The notes beneath the pieces are model-generated. The model had not been told where the DNA came from. It ran no database searches and saw only the letters and a program-made list of their open reading frames with translations. A stretch of DNA of 64,000 nucleotides from Caulobacteraceae bacterium (lineage in GTDB: Bacteria; Pseudomonadota; Alphaproteobacteria; Caulobacterales; Caulobacteraceae), in contig JAIEQC010000005.1 of NCBI GenBank assembly GCA_019748055.1, positions 1-64,000 on the forward strand, written 5' to 3'. How positions within the stretch are numbered: position 1 is the stretch's first letter; each line of letters begins with the position of its first letter. The position numbers were made by a program, and so were the translations under genes. Below, one piece after another: positions 1-64,000 of this stretch.

Positions 1-64
1 TTTGTTATTCAGATACTTATGCCGTACCCTGGCGTACAATCGGATACTGCCGGAGGGGCAAAAA

Positions 65-1614
<1,550 letters not shown>

Positions 1615-1618
<4 letters not shown>

Positions 1619-2994
1619 GGGGTCCGTTCGTACAGGGCGAAGAAGAAGCCGTCGGTGTTCGTCGAGGCGGGCGACAGCCGACGCCGCGCGCCCACCGGGG
1701 CGAAGTCGGGATGCGCGGCCTCGAAGGCGTCGGCGCTGGCCTCGTTCTCCCGGCTCAGCATCGAACAGGTGACGTAGGCCAGCCGCCCGCCGGGCTTCAC
1801 CAGCCTGGCCGCCTGCGACAGGATCCGCACCTGCAGGGCATGCAGCCGCTCGACCTCCTCGGTCGTCAGCCGCCAGGCGTCCTCGGGCCGACGCCGCCAG
1901 GTGCCCGACCCGCTGCACGGCGCGTCGACGAAGACCAGATCGGCCGCGCCGTTCAGATCCTCCATCCCGCCGCCGTTCTGCCCGATCAGCCGCAGCTCCG
2001 CCTCGACGCCCGCACGGGCCAGACGGGGCCGGATGTTCTCCAGCCGCTTCGCCACGACGTCCGAGGCGATGAGGCGACCCTTCTCCCCTTGCGGGAGAAG
2101 GTGGCCCGCGGAGCGGGTCGGATGAGGGGTCTCTCCGTCGACGTCCGCAGAGGGTTTGGGATAGACTGGCGACCACTTGCGCGACCCCTCATCCGTCGGC
2201 CTGCGGCTGCCACCTTCTCCCGCAAGGAGAGAAGGAAAAAGGTCGGCCGCCAGCCCCAGCGTCTTGCCGCCGCCGCCGGCGCAGTAGTCGACCGCCGTCA
2301 TGCCCGGCGCCGCGCCCGCCAGGGCGCAGACGATCTGACTGCCCTCGTCCTGGATCTCGATGCGACCCTCCTTGAAGGCTTCCAGCGCCTGCACGTTCGG
2401 CGGCGGTTCGGACGCCAGCCTCAGCCCCACCGGCGACCCCGGCGTCCGCGCGGGTTCCAGTCCCGCCTCGCGGAGCTCCGCCTCCACCTCCTCGACCGTC
2501 GCCCTGGCCGGATTGACCCGCAGGTCGATCGGCGCGCGCGGCTGCATCAGCTCGCGCGCCTCGTCCGTCCAGCGGTCGCCGAAGGTCGCCTTGAAGTCCT
2601 CGACCACGAACTCCGGCAGGCCCGCCTGCACCCAGCCCGGCAGCTCGCCCTCGCCCGCCGTGATGCGGCTGCGCTCCTGCTTCGACAGCGGACGCGGCCC
2701 ATAGCCGTCGCCGGAATGCAGCGCCTCGATCTCTTCCAGCGACAGCCCGTCCAGCGCCGCCAGCGAGCCGATCACCAGCGCCCGCCCGTCCTCGCGCCCG
2801 CCCATGATCCACGACAGGCGCCCCCGCGCGCGTAGCACCTTGTAGACCCGGTCGGCGATGGCCCGGCGGTCCTTGGACCCGGCATAGCGGTTGGCCGCGC
2901 CCCAGGCCTTCAGCACGGCCTCGGCCGGCTGGCGGCCCTGGGCGATGGAGTCCAGCACCGAGGCGGCGGCGGCGAGGCGGGCGGAAGGGGTCAC
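1615..2994 (-). CDS. RsmB/NOP-family 16S rRNA m5C methyltransferase with an in-frame repeat insertion
   Basis: SAM motif [43 protein letters not shown]. Overlaps the guaA start by 4 bp. Carries about 53 extra aa from a palindromic repeat. Confidence 0.9.
2079..2235. repeat. Palindromic repeat element inserted in the rsmB-like gene
   Basis: Left arm ccttctccccttgcgggagaaggtggc matches the reverse complement of right arm gccaccttctcccgcaaggagagaagg at 26/27; internal pair cggatgagggg / cccctcatccg is perfect. Confidence 0.9.
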
Positions 2995-3004
2995 GGGTCT
3001 CCGA

Positions 3005-3439
3005 TCAGACGAACAGGGCGGCGATGACCATCACCAGGCCGGCGGTCGCGGCCAGCCAGGCGACCGACCGCAGATAGGGCACGCCCATGGCGTACAGCGG
3101 CAAATAGACCACCCGCCCGAAGAAATAGAGGTGCGCGCCCCAGTACGTCAGCGGTCCTGACTTTTCGGCGACCGCCGCCAGCAGCACCGCCGCGGCGAAC
3201 AGCGGCAGGGTCTCGAACAGATTGTCCTGCGCCCGCCGCAGACGCCCGGCCAGCACGCCCGGCGGCGGGGTCTCGCCGTCGCGCGGACCGGCGTTCCACT
3301 TCGGCCCCAGCTCGCGAGTCCGCGCCCAGCCCGCGGCCAGGATCTGCACAATCGCCAGGATCAGGGTAAAGGCCAGCAGGACGAAGTCCGGCTGAAGCCC
3401 CCCGAAAAGATTCTGATGTCCGTCCACGACCAGGTTCAT
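3005..3439 (-). CDS. MAPEG family membrane protein
   Basis: About 144 aa, four hydrophobic segments, RAQDNLFETLPLFAAAVLLA and WGAHLYFFGRVVYLPLYAMGVPYLRS typical of MAPEG. Confidence 0.85.
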   Translation of the reverse strand: MNLVVDGHQNLFGGLQPDFVLLAFTLILAIVQILAAGWARTRELGPKWNAGPRDGETPPPGVLAGRLRRAQDNLFETLPLFAAAVLLAAVAEKSGPLTYWGAHLYFFGRVVYLPLYAMGVPYLRSVAWLAATAGLVMVIAALFV

Positions 3440-3450
3440 CGGCTCGCCCC

Positions 3451-5581
<2,131 letters not shown>

Positions 5582-5630
5582 TCCGGCCGCACTGACGAAT
5601 CCCGTCCGACGCGCCTATCTTGGGCGTCCC

Positions 5631-7478
5631 ATGCCCATCCGCCGCCTCTCGCCCGAGACCGTCAATCGCATCGCCGCCGGCGAGGTGATCGACCGCCCGG
5701 CCGGCGCGGTGAAGGAGCTGGTCGAGAACGCCATCGACGCGGGCGCGACCTCGATCGAGATCCACGCCGACGGCGGCGGCCTGTCGCGCATCCTGGTGGC
5801 CGACGACGGCAAGGGCATTCCGAAGGACGAGCTCCCCCTCGCCGTCGAGCGCCATGCGACCAGCAAGCTGGAGCCCGACGACGCCGGCGACGTCGACCTC
5901 TTGCGCATCTTCACCCTGGGCTTCCGGGGCGAGGCCCTGCCCTCCATCGGCTCGGTCGCCCGCCTGTCGCTGACCGCCCGCACGGCGGGAGCGGAGGCCT
6001 GGGCCATGCAGGTCAACGGCGGCGCGGCCGTCGGCCCGGCCCCTGCCCCCTTCCCCGCCCCGCACGGCGCGCGCGTCGAGGTGCGCGACCTGTTCTACGC
6101 GACGCCCGCGCGGCTGAAGTTCATGAAGTCGGCCCGCGCCGAGGCCATGGCCATCACCGAAGAGATCAAGCGTCAGGCCATGGCGCATGAGGCGGTCGCC
6201 TTCACCCTGCTGCTGGACGGCCGCGCCGTGCTCCGCCTGCCCGCAGAAATGAAAGGCGACGAGGGCCGCCTGCGCCGCCTCGCCGCCCTCTTGGGCCGGG
6301 ACTTCGAGGCCAATGCCCTGCTGATCGACCAGACGCGCGAGGGTCTGCGCCTGTCGGGCTACGCCGGCCTGCCCACCTATTCGCGGGGCAATGCGGCGCA
6401 CCAGTTCCTGTTCGTCAACGGCCGCCCGGTGAAGGACCGGCTGCTGCACGGGGCCATCCGCGGCGCCTACGCCGACTTCCTGGCGAGGGACCGCCACCCG
6501 GCCGCCGCCCTGTTCCTCGACCTCGACCCGCTCCAGGTCGACGTCAACGTCCACCCCGCCAAGGCCGAGGTCCGCTTCCGCGACCCCGCCCTGGTCCGCG
6601 GCCTGATCGTCGGCGCCCTGCGTCACGCCCTGGCGGGCGCCGGCCACCGCGCCAGCACCACCGTCGCCGCCGACGCCCTCGCCGGCTTCACCGCCCACCA
6701 GTCGCCCGGCCACCGCCCGCCCCCCAGCGCGGCGGGCTTCAGCGGCTGGACCGGCTGGGACGCCCCCCGCCCCGCCCCGCAGATCATCCCCGGCCTGGAG
6801 GAGCGCAGCGCCCGCGTCGAGCCCGGCTCAGCCCCCGCCTACTCCCTACTGCCGACTGCCTACTCCCCGGAAGCCGCCCCGGCGGCGTCCGAAATCGACT
6901 TCCCCCTCGGCGCCGCCCGCGCCCAGCTGCACGGCACCTACATCGTCGCCCAGACCCGCGACGGCCTGGTCGTCGTGGACCAGCACGCGGCGCACGAGCG
7001 GCTGGTCTATGAGCGGATGAAGGCCCAGATGGCGACCGGCGCCGTGACCCGTCAGGCCCTGCTGAGCCCCGAGGTGGTCGAGCTGGACCCCGCCGAGGCC
7101 GACCGCGTGGTCGCCCGCGCCGACGAACTGGCCGAGATGGGCCTGATCGTGGAGCCCTTCGGCGGCGGCGCCGTGCTGGTGCGCGAGACCCCGGCCCTCT
7201 TGGGCGACACCGACGTCCAGGGTCTGATCCGCGACATCGCCGACGACCTGGCCGAACACGGCGCGGCGCTCAGCCTGAAGGAGCGCATGGCCGAGGTCTG
7301 CGGCACCCTGGCATGCCACGGCTCCGTCCGCGCCGGCCGCGTGCTCAGCGCGCCCGAGATGAACGCCCTGCTGAGGCAGATGGAAGCGACGCCGCACAGC
7401 GGCCAGTGCAACCACGGAAGGCCGACCTATGTGGAGCTGAAGCTGGCGGATCTGGAGCGGCTGTTCGGGAGGCGGTGA
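5631..7478 (+). CDS. mutL: DNA mismatch repair protein MutL
   Basis: [54 protein letters not shown]-terminal [10 protein letters not shown] and [12 protein letters not shown]. Confidence 0.97.
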
Positions 7479-7572
7479 GGGCAACCCAGTCTAGAGTGCT
7501 CCAGAAGCTACGTTGCACTACCATTTAGAAGCCAGCTTCCATGGACTATCCCACATAAACTGGGGCGATGCA

Positions 7573-9093
7573 TCAATCGAGGCGGGACTCCACCTCACAC
7601 TCGACGCCGTTATGGCGGAGGACGGCAGCAAACGCCGTCGCGTAAGCTTTGGCCCGATCGATCGACTGGCTACCGACGTGGGCAAATATCTGGGCCCCGG
7701 ACCGGTAATGTCTGTTGGCGTGACCCTGTTCCAATGCCCACCGGGCGAACCCTCGACGGGCGTCCGGGACGCGGACCCAAGCGAAGCCGCAAGCGCCTTC
7801 CATTTCGATACCGAAACCAACCACCTTCATTGGTGTCGGAACAGTCTTGTGGGCGGCGTGAATCCCGGCGGCGGTCGCAAGTTCATGTATCGCGGCCCAG
7901 CGCTCGGCACCCACGATGCTGGAGGGGACGATCGGAGGAGCCTCGCCTTCTCTTTGGTCTCGCTGCGCCGGAAAAGCCGTCGAGAGCCTCGGCTGCTGGC
8001 CAGGCTCGAATATCCAGTTCGTTTCCACTTGTGCGGTTGCCCCGTTAAGTCCGAGAATTGGCAGGGTCGCGTTAAAGCTGATGCCGAAGCCGCTCTCGAA
8101 GTGTTTGACGCCGAGATCGTCTAGGTTCGCACTTCGAAGGCCTTCGTGAAACTGCGCAGCGAGATAGCGCCAGTCCTGCTGCCGGATGCCGAGAACGTCG
8201 CTGAAGAACTTCGCCTTTGACCCGCCCTTCGGGTGGTTCGGATTGAGGAGATATCGGATGAACTTGGCTTCGGGCAGGTTCGCTTCAAGCGGGTTCGATG
8301 GGTCTTCCGTGACAAGAATCTCGAACTTCGAGGCTCCGGCCGGGCGCGGGCCGCGGGCGAGACCAGCTGCGACCCGCTCCTGAAGGGAAAACCGCCGCTT
8401 CCCTTCATACCGCTGCTGGGTGATTTCGCCCCGGGCGGATAGTTCGATGTCGGGGACCGGCGGGCGTAGTGCCTTCAGTTCGCCGTATGGGACCCAGCGC
8501 GCCCCACGCGGACTAAAACTTTCAGAACCTTCGAAGATGCTGTTCTGGGACTCGTCCCAATCCAGCTCCATTATCACCTCACCCCCGGCGATGACAGAAT
8601 CCTCGATCAGGAGTTCGAGGAAGACTGCTCGCTGAACAGGGTTGCCTAGGTCAAACTCGATGGCGCCTAGGTAAGCCATCGTCTCCTGCAGCGACGCGTC
8701 GATCGGCTGCTTCAGGTCAGCAGGCAGGGTCGGTACCGAGATGCAGTGGATGGAGCGGTTTGCAAATCGAACAGGGAAAGTCTCCAAATCGACTGAATGC
8801 CACTGGCCGGAGAGCGCATCTGCGAAATCCCAGACGAGGGTCCGGTATAGTTCCATGTCATACGAATGCGTGTAGCCCGATCTCCGGCCATCGCCGGTGA
8901 CCGCTGTCACCTTCGTTGCAAGTTCTGAGAGAAGCGCATCGCCGCGGCAAACCAGCGACCGGGTACGCCCGCCCGGATCCGCGGCGGACAGCGCCTTCAG
9001 AAAACCGGGGTCGAGCTCTAACCCCTGACGTTCCTTCGGCACCTCTAAGGCGCGATCAAACAGGAAAACCGTTGCTGATGTGCTTGAGGTCAT
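7573..9093 (-). CDS. Uncharacterised multidomain protein with DUF6883-like region and phage-protein-like C-terminus
   Basis: 506-aa ORF with plausible composition. Middle region LPEAKFIRYLLNPNHPKGGSKAKFFSDVLGIRQQDWRYLAAQFHEGL...VETNWIFEPGQQPRLSTAFP resembles DUF6883; C-terminus CGFAWVRVPDARRGFARWALEQG...SQSIDRAKAYATAFAAVLRHNGVECEVESRLD. Confidence 0.75.
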   Translation of the reverse strand: MTSSTSATVFLFDRALEVPKERQGLELDPGFLKALSAADPGGRTRSLVCRGDALLSELATKVTAVTGDGRRSGYTHSYDMELYRTLVWDFADALSGQWHSVDLETFPVRFANRSIHCISVPTLPADLKQPIDASLQETMAYLGAIEFDLGNPVQRAVFLELLIEDSVIAGGEVIMELDWDESQNSIFEGSESFSPRGARWVPYGELKALRPPVPDIELSARGEITQQRYEGKRRFSLQERVAAGLARGPRPAGASKFEILVTEDPSNPLEANLPEAKFIRYLLNPNHPKGGSKAKFFSDVLGIRQQDWRYLAAQFHEGLRSANLDDLGVKHFESGFGISFNATLPILGLNGATAQVETNWIFEPGQQPRLSTAFPAQRDQREGEAPPIVPSSIVGAERWAAIHELATAAGIHAAHKTVPTPMKVVGFGIEMEGACGFAWVRVPDARRGFARWALEQGHANRHYRSGAQIFAHVGSQSIDRAKAYATAFAAVLRHNGVECEVESRLD

Positions 9094-9218
9094 CGCTTTC
9101 GAATACCTTGGCTACCGGATCTATTGTAAGTCGAATTTTGGTTCCGGGCCTCCGACGCGCGGAGTCTTTTGGCGGTCGCAATGAGTTAGCATCCGACCAT
9201 CCTTTGCCCGTCACACTC

Positions 9219-9690
9219 ATGCCCTCCCTCCTCTTCGTCTGCCTCGGCAACATCTGTCGCTCGCCGCTCGCGGAGGGTGCGCTGCGCGCCGAGGCCGCCC
9301 GGCGGGGGGCTGGCGCTGACCGTCGACTCCGCCGGCACGGGCGGCCGGCACGCGGGCGAGGCGCCGGATCGGCGGGCGCAGGCGACGGCGCGGCGGCACG
9401 GGGTGGACGTCTCCGGCCTGCGCGCCCGGCAGGTGACGCCCGAGGACTTCCGCCGCTTCGACCATGTGATCGCGATGGATCCCGACAACCTGGCCGACCT
9501 GCGCGCCCTGGCCCCGATCGACGCCACGGCCCGGCTCAGCCTGCTTCTCGACTGGGTCCCCGGCCGCGCGGGTCAGGCCGTGGCCGACCCCTGGTTCGGC
9601 GACGAGGCCGGCTTCGAGACCACCTGGGCCGACGTCTCCGCCGCCGCCCGCGCCCTCGCGGACGCGCTCTCGGCCCACGACCGTTTCTGA
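9219..9690 (+). pseudogene. Low-molecular-weight protein-tyrosine phosphatase, apparent +1 frameshift
   Basis: MPSLLFVCLGNICRSPLAEGALRAEAARR in one frame, continued by LALTVDSAGTGGRHAGEAPDRRA...AMDPDNLADL...VADPWFGDEAGFETTWADV in another. The break is at a G6 run (9304-9309). Confidence 0.85.
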
Positions 9691-9717
9691 CGCAGGGGCG
9701 CCCTAGGCTGCCCCGCA

Positions 9718-10397
9718 TGAGCAGCCCCTATCGCATCCGTCCGGTCGAAACCTGGGTTCAGGCGCGCGAGGACTATCTGGGCGGCATGTCCGCCGAGGCA
9801 GTGTGCCGTCGCCACGATCTGGGCCTGTCGGCCTTCCGCCGCCGCGCGCGCCGCCACGGCTGGCGGCGTCTGGACCACGCCGCCCCGCCGGATCCCGCCG
9901 ACCTGACCATCTATGACGACATGGTCCCCGACGACGAGGTCGCCGCCGCGCGCCGGCGCTATCTGCACGCCCTGGAGCAGGGCCGCTCGGTCGAGGCCGC
10001 CCGCTGGCGGCGCCTGTGGCGCGAGCTGAAGGCCGAGGTCGAGGCCTTCGACGCCGAATTCTTCCGGGGCATGAGCCCCACCGAAATCGCCGCGGTCATG
10101 GCCGAGGGCGACGACGAGGACGAGATCGACGACGCCCTCGCCCTGCTGGATCCCCCGCCCGACGCGCCCGATGCCGATGCCGATGCCGATGCCGAGTCCG
10201 ACCTCGAGCCCGAGCCGGCGTCGGACGCTCCGCGGCGAAATGTGCACGATGTGCACCCTGTTTTTTCGAGTGCACATTTCGGCGCCGGTCCCGAGACCCC
10301 GCCCCCGGACGGTCACCCCGCGGGCGGCGGCGCGACGCCCGGCGGCAGCGGATCCGGCGCCGGCCCGCCCGGGTCGCCGGGCAGCTGGCGGATGTAG
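9718..10397 (+). CDS. Hypothetical HTH-like protein with acidic low-complexity tail
   Basis: MSSPYRIRPVETWVQAREDYLGGMSAEAVCRRHDLGLSAFRRRARRHGWRRLDH suggests an HTH; DADADADA tail. The 3' end overlaps the convergent cytochrome gene. Confidence 0.65.
10170..10193. repeat. Hexanucleotide tandem repeat (gatgcc)x4
   Basis: gatgccgatgccgatgccgatgcc read directly in sequence. Confidence 0.9.
10236..10281. repeat. 12-bp perfect inverted repeat with 22-nt spacer
   Basis: cgaaatgtgcac (10236-10247) and gtgcacatttcg (10270-10281). Confidence 0.9.
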
Positions 10398-10822
10398 CGG
10401 TAGATGGCTCGCCGGTCGGCCTCCGACATGGCCCGCACGCTGGGCCACGGCATGGGCGGCAGGCTCTTGCCCTCGTCCATCAGCCGGACCCACTCGTCCT
10501 CGGTCAGCCGCTGCGTGGTCAGCCTCAGGTTCTTGCCGTAGCTGGTGCCCCACGGCCCGGTGTGCGGCTCGTTGGAGCCCTTCAGCCACTCCGCCTCCGG
10601 CGGCTCGGCCCCGTTGGTCATGGCATAGCGCGGCGTGTGGCAGTCGTTGCAGCCGCCGATCTTGACCAGATAGCGCCCCGCCTCGACGTCGCTGGCCGCG
10701 ACCACCCGGGGCCCCTCGACCGTCGCGCCCGCCGCGTCCGCCGTCGGCGTCTCCGCCGCCCCGCACGCCGCCAGAGCCCCGGCGGCGCCCAGCCCCGCCA
10801 GCGTGATCAGAATCCGCTTCAT
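10313..10822 (-). CDS. Cytochrome c family lipoprotein
   Basis: MKRILITLAGLGAAGALAACG lipobox; haem motif CNDCH; C-terminal MPWPSVRAMSEADRRAIYRYIRQLP. Confidence 0.85.
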   Translation of the reverse strand: MKRILITLAGLGAAGALAACGAAETPTADAAGATVEGPRVVAASDVEAGRYLVKIGGCNDCHTPRYAMTNGAEPPEAEWLKGSNEPHTGPWGTSYGKNLRLTTQRLTEDEWVRLMDEGKSLPPMPWPSVRAMSEADRRAIYRYIRQLPGDPGGPAPDPLPPGVAPPPAG

Positions 10823-10887
10823 GGTGATCTCCCCTCTTCCCGAGCCGGAGGAGACGTCGGACACCGCCGTTCGTCAAGATGACGGCG

Positions 10888-11074
10888 CCCTCTCCCCTGG
10901 TGGGAGAGGGCTTGAGCGCCCGGGAGCCCGCCAGGGCGATCGGTCTTGCGCGAAAGGGTGAGGGGGCGGCGTCGACGGAGGAGCGCGGTCGGCCCCTCTA
11001 CACCCCTCACCCTTTCGGCTGGCGCATCGCTGCCGCTCTGCGAGCCTCAAGCCCTCTCCCACAAGGGGAGAGGG
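10888..11074. repeat. Intergenic palindromic repeat element with the same architecture as 2079-2235
   Basis: Left arm ccctctcccctggtgggagagggcttgag, right arm ctcaagccctctcccacaaggggagaggg, inner pair gaaagggtgagggg / cccctcaccctttc. Abuts the Kelch gene stop codon. Confidence 0.88.
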
Positions 11075-12121
11075 TCAATAGAACAGGCTCGGCGTCCACG
11101 CCTCGACCACCCCCGTGGCGTTGCCGCCGGAGACCACGTCCCCGCCCGCGATCGCCACGACCGCGCCGCGCCACGCCACCGCCGCCAGTCCGTGGCGCGG
11201 CGTCCTCATGTCCGGCCCGCGCTCCCAGGCGTCGCGCGCCACGTCATAGACCCAGGTCTCGGCGAACACCCCGCCCCCGCCGCCCTCGGCGCGCGGCCTG
11301 AACCACTCGCCGCCGAACGCGACCAGCCGTCCCGGAAGCGCGACCAGCGCCAGCCCGCCGCCCACCTGCTGCCCCGACGCCTCGGACCGGGGAATGGGCG
11401 CAAGCGTGTCCCAGCGGTCGTCCTCTATGTCATACCGGTCCAGCCGCCCCGTGCCGCCGCCCGTCACCGTGCGCCCGCCCGCGATCCACAGCGCTCCGTC
11501 CAGCACGGCGCCCGCCGCGCTGTTGCGCGCCATCGGGCACGGCCGCGCCGCCTCCCACCGCTCGTCGGCCAGCACCCAGTGCCGGTCCGTGTCCGCCTGA
11601 TCGTTCCAGTTCCCGTTGGCCGCCCCGCCCGGCGACCGGCCCGTCACCAGATGCACCCGCCGGGCATGGCTCAGGCCCACGGCCTCCGCCTGAGGCACGG
11701 GCAACGGCGGCCCCGCCGTCCACTCCGTCGCGTCCGGCCCCCTCAGCGACCAGACCTCGGTGGCGTTGGTCCACTCCCCGGCCTCCGAGCGGCCATAGCC
11801 GCCGATGGCCCACAGGGTCTGGCCCGCGGCCACCATCATCGGATGGTGCCGGGGCGCCGGCAGGCGCGGCCCCTCGCTCCAGCTCTTGCGATTCGGGGAG
11901 AACAGCCCCAGCCGGTCCTCGATGTGCAGAGGCTGTCCGGGCGTCGCCTTCAGCCCGCCCGCGACCGCGATCCGCCCGGTCCACACGTCGGCATAGACCT
12001 CCTGCACCTGCCACGGCATCTCCGGCCAGACCTCCCACCCTGGCGTCCGGGCACGGGCGGCGGGGGCGGCGGCCATTGCGGCGGCGGAGGCGATCAGGGC
12101 GCGGCGGTCGATGCGGGTCAT
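11075..12121 (-). CDS. Kelch-repeat protein with N-terminal Tat-like signal
   Basis: RRALIASAAAMAAAPAARA signal; repeated Kelch-type blades (GLALVALPGRLVAFGGEW, GAVLDGALWIAGGRT, GAVVAIAGGDVVSGG). Confidence 0.85.
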   Translation of the reverse strand: MTRIDRRALIASAAAMAAAPAARARTPGWEVWPEMPWQVQEVYADVWTGRIAVAGGLKATPGQPLHIEDRLGLFSPNRKSWSEGPRLPAPRHHPMMVAAGQTLWAIGGYGRSEAGEWTNATEVWSLRGPDATEWTAGPPLPVPQAEAVGLSHARRVHLVTGRSPGGAANGNWNDQADTDRHWVLADERWEAARPCPMARNSAAGAVLDGALWIAGGRTVTGGGTGRLDRYDIEDDRWDTLAPIPRSEASGQQVGGGLALVALPGRLVAFGGEWFRPRAEGGGGGVFAETWVYDVARDAWERGPDMRTPRHGLAAVAWRGAVVAIAGGDVVSGGNATGVVEAWTPSLFY

Positions 12122-12166
12122 GCGTCCAGACTGGCGCCGATCCCCGTCCGGCGCCACCGCCACGGA

Positions 12167-12733
12167 TCAGCCCTGTGCCCTGAGGAACAGCACCCGCGCC
12201 GCGCCCCACTCCCGCGCGTCCAGCCGCTCGTATCCGGGCGTCTCGATCTCCGGCTCGTCCACGCCCCGCTCGAACACGACGATCGCGCCGGGCGCCAGCC
12301 AGCCTCCCTCCGTCAGCCGCGCCAGCGTCTGCTCGCCCAGCCCCTGCCGGTACGGCGGGTCCAGGAACGCCAGCGTGAACGCCTCGCCCGCCGAGCCCGG
12401 CCGCGGCCCCAGATCCGTCGCGCTCCTGCGGTGCACCCGCGTGCGCCCGAACAGGCCATAGGCGTCCATGTTCTCGCGGATCGCGCCCCGCGCCGCATCG
12501 TCGGTCTCCACGAACAGGCAGAACGCCGCCCCCCGGCTCAGCGCCTCATAGCCCAGCGCGCCGGACCCCGCGTACAGGTCGATCACCCGCTGATCCTGCA
12601 GCCCCTCCGCCCACGGCGCGTGCTCCAGGATGTTGAAGATCGCCTGCCGCGCGCGGTCGCTGGTCGGGCGCGTCCCCTGCCCCTCCGGCGCGACGATGAC
12701 CCGGCCCTTCAGCGATCCCGCGACGATGCGCAT
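12167..12733 (-). CDS. rsmD: 16S rRNA (guanine(966)-N(2))-methyltransferase RsmD
   Basis: MRIVAGSLKGRVIVAPEGQGTRPTSDRARQAIFNIL, DLYAGSGALGYEALSRGA, FLDPPYRQG. Confidence 0.95.
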   Translation of the reverse strand: MRIVAGSLKGRVIVAPEGQGTRPTSDRARQAIFNILEHAPWAEGLQDQRVIDLYAGSGALGYEALSRGAAFCLFVETDDAARGAIRENMDAYGLFGRTRVHRRSATDLGPRPGSAGEAFTLAFLDPPYRQGLGEQTLARLTEGGWLAPGAIVVFERGVDEPEIETPGYERLDAREWGAARVLFLRAQG

Positions 12734-12736
12734 GGA

Positions 12737-14110
12737 TCAGCCCCTGCGCGGCCCGCCGGGCCGGGGCTTGCCGCCGCCCGGCTTCCCGCCCCTCGCCGGA
12801 CCGCCCGGCCCCGAGCGCGGCTTGAAGTCCCGCTTGGGTCCAGCCCGCCCCGCAGGCTTGCCGTCCCGCGCCCAAGTCTCGGACTTCGGCCCGATCACCT
12901 TGTCCTCGCGCGGTTTGAACGGGCGCTTGGGACGCTCACCCGTCGCGCCCTCGGCCGCCTCGGGCCGGGCGCGGGGTTTGAAGTCGCGCTTGGGGTGCTC
13001 GAACTTCGGCTTGGCCTTGGCCCAGCCGTCCGGCTTGCGCGCCGGCCGCTCCCGCTTCGCCGCCGCATCGGCCTGCGCCGTCTCCGCCGCGCGCACGCGG
13101 CTGGGCTTGCGCGAGGGGTCCGACATGGCCGAGCCCGACTTGCCCTTGACGATCGGCACGGCACTGCGCCGGCCCGGGATCGGCGCGGGGGTCTCCACCG
13201 TGTTGCCGGTCGGCAGGTTCTCAGGCCGGATGTGCTCGGCCAGCATCTCGCGGATCACGCGCGGCCCCACCTCCTCGACCGACCCGACCGGCAGCGTGCC
13301 CAGCTGGAACGGCCCATAGGCCAGGCGGATCAGGCGGTTCACCGTCAGGCCCAGGCTCTCCAGAACCTTGCGGACCTCGCGGTTCTTGCCCTCGGTGATC
13401 GCCACGCTGATCCACAGATTGGCCGGGCCGCGCCCGTCGCCCTCGGCCTTCTCCTTGGCCTTGTCCAGCGTCGCCTCGATCGAGCCATAGCGGACGCCGT
13501 CCACGGTCACGCCGTCCTTCAGCCCGTCCAGCTGCGCCTGCGTCACCCGCCCGCGCGCCCGTGCCCGGTACTGGCGCACCAGTTCGGTCGACGGCAGCTC
13601 CAGCGCCCGGCTCAACTCGCCGTCGTTGGTCAGCAGCAGCAGGCCTTCGGTGTTCAGATCCAGTCGCCCGACCGAGATCACGCGCGGCAGACCGTTCGGC
13701 AGGGCGTCGAACACCGTCGGTCGCCCCTGCGGATCGTTGTGGCTGGTCACCAGACCGGCGGGCTTGTGATAGCGCCAGACCCGCGTCGCCTGCGCCGAAC
13801 CGATCGGCTTGCCGTCCACCGTGATGACGTCGTCGCGCGTCACCAGCACGGCGGGCGTGTCCAGGATCTTTCCGTTCACGGCCACCTTGCCGAGGCCGAT
13901 CAGGCGCTCGACCTCGCGGCGGCTGGCGATGCCCGCGCGCGCCATCGCCTTGGCGATGCGCTCGCTGCGCTTGGGCGCTTCTTCAGCCTTCGGCGCGCCG
14001 GGCCTGCCGCCGGGTTTGCCCGCGCGCGGCGGCCCCTTGCGGTCGTCGAACTTGCCGCCGGCTTGACGCGGGCGGGGCTTCTTGTCGTTGTCGTCGGTAT
14101 GGCGGACCAT
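12737..14110 (-). CDS. RsuA/RluB-family pseudouridine synthase with long basic tail
   Basis: S4 domain RIAKAMARAGIASRREVERLIGLGKVAVNG, GRLDLNTEGLLLLTNDGEL, EGKNREVRKVLESLGL; repetitive KRDFKPR tail. Confidence 0.92.
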   Translation of the reverse strand: MVRHTDDNDKKPRPRQAGGKFDDRKGPPRAGKPGGRPGAPKAEEAPKRSERIAKAMARAGIASRREVERLIGLGKVAVNGKILDTPAVLVTRDDVITVDGKPIGSAQATRVWRYHKPAGLVTSHNDPQGRPTVFDALPNGLPRVISVGRLDLNTEGLLLLTNDGELSRALELPSTELVRQYRARARGRVTQAQLDGLKDGVTVDGVRYGSIEATLDKAKEKAEGDGRGPANLWISVAITEGKNREVRKVLESLGLTVNRLIRLAYGPFQLGTLPVGSVEEVGPRVIREMLAEHIRPENLPTGNTVETPAPIPGRRSAVPIVKGKSGSAMSDPSRKPSRVRAAETAQADAAAKRERPARKPDGWAKAKPKFEHPKRDFKPRARPEAAEGATGERPKRPFKPREDKVIGPKSETWARDGKPAGRAGPKRDFKPRSGPGGPARGGKPGGGKPRPGGPRRG

Positions 14111-14569
14111 GATGAGCGGTTCATGCGCATGGCGCTGGACCTCGCGCAAGCGGCGGCTGAAGCCGGAGAGGTGCCCGTGGGCGCCGTCGTGGTCGACGAG
14201 GCGACCGGCCAGGTGGTCGGTACCGGCGCCAACGCCCCCGTCTCAAGCCACGATCCGACCGCCCACGCCGAGGTCGTAGCCATGCGCGCCGCCGCCGGCG
14301 CGACCGGCAACTACCGCCTCACCGGCCTGACGCTGTATGTGACGCTGGAGCCTTGCGCCATGTGCGCCGGAGCGATGTCGCACGCCCGCATCGGCCGAGT
14401 CGTCTGGGCCGCCGACGACCCCAAAGGCGGGGCCGTCGCGCACGGGCCCCGACTGTTCGAGCAGCCGACCCTGCACTGGCGCCCGATCGCCGAGCGCGGT
14501 CCCCTCGCGGACGAATCGGCGCTCGCCTTGCGGACGTTCTTCCGTGCACGGCGCGGAACGGCGGTCTGA
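14099..14569 (+). CDS. tadA: tRNA-specific adenosine deaminase TadA
   Basis: MRMALDLAQAAAEAGEVPVGAVVV, HAEVVAMR, LEPCAMCAGAMSHARI. Confidence 0.95.
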   Translation: MADHDERFMRMALDLAQAAAEAGEVPVGAVVVDEATGQVVGTGANAPVSSHDPTAHAEVVAMRAAAGATGNYRLTGLTLYVTLEPCAMCAGAMSHARIGRVVWAADDPKGGAVAHGPRLFEQPTLHWRPIAERGPLADESALALRTFFRARRGTAV

Positions 14570-14609
14570 GATCGCGCGTTCGTCCCCGGCCGAACACCCA
14601 GGAGCCTGC

Positions 14610-15017
14610 ATGCGTCCGACCGTCGTCCTGAGCCTGTGCCTGCTGACCGCCGGTCTCTCCGCCTGCGGCGAGCCCACGCCGCCCACCGACGACGCCGACG
14701 CCGTGCGCGAGCGCGCGCTCGAGGCCCAGACCGCCCGGCGGCGCACCGGGGCGGAGATTCAGGAGCGCACGCTCAACCGCATCGTGCGCGCCGTCTACAT
14801 CTGCGACGACGGCGAGCGCCTGTCGGTCGAGTTCGACAATCCGCGGGAGATGGCGACCGTCCGCACCTCGCTCGGCCAGGCCATCGACCTGTACATGGAG
14901 CGCCCGCCCGAAGGGATATGGTATCGTGCCAGCGGCCACGACCTGCGCGGCCAGGGCCAGTTCGCCACCTGGTCCGCCGAGGGCCAGGAACCGACCCAGT
15001 GCCGGGCCGTGGACTGA
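14610..15017 (+). CDS. Small lipoprotein (possibly MliC-like)
   Basis: MRPTVVLSLCLLTAGLSACGE lipobox; VYICDDGERLSVEFDN...YRASGHDLRGQGQFATWS. Confidence 0.75.
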   Translation: MRPTVVLSLCLLTAGLSACGEPTPPTDDADAVRERALEAQTARRRTGAEIQERTLNRIVRAVYICDDGERLSVEFDNPREMATVRTSLGQAIDLYMERPPEGIWYRASGHDLRGQGQFATWSAEGQEPTQCRAVD

Positions 15018-15021
15018 CGGC

Positions 15022-15606
15022 TCAGAACGCCGCCAGCCGAGCGTCCAGCCCGTCGCGCACCCGAGGCCAGTCCTCGTCGGTGATCGCGAACATGACCGTA
15101 TCGCGGACTCGGCCGGTCCAGGTGATCTTGTGGCGTCGCAGCACCGCCTCACGCGTCGCGCCCAGCCGGGCGATGGCGGCCTGACTTCGGGCGTTGACCG
15201 CGTCGGTGATGATCTCGACCCGGATGATCCCGCTGGCGAAGGCGTGCTCCAGCAACAGACGTTTGCTGGCCGGGTTCACCTCGGTCCCGCGCGCGTCGGG
15301 GTGGAACACGGTCGAGCCCAGCTCCACGCGGCGATGCGCGAGCACGAGGTCGTGCAGGCTGCTGGTCCCCGCGATCCGGCCGTCGCGCCGCCGCCGCACC
15401 GCGTAAGCGGGGCCTCCGCCGGCCTCCATGTGCGCCACGCGCTGGTCGAACCAGGCGTCGAAGGCCTCGCCATGACCGTTGGAGACCATGATCGACCAGG
15501 CGGCGGCGTCGCCCGCGATCGCCGCCCGCACTTCATCCCGCACGACTTCGCTAAGCGGCTCGCAGCGGACCCACGCGTTCTCCAGAACCCGGGCCTCGAT
15601 CCTCAC
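15022..15606 (-). CDS. GNAT family N-acetyltransferase
   Basis: RRVELGSTVFHPDARGTEVNPASKRLLLEHAF and NARSQAAIARLGATREAVLRRHK, RimJ/RimL-like. Confidence 0.88.
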   Translation of the reverse strand: MRIEARVLENAWVRCEPLSEVVRDEVRAAIAGDAAAWSIMVSNGHGEAFDAWFDQRVAHMEAGGGPAYAVRRRRDGRIAGTSSLHDLVLAHRRVELGSTVFHPDARGTEVNPASKRLLLEHAFASGIIRVEIITDAVNARSQAAIARLGATREAVLRRHKITWTGRVRDTVMFAITDEDWPRVRDGLDARLAAF

Positions 15607-16706
15607 GCCGCGCCCTCGGCGACCAGGAAGTCCCTCACGGCCTCCGCGTCCGCGCCCTTCTCGACGAAGGCGCGACCGATCCCCCGCGCGAGGATCAGCG
15701 TCAGCCGCCCGCCCTGCGCCTTCTTATCCTCCCGCATCCGCGCCAGCAGGGCGTCTGCCGAGAGGCCTTGCGGCAGGCGGGTCGGCAGGCCGGCGTTCGC
15801 GAACGCCCGCGTGACCCGCTCGGCCTCCTCCGCGCCGCACAGTCCCTGAGCGGCCGAGAACCGGAAGGCCAGGCAACAGCCGATCGCCACCGCCTCCCCA
15901 TGCGTCAGCACCGCGTCGTCGAAGCCGAGCTCGGCCTCCACCGCATGGCCGAAGGTGTGGCCGAGGTTCAGCAGGGCCCGCGCGCCGGCCTCCTTCTCGT
16001 CCTGACCGACCACCTGCGCCTTGATCTCGACCGATCGCGCGACCACGCGCGCCAGCGCCGCCCGGTCGGCGGTCAGCGCGACGGCGTCCTCGCCGGTCAG
16101 CCGCGCGAAGTAGTCCGGGTCGCAGATCAGACCGTGCTTCAGCGACTCGGCCCAGCCCGACCGCAGTTGGCGCTCCGGCAGGGTGGACAGCGCGTCGACG
16201 TCCGCCAGCACCAGTCTCGGCTGATGAAAGGCCCCGACCAGGTTCTTGCCATGCGGCAGGTCGATCGCCGTCTTGCCGCCGACCGAGGAGTCCACCTGCG
16301 CCAGCAGGGTCGTCGGGATCTGGATCAGCGCCACGCCGCGCATCCACAGCGCCGCCGCCAGCCCCGCGAGGTCGCCCGTCACGCCGCCGCCCAGCGCCAC
16401 CACGGCGTCGCCGCGATCCAGCCCGGCGTCCGCGATGGCCGACAGCAGGGCCTGCAGCCCCGCAAAGCTCTTGCTGGCCTCGCCGGACGGAACGGTCGTG
16501 CCGGCATGCACGATCCCGGCCTCGTCTAGCCCTGCCCTCAGACGGTCGCCGTGCAGCGCGTCCACGGCCGCGTCCGCGGCGACGAACACGCGCCGGAAGC
16601 GCAGCGCGCCGATCCGCGCGCCCGCCTCCGCGATCAGGCCTCGGCCGACGACGACGTCATAGCCGGCGAATCCCGCGCCCCGGACCGGAATGGTGACCGC
16701 CGTCAT
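15603..16706 (-). CDS. aroB: 3-dehydroquinate synthase
   Basis: VVALGGGVTGDLAGLAAALWMRGVALIQIPTTLLAQVDSSVGGKTAIDLPHGKNLVGAF. Confidence 0.97.
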   Translation of the reverse strand: MTAVTIPVRGAGFAGYDVVVGRGLIAEAGARIGALRFRRVFVAADAAVDALHGDRLRAGLDEAGIVHAGTTVPSGEASKSFAGLQALLSAIADAGLDRGDAVVALGGGVTGDLAGLAAALWMRGVALIQIPTTLLAQVDSSVGGKTAIDLPHGKNLVGAFHQPRLVLADVDALSTLPERQLRSGWAESLKHGLICDPDYFARLTGEDAVALTADRAALARVVARSVEIKAQVVGQDEKEAGARALLNLGHTFGHAVEAELGFDDAVLTHGEAVAIGCCLAFRFSAAQGLCGAEEAERVTRAFANAGLPTRLPQGLSADALLARMREDKKAQGGRLTLILARGIGRAFVEKGADAEAVRDFLVAEGAA

Positions 16707-17272
16707 GCGCTCGCCCCGCCTTTCTCCCTGGCCCAACGGGCCAGCGCCGCGACCACGGCGTCCACCGCCTGCGAATGGGTTCCCGCGCCGACCTCGACCG
16801 TCAGGTCGGCCTCGGCATAGATGGGGTATCGCGCCTCGGCCAGGGCCGTCAGGGTCGCCTTGGGGTCACGCCCCCGCAGCAGCGGCCGGGTGTCCCGCCG
16901 CGCCACGCGCTGCACGACGACGTCCAGATCGGCCTTCAGCCAGACGGTCAGCGAGTGCGCCTTCAACACCGCCCGCGTGTCGGGGTTGATCATCGCCCCG
17001 CCGCCGGTCGCGACCACCTTCCGCTCCCCTTCCAGAAGTCGGCGGATGACCCGCGTCTCTCCCGCCCGGAACTCCGGCTCGCCCAGGGTGGCGAAGATGT
17101 CGGACACCGACATGGCCGCCGCCGCCTCGATTTCGGCGTCCGCGTCGAAGAAGGGTCGCTCCAGCCGTCGCGCCAGACGACGCCCCACCGTCGATTTGCC
17201 CACGCCCATCAGCCCCACCAGCGCTATGGTGCGGTCTATGTCGGGAATCGCGGGAACGGCGGTGGTCAGCAT
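16703..17272 (-). CDS. aroK: Shikimate kinase
   Basis: IALVGLMGVGKSTVGRRLARRLERPFFDADAEIE; VVATGGGAMINPDTRA; overlaps aroB by 4 bp. Confidence 0.96.
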   Translation of the reverse strand: MLTTAVPAIPDIDRTIALVGLMGVGKSTVGRRLARRLERPFFDADAEIEAAAAMSVSDIFATLGEPEFRAGETRVIRRLLEGERKVVATGGGAMINPDTRAVLKAHSLTVWLKADLDVVVQRVARRDTRPLLRGRDPKATLTALAEARYPIYAEADLTVEVGAGTHSQAVDAVVAALARWAREKGGASA

Positions 17273-17293
17273 GGGAAAGATCGGTCATACACC

Positions 17294-18193
17294 ATGACGC
17301 CGCAGATCGAGGCCTTCCTGGAGATGATGGCGGTGGAGCGCGACGCCTCGCCCCACACCCTGTCGGCCTATGCGCGCGATCTGGCGGACGCGGAGGCCGT
17401 CTGCGGAGGCCTGATCGCCGCCACTCCGGAGGGGATCGAAGCCTGGTACGCGGACCTGGCTCGACGCGGCCTGTCGCCCGCCACCCAGTCGCGACGCCGT
17501 TCGGCGGTGCGCCAGTTCTTCCGGTTCGCCCTGGCCGAGGGGTGGCGCGCCGACGATCCCTCCAGCCGTCTGGACGCGCCGCGCCGCGGGCGCTCCCTGC
17601 CTCGCGTCCTGTCGCGCGAGGAGATGGATCGTCTGGTCGCGGTCACCGCCGCCGCCGACGGGTCCGCCGCCCTGCGCCTGCGGGCCCTCATCGAACTGGC
17701 CTATGCATCCGGGCTGCGGGTGTCGGAGCTGTTGGCCCTGCGGGTCGAGGCCGTGCGCCGTGACCCGACCCACCTGATCGTGCGCGGCAAGGGCGGCAAG
17801 GAGCGGCTGGCCCCGCTGAACGCCGCCGCCCGCGGCGCCGTGGCCGACTGGCTTGTCGCCCGCGACGCGATGCGCAATGCCGACGCGCCCGACTCGCCGT
17901 GGCTGTTCCCCTCGCGGGGCCGCACCGGACGCCTGACGCCGCGCCGCTTCGCCCAACTGCTGGACAACGCCGCGACCGTCGCCGGGATCGATCCCGCCCG
18001 CGTCAGTCCGCACGTCCTGCGCCACGCCTTCGCCACCCACTTGCTGGAGGGCGGCGCCGACCTGCGCGTCGTCCAGACCCTGCTGGGCCACGCCGACATC
18101 GGCACGACCCAGATCTACACCCACGTCACCCAAGACGCCTTGGCCGAAACCGTCCGCACGCGCCACCCGTTGGGACGAGGCGGCAAGGCGTGA
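17294..18193 (+). CDS. xerD: Tyrosine recombinase XerD-like
   Basis: SPHTLSAYARDL, ELAYASGLRVSELLAL, HVLRHAFATHLLEGGADLRVVQTLLGHADIGTTQIYTHV. Confidence 0.92.
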   Translation: MTPQIEAFLEMMAVERDASPHTLSAYARDLADAEAVCGGLIAATPEGIEAWYADLARRGLSPATQSRRRSAVRQFFRFALAEGWRADDPSSRLDAPRRGRSLPRVLSREEMDRLVAVTAAADGSAALRLRALIELAYASGLRVSELLALRVEAVRRDPTHLIVRGKGGKERLAPLNAAARGAVADWLVARDAMRNADAPDSPWLFPSRGRTGRLTPRRFAQLLDNAATVAGIDPARVSPHVLRHAFATHLLEGGADLRVVQTLLGHADIGTTQIYTHVTQDALAETVRTRHPLGRGGKA

Positions 18194-18274
18194 GCGCTTG
18201 CCCCGCACGACCGACCTGACTAGTTTCCGCGGCCTTTCGCAGGGGTCGCCTCGCCCCGCCGCCCGGATCGCCTG

Positions 18275-19231
18275 ATGGCCGCCCACTACCTCGACTTCGA
18301 AAAGCCGATCGCCGACCTGGAGGCCAAGATCGAGGAGCTGTCGCTTCTCTCGGCCTCCGCCTCGGCCGGATCGTTCGAATCAGAGATCGAAGGACTGCGC
18401 AAGAAAGCGGACCAGCTGCGCAAGAAGACCTACGCCGGTCTGGATCCCTGGATGAAGACCCAGGTCGCGCGGCATCCGAACCGACCCCACTTCGTCGATT
18501 ACGTCGCCGGCCTGTTCGAGGACTTCACCGAGCTGCGCGGCGACCGCCAGTTCGGCGACGACCAGGCCATCCTGGGCGGGCTGGCCCGCTTCAACGGCGC
18601 GCCGGTCGTGGTCATGGGCCAGGAGAAGGGCCACGACACCGCCAGCCGACTGACCCACAACTTCGGCATGGCCCGGCCGGAGGGCTATCGCAAGGCCGCA
18701 CGCCTGATGGACCTGGCCGATCGCTTCGGCCTGCCGGTCATCAGCTTCGTCGACACCGCCGGCGCCTATCCGGGACTGGGAGCCGAGGAGCGCGGCCAGG
18801 CCGAGGCCATCGCCCGATCCACCGAGCGCGGGCTGACGCTGGGCGTCCCGTCCGTCGCCGTGATCACGGGCGAAGGCGGCTCGGGCGGAGCCATAGCCAT
18901 CGCCGCGGCCAGCCGCGTGCTGATGCTGGAGCATTCGATCTACTCAGTGATCTCGCCCGAAGGCGCCGCCGGCATCCTGTGGCGCGACGGCGCCCGCGCC
19001 AAGGACGCCGCCATGGCCATGAAGATCACCGCACCGGACCTGCTGGAGCTCAAGATCATCGACCGGATCATCCCGGAGCCGGTCGGCGGGGCCCAAACCG
19101 ACCGCGACGGCGCGATCGCCAACGTCGGCAAGGTTCTGTCGGAAGAACTGGCCGCGCTGGCCGACCTCGACGCCGAGGCCGTCCGCCGCGCCCGCGCCGA
19201 TCGGTTCTACGCCATTGGGCGCATGGGTTGA
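18275..19231 (+). CDS. accA: Acetyl-CoA carboxylase carboxyltransferase subunit alpha
   Basis: MAAHYLDFEKPIADLEAKIEEL, GDRQFGDDQAILGG, SVISPEGAAGILWRDGARAKDAA. Confidence 0.97.
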   Translation: MAAHYLDFEKPIADLEAKIEELSLLSASASAGSFESEIEGLRKKADQLRKKTYAGLDPWMKTQVARHPNRPHFVDYVAGLFEDFTELRGDRQFGDDQAILGGLARFNGAPVVVMGQEKGHDTASRLTHNFGMARPEGYRKAARLMDLADRFGLPVISFVDTAGAYPGLGAEERGQAEAIARSTERGLTLGVPSVAVITGEGGSGGAIAIAAASRVLMLEHSIYSVISPEGAAGILWRDGARAKDAAMAMKITAPDLLELKIIDRIIPEPVGGAQTDRDGAIANVGKVLSEELAALADLDAEAVRRARADRFYAIGRMG

Positions 19232-19271
19232 TCCAGGTTAACCCTTCTCTCACGAGTTGAACTGACTGTGA

Positions 19272-19285
19272 CGTAACCGGTTACG
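19272..19285. promoter_or_regulatory. 14-bp perfect palindrome upstream of response regulator
   Basis: cgtaaccggttacg is its own reverse complement and lies about 27 bp before the ATG at 19312. ggttaacc at 19236-19243 shares half-site sequence. Confidence 0.5.
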
Positions 19286-19311
19286 GTAGTGGCGTCGCAG
19301 TTGGAGTACTT

Positions 19312-19862
19312 ATGGACGGTTTGCGCGAGACGGCGATCGTCAATCTGTCCGGCGCGGCCACCATGGTGGTGGACGATTCCTCCTTCTCGCTGGAGCTGAC
19401 GACGGCCTGCCTTCGCGGCTTCGGCATCCGCAGCGACATGCGCTGACCCGGCCGCAGGACGCCGTGGGCATCCTCAGCGAAACCTCCATCGACCTTCTGG
19501 TGGTCGACTGCGACATGCCGGAGATGGACGGTTATGAACTGGTCCGCTGGGTACGTCGGAACAAGGACCATCCGAACGCCTTCGTTCCTGTGATCATGAC
19601 TGCCGCTCATGTGCGTCGCACCCGCGTGCTGGACGCGCGCGACTGCGGCGCCAACTTCATGATCACCAAGCCGTTCAGCGCGAAGAACCTGCTGGAACGC
19701 ATCGTCTGGGTGGCGCGCGACGAGCGACCGTTCCTGGAGGTCGGCGACTATTTCGGCCCCGATCGTCGGTTCCGCGACGAACCCCCGGATGTGGAACGCC
19801 GCGCCGACCGGCTGCGGCTGATGCAACTCCAGGCGGAGCGGGCGAGCAAGGCCGACGCATGA
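19312..19862 (+). pseudogene. Response regulator receiver protein with apparent frameshift
   Basis: MVVDDSSFSLELTTACLRGFGIRSDMR-stop, continued in another frame by LTRPQDAVGILSETSIDLLVVDCDMPEMDGYELVRWVRR...FMITKPFSAKNLLERI. Confidence 0.8.
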
Positions 19863-20314
19863 CCGTCATCACCCACGCCCGGCGCAAGTCCCGCCTCGCC
19901 ACCATGATCGACGCCGCCGGCGGGATCAGCGTCCTGCGCGCCCTCGCCGACGCCCAGTCGAACCTTGAGGCGCTGCGTCCACCCAGCATGAAGGAGGTCG
20001 CGGTGCAGGCCGCCCGCCTCGGCGAGATCACGCCGGACGCCCATGGCGAAGACGACGCCCTGAACCGCCTCTACCTCGCCGCCACCTCGATCATCGACGC
20101 GGCGGGGCCGTTCGACCTCGACGACGTCTGTTCGGCTAGCCGTGCGCTGTGCGATCTGATCGACTTGGCCGGACCCGACGCGCCCTTCGACTGGCGCGTG
20201 CCGCAGGTCTTTTCCGGCTCGCTGACCCTGATGCTGGGCCTGCCGCGTCAGGATCCAGGCCGCGCGGCGATCAGGGCGCATCTGGACAAGCTGGCGGCCG
20301 CCAAAGGGGCCTAG
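19859..20314 (+). CDS. Hypothetical protein translationally coupled to the response regulator
   Basis: Complete 151-aa ORF overlapping the response regulator stop (ATGA). Confidence 0.7.
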   Translation: MTVITHARRKSRLATMIDAAGGISVLRALADAQSNLEALRPPSMKEVAVQAARLGEITPDAHGEDDALNRLYLAATSIIDAAGPFDLDDVCSASRALCDLIDLAGPDAPFDWRVPQVFSGSLTLMLGLPRQDPGRAAIRAHLDKLAAAKGA

Positions 20315-22215
20315 CCGGCCGGAGCCCCGGCCGTCCGCGCGCCACGTGTCTGCTTCCGCCAAAGGGCCGCGTACTCGCCCCCGACGCGGGCCACCAGCTC
20401 GTGGTGCGCGCCCCGCTCGACGATCCGGCCGGCCTTCAGCACCAGGATCTGATCCGCGTCCGCCACCGTCGACAGCCGGTGCGCGACCACAAGAGTGGTG
20501 CGGCCGGCGCGGGCCTTCTTCAACGTCTTCTGGATCGCCGCCTCGGTGCGGCTGTCCAGCGCGCTGGTCGCCTCGTCGAGGATCAGCACGCACGGGTCGG
20601 CCAGCAGGGCCCGCGCGATGCCGACGCGCTGGCGCTCCCCGCCCGAGAGCTTCAGCCCCCGCTCGCCCACCTTGGTGTCCATGCCATTGGGCAGGCCGCG
20701 GATGAAGTCCGCCAGCTCCGCCGCCTCGGCCGCCTCCCACACCGCCTCGTCCCCGGCGCCGGGTCGGGCGAAGGCGATGTTGGCGCGGATCGTGTCGTTG
20801 AACAGGGCCACGTCCTGCGGCACCAGGGCGACCGCGCGGCGCAGACTTTCCTGCGTCACCTCGCGCACGTCGCGGCCCTCGATCCGGACCGTGCCGACCT
20901 GCGGGTCCAGCAGGCGCAGCGCCAGCTTGACGATGGTCGACTTGCCCGAGCCCGACGGGCCGACCAGCGCCGTCGTGGTGCCCGGCGCGGCGACGAAGTC
21001 CACGTCCTCCAGACCGTTGGCCCGCGCGTCGTGGCGAAAGCCGACGTTCTCGAACTCCAGCGAGGCCCCGCGCGCGTCGGCGGGACGCGGCAGCGGCTGG
21101 GCATGCGGGGCGTCGGCCACCTGCGGCGTCTGACGCGTCACCTTCAGCATCTCCTCCATGTCGATGAAGGACTGACGGATTTCCCGATAGGCGAAGCCCA
21201 GGATGTTCAGCGGCTGATACAGGCTGATCAAGATCAACACGGCAGCGGTCACGTCGCCGGGCCCCATACGTCCGGCCGCGGCCTCGAAGCCGGCCATGAC
21301 GGCCATGACGCCCAGGCCGACGTTCATGATCGCCGCCTGGATCAGGTTCAGCGCCGCCAGCGAGCCGTTGGCCTTCAGCGCCGCCGACACGTAGGTTTCC
21401 AGCGCCCGGTCATAGCTCTCAGCCGCGCGTCGCTCGGCCCCGAACGACTTGACGGTTTCGTAGTTCAGCAGGGCGTCGACCGACAGGCCCGCCGCCTCCG
21501 TGTCCGCCGCGTTCATGGCCCGGCGATGCTCCAGCCGCCAGTTGGCCATGCCGAAGGTCGCGATCGCGTAGATCACGACCACCCCCACCGCCAGGGCGCC
21601 GAACCGCCAGTCGTAAAGCCCCGCCAGAACGCCGGCCGCCAGGATCAGCTCGACCGCCGTCGGGCCCAGGTTGAAGGCGATGATGCGCAGCAGGAAGTCC
21701 ACGGCGCGCGAGCCCCGGTCCATCGTCCGCGACAGGGCGCCGGACCGCTTGGTCTGGTGGAAGTCCAGCGACAGGTTCAGGGCGTGGGCGAAGGTTTCGG
21801 CCGCCGTCTTGCGCTGGGCCGCCGCCCGCACCGGCGCGAACACCACGTCCGACAGCTGGGGCGTCGCCGACGACAGGAATCGCACCAGGGCCCAACCGAC
21901 CGCCAAGGCCGCGAACGACAGTCCGACCGTCGTCGCCGCCGTCTGCCCTTCGGCCAGCCGGTTGACCGCCGCGCCCAGCACCAGCGGCGCCAGCACGCCA
22001 AGGCCCTTGCCGGCCAGCGTCAGGCCCAGCGCCCCCGCGATGCGGGCCTTCAGCTGCGGCGCGCCGGACCGACCGACCACGCCGAACAGGTCGCGCAGGG
22101 CGACCCAGGTGCCGGGGGTGTCAGGACTGGTCGGCTCCGTCGGACCCAGCGCCTTGACCTGGGGGTCGGCGCGACGGCCCGCGGAGCGCTCTCCGCGCAT
22201 CGCCATGCGTCCCAT
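20311..22215 (-). CDS. Atm1/HMT-type ABC exporter (fused permease and ATPase)
   Basis: ALVGPSGSGKSTIVKLALRLLDPQ, LSGGERQRVGIARALLADPCVLILDEATSALD, six-TM N-terminus. Exact start uncertain. Confidence 0.92.
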   Translation of the reverse strand: MGRMAMRGERSAGRRADPQVKALGPTEPTSPDTPGTWVALRDLFGVVGRSGAPQLKARIAGALGLTLAGKGLGVLAPLVLGAAVNRLAEGQTAATTVGLSFAALAVGWALVRFLSSATPQLSDVVFAPVRAAAQRKTAAETFAHALNLSLDFHQTKRSGALSRTMDRGSRAVDFLLRIIAFNLGPTAVELILAAGVLAGLYDWRFGALAVGVVVIYAIATFGMANWRLEHRRAMNAADTEAAGLSVDALLNYETVKSFGAERRAAESYDRALETYVSAALKANGSLAALNLIQAAIMNVGLGVMAVMAGFEAAAGRMGPGDVTAAVLILISLYQPLNILGFAYREIRQSFIDMEEMLKVTRQTPQVADAPHAQPLPRPADARGASLEFENVGFRHDARANGLEDVDFVAAPGTTTALVGPSGSGKSTIVKLALRLLDPQVGTVRIEGRDVREVTQESLRRAVALVPQDVALFNDTIRANIAFARPGAGDEAVWEAAEAAELADFIRGLPNGMDTKVGERGLKLSGGERQRVGIARALLADPCVLILDEATSALDSRTEAAIQKTLKKARAGRTTLVVAHRLSTVADADQILVLKAGRIVERGAHHELVARVGGEYAALWRKQTRGARTAGAPAG

Positions 22216-22245
22216 ATGGCTTGCGTCGCGGCCCGCGCAAAGCCC

Positions 22246-23262
22246 TCAGCCCAGCTTCGTCAGGGCGTCGATCAGTTCGTCCACGACTTCGGCCGTCGTC
22301 GCCCAGGAACAGACGAACCGCACCGAGCCGTCGTCGAACCTGTGACAGGCCCAGCCGGCGGCGTTCAGCCGCCGATGCGCCGCCTCGGACATGCGCACGA
22401 AGACGGCGTTGGCCTCGACCGGATGGCCCAAGGCATAGGGCGTGCGGTCCGCCACGCCGTCGGCCAGACGCCGCGCCATGGCGTTGGCATGCGCCGCATG
22501 GCGTTCCCAGGCCCCGTCTTCCAGCAGGCCGAGGAACGGCGCACTGAGGAAACGGCCCTTGGACGCCATCTGCCCGGCCTGTTTCAGCCGATTGTCGATC
22601 CGCCGCGCCAGCGACCGGTCGAACAGCACCAGCGCCTCCGTGCACAGACCGCCGGCCTTGGCCCCGCCCATCACCAGCACGTCCACGCCCAGCCCGGCGA
22701 TCGCCTTCAGGTCGAAGCCCGCAGCCGCGGCATTGGCCAGCCGCGCCCCGTCCAGATGCACCCCCATGCCGCGCGCCTTCGCCGGACCGGTCAGGGCCGC
22801 CAGCTCCGTCTCGTCATAGACCGCGCCGTATTCCGTGGCCTGCGTCAGCGACAGGGCGGCCGCCGGCTGACGGTGCCCCATGTCCGGCTCGCCCAGCGCC
22901 GCCTCCAGCGCGCGCGGGTCGATCTTGCCCGACGGCCCCGGCAGGCCGATCAGGCCGACGCCCTGGCCGAAGAACCCCGGCGCCCCCGTCTCGTCGGTGC
23001 AGACGTGCGCGGCGTGGTGCGCCACCACCGCCTCGAACGGAAAGGCCAGCATGGACAGGGCGATCGCATTGGCCGCGGTGCCGCTGAACACGAAGCGGAC
23101 CTCCACGTCGGCGTCCAGGCGTGCGCGGATCAGCTCCGTCGCCCGCGCAGCAGGGTCGTCGCCGCCATAGGCGCGCGCGAAGCCGTCGTTGTGCCGGACC
23201 AGGGCGGCCAGGGCTTCCGGCGCCATTCCGGCCACGTTGTCCGAGGCGAAGTCGAACCTCAT
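22246..23262 (-). CDS. Low-specificity L-threonine aldolase-like protein
   Basis: MRFDFASDNVAGMAPEALAAL...YGGDDPAARATELIRARLDADVEVRFVFSGTAANAIAL; HLDGARLANAAAA; VMGGAKAGGL. Confidence 0.9.
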   Translation of the reverse strand: MRFDFASDNVAGMAPEALAALVRHNDGFARAYGGDDPAARATELIRARLDADVEVRFVFSGTAANAIALSMLAFPFEAVVAHHAAHVCTDETGAPGFFGQGVGLIGLPGPSGKIDPRALEAALGEPDMGHRQPAAALSLTQATEYGAVYDETELAALTGPAKARGMGVHLDGARLANAAAAGFDLKAIAGLGVDVLVMGGAKAGGLCTEALVLFDRSLARRIDNRLKQAGQMASKGRFLSAPFLGLLEDGAWERHAAHANAMARRLADGVADRTPYALGHPVEANAVFVRMSEAAHRRLNAAGWACHRFDDGSVRFVCSWATTAEVVDELIDALTKLG

Positions 23263-24257
23263 TTGGCGGCCTTTCTGCGCGGCAGGGACAGCTTGGGCTT
23301 GGGCGCCGCCTTGCGCTTGGGCGGCACGATCGGCTCGGGCGGCTGGGGAAAGGGTTCGGTCGGGTCCGGCCCGGCCGACGGCGGGGCGTAATCCATCTGC
23401 ACCTGGTGCGGGAAGGGAATCTCCACGCCCGCCTCGTCCAGCGCCACCTTCACCTGCTCGTACAGGTCCGCCTGGGTCTGCCACCAGTCGTCCGACTTGA
23501 CCCAGGCGTGCAGCGACACCTGCACCGCGCTGTCCAGCAGCCCGGTCACCCCGGCCCAGGGCACGGGGTCGCCCAGCACCTTGTCGTGCTTCGCCGCCGT
23601 CGTGGCGATCACGTGCCGCGCCTGCTTCAGGTTGGAGCCGTAGCCGACGGTGAAGTGGATCTCGACCCGACGCGTCCCCTGCCCCGACAGGTTGATGATC
23701 ACGTCGCCCAGCACCTTGCCGTTGGGCACGACGATCTTGTGATTGTTGGCGTTGGAGATCTGCGTCACGAACAGGTCCAGCCGCTGAACCGACCCGGACA
23801 CGCCGCCCACCTCGATGACGTCTCCCACACGATAGGGGCGCAGGATCAGCAGCACGACCCCCGCCGCCACGTTCGACAGCGTCCCCTGCAGCGCCAGACC
23901 AACCGCCAGCGAGGCGGCGCCCAGCACGGCGATGATCGAGGTGGTCTGGACGCCCAGCCGCTGGAGCACGGCGATGAAGCCGATCACATAGACGCCGACC
24001 CGCACCACCTGGGCGATGAAGCTGACCACCGTGGGATCCTGCCGGACGCCACGGACGCGTCCGACCACCCGCCGCACGACCCGCGACGCCCATTTGGCGG
24101 CGACGACCGTCAGGGCCAGGATGAGGACAGCGATCAGCAGGTTGACCGCCAAGTCGCCCGCCATCTGGGTCAGCTTGGTGATGACCGCGGCATCCACGGC
24201 CGCCACGCGTTGGCCGGCGGCCACGGCGCCGGTCACCATCTCGGAAAGGTTCGCCAT
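23259..24257 (-). CDS. MscS family mechanosensitive ion channel
   Basis: VLGAASLAVGLALQGTLSNVAAGVVLLILRPYRVGDVIEVGG...KIVVPNGKVLGDVIINLS. Confidence 0.92.
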   Translation of the reverse strand: MANLSEMVTGAVAAGQRVAAVDAAVITKLTQMAGDLAVNLLIAVLILALTVVAAKWASRVVRRVVGRVRGVRQDPTVVSFIAQVVRVGVYVIGFIAVLQRLGVQTTSIIAVLGAASLAVGLALQGTLSNVAAGVVLLILRPYRVGDVIEVGGVSGSVQRLDLFVTQISNANNHKIVVPNGKVLGDVIINLSGQGTRRVEIHFTVGYGSNLKQARHVIATTAAKHDKVLGDPVPWAGVTGLLDSAVQVSLHAWVKSDDWWQTQADLYEQVKVALDEAGVEIPFPHQVQMDYAPPSAGPDPTEPFPQPPEPIVPPKRKAAPKPKLSLPRRKAAK

Positions 24258-24300
24258 GTCGGGGGTCTAGCCTCTGCGCCGCGACGGGGCAAAGGCCGGG

Positions 24301-24819
24301 TCAGTAGAATACGGCTCCCCGCTCGCCCGACACGGGCACGATTTCGGGCCGACGTCCCTCACCTTCGTCCGGGCGTCGCTCGGGCGGCGCCGAGCGCATC
24401 ACGCGACGGTCAGATGCCGCCACCGGCTCGAAACCGAAGCCCATGGAGTCGCGGCGGTGGGGGGCGGCTTCGACCGGCGTGACCACGATCTCCGGTTCCG
24501 GCCGCCGATCTTCAATCCACAGGTCGTCGGGATCGGCGGACGCGTCCCACCAGCCGCTTTCCATCTCCACCCATTCGATTGGTTGCGGCGCGGGCGGCGG
24601 CACGTGACGATAGCCGTCGGTCAGCTGACCGACCTCCATCACCGCGCCGGGTTCGATGGCGGGTGCGGGCGGCGTGACCACCGCGATCTTCAGCCCCGGC
24701 CCGCGCGCTTCGGTGTCCGTCGGCGCCGCGATCAGCGTCGCCCCCGCCGCCAGACCCAAGGCGACAACCGCTGCGCCGGCGGCGATCAGAAGGCGGCGAT
24801 GTCTCACGGCGGCGTCCAT
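24301..24819 (-). CDS. Hypothetical protein with N-terminal TM segment
   Basis: 172-aa ORF, RRLLIAAGAAVVALGLAAGATLIAAP, then Pro/Arg-rich. Confidence 0.6.
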   Translation of the reverse strand: MDAAVRHRRLLIAAGAAVVALGLAAGATLIAAPTDTEARGPGLKIAVVTPPAPAIEPGAVMEVGQLTDGYRHVPPPAPQPIEWVEMESGWWDASADPDDLWIEDRRPEPEIVVTPVEAAPHRRDSMGFGFEPVAASDRRVMRSAPPERRPDEGEGRRPEIVPVSGERGAVFY

Positions 24820-24850
24820 GATTCCGGAATGCGGAACGGCCCGATTCGGT

Positions 24851-26488
24851 TCACTGCCCCGCCGACAGCCGCCCGCCCTCGCGCTCCAGCGCCTCCAGCA
24901 GATCCATCACTCCGGACAGGGTGTCGGCCTCGTGGGGCGGCTTGTCCCAGCGGATGCGGCTGATGCGGGGAAACCGCATGGCCACGCCGGACTTGTGCCG
25001 CGGCGACCTCTGCAACCCCTCGAACGCGATCTCCAGCACCAGGCCATGGTCGCGCTCGGCCCTGACCGCCCGCACGGGACCGAAGCGGTCGGTCGTGTTG
25101 TCGCGCACGAATTTGTCCAGCTGGCGCAGCTCCTCGTCGGTGAAGCCGAAGTACGCCTTCCCGACCGGCGTCAGCACCCCCTCCTCCGTCCAGACGCCGA
25201 AGGTGAAGTCGGAGTGGAAGCTGGAGCGCTTGCCGTGCCCCCGCTGGGCGTACATCAGGACCGCGTCGATGACGTGCGGATCGCGCTTCCACTTGAACCA
25301 CGGCCCCTTGGGCCGCCCGGAGACATAGGCGCTGTCGCGCCGCTTCAGCATCAAACCCTCGGCCGCCGCCCCCACCGGCGGATCTCGCCGCAGGGCCGTC
25401 AGTTCGGCCACGTCGGCGAAGGGCACGTCGGGAGAGAGCCTAAACCGCTCCGGATCGTGGCCCTCGATCAGCCCAAGCAGGCGCCGGCGGCGCTCGACCA
25501 GCGGCAACGCCCGTACGTCCTCGTCGCCGTCGGACAGCACGTCGTAGGCGATCAGCGCCGCCGGGTGCGACGCGACCAGTTTGGGATCCACCGTCTTGCG
25601 GTTCAGCCGCCGCTGCAGTTCCGCGAACGGGGCCACCACGCCGTCGCGCAGGACCACCAACTCGCCGTCGATCGCGCCTTCGAAGGTCAGGGCCGACATC
25701 AGGTCCGGAAAGGCGCGCGAGATCTCGTCGCCGGTCCGCGACCACAGCCGCGTCGCGCCGCGCTCCCGCACCGCCTGCACCCGGATGCCGTCCCACTTCC
25801 ATTCGGCGATGAAGGCGTCGGGCGTGACGCGCGGCAGGTCCTTGTCCTCGTCAAGCGGGGTCGACAGCATCACCGGGCGGAACCGGCCCGGAGCGTCGGC
25901 CGCCGGCCGCTCGGCGCGGCCCTCCAGCCAGGCGAACAGGTCGGCATAGGGAGGCTCCAGCCCCTGCCACAGCTCCTCGACCTCGGCCACGTCGACCGGA
26001 TTCTCGCCGACGCGGGCCGCCGCCGTCTTGGCCAGACGGGCCGACACGCCGACGCGCAAGGCCCCGGTCATCAGCTTCAGCAAGGCCCACCGCGCCTTGG
26101 GCTGCAGATCGTCCAGCCATCGTTCGATCAGGGCCGGGACCTCGCTGCGTCCCGCCCCCTTCAGCGCCTCCACCACCTCGCCCAGCGTCGGCTCGCGGTT
26201 GGCCCGGCGGTTCGGATCGGCCGGCCAGATCAGGGCCGCCGTCTCGGCCAGATCGCCGACGTAGTCGTAGGACCAGCGGAAGAGCAGCGGATCGACCCGC
26301 CGCTCCACGGCCGCGCGGATCATGGCCGGCTTGGCCGCGTCGAAACTCAGGTCGCCCGTCAGAGCGGCCAGGGCCCAGCCCCTGTCCGGATCCGGCACGG
26401 CGCGCAGGTGGTCATGGATCAGCATCAGCTTGGCGTTGCGGGACGCCGTCAGCGACAGTCGGTCAAGCAGCTCGGCGAAGGCGCGCAT
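24851..26488 (-). CDS. ATP-dependent DNA ligase (cisplatin damage response type)
   Basis: EWKWDGIRVQAVRERGATRLWSRTGDEISRAFPDL nucleotidyltransferase motif; SAYVSGRPKGPWFKWKRDP. Confidence 0.92.
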   Translation of the reverse strand: MRAFAELLDRLSLTASRNAKLMLIHDHLRAVPDPDRGWALAALTGDLSFDAAKPAMIRAAVERRVDPLLFRWSYDYVGDLAETAALIWPADPNRRANREPTLGEVVEALKGAGRSEVPALIERWLDDLQPKARWALLKLMTGALRVGVSARLAKTAAARVGENPVDVAEVEELWQGLEPPYADLFAWLEGRAERPAADAPGRFRPVMLSTPLDEDKDLPRVTPDAFIAEWKWDGIRVQAVRERGATRLWSRTGDEISRAFPDLMSALTFEGAIDGELVVLRDGVVAPFAELQRRLNRKTVDPKLVASHPAALIAYDVLSDGDEDVRALPLVERRRRLLGLIEGHDPERFRLSPDVPFADVAELTALRRDPPVGAAAEGLMLKRRDSAYVSGRPKGPWFKWKRDPHVIDAVLMYAQRGHGKRSSFHSDFTFGVWTEEGVLTPVGKAYFGFTDEELRQLDKFVRDNTTDRFGPVRAVRAERDHGLVLEIAFEGLQRSPRHKSGVAMRFPRISRIRWDKPPHEADTLSGVMDLLEALEREGGRLSAGQ

Positions 26489-26527
26489 CGACGCTCAAAT
26501 AGGCGCGACGCCGTTCGGTTGCGACCG

Positions 26528-28333
26528 TCAGGCCGCTGCGCGGTCCGGCGAAGCCTCGAACACCGCCTGCACCGCCGCGCGGCCCTGCCCCACCGCCGAC
26601 ATCACCCGCGCCAGGGCGGCGAAATCGATCGGCTTGTTCAGATAGGCGTCGGCGCCGGCGTCCAGCCCGGCCTGATGATCCTCGGCCCGCGCGGAGGCGG
26701 ATAGGACGACGATCGGCGTCTGGGCGTTGGCGCCGCCGCCGGCGCGGATCGCGCGCGTCGCGCTGAGACCGTCCATGACCGGCATGTTCACGTCCATGAC
26801 GATCAGGTCGAACGTCTGACCCGCCGCCACGTCCACGGCGATCTGGCCGTTCTCCGCGCTCGTCGAGGCGTGGCCGGCGGAACTCATCCAGGCTTCCAGG
26901 ATCATGCGGTTCACGGGATGGTCCTCGACCACCAGGACGGAGAGGTTTCTTGCTTCCAGAATCTCTTCGTCCGCGACCTCTTCGGCCACGACCCTCCGCC
27001 ACTCGACCACCTCGGCTTCCACCGTGAAGGTGAAGGTCGATCCTCGGCCCAACTCCGACGTGACCTCGATGTCGCCGCCCATGATGTTGGCGAGACGGCG
27101 CGAAATCGTAAGCCCGAGGCCCGTACCGCCAAACCGACGCGTCGATGAGGCGTCGACCTGCGTGAAGGGCTGGAAAAGCCGCTGAACGTCGTCAGGCGCG
27201 ATCCCCGCTCCGCTGTCGGTGACCGAGAACTCGATGCGGACGCGATGATCGGAAACCCGTTCGCCACGGACCCGATAGACCACCGCGCCGGCGTCCGTGA
27301 ACTTGACCGCATTCGACAGCAGATTGTGAATGACCTGGCAGACGCGCAGGGGATCCCCGCGCACCACGCTCGGGATTTCCCCTTCCAGATGGGTCTCGAA
27401 GTCCAGTCCCTTGGCTTCCGCCTGAGCCTGGAAAGGCCCGACCACGCGGCGGTGCAGGTCTTCGACCGAAATGTCGACGACGTCGAACGTCATCTTTCCA
27501 GCCTCGATCTTCGTCATGTCGAGGATGTCGTTGAGCAGACTCAGCAGATTGTCGCCGGAATTCCGGATGATGGTCAGATATTCGCGCTGGGTGTCTTCGA
27601 GCCGCGTGGCGCCGAGCAGCTGGGCCGCGCCGAGCACGCCGTTCATCGGGGTCCGCAGTTCGTGCGAGATGACGCCCAGGAAGTTGGACTTGGCGTCGTT
27701 GGCGGCGTTGGCCTTGTCCCGAGCCTGCTCCAGTTCCTCGATCAGGTGCGCCTGATGGCCCTGGAAGTCGCGTATCCGCTCTTCGCGCAGCATGGTCATC
27801 ATGACCAGGACGAACAGGCCCGCGGCCGCGAACGGTATGGAAGCCAGGAACGGCAGGAACCCCTCGGTGCCGAACAGGCTGGCGGCCATGATCAGGGCGA
27901 CGGCGCCATAGGGCGACGAGATCACCATGGCCTGCCGTGGTGACGACCTCAGCTGCGAGAAAACCAGCACATAGCCCGACACGACGTACATCATCGCCAT
28001 GGGCTGCCCGAAAGCGGCGCCTGAAAACCAGGCGAGCAAAGGCGCAATCGCCCAGACGGCGGTCGTCGCGGTGGCCACAGCAGGGAACACCATGCCCCAA
28101 CCTGCGCCCACGCGATTGCTGATGCGGCGCTCGAACTCGCCGCGCACCGCGCCGGCTCCGACCGTCCCGATGAACCAGGCGCCGGCCAGGAGAGGATCCA
28201 GAATCGCGAAAAGGCCCAGCGCCCAAGCGCCGATGATCAGGTAGCGGAGGTATTGGGTCTGCAGGATGGCCCGCAGCGCCGCGGCGGCGTCGCCGGCGGC
28301 CTGATCGACGCCATGTCCATCGGAATCAACCAA
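26528..28333 (-). CDS. Hybrid sensor histidine kinase / response regulator
   Basis: N-terminal TM segments; FLGVISHELRTPMNGVLGAAQLL; RRFGGTGLGLTISRRL; receiver VLVVEDHPVNRMILEAW...DLIVMDVNMPVMDGL. Confidence 0.95.
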   Translation of the reverse strand: MVDSDGHGVDQAAGDAAAALRAILQTQYLRYLIIGAWALGLFAILDPLLAGAWFIGTVGAGAVRGEFERRISNRVGAGWGMVFPAVATATTAVWAIAPLLAWFSGAAFGQPMAMMYVVSGYVLVFSQLRSSPRQAMVISSPYGAVALIMAASLFGTEGFLPFLASIPFAAAGLFVLVMMTMLREERIRDFQGHQAHLIEELEQARDKANAANDAKSNFLGVISHELRTPMNGVLGAAQLLGATRLEDTQREYLTIIRNSGDNLLSLLNDILDMTKIEAGKMTFDVVDISVEDLHRRVVGPFQAQAEAKGLDFETHLEGEIPSVVRGDPLRVCQVIHNLLSNAVKFTDAGAVVYRVRGERVSDHRVRIEFSVTDSGAGIAPDDVQRLFQPFTQVDASSTRRFGGTGLGLTISRRLANIMGGDIEVTSELGRGSTFTFTVEAEVVEWRRVVAEEVADEEILEARNLSVLVVEDHPVNRMILEAWMSSAGHASTSAENGQIAVDVAAGQTFDLIVMDVNMPVMDGLSATRAIRAGGGANAQTPIVVLSASARAEDHQAGLDAGADAYLNKPIDFAALARVMSAVGQGRAAVQAVFEASPDRAAA

Positions 28334-28404
28334 GTCCGAAGCCCCCTGCCTGTCCCATCCAGCCGAGACACTGGGGCGAAGATTCTAAGACGAGGTGAAC
28401 GGCG

Positions 28405-28704
28405 CTATTCCGCCGCCTCCGCGGGCGTAAGGGCACGGATGGAAAGCGCATGCACCGGACCTGACAATTCTTCGGCCAGCAAGGCGTTCACCGCCCTCTG
28501 TCGCGCCAGACGACCCTGCCCCTCGAAGGCCGAAGCGACGATCAGAAGATTGAAGTGACTTTCCCCGCCGGGGCGGGCGTCCATGCCCCCCTCATGGTGG
28601 TGCCCCGCGTGACGCCAGCTGTCGTCGTCCAGTTCCAGGCGCGCGGGGTGCAGCGCTTCGGTCAACTTGGCGCGAATTCGTGCGGCTATCGGTCCTTCGG
28701 TCAT
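28405..28704 (-). CDS. BolA family protein
   Basis: IRAKLTEALHPARLELDDDSWRHAGHHH...GESHFNLLIVASAFEGQGRLARQRAVNALLAEEL. Confidence 0.93.
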   Translation of the reverse strand: MTEGPIAARIRAKLTEALHPARLELDDDSWRHAGHHHEGGMDARPGGESHFNLLIVASAFEGQGRLARQRAVNALLAEELSGPVHALSIRALTPAEAAE

Positions 28705-28748
28705 CCAGCTTCCTTGATACGGGCCAATTCGACCCTACACTTCGGCCC

Positions 28749-30688
<1,940 letters not shown>

Positions 30689-30763
30689 TCGTCATCCAGC
30701 CGCGGCCGTCCCTTCCGGGCGGCCGTTTCCTTTCCTCCCTCCCCAGAAACGGAACTCGAGAGA

Positions 30764-32170
30764 ATGAGCGCGAAGAAGATCCTCGCGGAGATCAAGGAGA
30801 AGGACGTCCAGTACGTCGACCTCCGCTTCACCGACACCAAGGGCCGGATGCAGCACGTCACCTTCGACGTCGATCTGGTCGATGAGGAGTTCCTGGAAGA
30901 GGGGACCATGTTCGACGGCTCCTCCATCGCCGGCTGGAAGGCGATCAACGAGTCCGACATGCTGCTGAAGCCGGACCTGAGCGGCTTCTGGATCGACCCC
31001 TTCTATCAGCAGACGACGCTATTCCTGTTCTGCGACGTGCTTAACCCCGACACGGGCGAGCCCTACAATCGCGACAGCCGCTCGATGGCCAAGAAGGCGC
31101 TGGCCTACGTCCAGTCGTCGGGCGTGGGCGACACGGTCTTCTTCGGGCCGGAAGCCGAGTTCTTCATCTTCGACGACGTGCGCTGGTCCACCCAGCCGCA
31201 CGACACCGGCTACACCTACGACTCCATCGAACTGCCGGCGAACACGGGCGCGGAGTATTCCGAAGGCAACATGGGCCACCGCCCGGGGCCCAAGGGCGGC
31301 TACTTCCCCGTCAACCCGACCGACAGCGGCCAGGACCTGCGCGGCGAAATGCTGGGCGTCATGCGCGACCTGGGCATGCAGCCCGAGAAGCACCACCACG
31401 AGGTCGCCCCGGCCCAGCACGAACTGGGCCTGAAATTCAGCGACCTGCTGACGATGGCCGACCGGCTGCAGCTGTATAAGTACGTCATCCACAACGTGGC
31501 GGCGGCCTACGGCAAGTCGGCCACCTTCATGGCCAAGCCGACCTTCGGCGACAACGGCTCGGGCATGCACGTGCACCAGTCGATCTGGCGCGACGGCAAG
31601 CCGTTGTTCGCGGGCGACAAGTACGCTGGCCTGTCGGACCTGTGCCTGTGGTACATCGGCGGCATCATCAAGCACGCCAAGGCCATCAACGCCTTCGCCA
31701 ACTCGACCACCAACTCCTACAAGCGGCTGGTGCCGGGCTATGAGGCGCCGGTGAAGCTGGCCTATTCGTCGCGCAACCGCTCGGCGTCGATCCGGATCCC
31801 GTGGGTGAACTCGCCCAAGGCCAAGCGCATCGAGGCGCGCTTCCCCGACCCGATGGGCAACCCCTACCTGACCTTCGTCGCCCTGCTGATGGCGGGCCTC
31901 GACGGCATCGAGAACCGCATCGATCCAGGCACCGCCGCCGACAAGAACCTCTACGACCTGCCGCCCGAAGAGCGCGGCAACATCCCCGAGGTCTGCGGCA
32001 GCCTGCGCGAGGCGCTGGAGAACCTCGACAAGGACCGCGCCTTCCTGAAGAAGGGCGGCGTCATGGATGACGACTTCATCGACAGCTACATCGAGCTGAA
32101 GATGGAAGAGGTGATGCGCCTCCAGCTGCATCCCCACCCGGTCGAGTTCGACATGTACTACAGCTGCTGA
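30764..32170 (+). CDS. glnA: Type I glutamine synthetase
   Basis: [65 protein letters not shown] adenylylation-site motif. Confidence 0.98.
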
Positions 32171-32192
32171 TCATCGGCTGACGTCACGAAAA

Positions 32193-32224
32193 AAGGCCCC
32201 GGGCGAGCGATCGTCCGGGGCCTT
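32193..32224. terminator. Intrinsic terminator after glnA, probably bidirectional
   Basis: aaggccccgg...ccggggcctt, 10-bp perfect stem with A-run upstream and pyrimidine-rich 3' side. Confidence 0.88.
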
Positions 32225-32243
32225 CTTCATTGCGCGATCGAAA

Positions 32244-32507
32244 TCAGCGGTTGGTCGTCTCGACCTCGATGCCGTCGCGCCCGGCGCGGACCGTGGTGCT
32301 GTCGCCTTCCCGCTCCACGACGACGGGCGGCGGCGTGGCGGGCGTTTCCACGACCACCGGAGCCGGTTGTTCGACGACGACCGGCGCCGGCGTCGGAGCC
32401 TCGACCACGGTGGTGGTTTCGGTCGGTTCCTCGGCGGCGGGCTGGCAGGCCGCGGCCATCAGAGCGAAGCCGCCGACGGCGACTAGGGTCAGGATCGAAC
32501 GGGCCAT
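32244..32507 (-). CDS. Small Pro/Val/Thr-rich lipoprotein
   Basis: MARSILTLVAVGGFALMAAACQPAAEE lipobox followed by TPAPVVVEQPAPVVVETPATPPPVVVE. Confidence 0.75.
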   Translation of the reverse strand: MARSILTLVAVGGFALMAAACQPAAEEPTETTTVVEAPTPAPVVVEQPAPVVVETPATPPPVVVEREGDSTTVRAGRDGIEVETTNR

Positions 32508-32568
32508 GCGGGCCTCCATTGTGAATGGTGGAGCTGTAACGGCCCCGCCGTCCGACTGTTCCGCTTGC

Positions 32569-34308
<1,740 letters not shown>

Positions 34309-34746
34309 TCAGTTGGCCGGAGCCGGGGCCGGGTTGGCCGGGGTCGTCGCCGGGGCGGGGGCGGCCAGATCGGCCTCCAGATCGCCCAGAGACGGCGTGG
34401 CGGCCGGGGCCGTCGGCGCGGCGCCCGCCTCGGCCGGAGCGGCTTCGGCGCCGGCTTCCGGGCCCGTCGGCGCGGCCAGGGCGCCCACGGCGTCGGCGTC
34501 GATGATCGAGCCCGTGCCGCGCGCCATGTTGCCCGCGATCGACAGGCCGATGGCGCACAGCACGCCGAGCAGGGCCAGCACCCAGGTCGTCTTGGTCAGC
34601 AGATTGCCCGCGCCGCGCGCGGTCATGAAGCCAGACGGCCCCCCGCCCATGCCGAGCGCCCCGCCCTCGGACCGCTGCAGCAGCACCACCCCCGTCAGCG
34701 CGACGGAGATCAGGATCATGACGACGAGGAGGATGTTCTGGAGCAT
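34309..34746 (-). CDS. secG: Preprotein translocase subunit SecG
   Basis: MLQNILLVVMILISVALTGVVLLQRSEGGALGMGGG and NLLTKTTWVLALLGVLCAIGLSI; Ala/Pro-rich C-terminus. Confidence 0.95.
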   Translation of the reverse strand: MLQNILLVVMILISVALTGVVLLQRSEGGALGMGGGPSGFMTARGAGNLLTKTTWVLALLGVLCAIGLSIAGNMARGTGSIIDADAVGALAAPTGPEAGAEAAPAEAGAAPTAPAATPSLGDLEADLAAPAPATTPANPAPAPAN

Positions 34747-34825
34747 GGCCGCATTCAGATGTGGCGCGAGGGCGCGCCGATCAAGCGGCGGCTGTTAGCA
34801 CCCTTGCCGCCGACCGGCAAACGGA

Positions 34826-35575
34826 TCACGCCGCCCGCACGATTCCGAGGAAATCCGCGGCTTTCAGCGAGGCCCCGCCGACCAGGGCGCCGCCCACTTC
34901 CGGCACGGCCAGGATGTCTTTGGCATTGTCCGGCTTGACCGACCCGCCGTACAGGATCGGGGCCGTCCGACCCGCCTCGCCCAGCCGCTCGACCAAGGCC
35001 GCGCGCGCCGCGACGTGCACTTCCTCGATCTGCTCCAGCGTGGGCGTCAGGCCCGTCCCGATGGCCCAGACGGGCTCGTAGGCCACGGCGAACGGCGCCC
35101 CGGCAGCCGTGTCGGGGATAGAGCCCAGGATCTGCCCGCGCACGACCTCGACCGCCCTGCCTGCCTCGCGCTGCTCCAGGGTCTCGCCGACGCAGACGAT
35201 CGGCTCCAGCCCGGCCGTGATGGCGGCTCCGGCCTTGGCGGCGACGTCGGCGTCGGTTTCGCCGAAGCCCTGGCGGCGCTCGGAATGCCCCACGATCACC
35301 AGGGTCGCCCCGGCGTCCTTGAGCATCGGCGCCGACACCGAGCCGGTGAAGGCGCCCGACGCCTTGGCGTGGCAGTCCTGGCCGCCGATCTCGACCGCCC
35401 CGCCCTTCAGGGCCCAAGCCATCTGCGCGATCAGGGTGGCCGGCGGGCACAGCGCGACGCGATGCGCCGACGCCTCCGCGTCCAGCGCCTCGCGCAGAGC
35501 CTTTGCCTCACCCAGCGAGGCGGCCAGCCCGTTCATCTTCCAGTTTCCGGCGATCAGCTTCACGGCATGTTTCAT
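34826..35575 (-). CDS. tpiA: Triosephosphate isomerase
   Basis: LIAGNWKMNGL; VIVGHSERRQGFGETD; AYEPVWAIGTG; ILYGGSVKPDNA. Confidence 0.98.
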   Translation of the reverse strand: MKHAVKLIAGNWKMNGLAASLGEAKALREALDAEASAHRVALCPPATLIAQMAWALKGGAVEIGGQDCHAKASGAFTGSVSAPMLKDAGATLVIVGHSERRQGFGETDADVAAKAGAAITAGLEPIVCVGETLEQREAGRAVEVVRGQILGSIPDTAAGAPFAVAYEPVWAIGTGLTPTLEQIEEVHVAARAALVERLGEAGRTAPILYGGSVKPDNAKDILAVPEVGGALVGGASLKAADFLGIVRAA

Positions 35576-35617
35576 GATGCGCTTCTAGAAGCAGGCAGCG
35601 ATGGCGCCAACCCGACG

Positions 35618-37525
35618 TCAGAACCGTCCAACCAGAAGCGGAACCAGACTACGCGCACCTTCGACCGTCAGATGATCATCATCCCGGAACAAGAAATTCC
35701 CGTCGCCGGTCACAGTCCGGCAACCAGCGGGCCCGCACAGAGACTCGATGGGCAAGACGATGGCGATGCCGTGCCGCTCTGCAACGCGCTGAAGTACCCT
35801 TGTCGTAGCGTCGATCACTTCTAGATCGCGCGGCGGCATGATTGCGCAGTGCTCCGTCCGTAATCCAACTTGCGTGGCTCGGGCCCAACAGAGGGTGGGT
35901 GCGATCATGAAGTCAGGTGTCGGGCCCCAAATTACCAGTTCCACATCCGCTCCCAGTTTCGAGCGAACCTGCCACACGCCTGCATCCAACTGCTTCTCGA
36001 ACTCCGCGAGTTTGCCGTTGGAGAGACGGACGTATTCGACCCAACGACCACTGATGACCACAAAGTCCGGCGGGCTCGCCTCAAGATCGTCAAGTACCGC
36101 CGAGTTGAAGCGTTCGCAGTCTTGAGGAGAGCCAAACAGTGGCATCGGCGGGCACGAGGACTTGCTTATGTGCCGCACGTTTGAGCCAGGCGCCGCTGCC
36201 ACCAACAGAGGTACGATGTGTTCGGCGTGGCTGTCGCCCCAGACCACGACGTCCCTCGCACCGAGACCTAGTGTGCAGGCGTCGCGGGGCGGCGGTACAC
36301 TGCCGCCGACATTGTGGCAGCTGTCGTGTGTATCCGGCAAAGAAGTGGAGGCAGACTGCGCGAGCATTACGCCTGGGGCTGCGCGAACCGGCAGGCCCTG
36401 CAGTCGTCCAAGCAAGGCCCCTACCAGAAACACAGACGCCAATGTCGCGACGCCCGCGCCCACCACAAAGAAGCCATGCCGTCCCGCACTTCTGAACGGA
36501 CGTTCCACCCAACGCCAGCTGGCCCACGCCATGCCGAAAGCGACGATCAGCGCAACAGCCGTCTCAAGGATGGTCAGGGGGCGAGACAAGACGAGCACAG
36601 GGAGGCTCAGAAGTGGCCAGTGCCAGAGATAGAGGGAGTAAGAGATCAGGCCGAGACCGACCGCAGGGGGACTTGAAAGGAGCTTGCCTGCGATCCCCTG
36701 GCCTTGAGCGCTGATAAGTAGAACGGTCCCCGCGCAAGGGACCAAAGAAGCCACCGCCGGCCAGGGGGCAGAAGCTCCCAAAGGCGAAAAGGCAACGAAG
36801 ATAAGCGCCGTCCCCAAAAAACCACACGCATTCCGGTACGACCTTGGAATCCGTTCATGCGGCAACGTCGCCAGAAGCGCGCCCAACAGCAGTTCCCAAG
36901 CGCGAGAACGCAACAGGTAGAAGGCCTCAGCCTCGGCAGCGTGCCAGCTCAGACGCACCGCCTCGGAAAACGACATCGTCGCGGCGGCGGCGATCACCAG
37001 CGTCGACCAGCGAGCCAACTTGGGATGAAACAGCACTAGCGTCGCGAGAGGCCAAAGGAGATAGAACTGCTCCTCGATCGACAGCGACCAGGTGTGCAGC
37101 AGTGGTTGGTAGGCGGCGTCGGGCGCGAAGTAGTCCGTGAGCGACAAGAAAAATCTGTTGGAAGACAGAGAAGCGACCGACGCGATCGACTGGCCCAGAA
37201 CGTCCAGATCCTGAGGGATCAGAATGATCAAGGCCACAAGGGTGACCGTCCCGATCATGACAGCCAAGGCCGGCAGAATGCGCCGCACCCGCCGTTCATA
37301 GAATGCGAGGATTCCGGAAAGTCCCCGCTCGCGTTCGCGCATCAAGATGCGGGTGATCAGGTAGCCGGAAATGACGAAGAACACGTCCACGCCGAAGAAG
37401 CCGCCCGGAACGAGCGCCGGCCATGCGTGCCCCATCACCACGGCTGATACCGCCACAGCCCTGAGGCCGTCGACGTCCGGCCGATACCCGCCACCAAAGG
37501 TTTCCCCGGCCGGAACCGACGTCAT
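35618..37525 (-). CDS. Acyltransferase 3 / SGNH family membrane acyltransferase (OafA-like)
   Basis: YRPDVDGLRAVAVSAVVMGHAWPALVPGGFFGVDVFFVISGYLITRIL; C-terminal SGNH DVVVWGDSHAEHIVPLL. Confidence 0.95.
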   Translation of the reverse strand: MTSVPAGETFGGGYRPDVDGLRAVAVSAVVMGHAWPALVPGGFFGVDVFFVISGYLITRILMRERERGLSGILAFYERRVRRILPALAVMIGTVTLVALIILIPQDLDVLGQSIASVASLSSNRFFLSLTDYFAPDAAYQPLLHTWSLSIEEQFYLLWPLATLVLFHPKLARWSTLVIAAAATMSFSEAVRLSWHAAEAEAFYLLRSRAWELLLGALLATLPHERIPRSYRNACGFLGTALIFVAFSPLGASAPWPAVASLVPCAGTVLLISAQGQGIAGKLLSSPPAVGLGLISYSLYLWHWPLLSLPVLVLSRPLTILETAVALIVAFGMAWASWRWVERPFRSAGRHGFFVVGAGVATLASVFLVGALLGRLQGLPVRAAPGVMLAQSASTSLPDTHDSCHNVGGSVPPPRDACTLGLGARDVVVWGDSHAEHIVPLLVAAAPGSNVRHISKSSCPPMPLFGSPQDCERFNSAVLDDLEASPPDFVVISGRWVEYVRLSNGKLAEFEKQLDAGVWQVRSKLGADVELVIWGPTPDFMIAPTLCWARATQVGLRTEHCAIMPPRDLEVIDATTRVLQRVAERHGIAIVLPIESLCGPAGCRTVTGDGNFLFRDDDHLTVEGARSLVPLLVGRF

Positions 37526-37566
37526 TGGGAGCTCATTTCAAGCACGCTCCCGGTGGCGTCCGCCGA

Positions 37567-38835
<1,269 letters not shown>

Positions 38836-39024
38836 CGACCCTTCTCACTCTCGCGCCCGTCTCTGGCGGACGGAACGCTTTTCCTCGCGTTTCAGTCCCG
38901 AACTTTGGGCGCGAAGGTCTTCAAAAAATGACAATCACCCATCACGAAGCGGGCGACAACCCCAACCGGACCTGCGACTCGACCGGGATGGGGATCAGAA
39001 TGGCATGCGGGATCACGGTGGCGA

Positions 39025-39669
39025 ATGTCTGACATGGGAAGCCAGCAAGGTTCGCGCCAGTCCGATCAAGAGCGCCCGGTGGTGGCCTTCGACTTCGACG
39101 GCACCCTGACGGTCCGAGACAGCTTCACCGCCTTCCTGCGCCGTCGCGCGGGCAAGCGCGGCTGGGCCAGGGGTCTGGTGCGGCTGTCACCGGCCATCGC
39201 CGCCTATGCTCGAGATCGGGATCGCGGACGGCTGAAGGCGGCGTCGGTGCGCGAGTTCCTGCTCGGCGTGCCGCGCGAGACGCTCGAGGCCGAGGCCGAG
39301 GCCTTCGCCGCGCGCGTCTGGGACCGCTTCATGCGCCCCGATGCCTTGGCCACTTGGGAAGACTGGGGTCGGCGCGGCGCGCTGCGCGTGATCGTGACCG
39401 CCAGTCCAGAGACGACCGTCGCTCCTTTCGCCCGCCGCCTGAACGCCGAAATGCTGCTGGGCACCCAGTTGGTCTTCGACGGCCAGGGACGCGTCACCGG
39501 CGCCTTCGCCACCCCCAACTGCCGCGGCGAGGAGAAGGTGCGTCGGCTCCACGCAGTCTTCGGCCCCGACCTGCGCCTGGTCGCCGCCTACGGCGACACC
39601 TCGGGCGACCATGAGATGCTCCAGATCGCCGATCAGGCAGGCTTTCGGGTCTTCACCGGCCGTCCCTGA
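39025..39669 (+). CDS. HAD-IB family hydrolase
   Basis: VVAFDFDGTLTVRDSFTAFLRR; RVIVTASPETTVAPFARRL; AYGDTSGDHEML. Confidence 0.9.
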   Translation: MSDMGSQQGSRQSDQERPVVAFDFDGTLTVRDSFTAFLRRRAGKRGWARGLVRLSPAIAAYARDRDRGRLKAASVREFLLGVPRETLEAEAEAFAARVWDRFMRPDALATWEDWGRRGALRVIVTASPETTVAPFARRLNAEMLLGTQLVFDGQGRVTGAFATPNCRGEEKVRRLHAVFGPDLRLVAAYGDTSGDHEMLQIADQAGFRVFTGRP

Positions 39670-39672
39670 CCT

Positions 39673-40626
39673 TCACCGATCCTCGGTTCCCGCAGTGTAG
39701 GCCTCGAGGATCGCCCGGCTGAGCGCCGATGCCTGCGCATGCTGTCCGACGTAGCCTTGGCGCACGGTGTACAACCCCTCGAGATACGCCAGATCCCACG
39801 GGGAAAGACCCGTCGAGCGGCGTTCGGGGACGAACAGGTTCAGGATGGAGTCGAACCGGCTCAGGTCCGCTTCCGGGTCGACCTGGGCCAAGGACACGAA
39901 GGCGATGTAATCCGCCAGTTGCTCCAGCGTCACGCCGTCCAGACGATCCACATCTACGATCACATACGAGCGTTTCATGACGTCCCGCAGCGGCTGGCGA
40001 AGGCGCGACGCGAAGTTGCGCCGGACCTGAGGCGCGTGAGCCTCTTCCATCAGTCGGCCGAAGGGATTCTCGACCGTCGGGCGGGAGCTGTACATGTTGG
40101 GCAGGCGGACCGCGATCTGCCCGGTCTCGTCGTCCACGGGCACGCTGACATGCCACCAGCGAACCGGCGCCTCGCCGCTCTGGAACCGGTTCAACGCAGC
40201 GCGCCCCTGGTCCATGCCGGAACCGCCGACGATGAACAGCTTGGGCCGCCGGGACACCAGTTCGCGCGCGAAACCGGCGCCGTCGGTCGTACCCATGATC
40301 AAGATGGACGGGTGGCAAGGCGGCTCATGCGCCGTGAGGCCCAGCTCTCGAACGAGGTCGGACACTCGGTCGACCAGATACTGCGCGACTTCCGGAGTGA
40401 AGTTCGCTGCCCCGACGCACACGCCGTCGTCCCAACGAGCCGTGCCCCTATTTCCCGCAGGATCGGCGACCTGCTCGACGAACAAATTGGCCGCCTCGTC
40501 CAGACGGCGGCCTTCGACAACGACCTCTTCAACCTCGTAGACCTGCCCGCCGTCCTGGGCGGCGGCCGACGTGGTGAAGAGCGCGATCAACGCCGCACTC
40601 AATCCTGAAACGATCGACTTCCGCAT
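39673..40626 (-). CDS. Secreted hypothetical protein, paralog of 41426-42352
   Basis: Signal MRKSIVSGLSAALIALFTTSAAAQ; VEEVVVEGRRLDEAANLFVEQV; RWDDGVCVGAANF; LEQLADYIAFVSLAQVDPEADLSRFDSILNLF. Confidence 0.8.
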   Translation of the reverse strand: MRKSIVSGLSAALIALFTTSAAAQDGGQVYEVEEVVVEGRRLDEAANLFVEQVADPAGNRGTARWDDGVCVGAANFTPEVAQYLVDRVSDLVRELGLTAHEPPCHPSILIMGTTDGAGFARELVSRRPKLFIVGGSGMDQGRAALNRFQSGEAPVRWWHVSVPVDDETGQIAVRLPNMYSSRPTVENPFGRLMEEAHAPQVRRNFASRLRQPLRDVMKRSYVIVDVDRLDGVTLEQLADYIAFVSLAQVDPEADLSRFDSILNLFVPERRSTGLSPWDLAYLEGLYTVRQGYVGQHAQASALSRAILEAYTAGTEDR

Positions 40627-40679
40627 GGTCTCACCTCCGATTTCGCATTGAGGGGCGACACGCGATGTCGTCAAGCGCG

Positions 40680-41321
40680 TCAAACCGTCTTCACGCCATC
40701 CCCATCCGCCTGCTCGCGGCGGTCATAGACGTGATCCACCAGACCCCAGGCCTTGGCTTCCTCGGCAGACATGAAGTGGTCGCGGTCCAGCGTCCGCTCG
40801 ACCTCTTCATAGGTCCGGCCGGTGTGGTGAACGTAGATCTCGTTCAAACGGCGCTTGGTGTAGCGGATGTCCTCGGCGTGGCGCTCGATGTCGGAGGCCT
40901 GGCCACGGAAGCCGCCCGAAGGTTGGTGCACCATGATCCGGGCGTTCGGCAGGGCCACCCGCTGGCCCGCAGCGCCTGCCGTCAGGATCAGCGACCCCGC
41001 CGAAGCCGCCATGCCCATGACTACGGTCGAGACCGGCGATTTGATGTATTGCATGGTGTCGTAGATCGCGAGCGCAGAGGTCACCTGACCGCCGGGGCTG
41101 TTGATGTACATGCTGATTTCCTTCTTCGGGTTCTCCGATTCGAGGAACAGCAGCTGGGCGCAGATCAGGCTGGCCATTCCGTCCTCGAACGGGCCGGTCA
41201 GAAAGATGATCCGCTCGCGCAGAAGGCGCGAGAAGATGTCGAATGCACGCTCCCCACGGCTGGACTGCTCCACGACCATGGGGACCAGATTGGATTGAAT
41301 GAGGTCGAGGGGATCGCGCAT
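40680..41321 (-). CDS. clpP: ATP-dependent Clp protease proteolytic subunit
   Basis: [66 protein letters not shown]. Confidence 0.97.
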
Positions 41322-41425
41322 GGAGGGCCTTTTCTCGGAATGCTGCATGGGCGCGACTCAGCGGCGCGCTTTCGTGATTTCAGGATATCGCTCCCCCCCC
41401 GGGGCGGCGCAAGGCGCGAGCCGCA

Positions 41426-42352
41426 TCACTCCGTCTGTGGCTGACCGTCTCGCATCGTCCGGGCCACCTCTGCAGCCACGCCGTCAGAGACCGCGCGCCG
41501 GTTGGTCCGCATCGGTTCTCCGGGGCGGTATAGAGCACGCAGATAAGCCATGTCCCAGTCGCTGAACCCGTCGCTGGATGCCGGGTCCTCGAAAACATTC
41601 AGCACGCTGGCCTGCCGCGACACATCGCCCGCCGGATCGACCTGAGCCAAGGCGACGAATGCCAAATAGTCGGCAAGTTGTTGAGGCGTGACGTCCGCCA
41701 TGCGTGTCACGTCCACGACGATGAAGGTGCGGGCGAGGTCGTCACGAATCTGGCTGTTCAGCCTCGACGCCGACGTGAAGATGTAAGGCGCGGACGGATT
41801 GCCGTCGGCATCGACGTCGCCGGGCAGCCTGGACGCTCTCTGACCCGTTTCGGAGTCGATCGGCACGCTGGTCGTCCACCAGCGCACCGGGACGTCCGAG
41901 TCGAGAAACAACGCCTCGTAATCGCTGCTCAGGTGAAAAGTCCGCGGTCCGAGACTGAACCCGCGGGGGTCCGCCTGGAAAATGGCCCCCGCGACCCCGC
42001 GAGGATCCTCGGTGAAAATCATGATGACATTGGGTCGACAGCCAGGGTCGGCAGCATCGACGCCGAGATCCTGCGCAACGCCTGAAATGTGGTCGATCAA
42101 CGGCTGAGCGACATCAGCGCGTAGATTCACCGCCCCCACGCAGATCGGACGGTTCCACCGAGCCAGCCCCCGGCCCCGGGGCGCCTCACCCACGTTCTCG
42201 ACGAACTCCTCGGCGACCGTCGCCAGCGGCCGACCATCTACGATGATGTCGTCCACGCGCGTGACCGGCGGGTCCTGCGGCGGAGGATCCTGACGCGGAG
42301 GATCTTGCGGAGCCGAAGCGACCAGAGCCAGAGAAACGACGACGGCCAACAT
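41426..42352 (-). CDS. Secreted hypothetical protein, paralog of 39673-40626
   Basis: Signal MLAVVVSLALVASA; VDDIIVDGRPLATVAEEFVENV; RWNRPICVGAVNL; PQQLADYLAFVALAQVDPAGDVSRQASVLNVF. Confidence 0.8.
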   Translation of the reverse strand: MLAVVVSLALVASAPQDPPRQDPPPQDPPVTRVDDIIVDGRPLATVAEEFVENVGEAPRGRGLARWNRPICVGAVNLRADVAQPLIDHISGVAQDLGVDAADPGCRPNVIMIFTEDPRGVAGAIFQADPRGFSLGPRTFHLSSDYEALFLDSDVPVRWWTTSVPIDSETGQRASRLPGDVDADGNPSAPYIFTSASRLNSQIRDDLARTFIVVDVTRMADVTPQQLADYLAFVALAQVDPAGDVSRQASVLNVFEDPASSDGFSDWDMAYLRALYRPGEPMRTNRRAVSDGVAAEVARTMRDGQPQTE

Positions 42353-42364
42353 GCGGGCGCTCCG

Positions 42365-42390
42365 GAACACGCCCAAAGTCGGGCGTGTTC
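42365..42390 (-). promoter_or_regulatory. Perfect 10-bp hairpin between tig and the secreted paralog
   Basis: gaacacgccc-aaagtc-gggcgtgttc; ends 12 nt before the ATG at 42352 on the minus strand. Confidence 0.7.
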
Positions 42391-42436
42391 AATGTGCCCT
42401 AGACAACCGTCGCTGGAAAGACCCGCCGAAGGGCGG

Positions 42437-43780
42437 TCAGCCCTCGTCTTCGTCCTTCAGGAGGTCTTCCTTGCTGATCGGCGCGTCCTTGACCTCGGCT
42501 TGGCCGAAGATCAGCTCGCACACCTTCTCCTCATAGACCGGAGCGCGCATCTGGGCGGCGGCGTTCGGGTTCTGGCGATAGAAGTCCAGCACCTGGCGCT
42601 CCTGACCCGGATAGTTGCGGGCCTCGGCCATGATGGCGTTGTTCAGCTCCTGGTCGGTGACCTGCACGTTGTTGGCGCGGCCGATCTCGGCCAGCACCAG
42701 ACCCAGGCGCACGCGGCGCTCGGCGATCTTGCGGTATTCCTTCTCCAGCGCCTTGTCGGTCTTCTTGGCGTCGGCCTCGTCCAGACGGCCGGCTTCCTTG
42801 TCGGCCTGGACCTGGCGCCAGATGCCGTCGAACTCGGCCTCGACCATCTTGGGCGGCAGGTCGAAGCTGTGCTTTTCGTCCAGCTGGTCCAGCAGGGCGC
42901 GCTTCAGCTTGAAGCGGGCGGCGCTCGAGTACTGCTGGTTCAGGTTTTGCCGGAGCAGGTCCTTCAGCTTGTCCAGCGACTCCAGGCCCAGGCGCGTGGC
43001 GAACTCGTCGTCGATCTTGGCCTCGGCCTCGGCCTTGATGGCCTTGACGGTCACGTCAAAGGTCGCGGCCTTCCCGGCCAGATGCGCGGCGCCGTAGTTC
43101 TCCGGGAAGGTGACGTTCAGCGTCTTCTCCTCGCCGACCTTCACACCCTTCAGCTGCTCCTCGAAGCCGGGGATGAAGCGGTTGGAGCCGATCACCAGGT
43201 CCGCGTCGGTGGCCGAACCGCCCTCGAACGCCTCGCCGTCGATCTTGCCGACGAAGTCGATGGTGACCTGGTCGCCTTCGGCGGCCTTCACCGTCTTGCC
43301 GGTCTTGTCCTCATAGGTCTTGGCCTGACCAGCCAGTTCCTTCAGCGCTTCGTCCAGATCGGCGTCGGTGGCCTCATAGACCGGGCGCTCCAGCTTCAGC
43401 GTCTTGGGATCGACCGGCGTGAACTCCGGCATGACCTCCAGGGCCATCTCATAGGTCAGGTCTTCCTGGCCCAGGATCACCTTGTCCATGTCGCTGACCA
43501 GCTTCATCTCGGCCGGTGCGGCGGGGCGCAGCTTGGCCTCGTCCAGCGCCTTCTGGCTGGAGGTGTTCAGCGCCTCGTTGACGATCTCGCCCATCAGGTC
43601 GCGGCCGTAGGTCTTCTTGACGTGCGCGGCGGGCACCTTGCCGGGACGGAAGCCCTTCAGCTTCATCTGCGGCGAGACTTCCTTGATGCGGGCGTCCAGC
43701 TTCTCGTTCAGCTCGGCGGCGGGGATGGTCACCGCGATCGTGCGGCTGAGACCTTCGTTCGACTTTTCGACGACTTGCAT
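42437..43780 (-). CDS. tig: Trigger factor
   Basis: MQVVEKSNEGLSRTIAVTIPAAELNEKLDARIKEVSPQMKLKGFRPGKVPAAHVKKTYG. Confidence 0.97.
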   Translation of the reverse strand: MQVVEKSNEGLSRTIAVTIPAAELNEKLDARIKEVSPQMKLKGFRPGKVPAAHVKKTYGRDLMGEIVNEALNTSSQKALDEAKLRPAAPAEMKLVSDMDKVILGQEDLTYEMALEVMPEFTPVDPKTLKLERPVYEATDADLDEALKELAGQAKTYEDKTGKTVKAAEGDQVTIDFVGKIDGEAFEGGSATDADLVIGSNRFIPGFEEQLKGVKVGEEKTLNVTFPENYGAAHLAGKAATFDVTVKAIKAEAEAKIDDEFATRLGLESLDKLKDLLRQNLNQQYSSAARFKLKRALLDQLDEKHSFDLPPKMVEAEFDGIWRQVQADKEAGRLDEADAKKTDKALEKEYRKIAERRVRLGLVLAEIGRANNVQVTDQELNNAIMAEARNYPGQERQVLDFYRQNPNAAAQMRAPVYEEKVCELIFGQAEVKDAPISKEDLLKDEDEG

Positions 43781-43848
43781 GGGCGGGACGATCTGACGCT
43801 CTGGGGCGCGGACGGACGGGCGGACGCGCGATGGGAAAAGCAAGAAGG

Positions 43849-43869
43849 GCCGCCCTTGGTCAGGGCGGC
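43849..43869 (-). promoter_or_regulatory. Hairpin upstream of tig, possible leader or attenuator
   Basis: gccgccc-ttggtca-gggcggc; on the minus strand followed by the pyrimidine-rich tract cttcttgctttt. Confidence 0.45.
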
Positions 43870-43957
43870 GCCTCGAAGCCCGCCCTTATGTCGAGACGGG
43901 GCGCAAAGGTCAACGCGGGCGGTTTCGTCCAGACGACCGCTCGCCTATCTCTGCCGC

Positions 43958-44629
43958 ATGACCGACGCCCCCTCCCCCCTCGGCCTCTTCGTCGCGCCGG
44001 TGACGGCCTTCCAGCAGAACTGCACCACGGTCTGGTGCACGAAGACGAGCAAGGCCGCCGTCATCGATCCCGGCGGCGGCGTCGATCCGATCCTGGCCGA
44101 GATCGCCCGGCGAGGCCTGACGCTGGACCAGATCTGGATCACCCACGGGCACCTCGACCACGCCGGCGGCGCCGCCGAGATGGCGGAGAAATCCGGCGCG
44201 CCCATCATCGGCCCGCATCCGGAGGACCAGTTCTGGATCGACGGCATCCCGGCCCAGGCGGCTCAGTACGGGCTGGAGCCGATGCGCAGCTTCACCCCGA
44301 CCCGCTGGCTGGACGAAGGCGACGTCCTGACGTTGGGCGAGACGGCGTGGGAGGTGTTCCACACGCCCGGCCACACGCCCGGCCACGTGATCTTCTTCTG
44401 CCGCGGCGCCCGCTTCGCCCTGGTGGGCGACGTCCTGTTCCAGGGCTCCATCGGCCGCACCGACTTCCCGCGCGGCGATCTCCAGACCCTGATCGACTCG
44501 GTCACGACGAAGCTCTGGCCGCTAGGCGACGACGTCCAGTTCGTCCCCGGCCACGGCCCCGGCTCCACCTTCGGCGCCGAGCGCCGCACCAACCCCTTCG
44601 TGTCCGACCGGGTGCTGGGCCAGGTCTGA
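43958..44629 (+). CDS. MBL-fold metallo-hydrolase (glyoxalase II-like)
   Basis: ITHGHLDHAGGAAEMAEKSG; TPGHTPGHVIFFC; LVGDVLFQGSIGRTDFPRGD; FVPGHGPGSTFGAERRTNPF. Confidence 0.94.
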   Translation: MTDAPSPLGLFVAPVTAFQQNCTTVWCTKTSKAAVIDPGGGVDPILAEIARRGLTLDQIWITHGHLDHAGGAAEMAEKSGAPIIGPHPEDQFWIDGIPAQAAQYGLEPMRSFTPTRWLDEGDVLTLGETAWEVFHTPGHTPGHVIFFCRGARFALVGDVLFQGSIGRTDFPRGDLQTLIDSVTTKLWPLGDDVQFVPGHGPGSTFGAERRTNPFVSDRVLGQV

Positions 44630-44653
44630 TCCTCCCCGGCGTCCGCGCGTTCC

Positions 44654-44675
44654 TCTCCTGAGCCTTTTCAGGAGA
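44654..44675 (+). promoter_or_regulatory. Hairpin sequestering a Shine-Dalgarno sequence
   Basis: tctcctga-gccttt-tcaggaga, 8-bp perfect stem containing AGGAG, 6 nt before ATG 44681. Confidence 0.6.
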
Positions 44676-44680
44676 CCGCC

Positions 44681-44824
44681 ATGCACGACCCCATGCCCGA
44701 CCCCGTTTCGCTACCCGAGGTGCCGGACGTCACTCCGCCGGGGCCGGAGATCGATCCCCCGCCGCCGTCGCCCGACCTGCCGCCGATGCCCGAGCCGGGG
44801 AACCCCGGCCGGCCGGCCGCCTGA
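44681..44824 (+). CDS. Proline-rich 47-aa small protein
   Basis: MHDPMPDPVSLPEVPDVTPPGPEIDPPPPSPDLPPMPEPGNPGRPAA; below the length cut-off of the supplied ORF track; has an SD. Confidence 0.5.
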   Translation: MHDPMPDPVSLPEVPDVTPPGPEIDPPPPSPDLPPMPEPGNPGRPAA

Positions 44825-44944
44825 CTGATTCGCCGAAGAGTCAGCGGTTTGCGGCTCGCGCCCCTGTGACCATTCGCCGGGAACGGATGGGGCGCATGCG
44901 GATTGTGACTGCAACCCAATCGCCACACCAGGAAGGACCGCCCC

Positions 44945-45175
44945 ATGTCCCTTCAGCCCCCGAAAGCGTCCGGCGTCTCCAAGCGCGGCTTCGCCTCGAT
45001 GGACCCGGAACGTCAGCGCGAGATCGCCCGCAAAGGCGGCGCCAGCGTGCCCAGCGAGAAGCGCTCTTTCTCCCAGGACCGCGGTCTGGCCGCCAAGGCC
45101 GGCCGCAAAGGCGGCGAGGCCTCGCACGGCAGCCGCAAGCCCGGCGAACGCGTCTCCCCGCCACCGGCGGAGTGA
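44945..45175 (+). CDS. KGG-repeat stress-induced protein (GsiB/YciG-like)
   Basis: KRGFASMDPERQREIARKGGASV...RGLAAKAGRKGGEASHG; upstream ggaagg. Confidence 0.88.
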   Translation: MSLQPPKASGVSKRGFASMDPERQREIARKGGASVPSEKRSFSQDRGLAAKAGRKGGEASHGSRKPGERVSPPPAE

Positions 45176-45184
45176 CCTGACGGC

Positions 45185-47338
45185 TCAGGCCGCCAGCAGG
45201 GCCAGGGCGACGGACGGATCGGGGCTCACGTCCAGTCGCACCAGGGACCAGCCGGCGGCCGAAGCCAGGTCGCGCAGGCTCGCCTCGGTGAACTTGCGCG
45301 AGCTCTCCGTGTGGATCGTCTCCCCGGCATCGAAGCCGAACGACCGGCCGCCGACGTGAACCGTCTGCGGCCGTTTCGATTCCAGATGCATCTCCACCGC
45401 CGACCGCGCCGGGTTCCAGATCGCCCGGTGGCGGAAGCCGTCGAGGTCGAAATCGGCCTTCAGCTCGCGATTGGCGCGGGCCAGCAGGTTCATGTTGAAG
45501 GCCGCCGTCACGCCCTCGGGGTCGTCATAGGCGCGCTCCAGCACCTCGACGTCCTTCACCAGATCGACGCCCAGCACGAACCCGGCGTCCGGCCCCAGCA
45601 GGTCCCGCGCGGCGCGCAGGAACCGCACCGCCTCCTCCGGCTCCAGATTGCCGATCGTCGACCCGGGGAAGAAACCGACGCGCCGGCCTTCCGGCAAATC
45701 CTCGGGCAGCGTCAGCCGCGACAGGAAGTCCCCCGCCACCGTCCGGATGGTCAGGTGCGGATACGCCGCTTCCAGCCGCGCCCTCGCCTCGCGCAGGGCG
45801 TCGGGGCTGATGTCGATGGCGACGTAGGCCGCCAGGTCGCGCGCGGCGTCCAGCACCTTGCGGGTCTTCTCGCTGGCCCCCGACCCGAACTCGACCAGCA
45901 CCGCGCCGGGCCCGAACGCTTCGGCCAGCCGCGGCGCCGTCCACTCCAGCAGAGCCGCCTCCTGGCGCGTCGGGTAATAGGCTTCCAGCCGCGTGATGTC
46001 CTCGAACAACTCGCTGCCGCGCGCGTCGTAGAACCACTTGGGCGACGTCGCCTTGCGCGGCCGGCTCAGCCCCTCGATCAGCTCCTCGCGGAAGGCCTTG
46101 GTCTGCACCGGCTCCAGCGGCCGGTCCGCCCGCGCCGGCTCGTCCGCCAGCCGCACGCCGGAGAAGGCCCAGCGCGCCGCCGGCGGGAAGAAGTTGCGAT
46201 AGGTGGACCGCGCGTGCCCGTCCGGCGTCGCCCATGACGACCCGCGCAGCACCTGCTGCCCGCTCATGAACTTGCCGTTGTACTCCGACGCGGTGCCCGG
46301 GGTCGGCCGGAATCGCGGATAGGCCAGATAGGCGCTGGCGGTCCACTGCCACACCTCGCCGAAGGCGTCGCCCAGCAGCCCGGCCTCGGCCGCCGTCTCC
46401 CACTCCGCTTCGGTGGGCAGGCGCTTGCCCGCCCACCGCGCGAAGGCGTCCGCTTCGTAATAGCTGACGTGCCGCACAGGCTCGGACGGATCGACCGCGC
46501 GCCGTCCCGCCAGCGTCATCGTGGTCCACAGCCCGTCGGCCTCGCGCCTCCAGTAGAGGGGCGCCGTCCAGCCCTCGGACTTCACCGTCGCCCAACCGTC
46601 CGACAGCCACAGCTCCGGCCGTTCGTAGCCGCCGTCCTCGATGAAGGTCAGCCACCGCCCGTTGGTCGCCAGCCCGCGCGAAATGGCGAAGGGCTCCACG
46701 AAAACCTGATGGCGCGGCTTCTCGTTGTCGAAGGCGAACCCGTCTTCGCCCGCGCCGATCTCCACCAGCCCGCCCTCGACCCGGACGAACCCCTGCGCCG
46801 TCTCGGGCGCCGGCGTCTGCCGCGGCTCGGCGTCGAACGCGGCCGGCTCCAGCGGCGACCGGCTCATCAGGTGCAGCAGGTCCATCACGAACAGCTCGCA
46901 GTGCTGCTCCTCGTGCGCCAGGCCCAGATCGAACAGATAGCGCTCGTGCTCATCGCGCAGGCCGTCAGCCAGCAGGGCCTCCATCCGCCGATCCACCTCG
47001 GCGCGATAGGCCAGAATCTGGTCCAGCGATGGGCGCGTCATCAGCCCGCGCTCCGGCCGCGCGACGCGCTCGCCCAAGGCTTCGTAATAGCTGTTGAGGA
47101 CCAGCTTCAGCTCGGGATCGACCGGCTCGTAGCCCTCGCGTCGTCCCAGCAGCATCGTCTCGAAGAACCAGCTGACGTGTCCCAGGTGCCATTTTCCGGG
47201 ACTGGCGTCGGGCATGGACTGGACCTGCAGGTCCTCCGCAGTCAGCCCCGCCGCCAGCTCAGGCATGCAGGACCTCACGGCGCGATAGCGAGCGACGTCG
47301 TCGGCAGCCGAACAGGCGGTCTGCACCGACGTTTTCAT
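45185..47338 (-). CDS. Fused EgtB-like and EgtD-like ergothioneine biosynthesis protein
   Basis: N-terminal DinB_2/FGE: MPDASPGKWHLGHVSWFFETMLL, HEEQHCELFVMDLLHLM, RLPTEAEWE, WQWTASAYLAYPRF. C-terminal EgtD: PKWFYDARGSELFEDITRLEAYYPTRQE, VEFGSGASEKTRKVL, GFFPGSTIGNLEPEEAVRFL. No stop codon between them. Confidence 0.92.
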   Translation of the reverse strand: MKTSVQTACSAADDVARYRAVRSCMPELAAGLTAEDLQVQSMPDASPGKWHLGHVSWFFETMLLGRREGYEPVDPELKLVLNSYYEALGERVARPERGLMTRPSLDQILAYRAEVDRRMEALLADGLRDEHERYLFDLGLAHEEQHCELFVMDLLHLMSRSPLEPAAFDAEPRQTPAPETAQGFVRVEGGLVEIGAGEDGFAFDNEKPRHQVFVEPFAISRGLATNGRWLTFIEDGGYERPELWLSDGWATVKSEGWTAPLYWRREADGLWTTMTLAGRRAVDPSEPVRHVSYYEADAFARWAGKRLPTEAEWETAAEAGLLGDAFGEVWQWTASAYLAYPRFRPTPGTASEYNGKFMSGQQVLRGSSWATPDGHARSTYRNFFPPAARWAFSGVRLADEPARADRPLEPVQTKAFREELIEGLSRPRKATSPKWFYDARGSELFEDITRLEAYYPTRQEAALLEWTAPRLAEAFGPGAVLVEFGSGASEKTRKVLDAARDLAAYVAIDISPDALREARARLEAAYPHLTIRTVAGDFLSRLTLPEDLPEGRRVGFFPGSTIGNLEPEEAVRFLRAARDLLGPDAGFVLGVDLVKDVEVLERAYDDPEGVTAAFNMNLLARANRELKADFDLDGFRHRAIWNPARSAVEMHLESKRPQTVHVGGRSFGFDAGETIHTESSRKFTEASLRDLASAAGWSLVRLDVSPDPSVALALLAA

Positions 47339-47468
47339 GAGGACGCTCCTGCGGCGCGGCCGGGCCCCAATGCCGGCTGACCTTCGGATGAACACGTGGG
47401 TTCCCGATCCGTTGCCTTCAACCCGGAAGAAAGCGGGCTGCTGCCACCGTCATGGCGGCAGCGGGCGG

Positions 47469-48680
47469 TCACCGGACCGGCTTGCCGCCGTGCTTGGCGT
47501 ACTCCAGCCGCGCGATGGTGCGATTGTGCACCTCGTCCGGCCCGTCGGCGATCCTCAGTGTACGGACGGTCGCGTACAACTCCGCCAGCGGGAAGTCGCC
47601 GGATACGCCGGCCCCGCCGAACGCCTGGATGGCGTCGTCGATGACCTTCAAGGCCATGCGGGGCGCCGCGACCTTGATCTGGGCGATCTCCGATTTGGCA
47701 TTCTTGGCGCCCGCCTCGTCCATCATCCAGGCGGCCTTCAGCACCAGCAGGCGGCACATCTCGATGTTGGTCCGCGCTTCGGCCACCCGCTGCTCCCAAA
47801 CCGAATGCTCCGCGATCGACTTTTTGAACGCCGTGCGGCTCAGCAGTCGCTCGACCATCAGATCCAGCGCCCGTTCCGCCGCGCCGATCACGCGCATGCA
47901 GTGGTGGATGCGCCCCGGCCCCAGCCGCCCCTGGGCGATCTCGAAGCCCCGGCCCTCACCCGCGATCAGGTTCTCGACCGGCACCCGCACGTTCTCCAGC
48001 ACCACTTCGGCATGGCCGATCGGCAGCTCCTGATAGCCGAACACCGACAGCATCCGCTCGACGCGGAATCCGGGCGTGTCGACGGGCACCAGGATCTGGC
48101 TCTGCTGCTGGTGCGTGGCGGCCCCGAAGTCGGTCTTGCCCATCACGATGGTGATGGCGACGTTCGGATGCGCCATGTTGGTCGACCACCACTTGCGGCC
48201 GTTGATGACGTAGTGGTCGCCGTCACGCTCGATGCGCGTCTCGATGTTCGTGGCGTCCGAGCTGGCCACCGCGGGCTCGGTCATCAGGAAGGCCGAGCGA
48301 ATCTCGCCCGCCATCAGCGGCTTCAGCCAGCGCGCCTGCTGCTCGGCGTTCCCGTAGAGGTGCAGCACCTCCATGTTGCCGGTGTCCGGCGCGTTGCAGT
48401 TGAACACCTCGGCCGACCACAGCCGCCGTCCCATCATCTCGGCCAGCGGCGCATATTCCAGATTGGTCAGGCCGGCCCCGTGCTCACCGGGCAGGAACAT
48501 GTTCCACAGCCCCGCCTCGCGCGCCTCGGCCTTCATCTTCTCCATGGCGGGCGGCTGGCGCTTCGGGTTCTCGTGAACCTGGGCCCAGTATTCGGCCTCG
48601 CGCGGGACGACGTTGGTCTCGATGAAGCGCGCGACGCGCTCCTGCCACTGCAGCCCACGGTCAGAATGACGGAAGTCCAT
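47469..48680 (-). CDS. Acyl-CoA dehydrogenase family protein
   Basis: MTEPAVASSDATNIETRIERDGDHYVINGRKWWSTN; RVIGAAERALDLMVERLLSRTAF; QAFGGAGVSGDFPLAELYATVRTLRIADGPDEVHN. Confidence 0.94.
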   Translation of the reverse strand: MDFRHSDRGLQWQERVARFIETNVVPREAEYWAQVHENPKRQPPAMEKMKAEAREAGLWNMFLPGEHGAGLTNLEYAPLAEMMGRRLWSAEVFNCNAPDTGNMEVLHLYGNAEQQARWLKPLMAGEIRSAFLMTEPAVASSDATNIETRIERDGDHYVINGRKWWSTNMAHPNVAITIVMGKTDFGAATHQQQSQILVPVDTPGFRVERMLSVFGYQELPIGHAEVVLENVRVPVENLIAGEGRGFEIAQGRLGPGRIHHCMRVIGAAERALDLMVERLLSRTAFKKSIAEHSVWEQRVAEARTNIEMCRLLVLKAAWMMDEAGAKNAKSEIAQIKVAAPRMALKVIDDAIQAFGGAGVSGDFPLAELYATVRTLRIADGPDEVHNRTIARLEYAKHGGKPVR

Positions 48681-48702
48681 AGACGCCTCCAGATGGCGAA
48701 AC

Positions 48703-48728
48703 GGCGCGGCCCCGTCAGGAACCGCGCC
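48703..48728 (-). terminator. Hairpin between SCP2 and acyl-CoA dehydrogenase genes
   Basis: ggcgcgg...ccgcgcc, 7-bp GC stem with 12-nt loop; no U-tract. Confidence 0.4.
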
Positions 48729-48754
48729 GCAGGAAACTCAGTGCGAAGCCGGGC

Positions 48755-49060
48755 TCAGCGCTTCAGCAGCGGGGCCAGGCGCTGGGCGATCATCATGTCG
48801 CCGGCGATCTTCAGCTTGCCCTGCATGAAGGCCATCATGGGATCCAGCTGACCGTTGGACAGTGCCATGAAGTCGTCCCAGGACATCGACACCGTGGCGT
48901 CCGCCGGCTTGTCCTCGTTGGTCACCGTGTTCGGAACCGAGGCGCCGTCGATGTAGATCTTGCCGGTGTCGCCCAGGTCGATCTTCACGGTCTTGCCCAG
49001 ACCGGAGTTGTCGCCCACGGCGCCGCGGATGTGTTCGGTGACGGAAGCCAGATCGGCCAT
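48755..49060 (-). CDS. SCP2 sterol-binding domain protein
   Basis: IDLGDTGKIYIDGASVPNTVTNEDKPADATVSMSWDDFMALSNGQLDPMMAFMQGKLKIAGDMMIAQRLAPLL. Confidence 0.92.
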   Translation of the reverse strand: MADLASVTEHIRGAVGDNSGLGKTVKIDLGDTGKIYIDGASVPNTVTNEDKPADATVSMSWDDFMALSNGQLDPMMAFMQGKLKIAGDMMIAQRLAPLLKR

Positions 49061-49134
49061 GGTCGTCTCTCCCTGAGGTCGGTTGTGGGCACCGGCCTAG
49101 CGCGCGCCCGCCGCGCTGCCAAGGTCACGTCAGG

Positions 49135-50031
49135 TCAAGTTGACGTCAGCCCTTCGGCCTCGTCCGCCTTCTTCCGGCGCAGCTCGATCAGCCGCACGCA
49201 CCAGATCGAGATCTCGTAGAGCAGCACCAGGGGCACGGCCAGCATCAGCTGGCTGATCGGATCCGGCGGCGTCACGATCGCCGCGACCACCACCACCGCC
49301 ACGATGGCGTAGCGCCGCCCCTCGGCCATCAGCTTCGACGATATCAGCCCGGCCAGCCCCAGAAGCGTCATCACCACCGGCAACTGGAAACACAGGCCGA
49401 AGGCGAGGATCAGCGCGGTGACCAGGTTCATGTAGTCCGACACTTTCGGCAACAGCGCCGCCGAAACCCCCTGCTGGTCTATTCCCTGGCTCAGCGAGAA
49501 CCACATGACGAAAGGGAGCATTACGAAATAGACCAGTGCCGCGCCGGTCAGAAAAAGCACCGGAGACGTGATCAGGAACGGCAGAAACGCTCCCTTCTCG
49601 TTGCGGTAAAGGCCGGGCGCCACGAACCGCCACAGCTGGTACGCCAACACGGGGAAGGCGACGATGATCGCGCCGAAACCCGCCAGCTTCATCTTGGTGA
49701 ACAGAATTTCGAGCGGCGCGGTGTAGATCAGGTTGACCGTCTGGCCCTCGACCGTCGGCAGCGGTTTCAGGCCTGCGGTCCCAGCGATCAGATCCCAAGG
49801 CGACACGGCGCTGTGGCTCCCGCCGCCCGCCGCCTCATGGAAAGCCGCCGCGGCAGCGAAGGGCTTCACGAGGAAGATGTAGATCGGCTCGGCGAAGGCG
49901 AAGCAAAGGAAGAAGCCGAGGATGAAGGCAACCACGCAGATCAGCAGTCGCCCGCGCAGCTCGATCAGGTGGTCCATCAGCGGCGCGCGCGACGCCTCGA
50001 TCTCGGCCTCGTCCCGTTCGGTGCGGCTCAC
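49135..50031 (-). CDS. tatC: Sec-independent protein translocase TatC
   Basis: APLMDHLIELRGRLLICVVAFILGFFLCF; PVLAYQLWRFVAPGLYRNEKGAFLPFLITSPVLFLTGAALVYFVMLP. Confidence 0.97.
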   Translation of the reverse strand: MSRTERDEAEIEASRAPLMDHLIELRGRLLICVVAFILGFFLCFAFAEPIYIFLVKPFAAAAAFHEAAGGGSHSAVSPWDLIAGTAGLKPLPTVEGQTVNLIYTAPLEILFTKMKLAGFGAIIVAFPVLAYQLWRFVAPGLYRNEKGAFLPFLITSPVLFLTGAALVYFVMLPFVMWFSLSQGIDQQGVSAALLPKVSDYMNLVTALILAFGLCFQLPVVMTLLGLAGLISSKLMAEGRRYAIVAVVVVAAIVTPPDPISQLMLAVPLVLLYEISIWCVRLIELRRKKADEAEGLTST

Positions 50032-50597
50032 AGGTCTACCGCCTTCTTGCGCGCGACCCTGGGCTTGGCGGTTTCAGGCGTCCCGGTCTTGCTCGGGGCG
50101 GCCTTGCTCTTCTTCGCCCGCGGTTTGGCCGCGGGAGGGGTCGCGCTCGCCGGCTTCGGAGCTGCCTTGGCGCGAGGCTTGGACGACCTCGCCTCGGCGG
50201 GCGCCGTCGTGGCCGACGCCTCGACGAGTGAAGGCCCCGGATCAGCGAACTCCTCCGGTCCCGTCAGCAGCGGCTGCGGCGAGGGCGACGGGGCCTCGAC
50301 CGGCCGGTTCAGGTCGGCGTTGATTTCGCGAAAGGTCGCCTCCGCCTCGGCGCCCAGCGGCACCATCTGGCTGCGGCGCAGGGCGTCGACCTCTTTCCTC
50401 AGTTCATCCAGCTCGGACTGCCGCGCCATCTCGTCGAAGCTGGCGCGGAAATCGTTGGCCATGGCCCGCGCGCGCGCCATCGCCTTGCCCAGCTTGCGCA
50501 TCATCACGGGCAGGTCTTTTGGCCCGACGACCAGCAGGGCCACGAGTCCGATCACGAGGATTTCAAAGCCGCCGATGCCGGGGCCCAGGCCACCCAT
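50028..50597 (-). CDS. tatB: Sec-independent protein translocase TatB
   Basis: GGFEILVIGLVALLVVGPKDLPVMMRKLGKAMARARAMANDFRASFDEMARQSEL. Confidence 0.95.
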   Translation of the reverse strand: MGGLGPGIGGFEILVIGLVALLVVGPKDLPVMMRKLGKAMARARAMANDFRASFDEMARQSELDELRKEVDALRRSQMVPLGAEAEATFREINADLNRPVEAPSPSPQPLLTGPEEFADPGPSLVEASATTAPAEARSSKPRAKAAPKPASATPPAAKPRAKKSKAAPSKTGTPETAKPRVARKKAVDL

Positions 50598-50626
50598 CCG
50601 TCAGGGTCTCCGACGCAGGTTGGCGG

Positions 50627-50845
50627 TCAGCGGTTCAGCTGGTCTTTTTCGGCGTCCGTGCGCGGCAGCGAGCTGACGCCCTCGGCCGGGCCGTCCTTCT
50701 TGTCGTCGTCCTTCAGGCCGTCCTTGAAGGCGCGGATGCCCTTGGCCGCGTCGCCCATCAGGCCCGACAGCTTGCCGCGCCCGCCGAACAGAAGGGCGAT
50801 CACGGCGATCACGATCACCCAGTGCCAGATGCTCATCGCGCCCAC
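50627..50845 (-). CDS. tatA: Sec-independent protein translocase TatA
   Basis: [44 protein letters not shown]. Confidence 0.95.
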
Positions 50846-50949
50846 GGCGTACTCTCCTCATGCGGACCGGTTCGTCGGCCCAAATCTCTAGCGCCGCATA
50901 TAGGCGCTTAGGTGGCGCGACGCCAAGCGGACCTGTAGTCACGCGCACC

Positions 50950-51390
50950 ATGTCTCACGTCATCATCCACACCGACGGCGCCTGCAAGGGCAATCCGGGG
51001 CCCGGAGGCTGGGGCGCGGTGCTGCAGACCGGCGGCGGCCACGAGAAGGAGCTATGGGGCGGCGAGCCCCTGACCACCAACAACCGCATGGAGCTGACGG
51101 CCGCCATCATGGCGCTGGAGGCGCTGAACCGCCCCTGCCGCGTCGATCTGCACACCGACAGCCGCTACGTCATGGACGGCATCACCAAATGGATGCCCTC
51201 GTGGAAGACGCGCGGCTGGCTGACCGCCGACAAGAAGCCGGTCAAGAACGACGACCTGTGGAAGCGCCTCGACGCCGCCCGCGCTCGGCACCAGGTCAAA
51301 TGGCACTGGGTGAAGGGGCACGCGGGCCACGTCCTCAACGAACGCGCCGACGCCCTGTCGAACAAGTGGATCGATGAGCGCGGGCGCTAG
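50950..51390 (+). CDS. rnhA: Ribonuclease HI
   Basis: [70 protein letters not shown]. Confidence 0.98.
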
Positions 51391-51845
51391 CCCGTCGTCA
51401 CCTTCAGCGTGGCCCCCGAGGCGTCAGTCACGGTGACGTAGGTCCCGACAGGCGCTTCGCCTGCGTTGATCTCCGCCGCCCACTCGGCGCCCGAGACGAA
51501 CACTCGGCCGCGACCGGCGACGAAGGTCTCGACCACCCGCGCCTGCTGGCCGACCAGCCGCGTGGTTCGATCGTTCACATCGGCTGAATCGTCCGGGTTG
51601 ACCCTCTGGATCAGCCGCCGGGACATCAGCGTCATCCCCGCCGTCAGCAGGGCGAAGATCGCCGTTTCGGCGCCCAGACCCAGCCGCAGGCCCAGCGCGG
51701 TCAGCACCGCGACCACGCCCGCGGCGACCGCCGGCCACAGCAGCCACTCCGTCGACAGGGCGGCCTCGACCGCCAGAAGAGCCACGCCGATCGCCAGCCA
51801 GATCCACCAAGGCTGTGCGGCGTGCAGGCTCAGGATCGCGTCCAT
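51387..51845 (-). CDS. NfeD family protein
   Basis: Membrane segments, then [60 protein letters not shown]. Confidence 0.92.
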
Positions 51846-51849
51846 CGTC

Positions 51850-52866
51850 CTACTCCGTCAGGGGAACCGAGCCTGCGGGCCGACGCGGCGGGCGCGGCGG
51901 CTGCGGCGGAGCGGTGCGCGGCGCCGGCGGGGGCGGCGACCCGCCGCCCGACTGCTGACGTCCGGCCAGGTTCACCAGCTCGCCCACCCCGGCGATGGTG
52001 CCGACCAGGGCGCCCATCTCGGCCGGCACGATGACCGTCTTCTGCTGCGGGCTGCGCGCCAGTTCGGCGAAGGCCTCGACGTACTTCTGGGCCACGAAAT
52101 AGTTGATCGCGTTGACGTCGCCGCGCGCGATCGCCTCCGACACCATGGCGGTGGCGCGGGCTTCGGCCTCGGCTTCCCGCTCACGCGCCTCGGCGTCGCG
52201 GAAGGCGGCTTCCTTGCGGCCCTCGGCCTCCAGGATGGCGGCCTGTTTGGCGCCCTCGGCGCGGGCGATCGCGGCCTGCTTCTCGCCGTCGGCCTCGGTG
52301 ATGACGGCGCGGCGCTCGCGCTCGGCCTTCATCTGGCGTGCCATGGCGTTGGTGATGTCGGTCGGCGGCGTCAGGTCCTTGATCTCGATCCGGTTGGCCT
52401 TCACGCCCCACGGCTCGGTCGCCGCGTCGATCACGTGCAGCAGGCGCGTGTTGATCGCGTCGCGCTGCGACAGCACCTCGTCCAGCTCCATGGAGCCGAC
52501 CACCGTCCGCAGATTGGTCATGCACAGCTGCGAGATGGCGTACGGCAAATCGTCGACCCGATAGGCCGCGCGCGCGGCGTCCATCACCTGGATGAAGACG
52601 ATGCCGTCGACCTTCACCATGGCGTTGTCCTTGGTGATGACCTCCTGCGTCGGCACGTCCAGAACCTGCTCCATCATGTTCATCCGACGGCCGATTCTCT
52701 CGACGAACGGCGTCAGGATGTGGATGCCGGGGGCCAGGGTCTTGGTGTATTTGCCGAACCGCTCGACCGTGAACTCGCGCCCCTGCGGCACGATCTTCAC
52801 CACGCTGAACAACAGGACGATCGCGAACGCGACCAGAACCAGCACGAAGATGTTGGACAGATCCAT
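51850..52866 (-). CDS. SPFH/band 7 stomatin-like protein
   Basis: VKIVPQGREFTVERFGKYTKTLAPGIHILTPFVERIGRRMNMMEQVLDVPTQEVITKDNAMVKVDGIVF; Ala/Glu coiled coil. Confidence 0.95.
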   Translation of the reverse strand: MDLSNIFVLVLVAFAIVLLFSVVKIVPQGREFTVERFGKYTKTLAPGIHILTPFVERIGRRMNMMEQVLDVPTQEVITKDNAMVKVDGIVFIQVMDAARAAYRVDDLPYAISQLCMTNLRTVVGSMELDEVLSQRDAINTRLLHVIDAATEPWGVKANRIEIKDLTPPTDITNAMARQMKAERERRAVITEADGEKQAAIARAEGAKQAAILEAEGRKEAAFRDAEAREREAEAEARATAMVSEAIARGDVNAINYFVAQKYVEAFAELARSPQQKTVIVPAEMGALVGTIAGVGELVNLAGRQQSGGGSPPPPAPRTAPPQPPRPPRRPAGSVPLTE

Positions 52867-52936
52867 CAGTTCCTCCTGAACGCCACGAATCTACGGCGCC
52901 TCCGCCGCCCGTTCCATCGAAACCGGAACGCGAAGA

Positions 52937-53353
52937 TTACATCGCCGTAAGGTGTCGCGCCGCCGCCAGCCGGATGACGCGCCGCGTCTCGCCCCAGTCC
53001 ACTCGCGCGCACGCCTCCTCGATCGGCACGAATGCGGCCGCCGCCGCGTCGTCGCCCGCGACCGGCTCTCCGGCGATCCACCGCGCCGCAAAGTCGATCA
53101 GGACATAGTGCCGGCCATGCTCCGGCCAGACGCCGTCGACCACGTCGACCAGCCCCAGCAGCTCGGCCTCGACGCCCGTCTCCTCGCGCAGCTCGCGCAG
53201 CGCCGTGTCCGCCAGCCGCTCGCCCGGCTCCACACGCCCGCCCGGGATGCTCCACTGCCCCAGCCGCGGCGCCTTGCCCCGCCGGATCAGCAGCACCTCG
53301 TCGCCGCGGAAACAGATCACGCCGACGGCGGGCACGGGGGCGGGCAGGGTCAT
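52937..53353 (-). CDS. NUDIX hydrolase
   Basis: GRVEPGERLADTALRELREETGVEAELLGLVDVV Nudix box. Confidence 0.95.
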   Translation of the reverse strand: MTLPAPVPAVGVICFRGDEVLLIRRGKAPRLGQWSIPGGRVEPGERLADTALRELREETGVEAELLGLVDVVDGVWPEHGRHYVLIDFAARWIAGEPVAGDDAAAAAFVPIEEACARVDWGETRRVIRLAAARHLTAM

Positions 53354-53407
53354 GCCTCGCCGTAACTCGCCCCTTCCCACCCCGGCAAGCCTTTGGGACA
53401 AGGGGCC

Positions 53408-54856
53408 ATGGACAGCGCCCTCCCCCTTCCGCCCGACCGCCTCAAGGCCGCGCTCGACGGCCTCGCCGACGGCCTCGCGGAACTCAAGGCGGCGCTGGGC
53501 CCCGGCGGCTGGACCGACGACCCGCAAGAGATCGCGCCCTGGCTGAAAGAGTGGCGCGACCGCTGGCACGGCCACACGCCCCTGATGCTGACCCCGCGTT
53601 CGACCGAGGAGGTGACGAAAGCGGTGACGATCTGCGCCGCCCGCCGCATCCCGATCGTGCCCCAAGGCGGGGCCACCGGCCTCGTCGGCGGCCAGGTCCC
53701 TTTCGGCGAGGTTCTGCTGTCGCTCCGGAAGATGCGCGCGATCCGCGCCGTCTCCCCCCTGGACGACGCCTTGACCGTCGAGGCCGGCGTGACCCTGAAG
53801 GAGGCGCAGGACGCCGCGCTCGCCGCCGGCCGCCGCTTCCCGCTCAGCCTCGCCGCCGAAGGGACCGCTACCATCGGCGGCGTGATCTCCACCAACGCCG
53901 GCGGCGTGCAGGTCCTGCGCTACGGTATGATGCGCGACCTGGTGCTGGGCCTCGAGGCGGTCCTGCCCGACGGCCGGGTCTTCAACGGGCTCAAGACCCT
54001 GCGGAAGGACAACACCGGCTACGACCTGAAGCAGCTGCTGATCGGCGCCGAGGGCACCTTGGGCGTCGTCACGGCCGCGACGCTGAAGCTGTTTCCCCTG
54101 CTCCGCTCCCGCGCCACCGCGATCGTCGGCCTGTCGAGCGCCGCCGACGCCGTCGAGCTTCTGGCCCGCGCCAAGGCCGAGACCGGCGGCGGTGTCGAGG
54201 CCTTCGAGATCATGCGCCGCATCGGCGTGGAGATGGCCGTCCGCAACATCCCCGGCGTGCGCGAGCCGCTGGAAACCGTCACCCCCTGGATCGTCTTGAT
54301 CGAACTCGCCTCCGGCGAGGATGGGGCCGCCGAAGCAGCCCTCCAGCGCCTGCTCGAATCCGCCTTCGACCAGGGCTTGGTCATCGACGCCGCCGTGGCA
54401 ACCAACGAGGCCCAGCGCGCCGCCTTCTGGAAACTGCGCGAGGAACAGTCCGCCGCTCAAAAGCCGGAGGGCCCGGGCTGGAAGCACGACGTCTCCGTCC
54501 CCGTCTCGCGCATCGCAGAGTTCATCGACGCCGCCGAGGCCGCGGTCCTCGCCTTCGAGCCCGGCGTCCGCATCAGCGCCTTCGGCCACGTCGGCGACGG
54601 CAATCTGCACTACGACGTCATGCGACCCTTGGACGCGGACCCCGCCGCCTTCATGGCGCGCCAACCGCAGGGGTCGAAAGTGGTCCACGATCTGGTCGCC
54701 GCCTTCGACGGCTCGATCAGCGCCGAACACGGCCTGGGCCGCCTGAAGACCGACGAGGCGCGTCGCTACAAGTCCGACGTCGAGCAGGACGCCATGCGCG
54801 CCGTCCGCGCCGCCCTGGACCCGCATCGGATCATGAATCCGGCGGTGCTCTTCTAG
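53408..54856 (+). CDS. FAD-binding oxidoreductase (D-2-hydroxyacid / D-2-hydroxyglutarate dehydrogenase family)
   Basis: PIVPQGGATGLVGGQVPFGEVLLSL; GGVISTNAGGVQVLRYGMMRDLVLGLEAVLPDG; FGHVGDGNLHYDV; SAEHGLGRLK. Confidence 0.92.
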   Translation: MDSALPLPPDRLKAALDGLADGLAELKAALGPGGWTDDPQEIAPWLKEWRDRWHGHTPLMLTPRSTEEVTKAVTICAARRIPIVPQGGATGLVGGQVPFGEVLLSLRKMRAIRAVSPLDDALTVEAGVTLKEAQDAALAAGRRFPLSLAAEGTATIGGVISTNAGGVQVLRYGMMRDLVLGLEAVLPDGRVFNGLKTLRKDNTGYDLKQLLIGAEGTLGVVTAATLKLFPLLRSRATAIVGLSSAADAVELLARAKAETGGGVEAFEIMRRIGVEMAVRNIPGVREPLETVTPWIVLIELASGEDGAAEAALQRLLESAFDQGLVIDAAVATNEAQRAAFWKLREEQSAAQKPEGPGWKHDVSVPVSRIAEFIDAAEAAVLAFEPGVRISAFGHVGDGNLHYDVMRPLDADPAAFMARQPQGSKVVHDLVAAFDGSISAEHGLGRLKTDEARRYKSDVEQDAMRAVRAALDPHRIMNPAVLF

Positions 54857-54900
54857 CGTCGCGGTTCAAATCGGCGCCGAAGCGGCCTATCTGGGCGCCC

Positions 54901-55668
54901 ATGCTGCTCGTCCTTTCCCCCGCCAAGCGTCTCGACTTCGCCGAGGCGCCCGCCGACCTGCCGGCCACCCGCCACAGGTTCGAGGACGACGTCCGCAGCC
55001 TGTCGGTCACCGCGCGCCGCCAGACCCAGGCCGAACTGCGCCGCCTGATGGGCATTTCCGACGACCTGGCCCGGCTGAACCAGCAGCGCTTCAAGGCCTT
55101 CGACCCGGCGTGGGACGGGGGGATGCAGGCCGTCCTCGCCTTCGCCGGCGACGTCTATCAGGGTCTGGACGCCCGCTCGCTGTCGGCCGCCGACCTCGAG
55201 TGGGCCCAGGACTGTCTGCGCATCCTGTCCGGCCTCTACGGCCTGCTGCGCCCTCTGGACCGCATCCAGCCCTACCGCCTCGAAATGGGCACGCGGCTGA
55301 AGACCCGGCGCGGCGCCAGCCTCTACGACTTCTGGGGCGACCGCATTTCGAAGCAGCTGAACGCCGACGCCGAGGGCCATGCCGACCCGTCCTTGATCAA
55401 TCTCGCAAGCCAGGAGTATTTCGGCGCCGTCGACGCCCGCGCGCTGAAGCTGCCGGTCGTCACGTGCCACTTCCGCGAGGGCGCCAAGGACGGCGGAGGC
55501 GAGACCCGCATCATCTCCTTCTTCGCCAAGAAGGCCCGCGGCGCCATGGCCCGCTTCGCCGTCGAGAACCGCATCGACCGCGCGGAAGGCCTCAAGGACT
55601 TCGCCGTCGACGGCTATGCCTTCGACAAGGCCGGCTCGACGCATTCGGACTGGATATTCACCCGATAA
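54901..55668 (+). CDS. yaaA: Peroxide stress protein YaaA
   Basis: MLLVLSPAKRLDF; GDVYQGLDA; YGLLRPLDRIQPYRLEMGTRL; NLASQEYF; FFAKKARGAMARF. Confidence 0.96.
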   Translation: MLLVLSPAKRLDFAEAPADLPATRHRFEDDVRSLSVTARRQTQAELRRLMGISDDLARLNQQRFKAFDPAWDGGMQAVLAFAGDVYQGLDARSLSAADLEWAQDCLRILSGLYGLLRPLDRIQPYRLEMGTRLKTRRGASLYDFWGDRISKQLNADAEGHADPSLINLASQEYFGAVDARALKLPVVTCHFREGAKDGGGETRIISFFAKKARGAMARFAVENRIDRAEGLKDFAVDGYAFDKAGSTHSDWIFTR

Positions 55669-55756
55669 GGAATATCGTCGGCGGGTCGCCTTGGCGCGTG
55701 CGAGAGGCTAGACGGGACAAGACGCCGACCACGGCGCGCAGGAGACGAGACGACCC

Positions 55757-56608
55757 ATGCTGCAGTGGCCCAAGCGCCCGGCCGCCCCCGGCGAGACCGA
55801 CAAGCCCGCCCCGCGCGACCTGAACGACCTGTCGGGCCAGGTGGCCGTGATCACAGGCTCCACCTCGGGCATCGGCCTGGCCCTGGCCCGCGCCGTGGCG
55901 GCGCGCGGCGGCGACGTGGTGCTGAACGGCCTGGGCGACCCCTCCGAGATCGAGCGCACCCGCGCCGGCATCGAGGCCGCCTGCGGCGTGCGCGTCCGCT
56001 ACCACGCCGCCGACATGCGCCGCGGCGAAGAGGTCGCCGACCTGATCGCTTTTGCAAAGCACGACCTCGGCCGGCTCGACATCCTCGTCAACAACGCCGG
56101 GGTCCAGCACGTCGAGGCGATCGAGAAGTTCCCGTCGGAGAAGTGGGACCAGATCCTCGCCATCAACCTGTCCTCTGCCTTCTACGCCATCCGCGCGGCG
56201 GTCCCGATCATGAAGGCTCAGGGTCGCGGCCGCATCGTCAACGTCGCCTCTGCCCACGGCCTGCGGGCCAGCCCCTACAAGTCCGCCTACGTCGCCGCCA
56301 AGCACGGGCTTATCGGCCTGACCAAGACCGTGGCGCTGGAGCTGGCCAAGGACGGCGTCACCTGCAACGCCATCTGCCCTGGCTTCGTCGAGACGCCGAT
56401 CGTCGAGAAGCAGATCGCCGACCAGGCGCGCACCCACGGCATCTCGAAGGAGCGCGTGGTGGACGAAGTCATCCTCGCAAAGCAACCGACCAAGCGCTTC
56501 GTCACCTCCGACGAGCTGACCGGCATCTTCCTCTATCTGGTCAGCGACCTGGGCGCCTCGGCCACGGGGGCCAGCTTCTCCATCGACGGCGGCTGGACGG
56601 CGCAATAG
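55757..56608 (+). CDS. 3-hydroxybutyrate dehydrogenase (SDR family)
   Basis: VAVITGSTSGIGLALARAVAARGGDVVLNGLGD; ILVNNAGVQHVEAIEKFP; SAHGLRASPYKSAYVAAKHG; GWTAQ C-terminus. Confidence 0.92.
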   Translation: MLQWPKRPAAPGETDKPAPRDLNDLSGQVAVITGSTSGIGLALARAVAARGGDVVLNGLGDPSEIERTRAGIEAACGVRVRYHAADMRRGEEVADLIAFAKHDLGRLDILVNNAGVQHVEAIEKFPSEKWDQILAINLSSAFYAIRAAVPIMKAQGRGRIVNVASAHGLRASPYKSAYVAAKHGLIGLTKTVALELAKDGVTCNAICPGFVETPIVEKQIADQARTHGISKERVVDEVILAKQPTKRFVTSDELTGIFLYLVSDLGASATGASFSIDGGWTAQ

Positions 56609-56642
56609 CGACGAGACCCACGTTCGACGTGAAACGCTCTGC

Positions 56643-57098
56643 TCAATGCGGCGCGACGTCGGGCGGCGGGGTTGTCAGCCAGGGAGCGAGGCGGAAGCGG
56701 CGCGGGGCGACGCCTACCGTGCGGGTGGTGATGAACTGGCGGGCGAAGGCGATCACGGCGCGAAGGGTTCGTTCGTCGAACGGCTTGCAGACCGCGCCGA
56801 GGGCCCCCGAGAAGCCCTCGGGAATCTGTTCCGGATTGGCGGTCAGGAAGATGACCGCGGCGCCGTGCTCGGCCACCAGCCGGTGTGCGATCTGGGGGCC
56901 CGTCATTCCGTCCATCAGGTTGACGTCGACCAGGGCAAGATCGGGCCTCTCACGCGACGCCACCGCGAAGGCCCCTCGAGTGTCGACGGCGACGCCCACA
57001 ACCTCGCATCCCGCATCGAGCAGGACGAGTTCCAGTTCCATCGCCAGAAGGGCCTGATCTTCGACGATCATGACCCGCAGCCCGTCGGCGCTCGTCAC
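56643..57098 (-). CDS. Single-domain response regulator
   Basis: LRVMIVEDQALLAMELELVLLDAGCEVVGVA...DLALVDVNLMDGMTGPQIAHRLV...VCKPFDERTLRAVI. Confidence 0.9.
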   Translation of the reverse strand: MTSADGLRVMIVEDQALLAMELELVLLDAGCEVVGVAVDTRGAFAVASRERPDLALVDVNLMDGMTGPQIAHRLVAEHGAAVIFLTANPEQIPEGFSGALGAVCKPFDERTLRAVIAFARQFITTRTVGVAPRRFRLAPWLTTPPPDVAPH

Positions 57099-57238
57099 TG
57101 AATGCGGCCCCCACTGTCGCGATTGGGCAGGCCGCGAAACGACATCAGTGTCGGCGACCGGACACTTCCAACGTGCCCATGGCAGGTTGGTTCAAGCCAA
57201 GCTATTAAAAATCCGGGGATTCGGAGCCGCGGAGTTCG

Positions 57239-57841
57239 GTGATGGCGGAAATGTCGCGTGGTGGTTTCGCCGAACCGTCTTCGACGAGGCCTGATGCTTG
57301 CTGTCGTTTTCTGCAGACGCTGGTGTCGATCCGGTTGAAGACCGTCGACGATCCGGAGTCTCGCAGACATCTGGGCTGGATCAGCGACATGGCGGCCGCG
57401 ATCGGCCTCATGAGCGAACGCCAGGCGCAGGGCGATCCCTTCGACGCATATGTCGACGAAGTCCTGGCTTTCTGGCGGCGCAGTCTTGAAGGGCGCGGTG
57501 TGCGGCTGGAGGTGCGGGGTCGGGTCGGCGATCTGCCGGAGGCGCAGCGCCTGCCGTTGGCCGTCATCCTCCACGAGTTGCTGACCAACGCCGTCCGTCA
57601 CGCCTTCGCAGACGGAGCAACCGGCGCGGTCGCGGTCGCCTTTTCGGCCACCCGCTCCGGGCTCAGCCTCGTCGTTCGCGACACCGGCGAAGGTGCGGTG
57701 GAGCCTCGTGCTGGAGACGGTCTGGCCCTGATCGAAGGGCTGGTCGCACAGTTGGGCGGCTCCATGGCTGTCGAGACGTCTAAAGGCGCGGGATTCGGCG
57801 TGCGGATCGGCCTGCCCTCCGGCGCCGAGCGCCTGAACTGA
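57239..57841 (+). CDS. Histidine kinase-like ATPase domain protein without a clear phosphoacceptor motif
   Basis: VILHELLTNAVRHAFADGATGAVAVAF; VVRDTGEGAVEPRAGDGLALIEGLVAQLGGSMAVETSKGAGFGVRIGLP. Confidence 0.85.
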   Translation: MMAEMSRGGFAEPSSTRPDACCRFLQTLVSIRLKTVDDPESRRHLGWISDMAAAIGLMSERQAQGDPFDAYVDEVLAFWRRSLEGRGVRLEVRGRVGDLPEAQRLPLAVILHELLTNAVRHAFADGATGAVAVAFSATRSGLSLVVRDTGEGAVEPRAGDGLALIEGLVAQLGGSMAVETSKGAGFGVRIGLPSGAERLN

Positions 57842-57920
57842 TCGAGCGAAACCCGGTGTGATCCCATTGAGGTGTCAGCTTGGCGTAAGCCAGGACGTCG
57901 TCCCTCGCCCGGTGTTCCCC

Positions 57921-60206
57921 ATGCCCTCGTCGCTCCCGTCGCCGTCTCGCCGTTCGTTGTTGGGAGGAGCCGGACTTCTGGCGGCCAGCTTCATGGTCTC
58001 GGCCCGCTCGGCATCGGCAAAGGACGCCCGGGCTCGCCACGCCGCCCGCATCGACGATCTGATCTCCCGCATGACGATCGAGGAAAAGGCGGGCCAGTTG
58101 AGCCTGTTCAACGACCCCTTCCGGTTCCGGCCGCAAGAGATCAATCCGGTCGACAAGGACGGCGATCCAGCGCGCCTCGCCGAAATGATCCGAAAGGGTG
58201 AAGTGGGGTCGCTGTTCAACGGGGTCGGGGCCGCCGGGGCCCGCACGATCCAGGACATTGCGGTGAAGGAAAGCCGTCTGGGTGTCCCTCTGCTGTTCGC
58301 GGCAGACGTGATCCACGGACTGTTCACGGTGTTCCCGGTCCCGCTGGGAGAGGCTGCAGCATGGGACGCAGGGCTGGCGGAACGGACCGCCCGGGCCGCT
58401 GCGCGCGAATCCGCCGCTTCGGGCATCCACCAGACCTATGCGCCGATGGTCGACGTCGGCCGAGACCAGCGCTGGGGACGAGTCGTCGAGGGAGCCGGCG
58501 AGGACGTCTTCTTGGGGTCGGTGCTCGCCGCCGCGCGCGTCCGGGGCTTCCAGGGCCCCGATCTGACGGCGAAGGACGCCGTGCTGGCCACCCCGAAACA
58601 TTTCGCAGCTTACGGCGCCGCTGAGGCGGGCCTCGATTACAACACCGTTGACATGTCCGAGCAGCGGTTGAGAGGCGTGTATTTGCCGCCCTTCAAGGCC
58701 GGGTTCGATGCGGGCGCCCTGTCGACCATGAGCGCCTTCAACGAGGTGAACGGCGTTCCAGCGACCGGAAGCGAGTGGTTGCTCACGGACATCCTGCGAG
58801 AAGAGTGGGGTTTTGAGGGCTATGTCGTCTCCGACTTCACCTCAGGGGAAGAACTGATCGCCCACGGCTTCGCCGAGGATGGCCGGGACGCCGCGCGGAT
58901 CGCCCTGCTGGCCGGGGTCGACATGAGCATGGTCTCGGGCCTGTACAACGCGCACATTCCGGATCTGGTGGCCAGGGGCGACGTGCCCCTGGCGGTCGTC
59001 GACCGATCGGTTCGTCGGGTGCTGGGGGTGAAGGCGGCGCTCGGGCTGTTCGACGATCCGTACAAGGGCGCCGACGTAGAGATCGAGCGGCGCGAGGTGA
59101 ACGCAGGCGAGCACCACGCGCTCGCCCGTAAGGCCGGTCGGAAGTCGGTCGTGATGCTCAAGAACGAAGGCGACCTGCTGCCGCTGCCGAAGACGGGCAA
59201 GCGCATCGCCGTGATCGGTCCCGCGGCGGATGACGACGTCTTCGGTCCCTGGACGATCTGGGGCGACCGCAGTCGCGCCGTGTCCTTGGAAAGCGGTCTG
59301 CGAGCGGCCCTGGGCCCCGACGCGCTTCTGACCTTCGTGCGGGGCGCTGACCCCGAAGCCGCCATAGTCGGCGGCGTAGAGGCGGCGGTCGCGGCCGCTC
59401 GGGCGGCGGACGTGGTGATCCTGGCGGTCGGGGAGTCGACGCCGATGTCGGCTGAGGCCCAATCGCGGGCAGAGATCGTGGTGCCGGAACCCCAGCAGGC
59501 GCTGGCGGAAGCGGTGAAGGCCGTCGGCAAGCCGACCGTGGTGCTGCTGAGGACGGGGCGTGGGTTGGCTCTCAAGGGCGCGATCAGGGACGCCGACGCG
59601 ATCCTTGTGACATGGTTTCTGGGCAGCCAGCACGGGCACGCGCTGGCCGACCTGCTCTTCGGAGACCATGCGCCGCAAGGCCGTCTGCCGATCAGTTTTC
59701 CCCACGTGTCGGGGCAGCAGCCTTTCCACTATGACCACAAGCCGACCGGGCGCCCTGCCGATCCCGCGCCCCCGCGCGAAGAGTATCGGACCCAGTTCCG
59801 AGAGGCGCCCCACAGTGCCGCCTTCGCCTTCGGTCATGGTTTGACCTACGGCCGCGTGACCTATGGCCCGACCCAAACGTCGACGGCGACGATGCCATGG
59901 GACGGTCGACTGGAAGTCGCCGTCGATGTCAGCAACGCCGGCAGGGTCGCAGCTGAGGAAACCGTTCAGCTCTACGTGAGGGACCGCGTGGCCCGCCTGA
60001 CCAGACCGGTGCGCGAGCTCAGGGGATTTCGGAAGGTTCGGCTGGCGCCCAGCGAGACGAGGCGGGTCGCTTTCGAGATCGACCGAACCGCGCTCCTGTA
60101 CATGGGCCCGGAAAACCGGTGGACCGTCGAACCGGGCGAGTTCGACGTCTGGCTTGCGCCGAACGCTCAGGCGGGCGAGCCCGCCCGGTTCGAGTTGACG
60201 CGCTGA
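57921..60206 (+). CDS. Glycoside hydrolase family 3 beta-glucosidase (BglX-like), Tat signal
   Basis: SRRSLLGGAGLLAASFM; MTIEEKAGQLSLFND; ATPKHFAAYGAAEAGLDYNTVDMSEQRLRGVYLPPFKAGF; GFEGYVVSDFTSGEEL; C-terminal fibronectin-III-like region. Confidence 0.95.
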   Translation: MPSSLPSPSRRSLLGGAGLLAASFMVSARSASAKDARARHAARIDDLISRMTIEEKAGQLSLFNDPFRFRPQEINPVDKDGDPARLAEMIRKGEVGSLFNGVGAAGARTIQDIAVKESRLGVPLLFAADVIHGLFTVFPVPLGEAAAWDAGLAERTARAAARESAASGIHQTYAPMVDVGRDQRWGRVVEGAGEDVFLGSVLAAARVRGFQGPDLTAKDAVLATPKHFAAYGAAEAGLDYNTVDMSEQRLRGVYLPPFKAGFDAGALSTMSAFNEVNGVPATGSEWLLTDILREEWGFEGYVVSDFTSGEELIAHGFAEDGRDAARIALLAGVDMSMVSGLYNAHIPDLVARGDVPLAVVDRSVRRVLGVKAALGLFDDPYKGADVEIERREVNAGEHHALARKAGRKSVVMLKNEGDLLPLPKTGKRIAVIGPAADDDVFGPWTIWGDRSRAVSLESGLRAALGPDALLTFVRGADPEAAIVGGVEAAVAAARAADVVILAVGESTPMSAEAQSRAEIVVPEPQQALAEAVKAVGKPTVVLLRTGRGLALKGAIRDADAILVTWFLGSQHGHALADLLFGDHAPQGRLPISFPHVSGQQPFHYDHKPTGRPADPAPPREEYRTQFREAPHSAAFAFGHGLTYGRVTYGPTQTSTATMPWDGRLEVAVDVSNAGRVAAEETVQLYVRDRVARLTRPVRELRGFRKVRLAPSETRRVAFEIDRTALLYMGPENRWTVEPGEFDVWLAPNAQAGEPARFELTR

Positions 60207-60211
60207 CGCGT

Positions 60212-60661
60212 CTACTGCTCCTGCATCACGCGGCGGGCGTTCACCGCAAAGGTCTGGGCATCGTCGAAATAGCCCTGCTTGCCCGTCGAGGCGGCGCACA
60301 CCTGTTCACGCACGTCCTCGACGAGCGAGCCGGAGTTGATCGTCTCCCACGATCCGTCACCGACGAAGTCTTCCGACGCCGAGCTGCCGTCGATGTAGAA
60401 GAAGGACGACCGGATCGTCTGGTACCGGGGTCGCGAGCAGTCGATGTCGATCAGCGACGTTGCCCAGTCGAACTGCCCCGGGTCGGACTGGCCGGTCACG
60501 AGGGCCGTGTTGATCCGACGTATATTGCCGGTGACCCTCATCGAACTCCAATCCACGGCCATGACGGCCGCGTCGGACACGGCGACGGCCTCCCATTCTT
60601 CAGCGACGGCCGCGCCCGCGCTGAGAACCAAGGCTGCCGCCCCAAGAATCATCGACTTCAT
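60212..60661 (-). CDS. Secreted hypothetical protein (surface-adhesin E-like)
   Basis: MKSMILGAAALVLSAGAAVAEEWEAV signal; SLIDIDCSRPRYQTIRSSFFYIDG; two conserved-type Cys. Confidence 0.75.
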   Translation of the reverse strand: MKSMILGAAALVLSAGAAVAEEWEAVAVSDAAVMAVDWSSMRVTGNIRRINTALVTGQSDPGQFDWATSLIDIDCSRPRYQTIRSSFFYIDGSSASEDFVGDGSWETINSGSLVEDVREQVCAASTGKQGYFDDAQTFAVNARRVMQEQ

Positions 60662-60749
60662 GTCTGCCCTCCCGGCAAGTTGAACCCGGTGCAATCTGCG
60701 CCTCGGCTGCAAGAACGTCGAGGTCCGCGTCGCCCACGATTCCTGACGA

Positions 60750-62534
60750 TCAGCCTGCCAGAACCTCGGGCGTGAGGCGCAGCAGCAGAGCGCCGCCCTG
60801 CCCGACGGCGGCCAAGCGGCTGGAGGCATGACCGAGGACGTTGGCGGCGTAGACCTCATAGAGGGCGATGCGGCCCTCCAGGAAGGCCGGGTCGCCCTGG
60901 CCCGCGTCCAGCTCCGCTCGCGCTTCCAGCGCGCCGCGCGCCAGCAGCCAGCCGCCGATCACGTCGCCCATCAGCCTAAGATAGGCGTCAGCCCCAGCCA
61001 GCACGTCGGCGGCCCGCGCCGGGTCGGCCTTGGCGTCCAGCAGCCACAGGGTGGCGTCCTCGACCGCCTCGATCGCGGCGCCCAGCCGCTCCACCGGCTT
61101 ACCGGCATACAGGCGCGGCAGGCGGGCCAGATCGGCTTTCATCTCCGCGATGATCGCCCGCGCCGAGGCGCCGCCGTCCTGTCCCAGCTTGCGGCCGACC
61201 AGATCCATCGCCTGAATGCCGTTGGTGCCTTCATAGATCGGCGCGATCCGTGCGTCGCGATAGTGCTGGGCCGCGCCCGTCTCCTCGATGAAGCCCATGC
61301 CGCCGTGGACCTGAACGCCCATGGACGCTACCTCGACGCCGACGTCGGTCGACCAGGCCTTGGCGATCGGAGTCAGAAGATCCTCTCGACCCTTCCAGTG
61401 CCGGCGCGCCTCCTCGTCCGGCGCGTGCCGCGCCAGATCGGCTGCCACGCCGCAAGAGAGGCAGATGGCGCGCGCGGCGGCGATCTTGGCCTTCATCACG
61501 CCCAGCATGCGCCGCACGTCCGGGTGATCGACGATCGGCGCACCGGATTCTCCGGTGAACGCGCTGCGGCCCTGGCGGCGGTCGAGCGCATAGGCCAGCG
61601 CCGCCTGATAGGCCCGCTCCGCGATGCCGACGCCCTCGACGCCTACGGCCAAGCGCGCGGCGTTCATCATGACGAACATGTGCGACAGGCCCTCGTTGGG
61701 CCGACCGACCAGCTCCGCCGTCGCGCCCTCATAGGCCATCACGCAGGTGGGCGAGGCGTGGATGCCCAGCTTGTGCTCCACCCCCACTGGCCGGAAGGCG
61801 TTGCGGTCGCCCAGCGAGCCATCCGGCTTCACCAGGAACTTGGGCGCCAGGAACAGGCTGATCCCCTTCGGTCCCGGGGGCGCGTCCGGAAGGCGGGCCA
61901 GCACCAGGTGGATGATGTTGTCGGTCGCGTCGTGGTCGCCCCAGGTGATGAAGATCTTCTGGCCGGTCAGGGCATAGGTCCCGTCGCCTTTGGGCACGGC
62001 CGTGGCCGTTAGCGCGCCCAGGTCCGAGCCGGCGCCCGGCTCCGTAAGGACCATCGCCCCGGTCCACTCGCCGGAGACGAGGCGGGTGAGATAGGTCTCC
62101 TTCTGCGCCTCGGTGCCGTGCTCCTCCAGCGCCTCGATGGCGGCCAGCGACAGCATGGGGCACAGGCCGAACGCCATGTTTGCCGCGTGCACCGTCTCAT
62201 AGGCGGCCAGTTCAAGCGCCTTGGGCAGGCCCTGCCCGCCCGCGTGGACCGGCGCTGCCAGCCCCAGCCAGCCGCCCGCGGCGAACTGACGATAGGCGTC
62301 GGCGAAGCCCGGCGCGGCCGTCACTGCGCCGTTGGCGTAGTGCGCGCCGGCCTGGTCGCCGGGACGGTTCAGCGGCGCGAGCACGTCCTGCGAAAACTGC
62401 CCCGCGGCCTCCAGCACGGCGGCGACCACGTCGTCGTCGCAGTCGGGAAAGGCGCCGGTCGCCAGCGCCTGATCGAGGCCGGCGACGGACTTGAGGGTGA
62501 AGGAGATCTCCCGCAGAGGGGCGCGATAGGTCAT
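60750..62534 (-). CDS. Acyl-CoA dehydrogenase, DmdC/FadE-like long form with C-terminal extension
   Basis: MTYRAPLREISFTLKSVAGLDQAL; MVLTEPGAGSDLGALTATAVPKGDGTYALTGQKIFITWGDHD; GVQVHGGMGFIEETGAAQHYRDARIAPIYEGTNGIQAMDLVGRKL. Confidence 0.94.
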   Translation of the reverse strand: MTYRAPLREISFTLKSVAGLDQALATGAFPDCDDDVVAAVLEAAGQFSQDVLAPLNRPGDQAGAHYANGAVTAAPGFADAYRQFAAGGWLGLAAPVHAGGQGLPKALELAAYETVHAANMAFGLCPMLSLAAIEALEEHGTEAQKETYLTRLVSGEWTGAMVLTEPGAGSDLGALTATAVPKGDGTYALTGQKIFITWGDHDATDNIIHLVLARLPDAPPGPKGISLFLAPKFLVKPDGSLGDRNAFRPVGVEHKLGIHASPTCVMAYEGATAELVGRPNEGLSHMFVMMNAARLAVGVEGVGIAERAYQAALAYALDRRQGRSAFTGESGAPIVDHPDVRRMLGVMKAKIAAARAICLSCGVAADLARHAPDEEARRHWKGREDLLTPIAKAWSTDVGVEVASMGVQVHGGMGFIEETGAAQHYRDARIAPIYEGTNGIQAMDLVGRKLGQDGGASARAIIAEMKADLARLPRLYAGKPVERLGAAIEAVEDATLWLLDAKADPARAADVLAGADAYLRLMGDVIGGWLLARGALEARAELDAGQGDPAFLEGRIALYEVYAANVLGHASSRLAAVGQGGALLLRLTPEVLAG

Positions 62535-62620
62535 GTCGTGTCTCGGTTTCTGTCGGGCGTCTTGGCGAAGCGGCGCCGATGGCCCAAGGTGACCCTGTGC
62601 CGCAGCGGAAGGGAAGTCCC

Positions 62621-63172
62621 ATGAGCGAACCGCGTCATCGCTATTCGACCGTTTCCCTGACCCTGCACTGGGTGACGGCGGCGCTGGTCGTGACCCAGAT
62701 CGTGCTGGTGACGCTGGCCGAACAGAACGAAGGACCGGGCGCACGCGAGTTGATCGGGCTGCACAAGTCGGTGGGCCTGACGATCCTGGTGCTGACGCTG
62801 GCGCGGCTGGGCTGGCGCGCGGCGAATCCGGCGATCGCCCTGCCGTTCGGCACCCCGGTGTGGCAGCGGATTCTGGCGCGGGCGACCCACGTCGGCTTTT
62901 ATCTTCTGCTGATCGGCATGCCTCTGGGCGGCTGGGCGGCGTCTTCCGCCGCGGGGCGCGAGATCGAGTTTTTCGGTCTGTTCAACTGGCCTCTGCTGCC
63001 GATCGGCGGCGGTCGGGAGGCCGCGGGACGCTTCATGGACATGCACGAACTGGCGGCCAAGGCGCTGTACGTGCTGCTGTTCCTGCACTTGGCTGGTGCA
63101 TTGAAGCACCATTTCCTGAACCGCGACGACGTCCTGCACCGGATGCTGCCCTTCATACCCCGACGGCCGTGA
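62621..63172 (+). CDS. Cytochrome b561 family protein
   Basis: RYSTVSLTLHWVTAALVVTQI; ELIGLHKSVGLTILVLTLARLGWRA; MHELAAKALYVLLFLHLAGALKHHFLNRDDVLHRMLP. Confidence 0.93.
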   Translation: MSEPRHRYSTVSLTLHWVTAALVVTQIVLVTLAEQNEGPGARELIGLHKSVGLTILVLTLARLGWRAANPAIALPFGTPVWQRILARATHVGFYLLLIGMPLGGWAASSAAGREIEFFGLFNWPLLPIGGGREAAGRFMDMHELAAKALYVLLFLHLAGALKHHFLNRDDVLHRMLPFIPRRP

Positions 63173-63729
63173 TTTGCCGCCGGGTCGTGGTGGCCGCACC
63201 ACTGGCGCTGCTGACGGCGGGCTTGGGTCGGACCGGAACGTGGGTGATTGAGCGCGAGGGGTCGTCCATACGCCTGTCGCTTGGCGCGTTCGGCGTGCGC
63301 TCCAGCGGACGGTTCGAGAGTTGGTCCGGTCAGGTCGCATTCGATCCGACGCGACCCGCGGCGACGCGGGCGACGGTGGTGGTGCAGACCGCATCCCTGA
63401 GGCTCAGCCCGGCGGTGGCCACAGATCGCGCCCTGGGGCCGGGCTTCCTGGACGCCGAGCGGCACCCGACCATCAGGCTGGAGCTGTCGTCGCTGACGCC
63501 CCTGGGCGGCGAGCGTTGGACGGCCCGGGCGGACCTCACCTTACGGGGGGTGACCCGGTCGATCACCTTCCCCGCGGACTTGCGCGTCGACGGCGACCGG
63601 GCGCAGATGACCGGCGGATTCGACGTCGACCGCGCGGCTTTCGGCATCGGAACTTCGGGACCGTGGAATCGGGCAGTCTCCAGACAGGTCAACGTTCAGG
63701 TCTCGCTCACTGCGCGGCGGGCGGCGTGA
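63169..63729 (+). CDS. YceI family protein
   Basis: GTG start overlapping the upstream TGA; GTWVIEREGSSIRLSLGAFGVRSSGRFESWSGQVAFDP...LTLRGVTRSITFPADLRVDGDRAQMTGGFDVDRAAFGIG. Confidence 0.88.
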   Translation: MICRRVVVAAPLALLTAGLGRTGTWVIEREGSSIRLSLGAFGVRSSGRFESWSGQVAFDPTRPAATRATVVVQTASLRLSPAVATDRALGPGFLDAERHPTIRLELSSLTPLGGERWTARADLTLRGVTRSITFPADLRVDGDRAQMTGGFDVDRAAFGIGTSGPWNRAVSRQVNVQVSLTARRAA

Positions 63730-64000
63730 CGGCGGCGGCAATCGACGCGGCGGCGCGCGCGCTGAAGGCCGGGGGTCTGGTGATCCTGCCCACCGAGACG
63801 GTCTACGGGCTGGGCGCCGACGCCGCGAACCCGGACGCCGTGGCCCGGGTGTTTGAGGCCAAGGGGCGCCCGCGGTTCAATCCCCTGATCGCCCACGTGG
63901 CGGACGCCGCCCAGGCTGAGCGGATCGCCGTCTTCGACCTGACCGCGCGCCGACTGGCCGAGGCCTTCTGGCCGGGGCCGCTGACCCTGGTCCTCCCGGC
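63726..64000 (+). CDS. L-threonylcarbamoyladenylate synthase (Sua5/YrdC), truncated by window end
   Basis: GTG start in GTGA overlap; ALKAGGLVILPTETVYGLGADAANPDAVARVFEAKGRPRFNPLIAHVAD...FWPGPLTLVLP. Confidence 0.93.
   Translation, partial: MTAAAIDAAARALKAGGLVILPTETVYGLGADAANPDAVARVFEAKGRPRFNPLIAHVADAAQAERIAVFDLTARRLAEAFWPGPLTLVLP

What the first reader, a model, noticed from the sequence alone, without database searches (positions are those of the whole stretch)
7573..9093. Candidate undescribed system: composite DUF6883-like and phage-like protein in an atypical insert
Between mutL and the LMW-PTPase gene lies a single minus-strand gene with lower GC and different codon usage by eye. The protein has an unassigned N-terminal region of about 260 aa, then a segment that looks like DUF6883 (LPEAKFIRYLLNPNHPKGGSKAKFFSDVLGI...VETNWIFEPGQQPRLSTAFP), which I associate with toxin-type proteins. 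Its C-terminus (CGFAWVRVP...FARWALEQG...SQSIDRAKAYATAFAAVLRHNGVECEVESRLD) resembles small uncharacterised phage proteins of the GFAWV...QS.R..A.A.A..L...G..A..SR.D type. A standalone gene joining these parts could be a toxin or anti-phage effector. The function is unknown.
Basis: inference. Interest (0 to 1): 0.68.

Follow-up and report, generated by a model that had tools for sequence, protein, structure and literature searches.

The report
Orphan tRNase-like toxin fused to phage domain
Between two housekeeping genes sits a recently acquired gene that joins a toxin domain, predicted to cut RNA and elsewhere nearly always kept with its own antidote gene, to a phage-derived piece and an unknown piece but with no antidote, which suggests a self-contained one-gene switch that may shut a cell down when a phage infects it.

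Summary
A 506-aa minus-strand gene lies between mutL and a LMW-PTPase gene (GC 0.61, GC3 0.69; window gene median GC3 0.88). It has PF21814 DUF6883 at 272-376 (E 2e-17), a C-terminus matching phage family phrog_22149 (E 4e-8), and an unassigned N-terminus. The architecture is not a chance fusion: six sequences carry all three parts (Alphaproteobacteria, Streptomyces; one is an IMG/VR contig) and a seventh is degenerate. It is sporadic (1 of 131 congeneric genomes); other congeners have an empty site. AlphaFold models of DUF6883, alone and in the full protein, both retrieve one solved fold first: CdiA-CT Kp342 (6cp9), a BECR-fold tRNase. Its active-site set (Lys, Tyr, His, Arg, Thr) maps to K277, Y281, H287, R369, T372. 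Elsewhere DUF6883 caps Rhs, haemagglutinin and phage minor-capsid proteins or stands alone, with a DUF4926-like neighbour (probable immunity partner) in 22 of 23 non-composite loci but in none of 7 composite loci. Three composite loci sit among defence genes, and the mutL-PTPase junction carries different low-GC cargo in congeners, including GmrSD_N+HEPN and HipA+HIRAN. Best reading: a self-regulated one-gene RNase effector, probably anti-phage. Toxin fold well supported; activity, trigger and defence role inferred.

The parts
7573..9093 (-). Composite gene, 506 aa (stop codon included)
   Evidence: full-length homologs
8314..9093 (-). N-terminal region, residues 1-260, no known family; seen only in this architecture; low-confidence alpha/beta prediction
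7966..8280 (-). DUF6883 domain, residues 272-376; predicted BECR RNase fold of the CdiA-CT Kp342 type
8263..8265 (-). K277, counterpart of catalytic Lys; invariant in DUF6883
8251..8253 (-). Y281, counterpart of catalytic Tyr; invariant in DUF6883
8233..8235 (-). H287, counterpart of active-site His; lost in G756
7987..7989 (-). R369, counterpart of R252 of Kp342; kept in this protein, replaced in the other composite members
7978..7980 (-). T372, counterpart of catalytic T255; Thr or Ser in all 16 rows of A4
7576..7938 (-). C-terminal region, residues 386-506; residues 434-506 match phage family phrog_22149
7479..9218 (.). Extent of the low-GC insert between mutL stop and PTPase start; in congeners this gap is 5-200 bp or holds other cargo
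5631..7478 (+). mutL, left flank of the insertion site
9219..9690 (+). LMW-PTPase gene, right flank; its reading frame is broken near a run of G

Best explanation
The gene is a horizontally acquired, self-contained effector. Its DUF6883 domain is a metal-independent BECR-fold endoribonuclease, most likely cutting tRNA (Lys-Tyr-Thr centre K277/Y281/T372 with H287 and R369). Elsewhere this domain has a small DUF4926-like partner that is probably its antidote; here it has none, and is flanked instead by a unique N-terminal region and a C-terminal region related to a phage protein family. The most likely mechanism is that one or both flanking regions hold the nuclease inactive and release it when a phage product, perhaps the phage counterpart of the C-terminal region, is present, so translation stops and the infected cell does not yield phage. 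Shown: the domains, their fixed co-occurrence across distant hosts, the mobility, the missing DUF4926 gene. Predicted by model and residue pattern: fold and active site. Inferred: nuclease activity, tRNA as target, autoinhibition, the phage trigger, the defence role.
For: Fold: AlphaFold of the domain (pLDDT 81) and of the full protein each retrieve all four 6cp9 chains first, probability 1.00, TM to target 0.60-0.75. Two sequence profiles also pick 6cp9 as best PDB hit, weakly (E 0.02 and 0.066), aligning its R..T to R369..T372. Kp342 active site K157, Y160, H170, R252, T255 and tRNA-Ile cleavage: PMC9086364. Toxin settings of DUF6883: Rhs protein of 2307 aa, phage minor-capsid fusions, haemagglutinin tip. 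DUF4926-like neighbour in 22 of 23 non-composite loci, none in 7 composite loci. Fixed three-part architecture; N- and C-parts not found alone in sampled genomes. Mobility: 1 of 131 congeners, empty sites, plasmid copies, integrase-like remnant beside tRNA-Thr in Devosia. Defence context: CARF6 and PDC-S37 genes (G756), GajA and ZorD/DpdE-like (Streptomyces), RmrA/RmrT, HEC-08 and Type IIG RM (L074); GmrSD_N+HEPN and HipA+HIRAN cargo at the same mutL junction in congeners.
Against: No activity has been measured. Foldseek E-values against 6cp9 are 0.003-0.018, not below 0.001, and the N-terminal half is modelled with low confidence. R369 is not conserved in the other composite members and G756 also lacks the His, so some members may be weak or inactive. 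Defence neighbours are seen in 3 of 7 composite loci, two of them related Streptomyces-type proteins; the window copy stands alone and no matched control of neighbourhoods was run. PADLOC has no model for the protein.
Confidence: 0.5

Rival explanations
1. The DUF6883 domain is no longer an active nuclease; it binds RNA or a toxin partner, and the protein protects the cell as a decoy or immunity factor against DUF6883-type toxins of rivals or phages.
For: Composite members have mostly lost the Arg, and G756 also the His, of the active-site set. Absence of the DUF4926-like gene could mean none is needed.
Against: Lys, Tyr and the Thr/Ser are kept in all full-length members and the window copy keeps all five residues.
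Confidence: 0.2
2. It is a polyvalent or cargo effector of a phage or plasmid, made to act in a newly entered host, now stranded in the chromosome.
For: C-terminal region is a phage family; copies lie on Methylobacterium and Streptomyces plasmids and on an IMG/VR contig; polyvalent proteins carry BECR RNase domains (PMC5512222).
Against: No capsid, portal or conjugation gene next to the window copy, Devosia, G756 or the Streptomyces-type copies; the defining context of polyvalent proteins is missing; the protein is small.
Confidence: 0.15
3. It is an antibacterial polymorphic toxin secreted to rivals, like the Rhs, haemagglutinin and capsid-fused DUF6883 toxins.
For: DUF6883 caps such proteins in other genomes.
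Against: No trafficking domain, repeat region or secretion gene; DUF6883 is in the middle, not at the C-terminal tip; no adjacent immunity gene.
Confidence: 0.07
4. Recently inserted selfish or decaying gene without a present function.
For: Sporadic; the G114 copy is broken by stop codons and a frame change.
Against: Intact open frame and conserved three-part architecture from Alphaproteobacteria to Streptomyces.
Confidence: 0.08

Closest known systems
CdiA-CT of Klebsiella pneumoniae 342 (PDB 6cp9), BECR-fold tRNase toxin
   Same: Best structural match of the DUF6883 model from two separate models; same set and order of Lys, Tyr, His, Arg, Thr residues
   Different: About 14-19% identity; Kp342 is the tip of a secreted CdiA protein with a CdiI immunity protein; here the domain is internal to a 506-aa protein without a recognised secretion module or immunity gene
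DUF6883 (PF21814) - DUF4926 (PF16277) pairs and DUF6883-tipped Rhs, haemagglutinin and phage minor-capsid proteins
   Same: Same toxin domain
   Different: No DUF4926-like neighbour; unique N-terminal region; phage-family C-terminal region after the toxin domain
CapRel-type fused toxin-antitoxin proteins that sense a phage protein (PMC9712102)
   Same: Proposed logic: toxin and regulator in one chain, released by a phage protein; works-like comparison only
   Different: CapRel is a nucleotide-transferring toxSAS enzyme with a different sensor domain; no homology; no trigger shown here
PBECR domains of polyvalent proteins (PMC5512222)
   Same: BECR-type RNase domain in a multidomain protein linked to mobile elements and phage domains
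   Different: No virion or conjugation context for most copies; different accompanying domains
phrog_22149 phage proteins, e.g. Caulobacter phage Seuss gene 108
   Same: C-terminal about 73-120 residues are of this family
   Different: Stand-alone small proteins of unknown function in phages; here fused to a toxin domain

Membership tests
DUF6883 (PF21814) | Pfam profile above gathering score | tested here: met
   63.7 bits against cutoff 27; all five aligned members match
BECR-fold tRNase toxins of the CdiA-CT Kp342 type | BECR fold | tested here: met
   By prediction only: 6cp9 top in two Foldseek searches, probability 1.00 but E 0.003-0.018
BECR-fold tRNase toxins of the CdiA-CT Kp342 type | Lys-Tyr-Thr centre with His and Arg | tested here: met
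   K277, Y281, H287, R369, T372 in the window protein; R..T aligned directly by profile, K/Y/H by motif order only
BECR-fold tRNase toxins of the CdiA-CT Kp342 type | tRNA cleavage | not testable with these tools
   needs enzyme assay
DUF6883-DUF4926 toxin-immunity pair | Adjacent DUF4926-like gene | tested here: not met
   No hit up to E 10 in the whole window or six other composite loci; present in 22 of 23 non-composite loci
Polymorphic secreted toxin | N-terminal trafficking module, toxin at the C-terminal tip, downstream immunity gene | tested here: not met
Polyvalent proteins of phages and conjugative elements | Encoded among virion or conjugation genes | tested here: not met
   Window, G756, Devosia and Streptomyces neighbourhoods lack them; the Methylobacterium copy is on a conjugative plasmid
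CapRel-type fused toxin-antitoxin | toxSAS catalytic domain with its own sensor domain | tested here: not met
   No such Pfam or PADLOC hit
Known anti-phage defence systems | Match to a PADLOC model | tested here: not met
   0 families up to E 10
phrog_22149 | PHROG profile match | tested here: met
   C-terminal 73 residues, profile 41-121 of 121, E 3.7e-8; weaker in G756 and Devosia, none in Methylobacterium and Streptomyces

The most novel reading that the evidence does not exclude
A new kind of one-gene phage-sensing immunity: a BECR tRNase that has shed its antidote gene and is held off by regions fused to it, one of them captured from the phages it detects, so that the phage's own version of that protein releases the nuclease.
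Probability: 0.25. Interest if true: 0.78.

Novelty: new variant of a known kind. Interest (0 to 1): 0.56.

Why it matters
No paper in the library searched names DUF6883 and one mentions DUF4926 in passing. This work gives the domain a likely fold and active site, gives the DUF4926-like proteins a likely role as its immunity partner, and shows a rare architecture in which the partner is gone and phage-derived sequence takes its place. If the fused regions control the nuclease, it would be a further case of a competition toxin turned into a phage sensor, and the shared phage family names a trigger that can be tested directly. The mutL-PTPase junction is also a place to look for further small defence genes in this genus.

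Tried and rejected
NCBIfam, PADLOC and PDB sequence searches with the window protein alone found nothing. A first scan of genome contigs and a scan of viral contigs with the single protein found nothing; alignments were needed. C-terminal scans of viral contigs and a phage tblastn found no closer phage relative. A lectin match of the C-terminus in PDB sequence searches (E 0.02-0.5) was rejected: one short stretch, no support from the fold search. A de novo TIM-barrel hit with profile A7 (E 8.6e-6) was rejected as a repeated short helix with no significant single stretch. The single-chain phmmer of the Rhizobium tip found no PDB relative. N-terminal region: no family, no relatives outside this architecture, low model confidence, so no fold is claimed. 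No Rfam RNA and no convincing promoter or terminator signal in the insert. No flanking direct repeats that mark the insertion. Vertical inheritance and a housekeeping role rejected.

Full report
What is there. The ORF at 7573-9093(-) encodes 506 aa. Its GC is 0.61 in surroundings of 0.70-0.77; its GC3 of 0.69 is the second lowest of 49 called genes (median 0.88), against 0.95 for mutL. Pfam finds DUF6883 at residues 272-376 (E 2.3e-17) and PHROGs finds phrog_22149 at 434-506 (E 3.7e-8). PADLOC, NCBIfam and the PDB sequences give nothing for the single protein.

It is a family with a fixed architecture. tblastn finds full-length relatives on Methylobacterium radiotolerans pMRAD03 (36% identity, 99% of the length) and on a Streptomyces plasmid (29%, 92%). 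Genome searches add G756 of the same taxonomic family (51% identity), Devosia naphthalenivorans (30%), a Streptomyces-type copy on an IMG/VR contig (82% identical to the Streptomyces protein), and a degenerate copy in G114, broken by stop codons and a frame change. The C-terminal region is present in all. Searches with the N-terminal region alone and the C-terminal region alone found only the same composite genes in the bacterial genomes sampled, so the three parts travel together.

It moves. One of 131 congeneric genomes carries the composite gene; four others have only a DUF6883 domain elsewhere. In nine congeners mutL is followed by the PTPase gene after 5-200 bp, with no insert. In others the same junction holds different compact low-GC cargo: GmrSD_N with a RiboL-PSP-type HEPN protein (L076), HipA_C with HIRAN (L078), a SEC-C protein of 537 aa (L077), two unassigned genes (L075), and a 264-aa protein with no clear family (L079). 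Eight of the thirty mutL loci read, this window included, have clearly low-GC sequence next to mutL (in one more, L039, the PTPase region itself is low). The junction is an insertion hotspot, and part of its cargo is of defence type.

The toxin domain. In two AlphaFold models made from different alignments (domain alone, nine sequences, mean pLDDT 81; full length, three sequences, low overall but better in this region) the first four PDB matches are the four chains of 6cp9, the CdiA-CT toxin of Klebsiella pneumoniae 342, with probability 1.00 and TM-scores to the target of 0.60-0.75; the E-values are modest, 0.003-0.018. Two sequence profiles also rank 6cp9 first in the PDB, weakly (E 0.02; E 0.066), and both align its Arg-x-x-Thr with R369..T372. 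A third profile (A7) did not find it. A review gives the active site of Kp342 as K157, Y160, H170, R252, T255 and its action as cleavage of tRNA-Ile (PMC9086364). DUF6883 has an invariant Lys and Tyr four residues apart (as in the related EC3006 toxin), a His six residues on, and a C-terminal Arg-x-x-Thr/Ser: K277, Y281, H287, R369, T372 here. Lys and Tyr are invariant and Thr/Ser is kept in all 16 rows of the alignment; the Arg is kept by this protein but not by the other composite members, and G756 has also lost the His.

What DUF6883 does elsewhere. The domain ends a 2307-aa Rhs-repeat protein (L028), two phage minor-capsid fusions (L064, L066), and a Rhizobium haemagglutinin (L008); it also stands alone. 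In 22 of 23 non-composite loci a small ORF of the DUF4926 type lies next to it, often overlapping or touching. The profile used for that count was built from 18 of these ORFs, so those are found by construction; the free evidence is that four loci outside the training set have one too, that Pfam names the family in two of the four examples tested, and that the database annotation names it in two. The other two examples tested (L008, L017) are too divergent for Pfam, and are the weakest members. This is the genomic pattern of a toxin with its immunity protein. None of seven composite loci, the whole 64-kb window included, has a DUF4926-like frame up to E 10. The composite protein is therefore a toxin-type domain that lacks its usual partner and has two fused regions.

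Neighbours. PADLOC families near composite genes include CARF6 and PDC-S37 in G756, a ZorD/DpdE-like helicase and GajA on the Streptomyces plasmid, and RmrA, RmrT, HEC-08 and a Type IIG restriction enzyme with an integrase-like gene (by eye) near the IMG/VR copy. The Devosia copy lies near an HNH-type protein and an integrase-like remnant (DUF6538) beside tRNA-Thr. The Methylobacterium copy is on a conjugative plasmid near a helicase gene. Enrichment was not tested against controls, and the sample is small.

How it most likely works. A BECR RNase with an intact centre and no antidote would kill its host unless it were restrained. The simplest restraint is the rest of the protein. The C-terminal region is homologous to a family of small phage proteins (Caulobacter phage Seuss gene 108), so one specific idea is that it binds or mimics something that the phage protein also binds, and that infection shifts this balance and frees the nuclease. 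This follows the logic of CapRel, in which a fused antitoxin domain is relieved by a phage protein (PMC9712102), without homology to it. The fold is well supported by prediction; activity, substrate, restraint and trigger are inference. Decoy, polyvalent cargo and secreted toxin are the main rivals and are weighed in their own sections.

Verdict. The finding is real and more than a lone chimera: a rare, mobile, three-part family built on a toxin domain whose fold, active site and probable immunity partner can be proposed here. It is a new variant of a known kind (toxin domain reused in a multidomain effector). The defence role remains to be tested.

Noticed in passing
window 9219-9690(+), break near 9303-9311: The LMW-PTPase gene is split over two frames near a run of six G: the N-terminal 30 aa and the rest (Pfam LMWPc, E 1.6e-23) are in different frames, while it is intact in congeners. 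Sequencing error or a real frameshift cannot be told apart here.
   Followed up: partly
mutL-PTPase junction in congeners: L075, L076, L077, L078, L079: The junction next to mutL is an insertion hotspot in the genus with different compact low-GC cargo, among it GmrSD_N+HEPN and HipA+HIRAN pairs and a 537-aa SEC-C protein.
   Followed up: partly
L006, L007, L010-L024, L061-L067: DUF6883 and DUF4926-like proteins are almost always neighbours, also when DUF6883 is the tip of Rhs, haemagglutinin or phage capsid proteins; DUF4926 is a likely immunity or antitoxin family. In L011, L014 and L024 the order is reversed.
   Followed up: partly
L064 83-1570 and L066 3-1121: Phage minor capsid protein 2 (PF06152) fused to DUF6883 with a DUF4926-like gene behind it: a MuF-like phage toxin arrangement for this domain.
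   Followed up: no
L026 102-3203: In G756 an ORC-CDC6-like protein, a CARF6 protein and a methyltransferase-like protein lie in a row a few kb from the composite gene; possibly a CARF-linked defence operon.
   Followed up: no
window 35618-37525(-): Another low-GC gene (GC 0.62, GC3 0.71): acyltransferase 3 fused to SGNH, probably a surface polysaccharide O-acetyltransferase.
   Followed up: no
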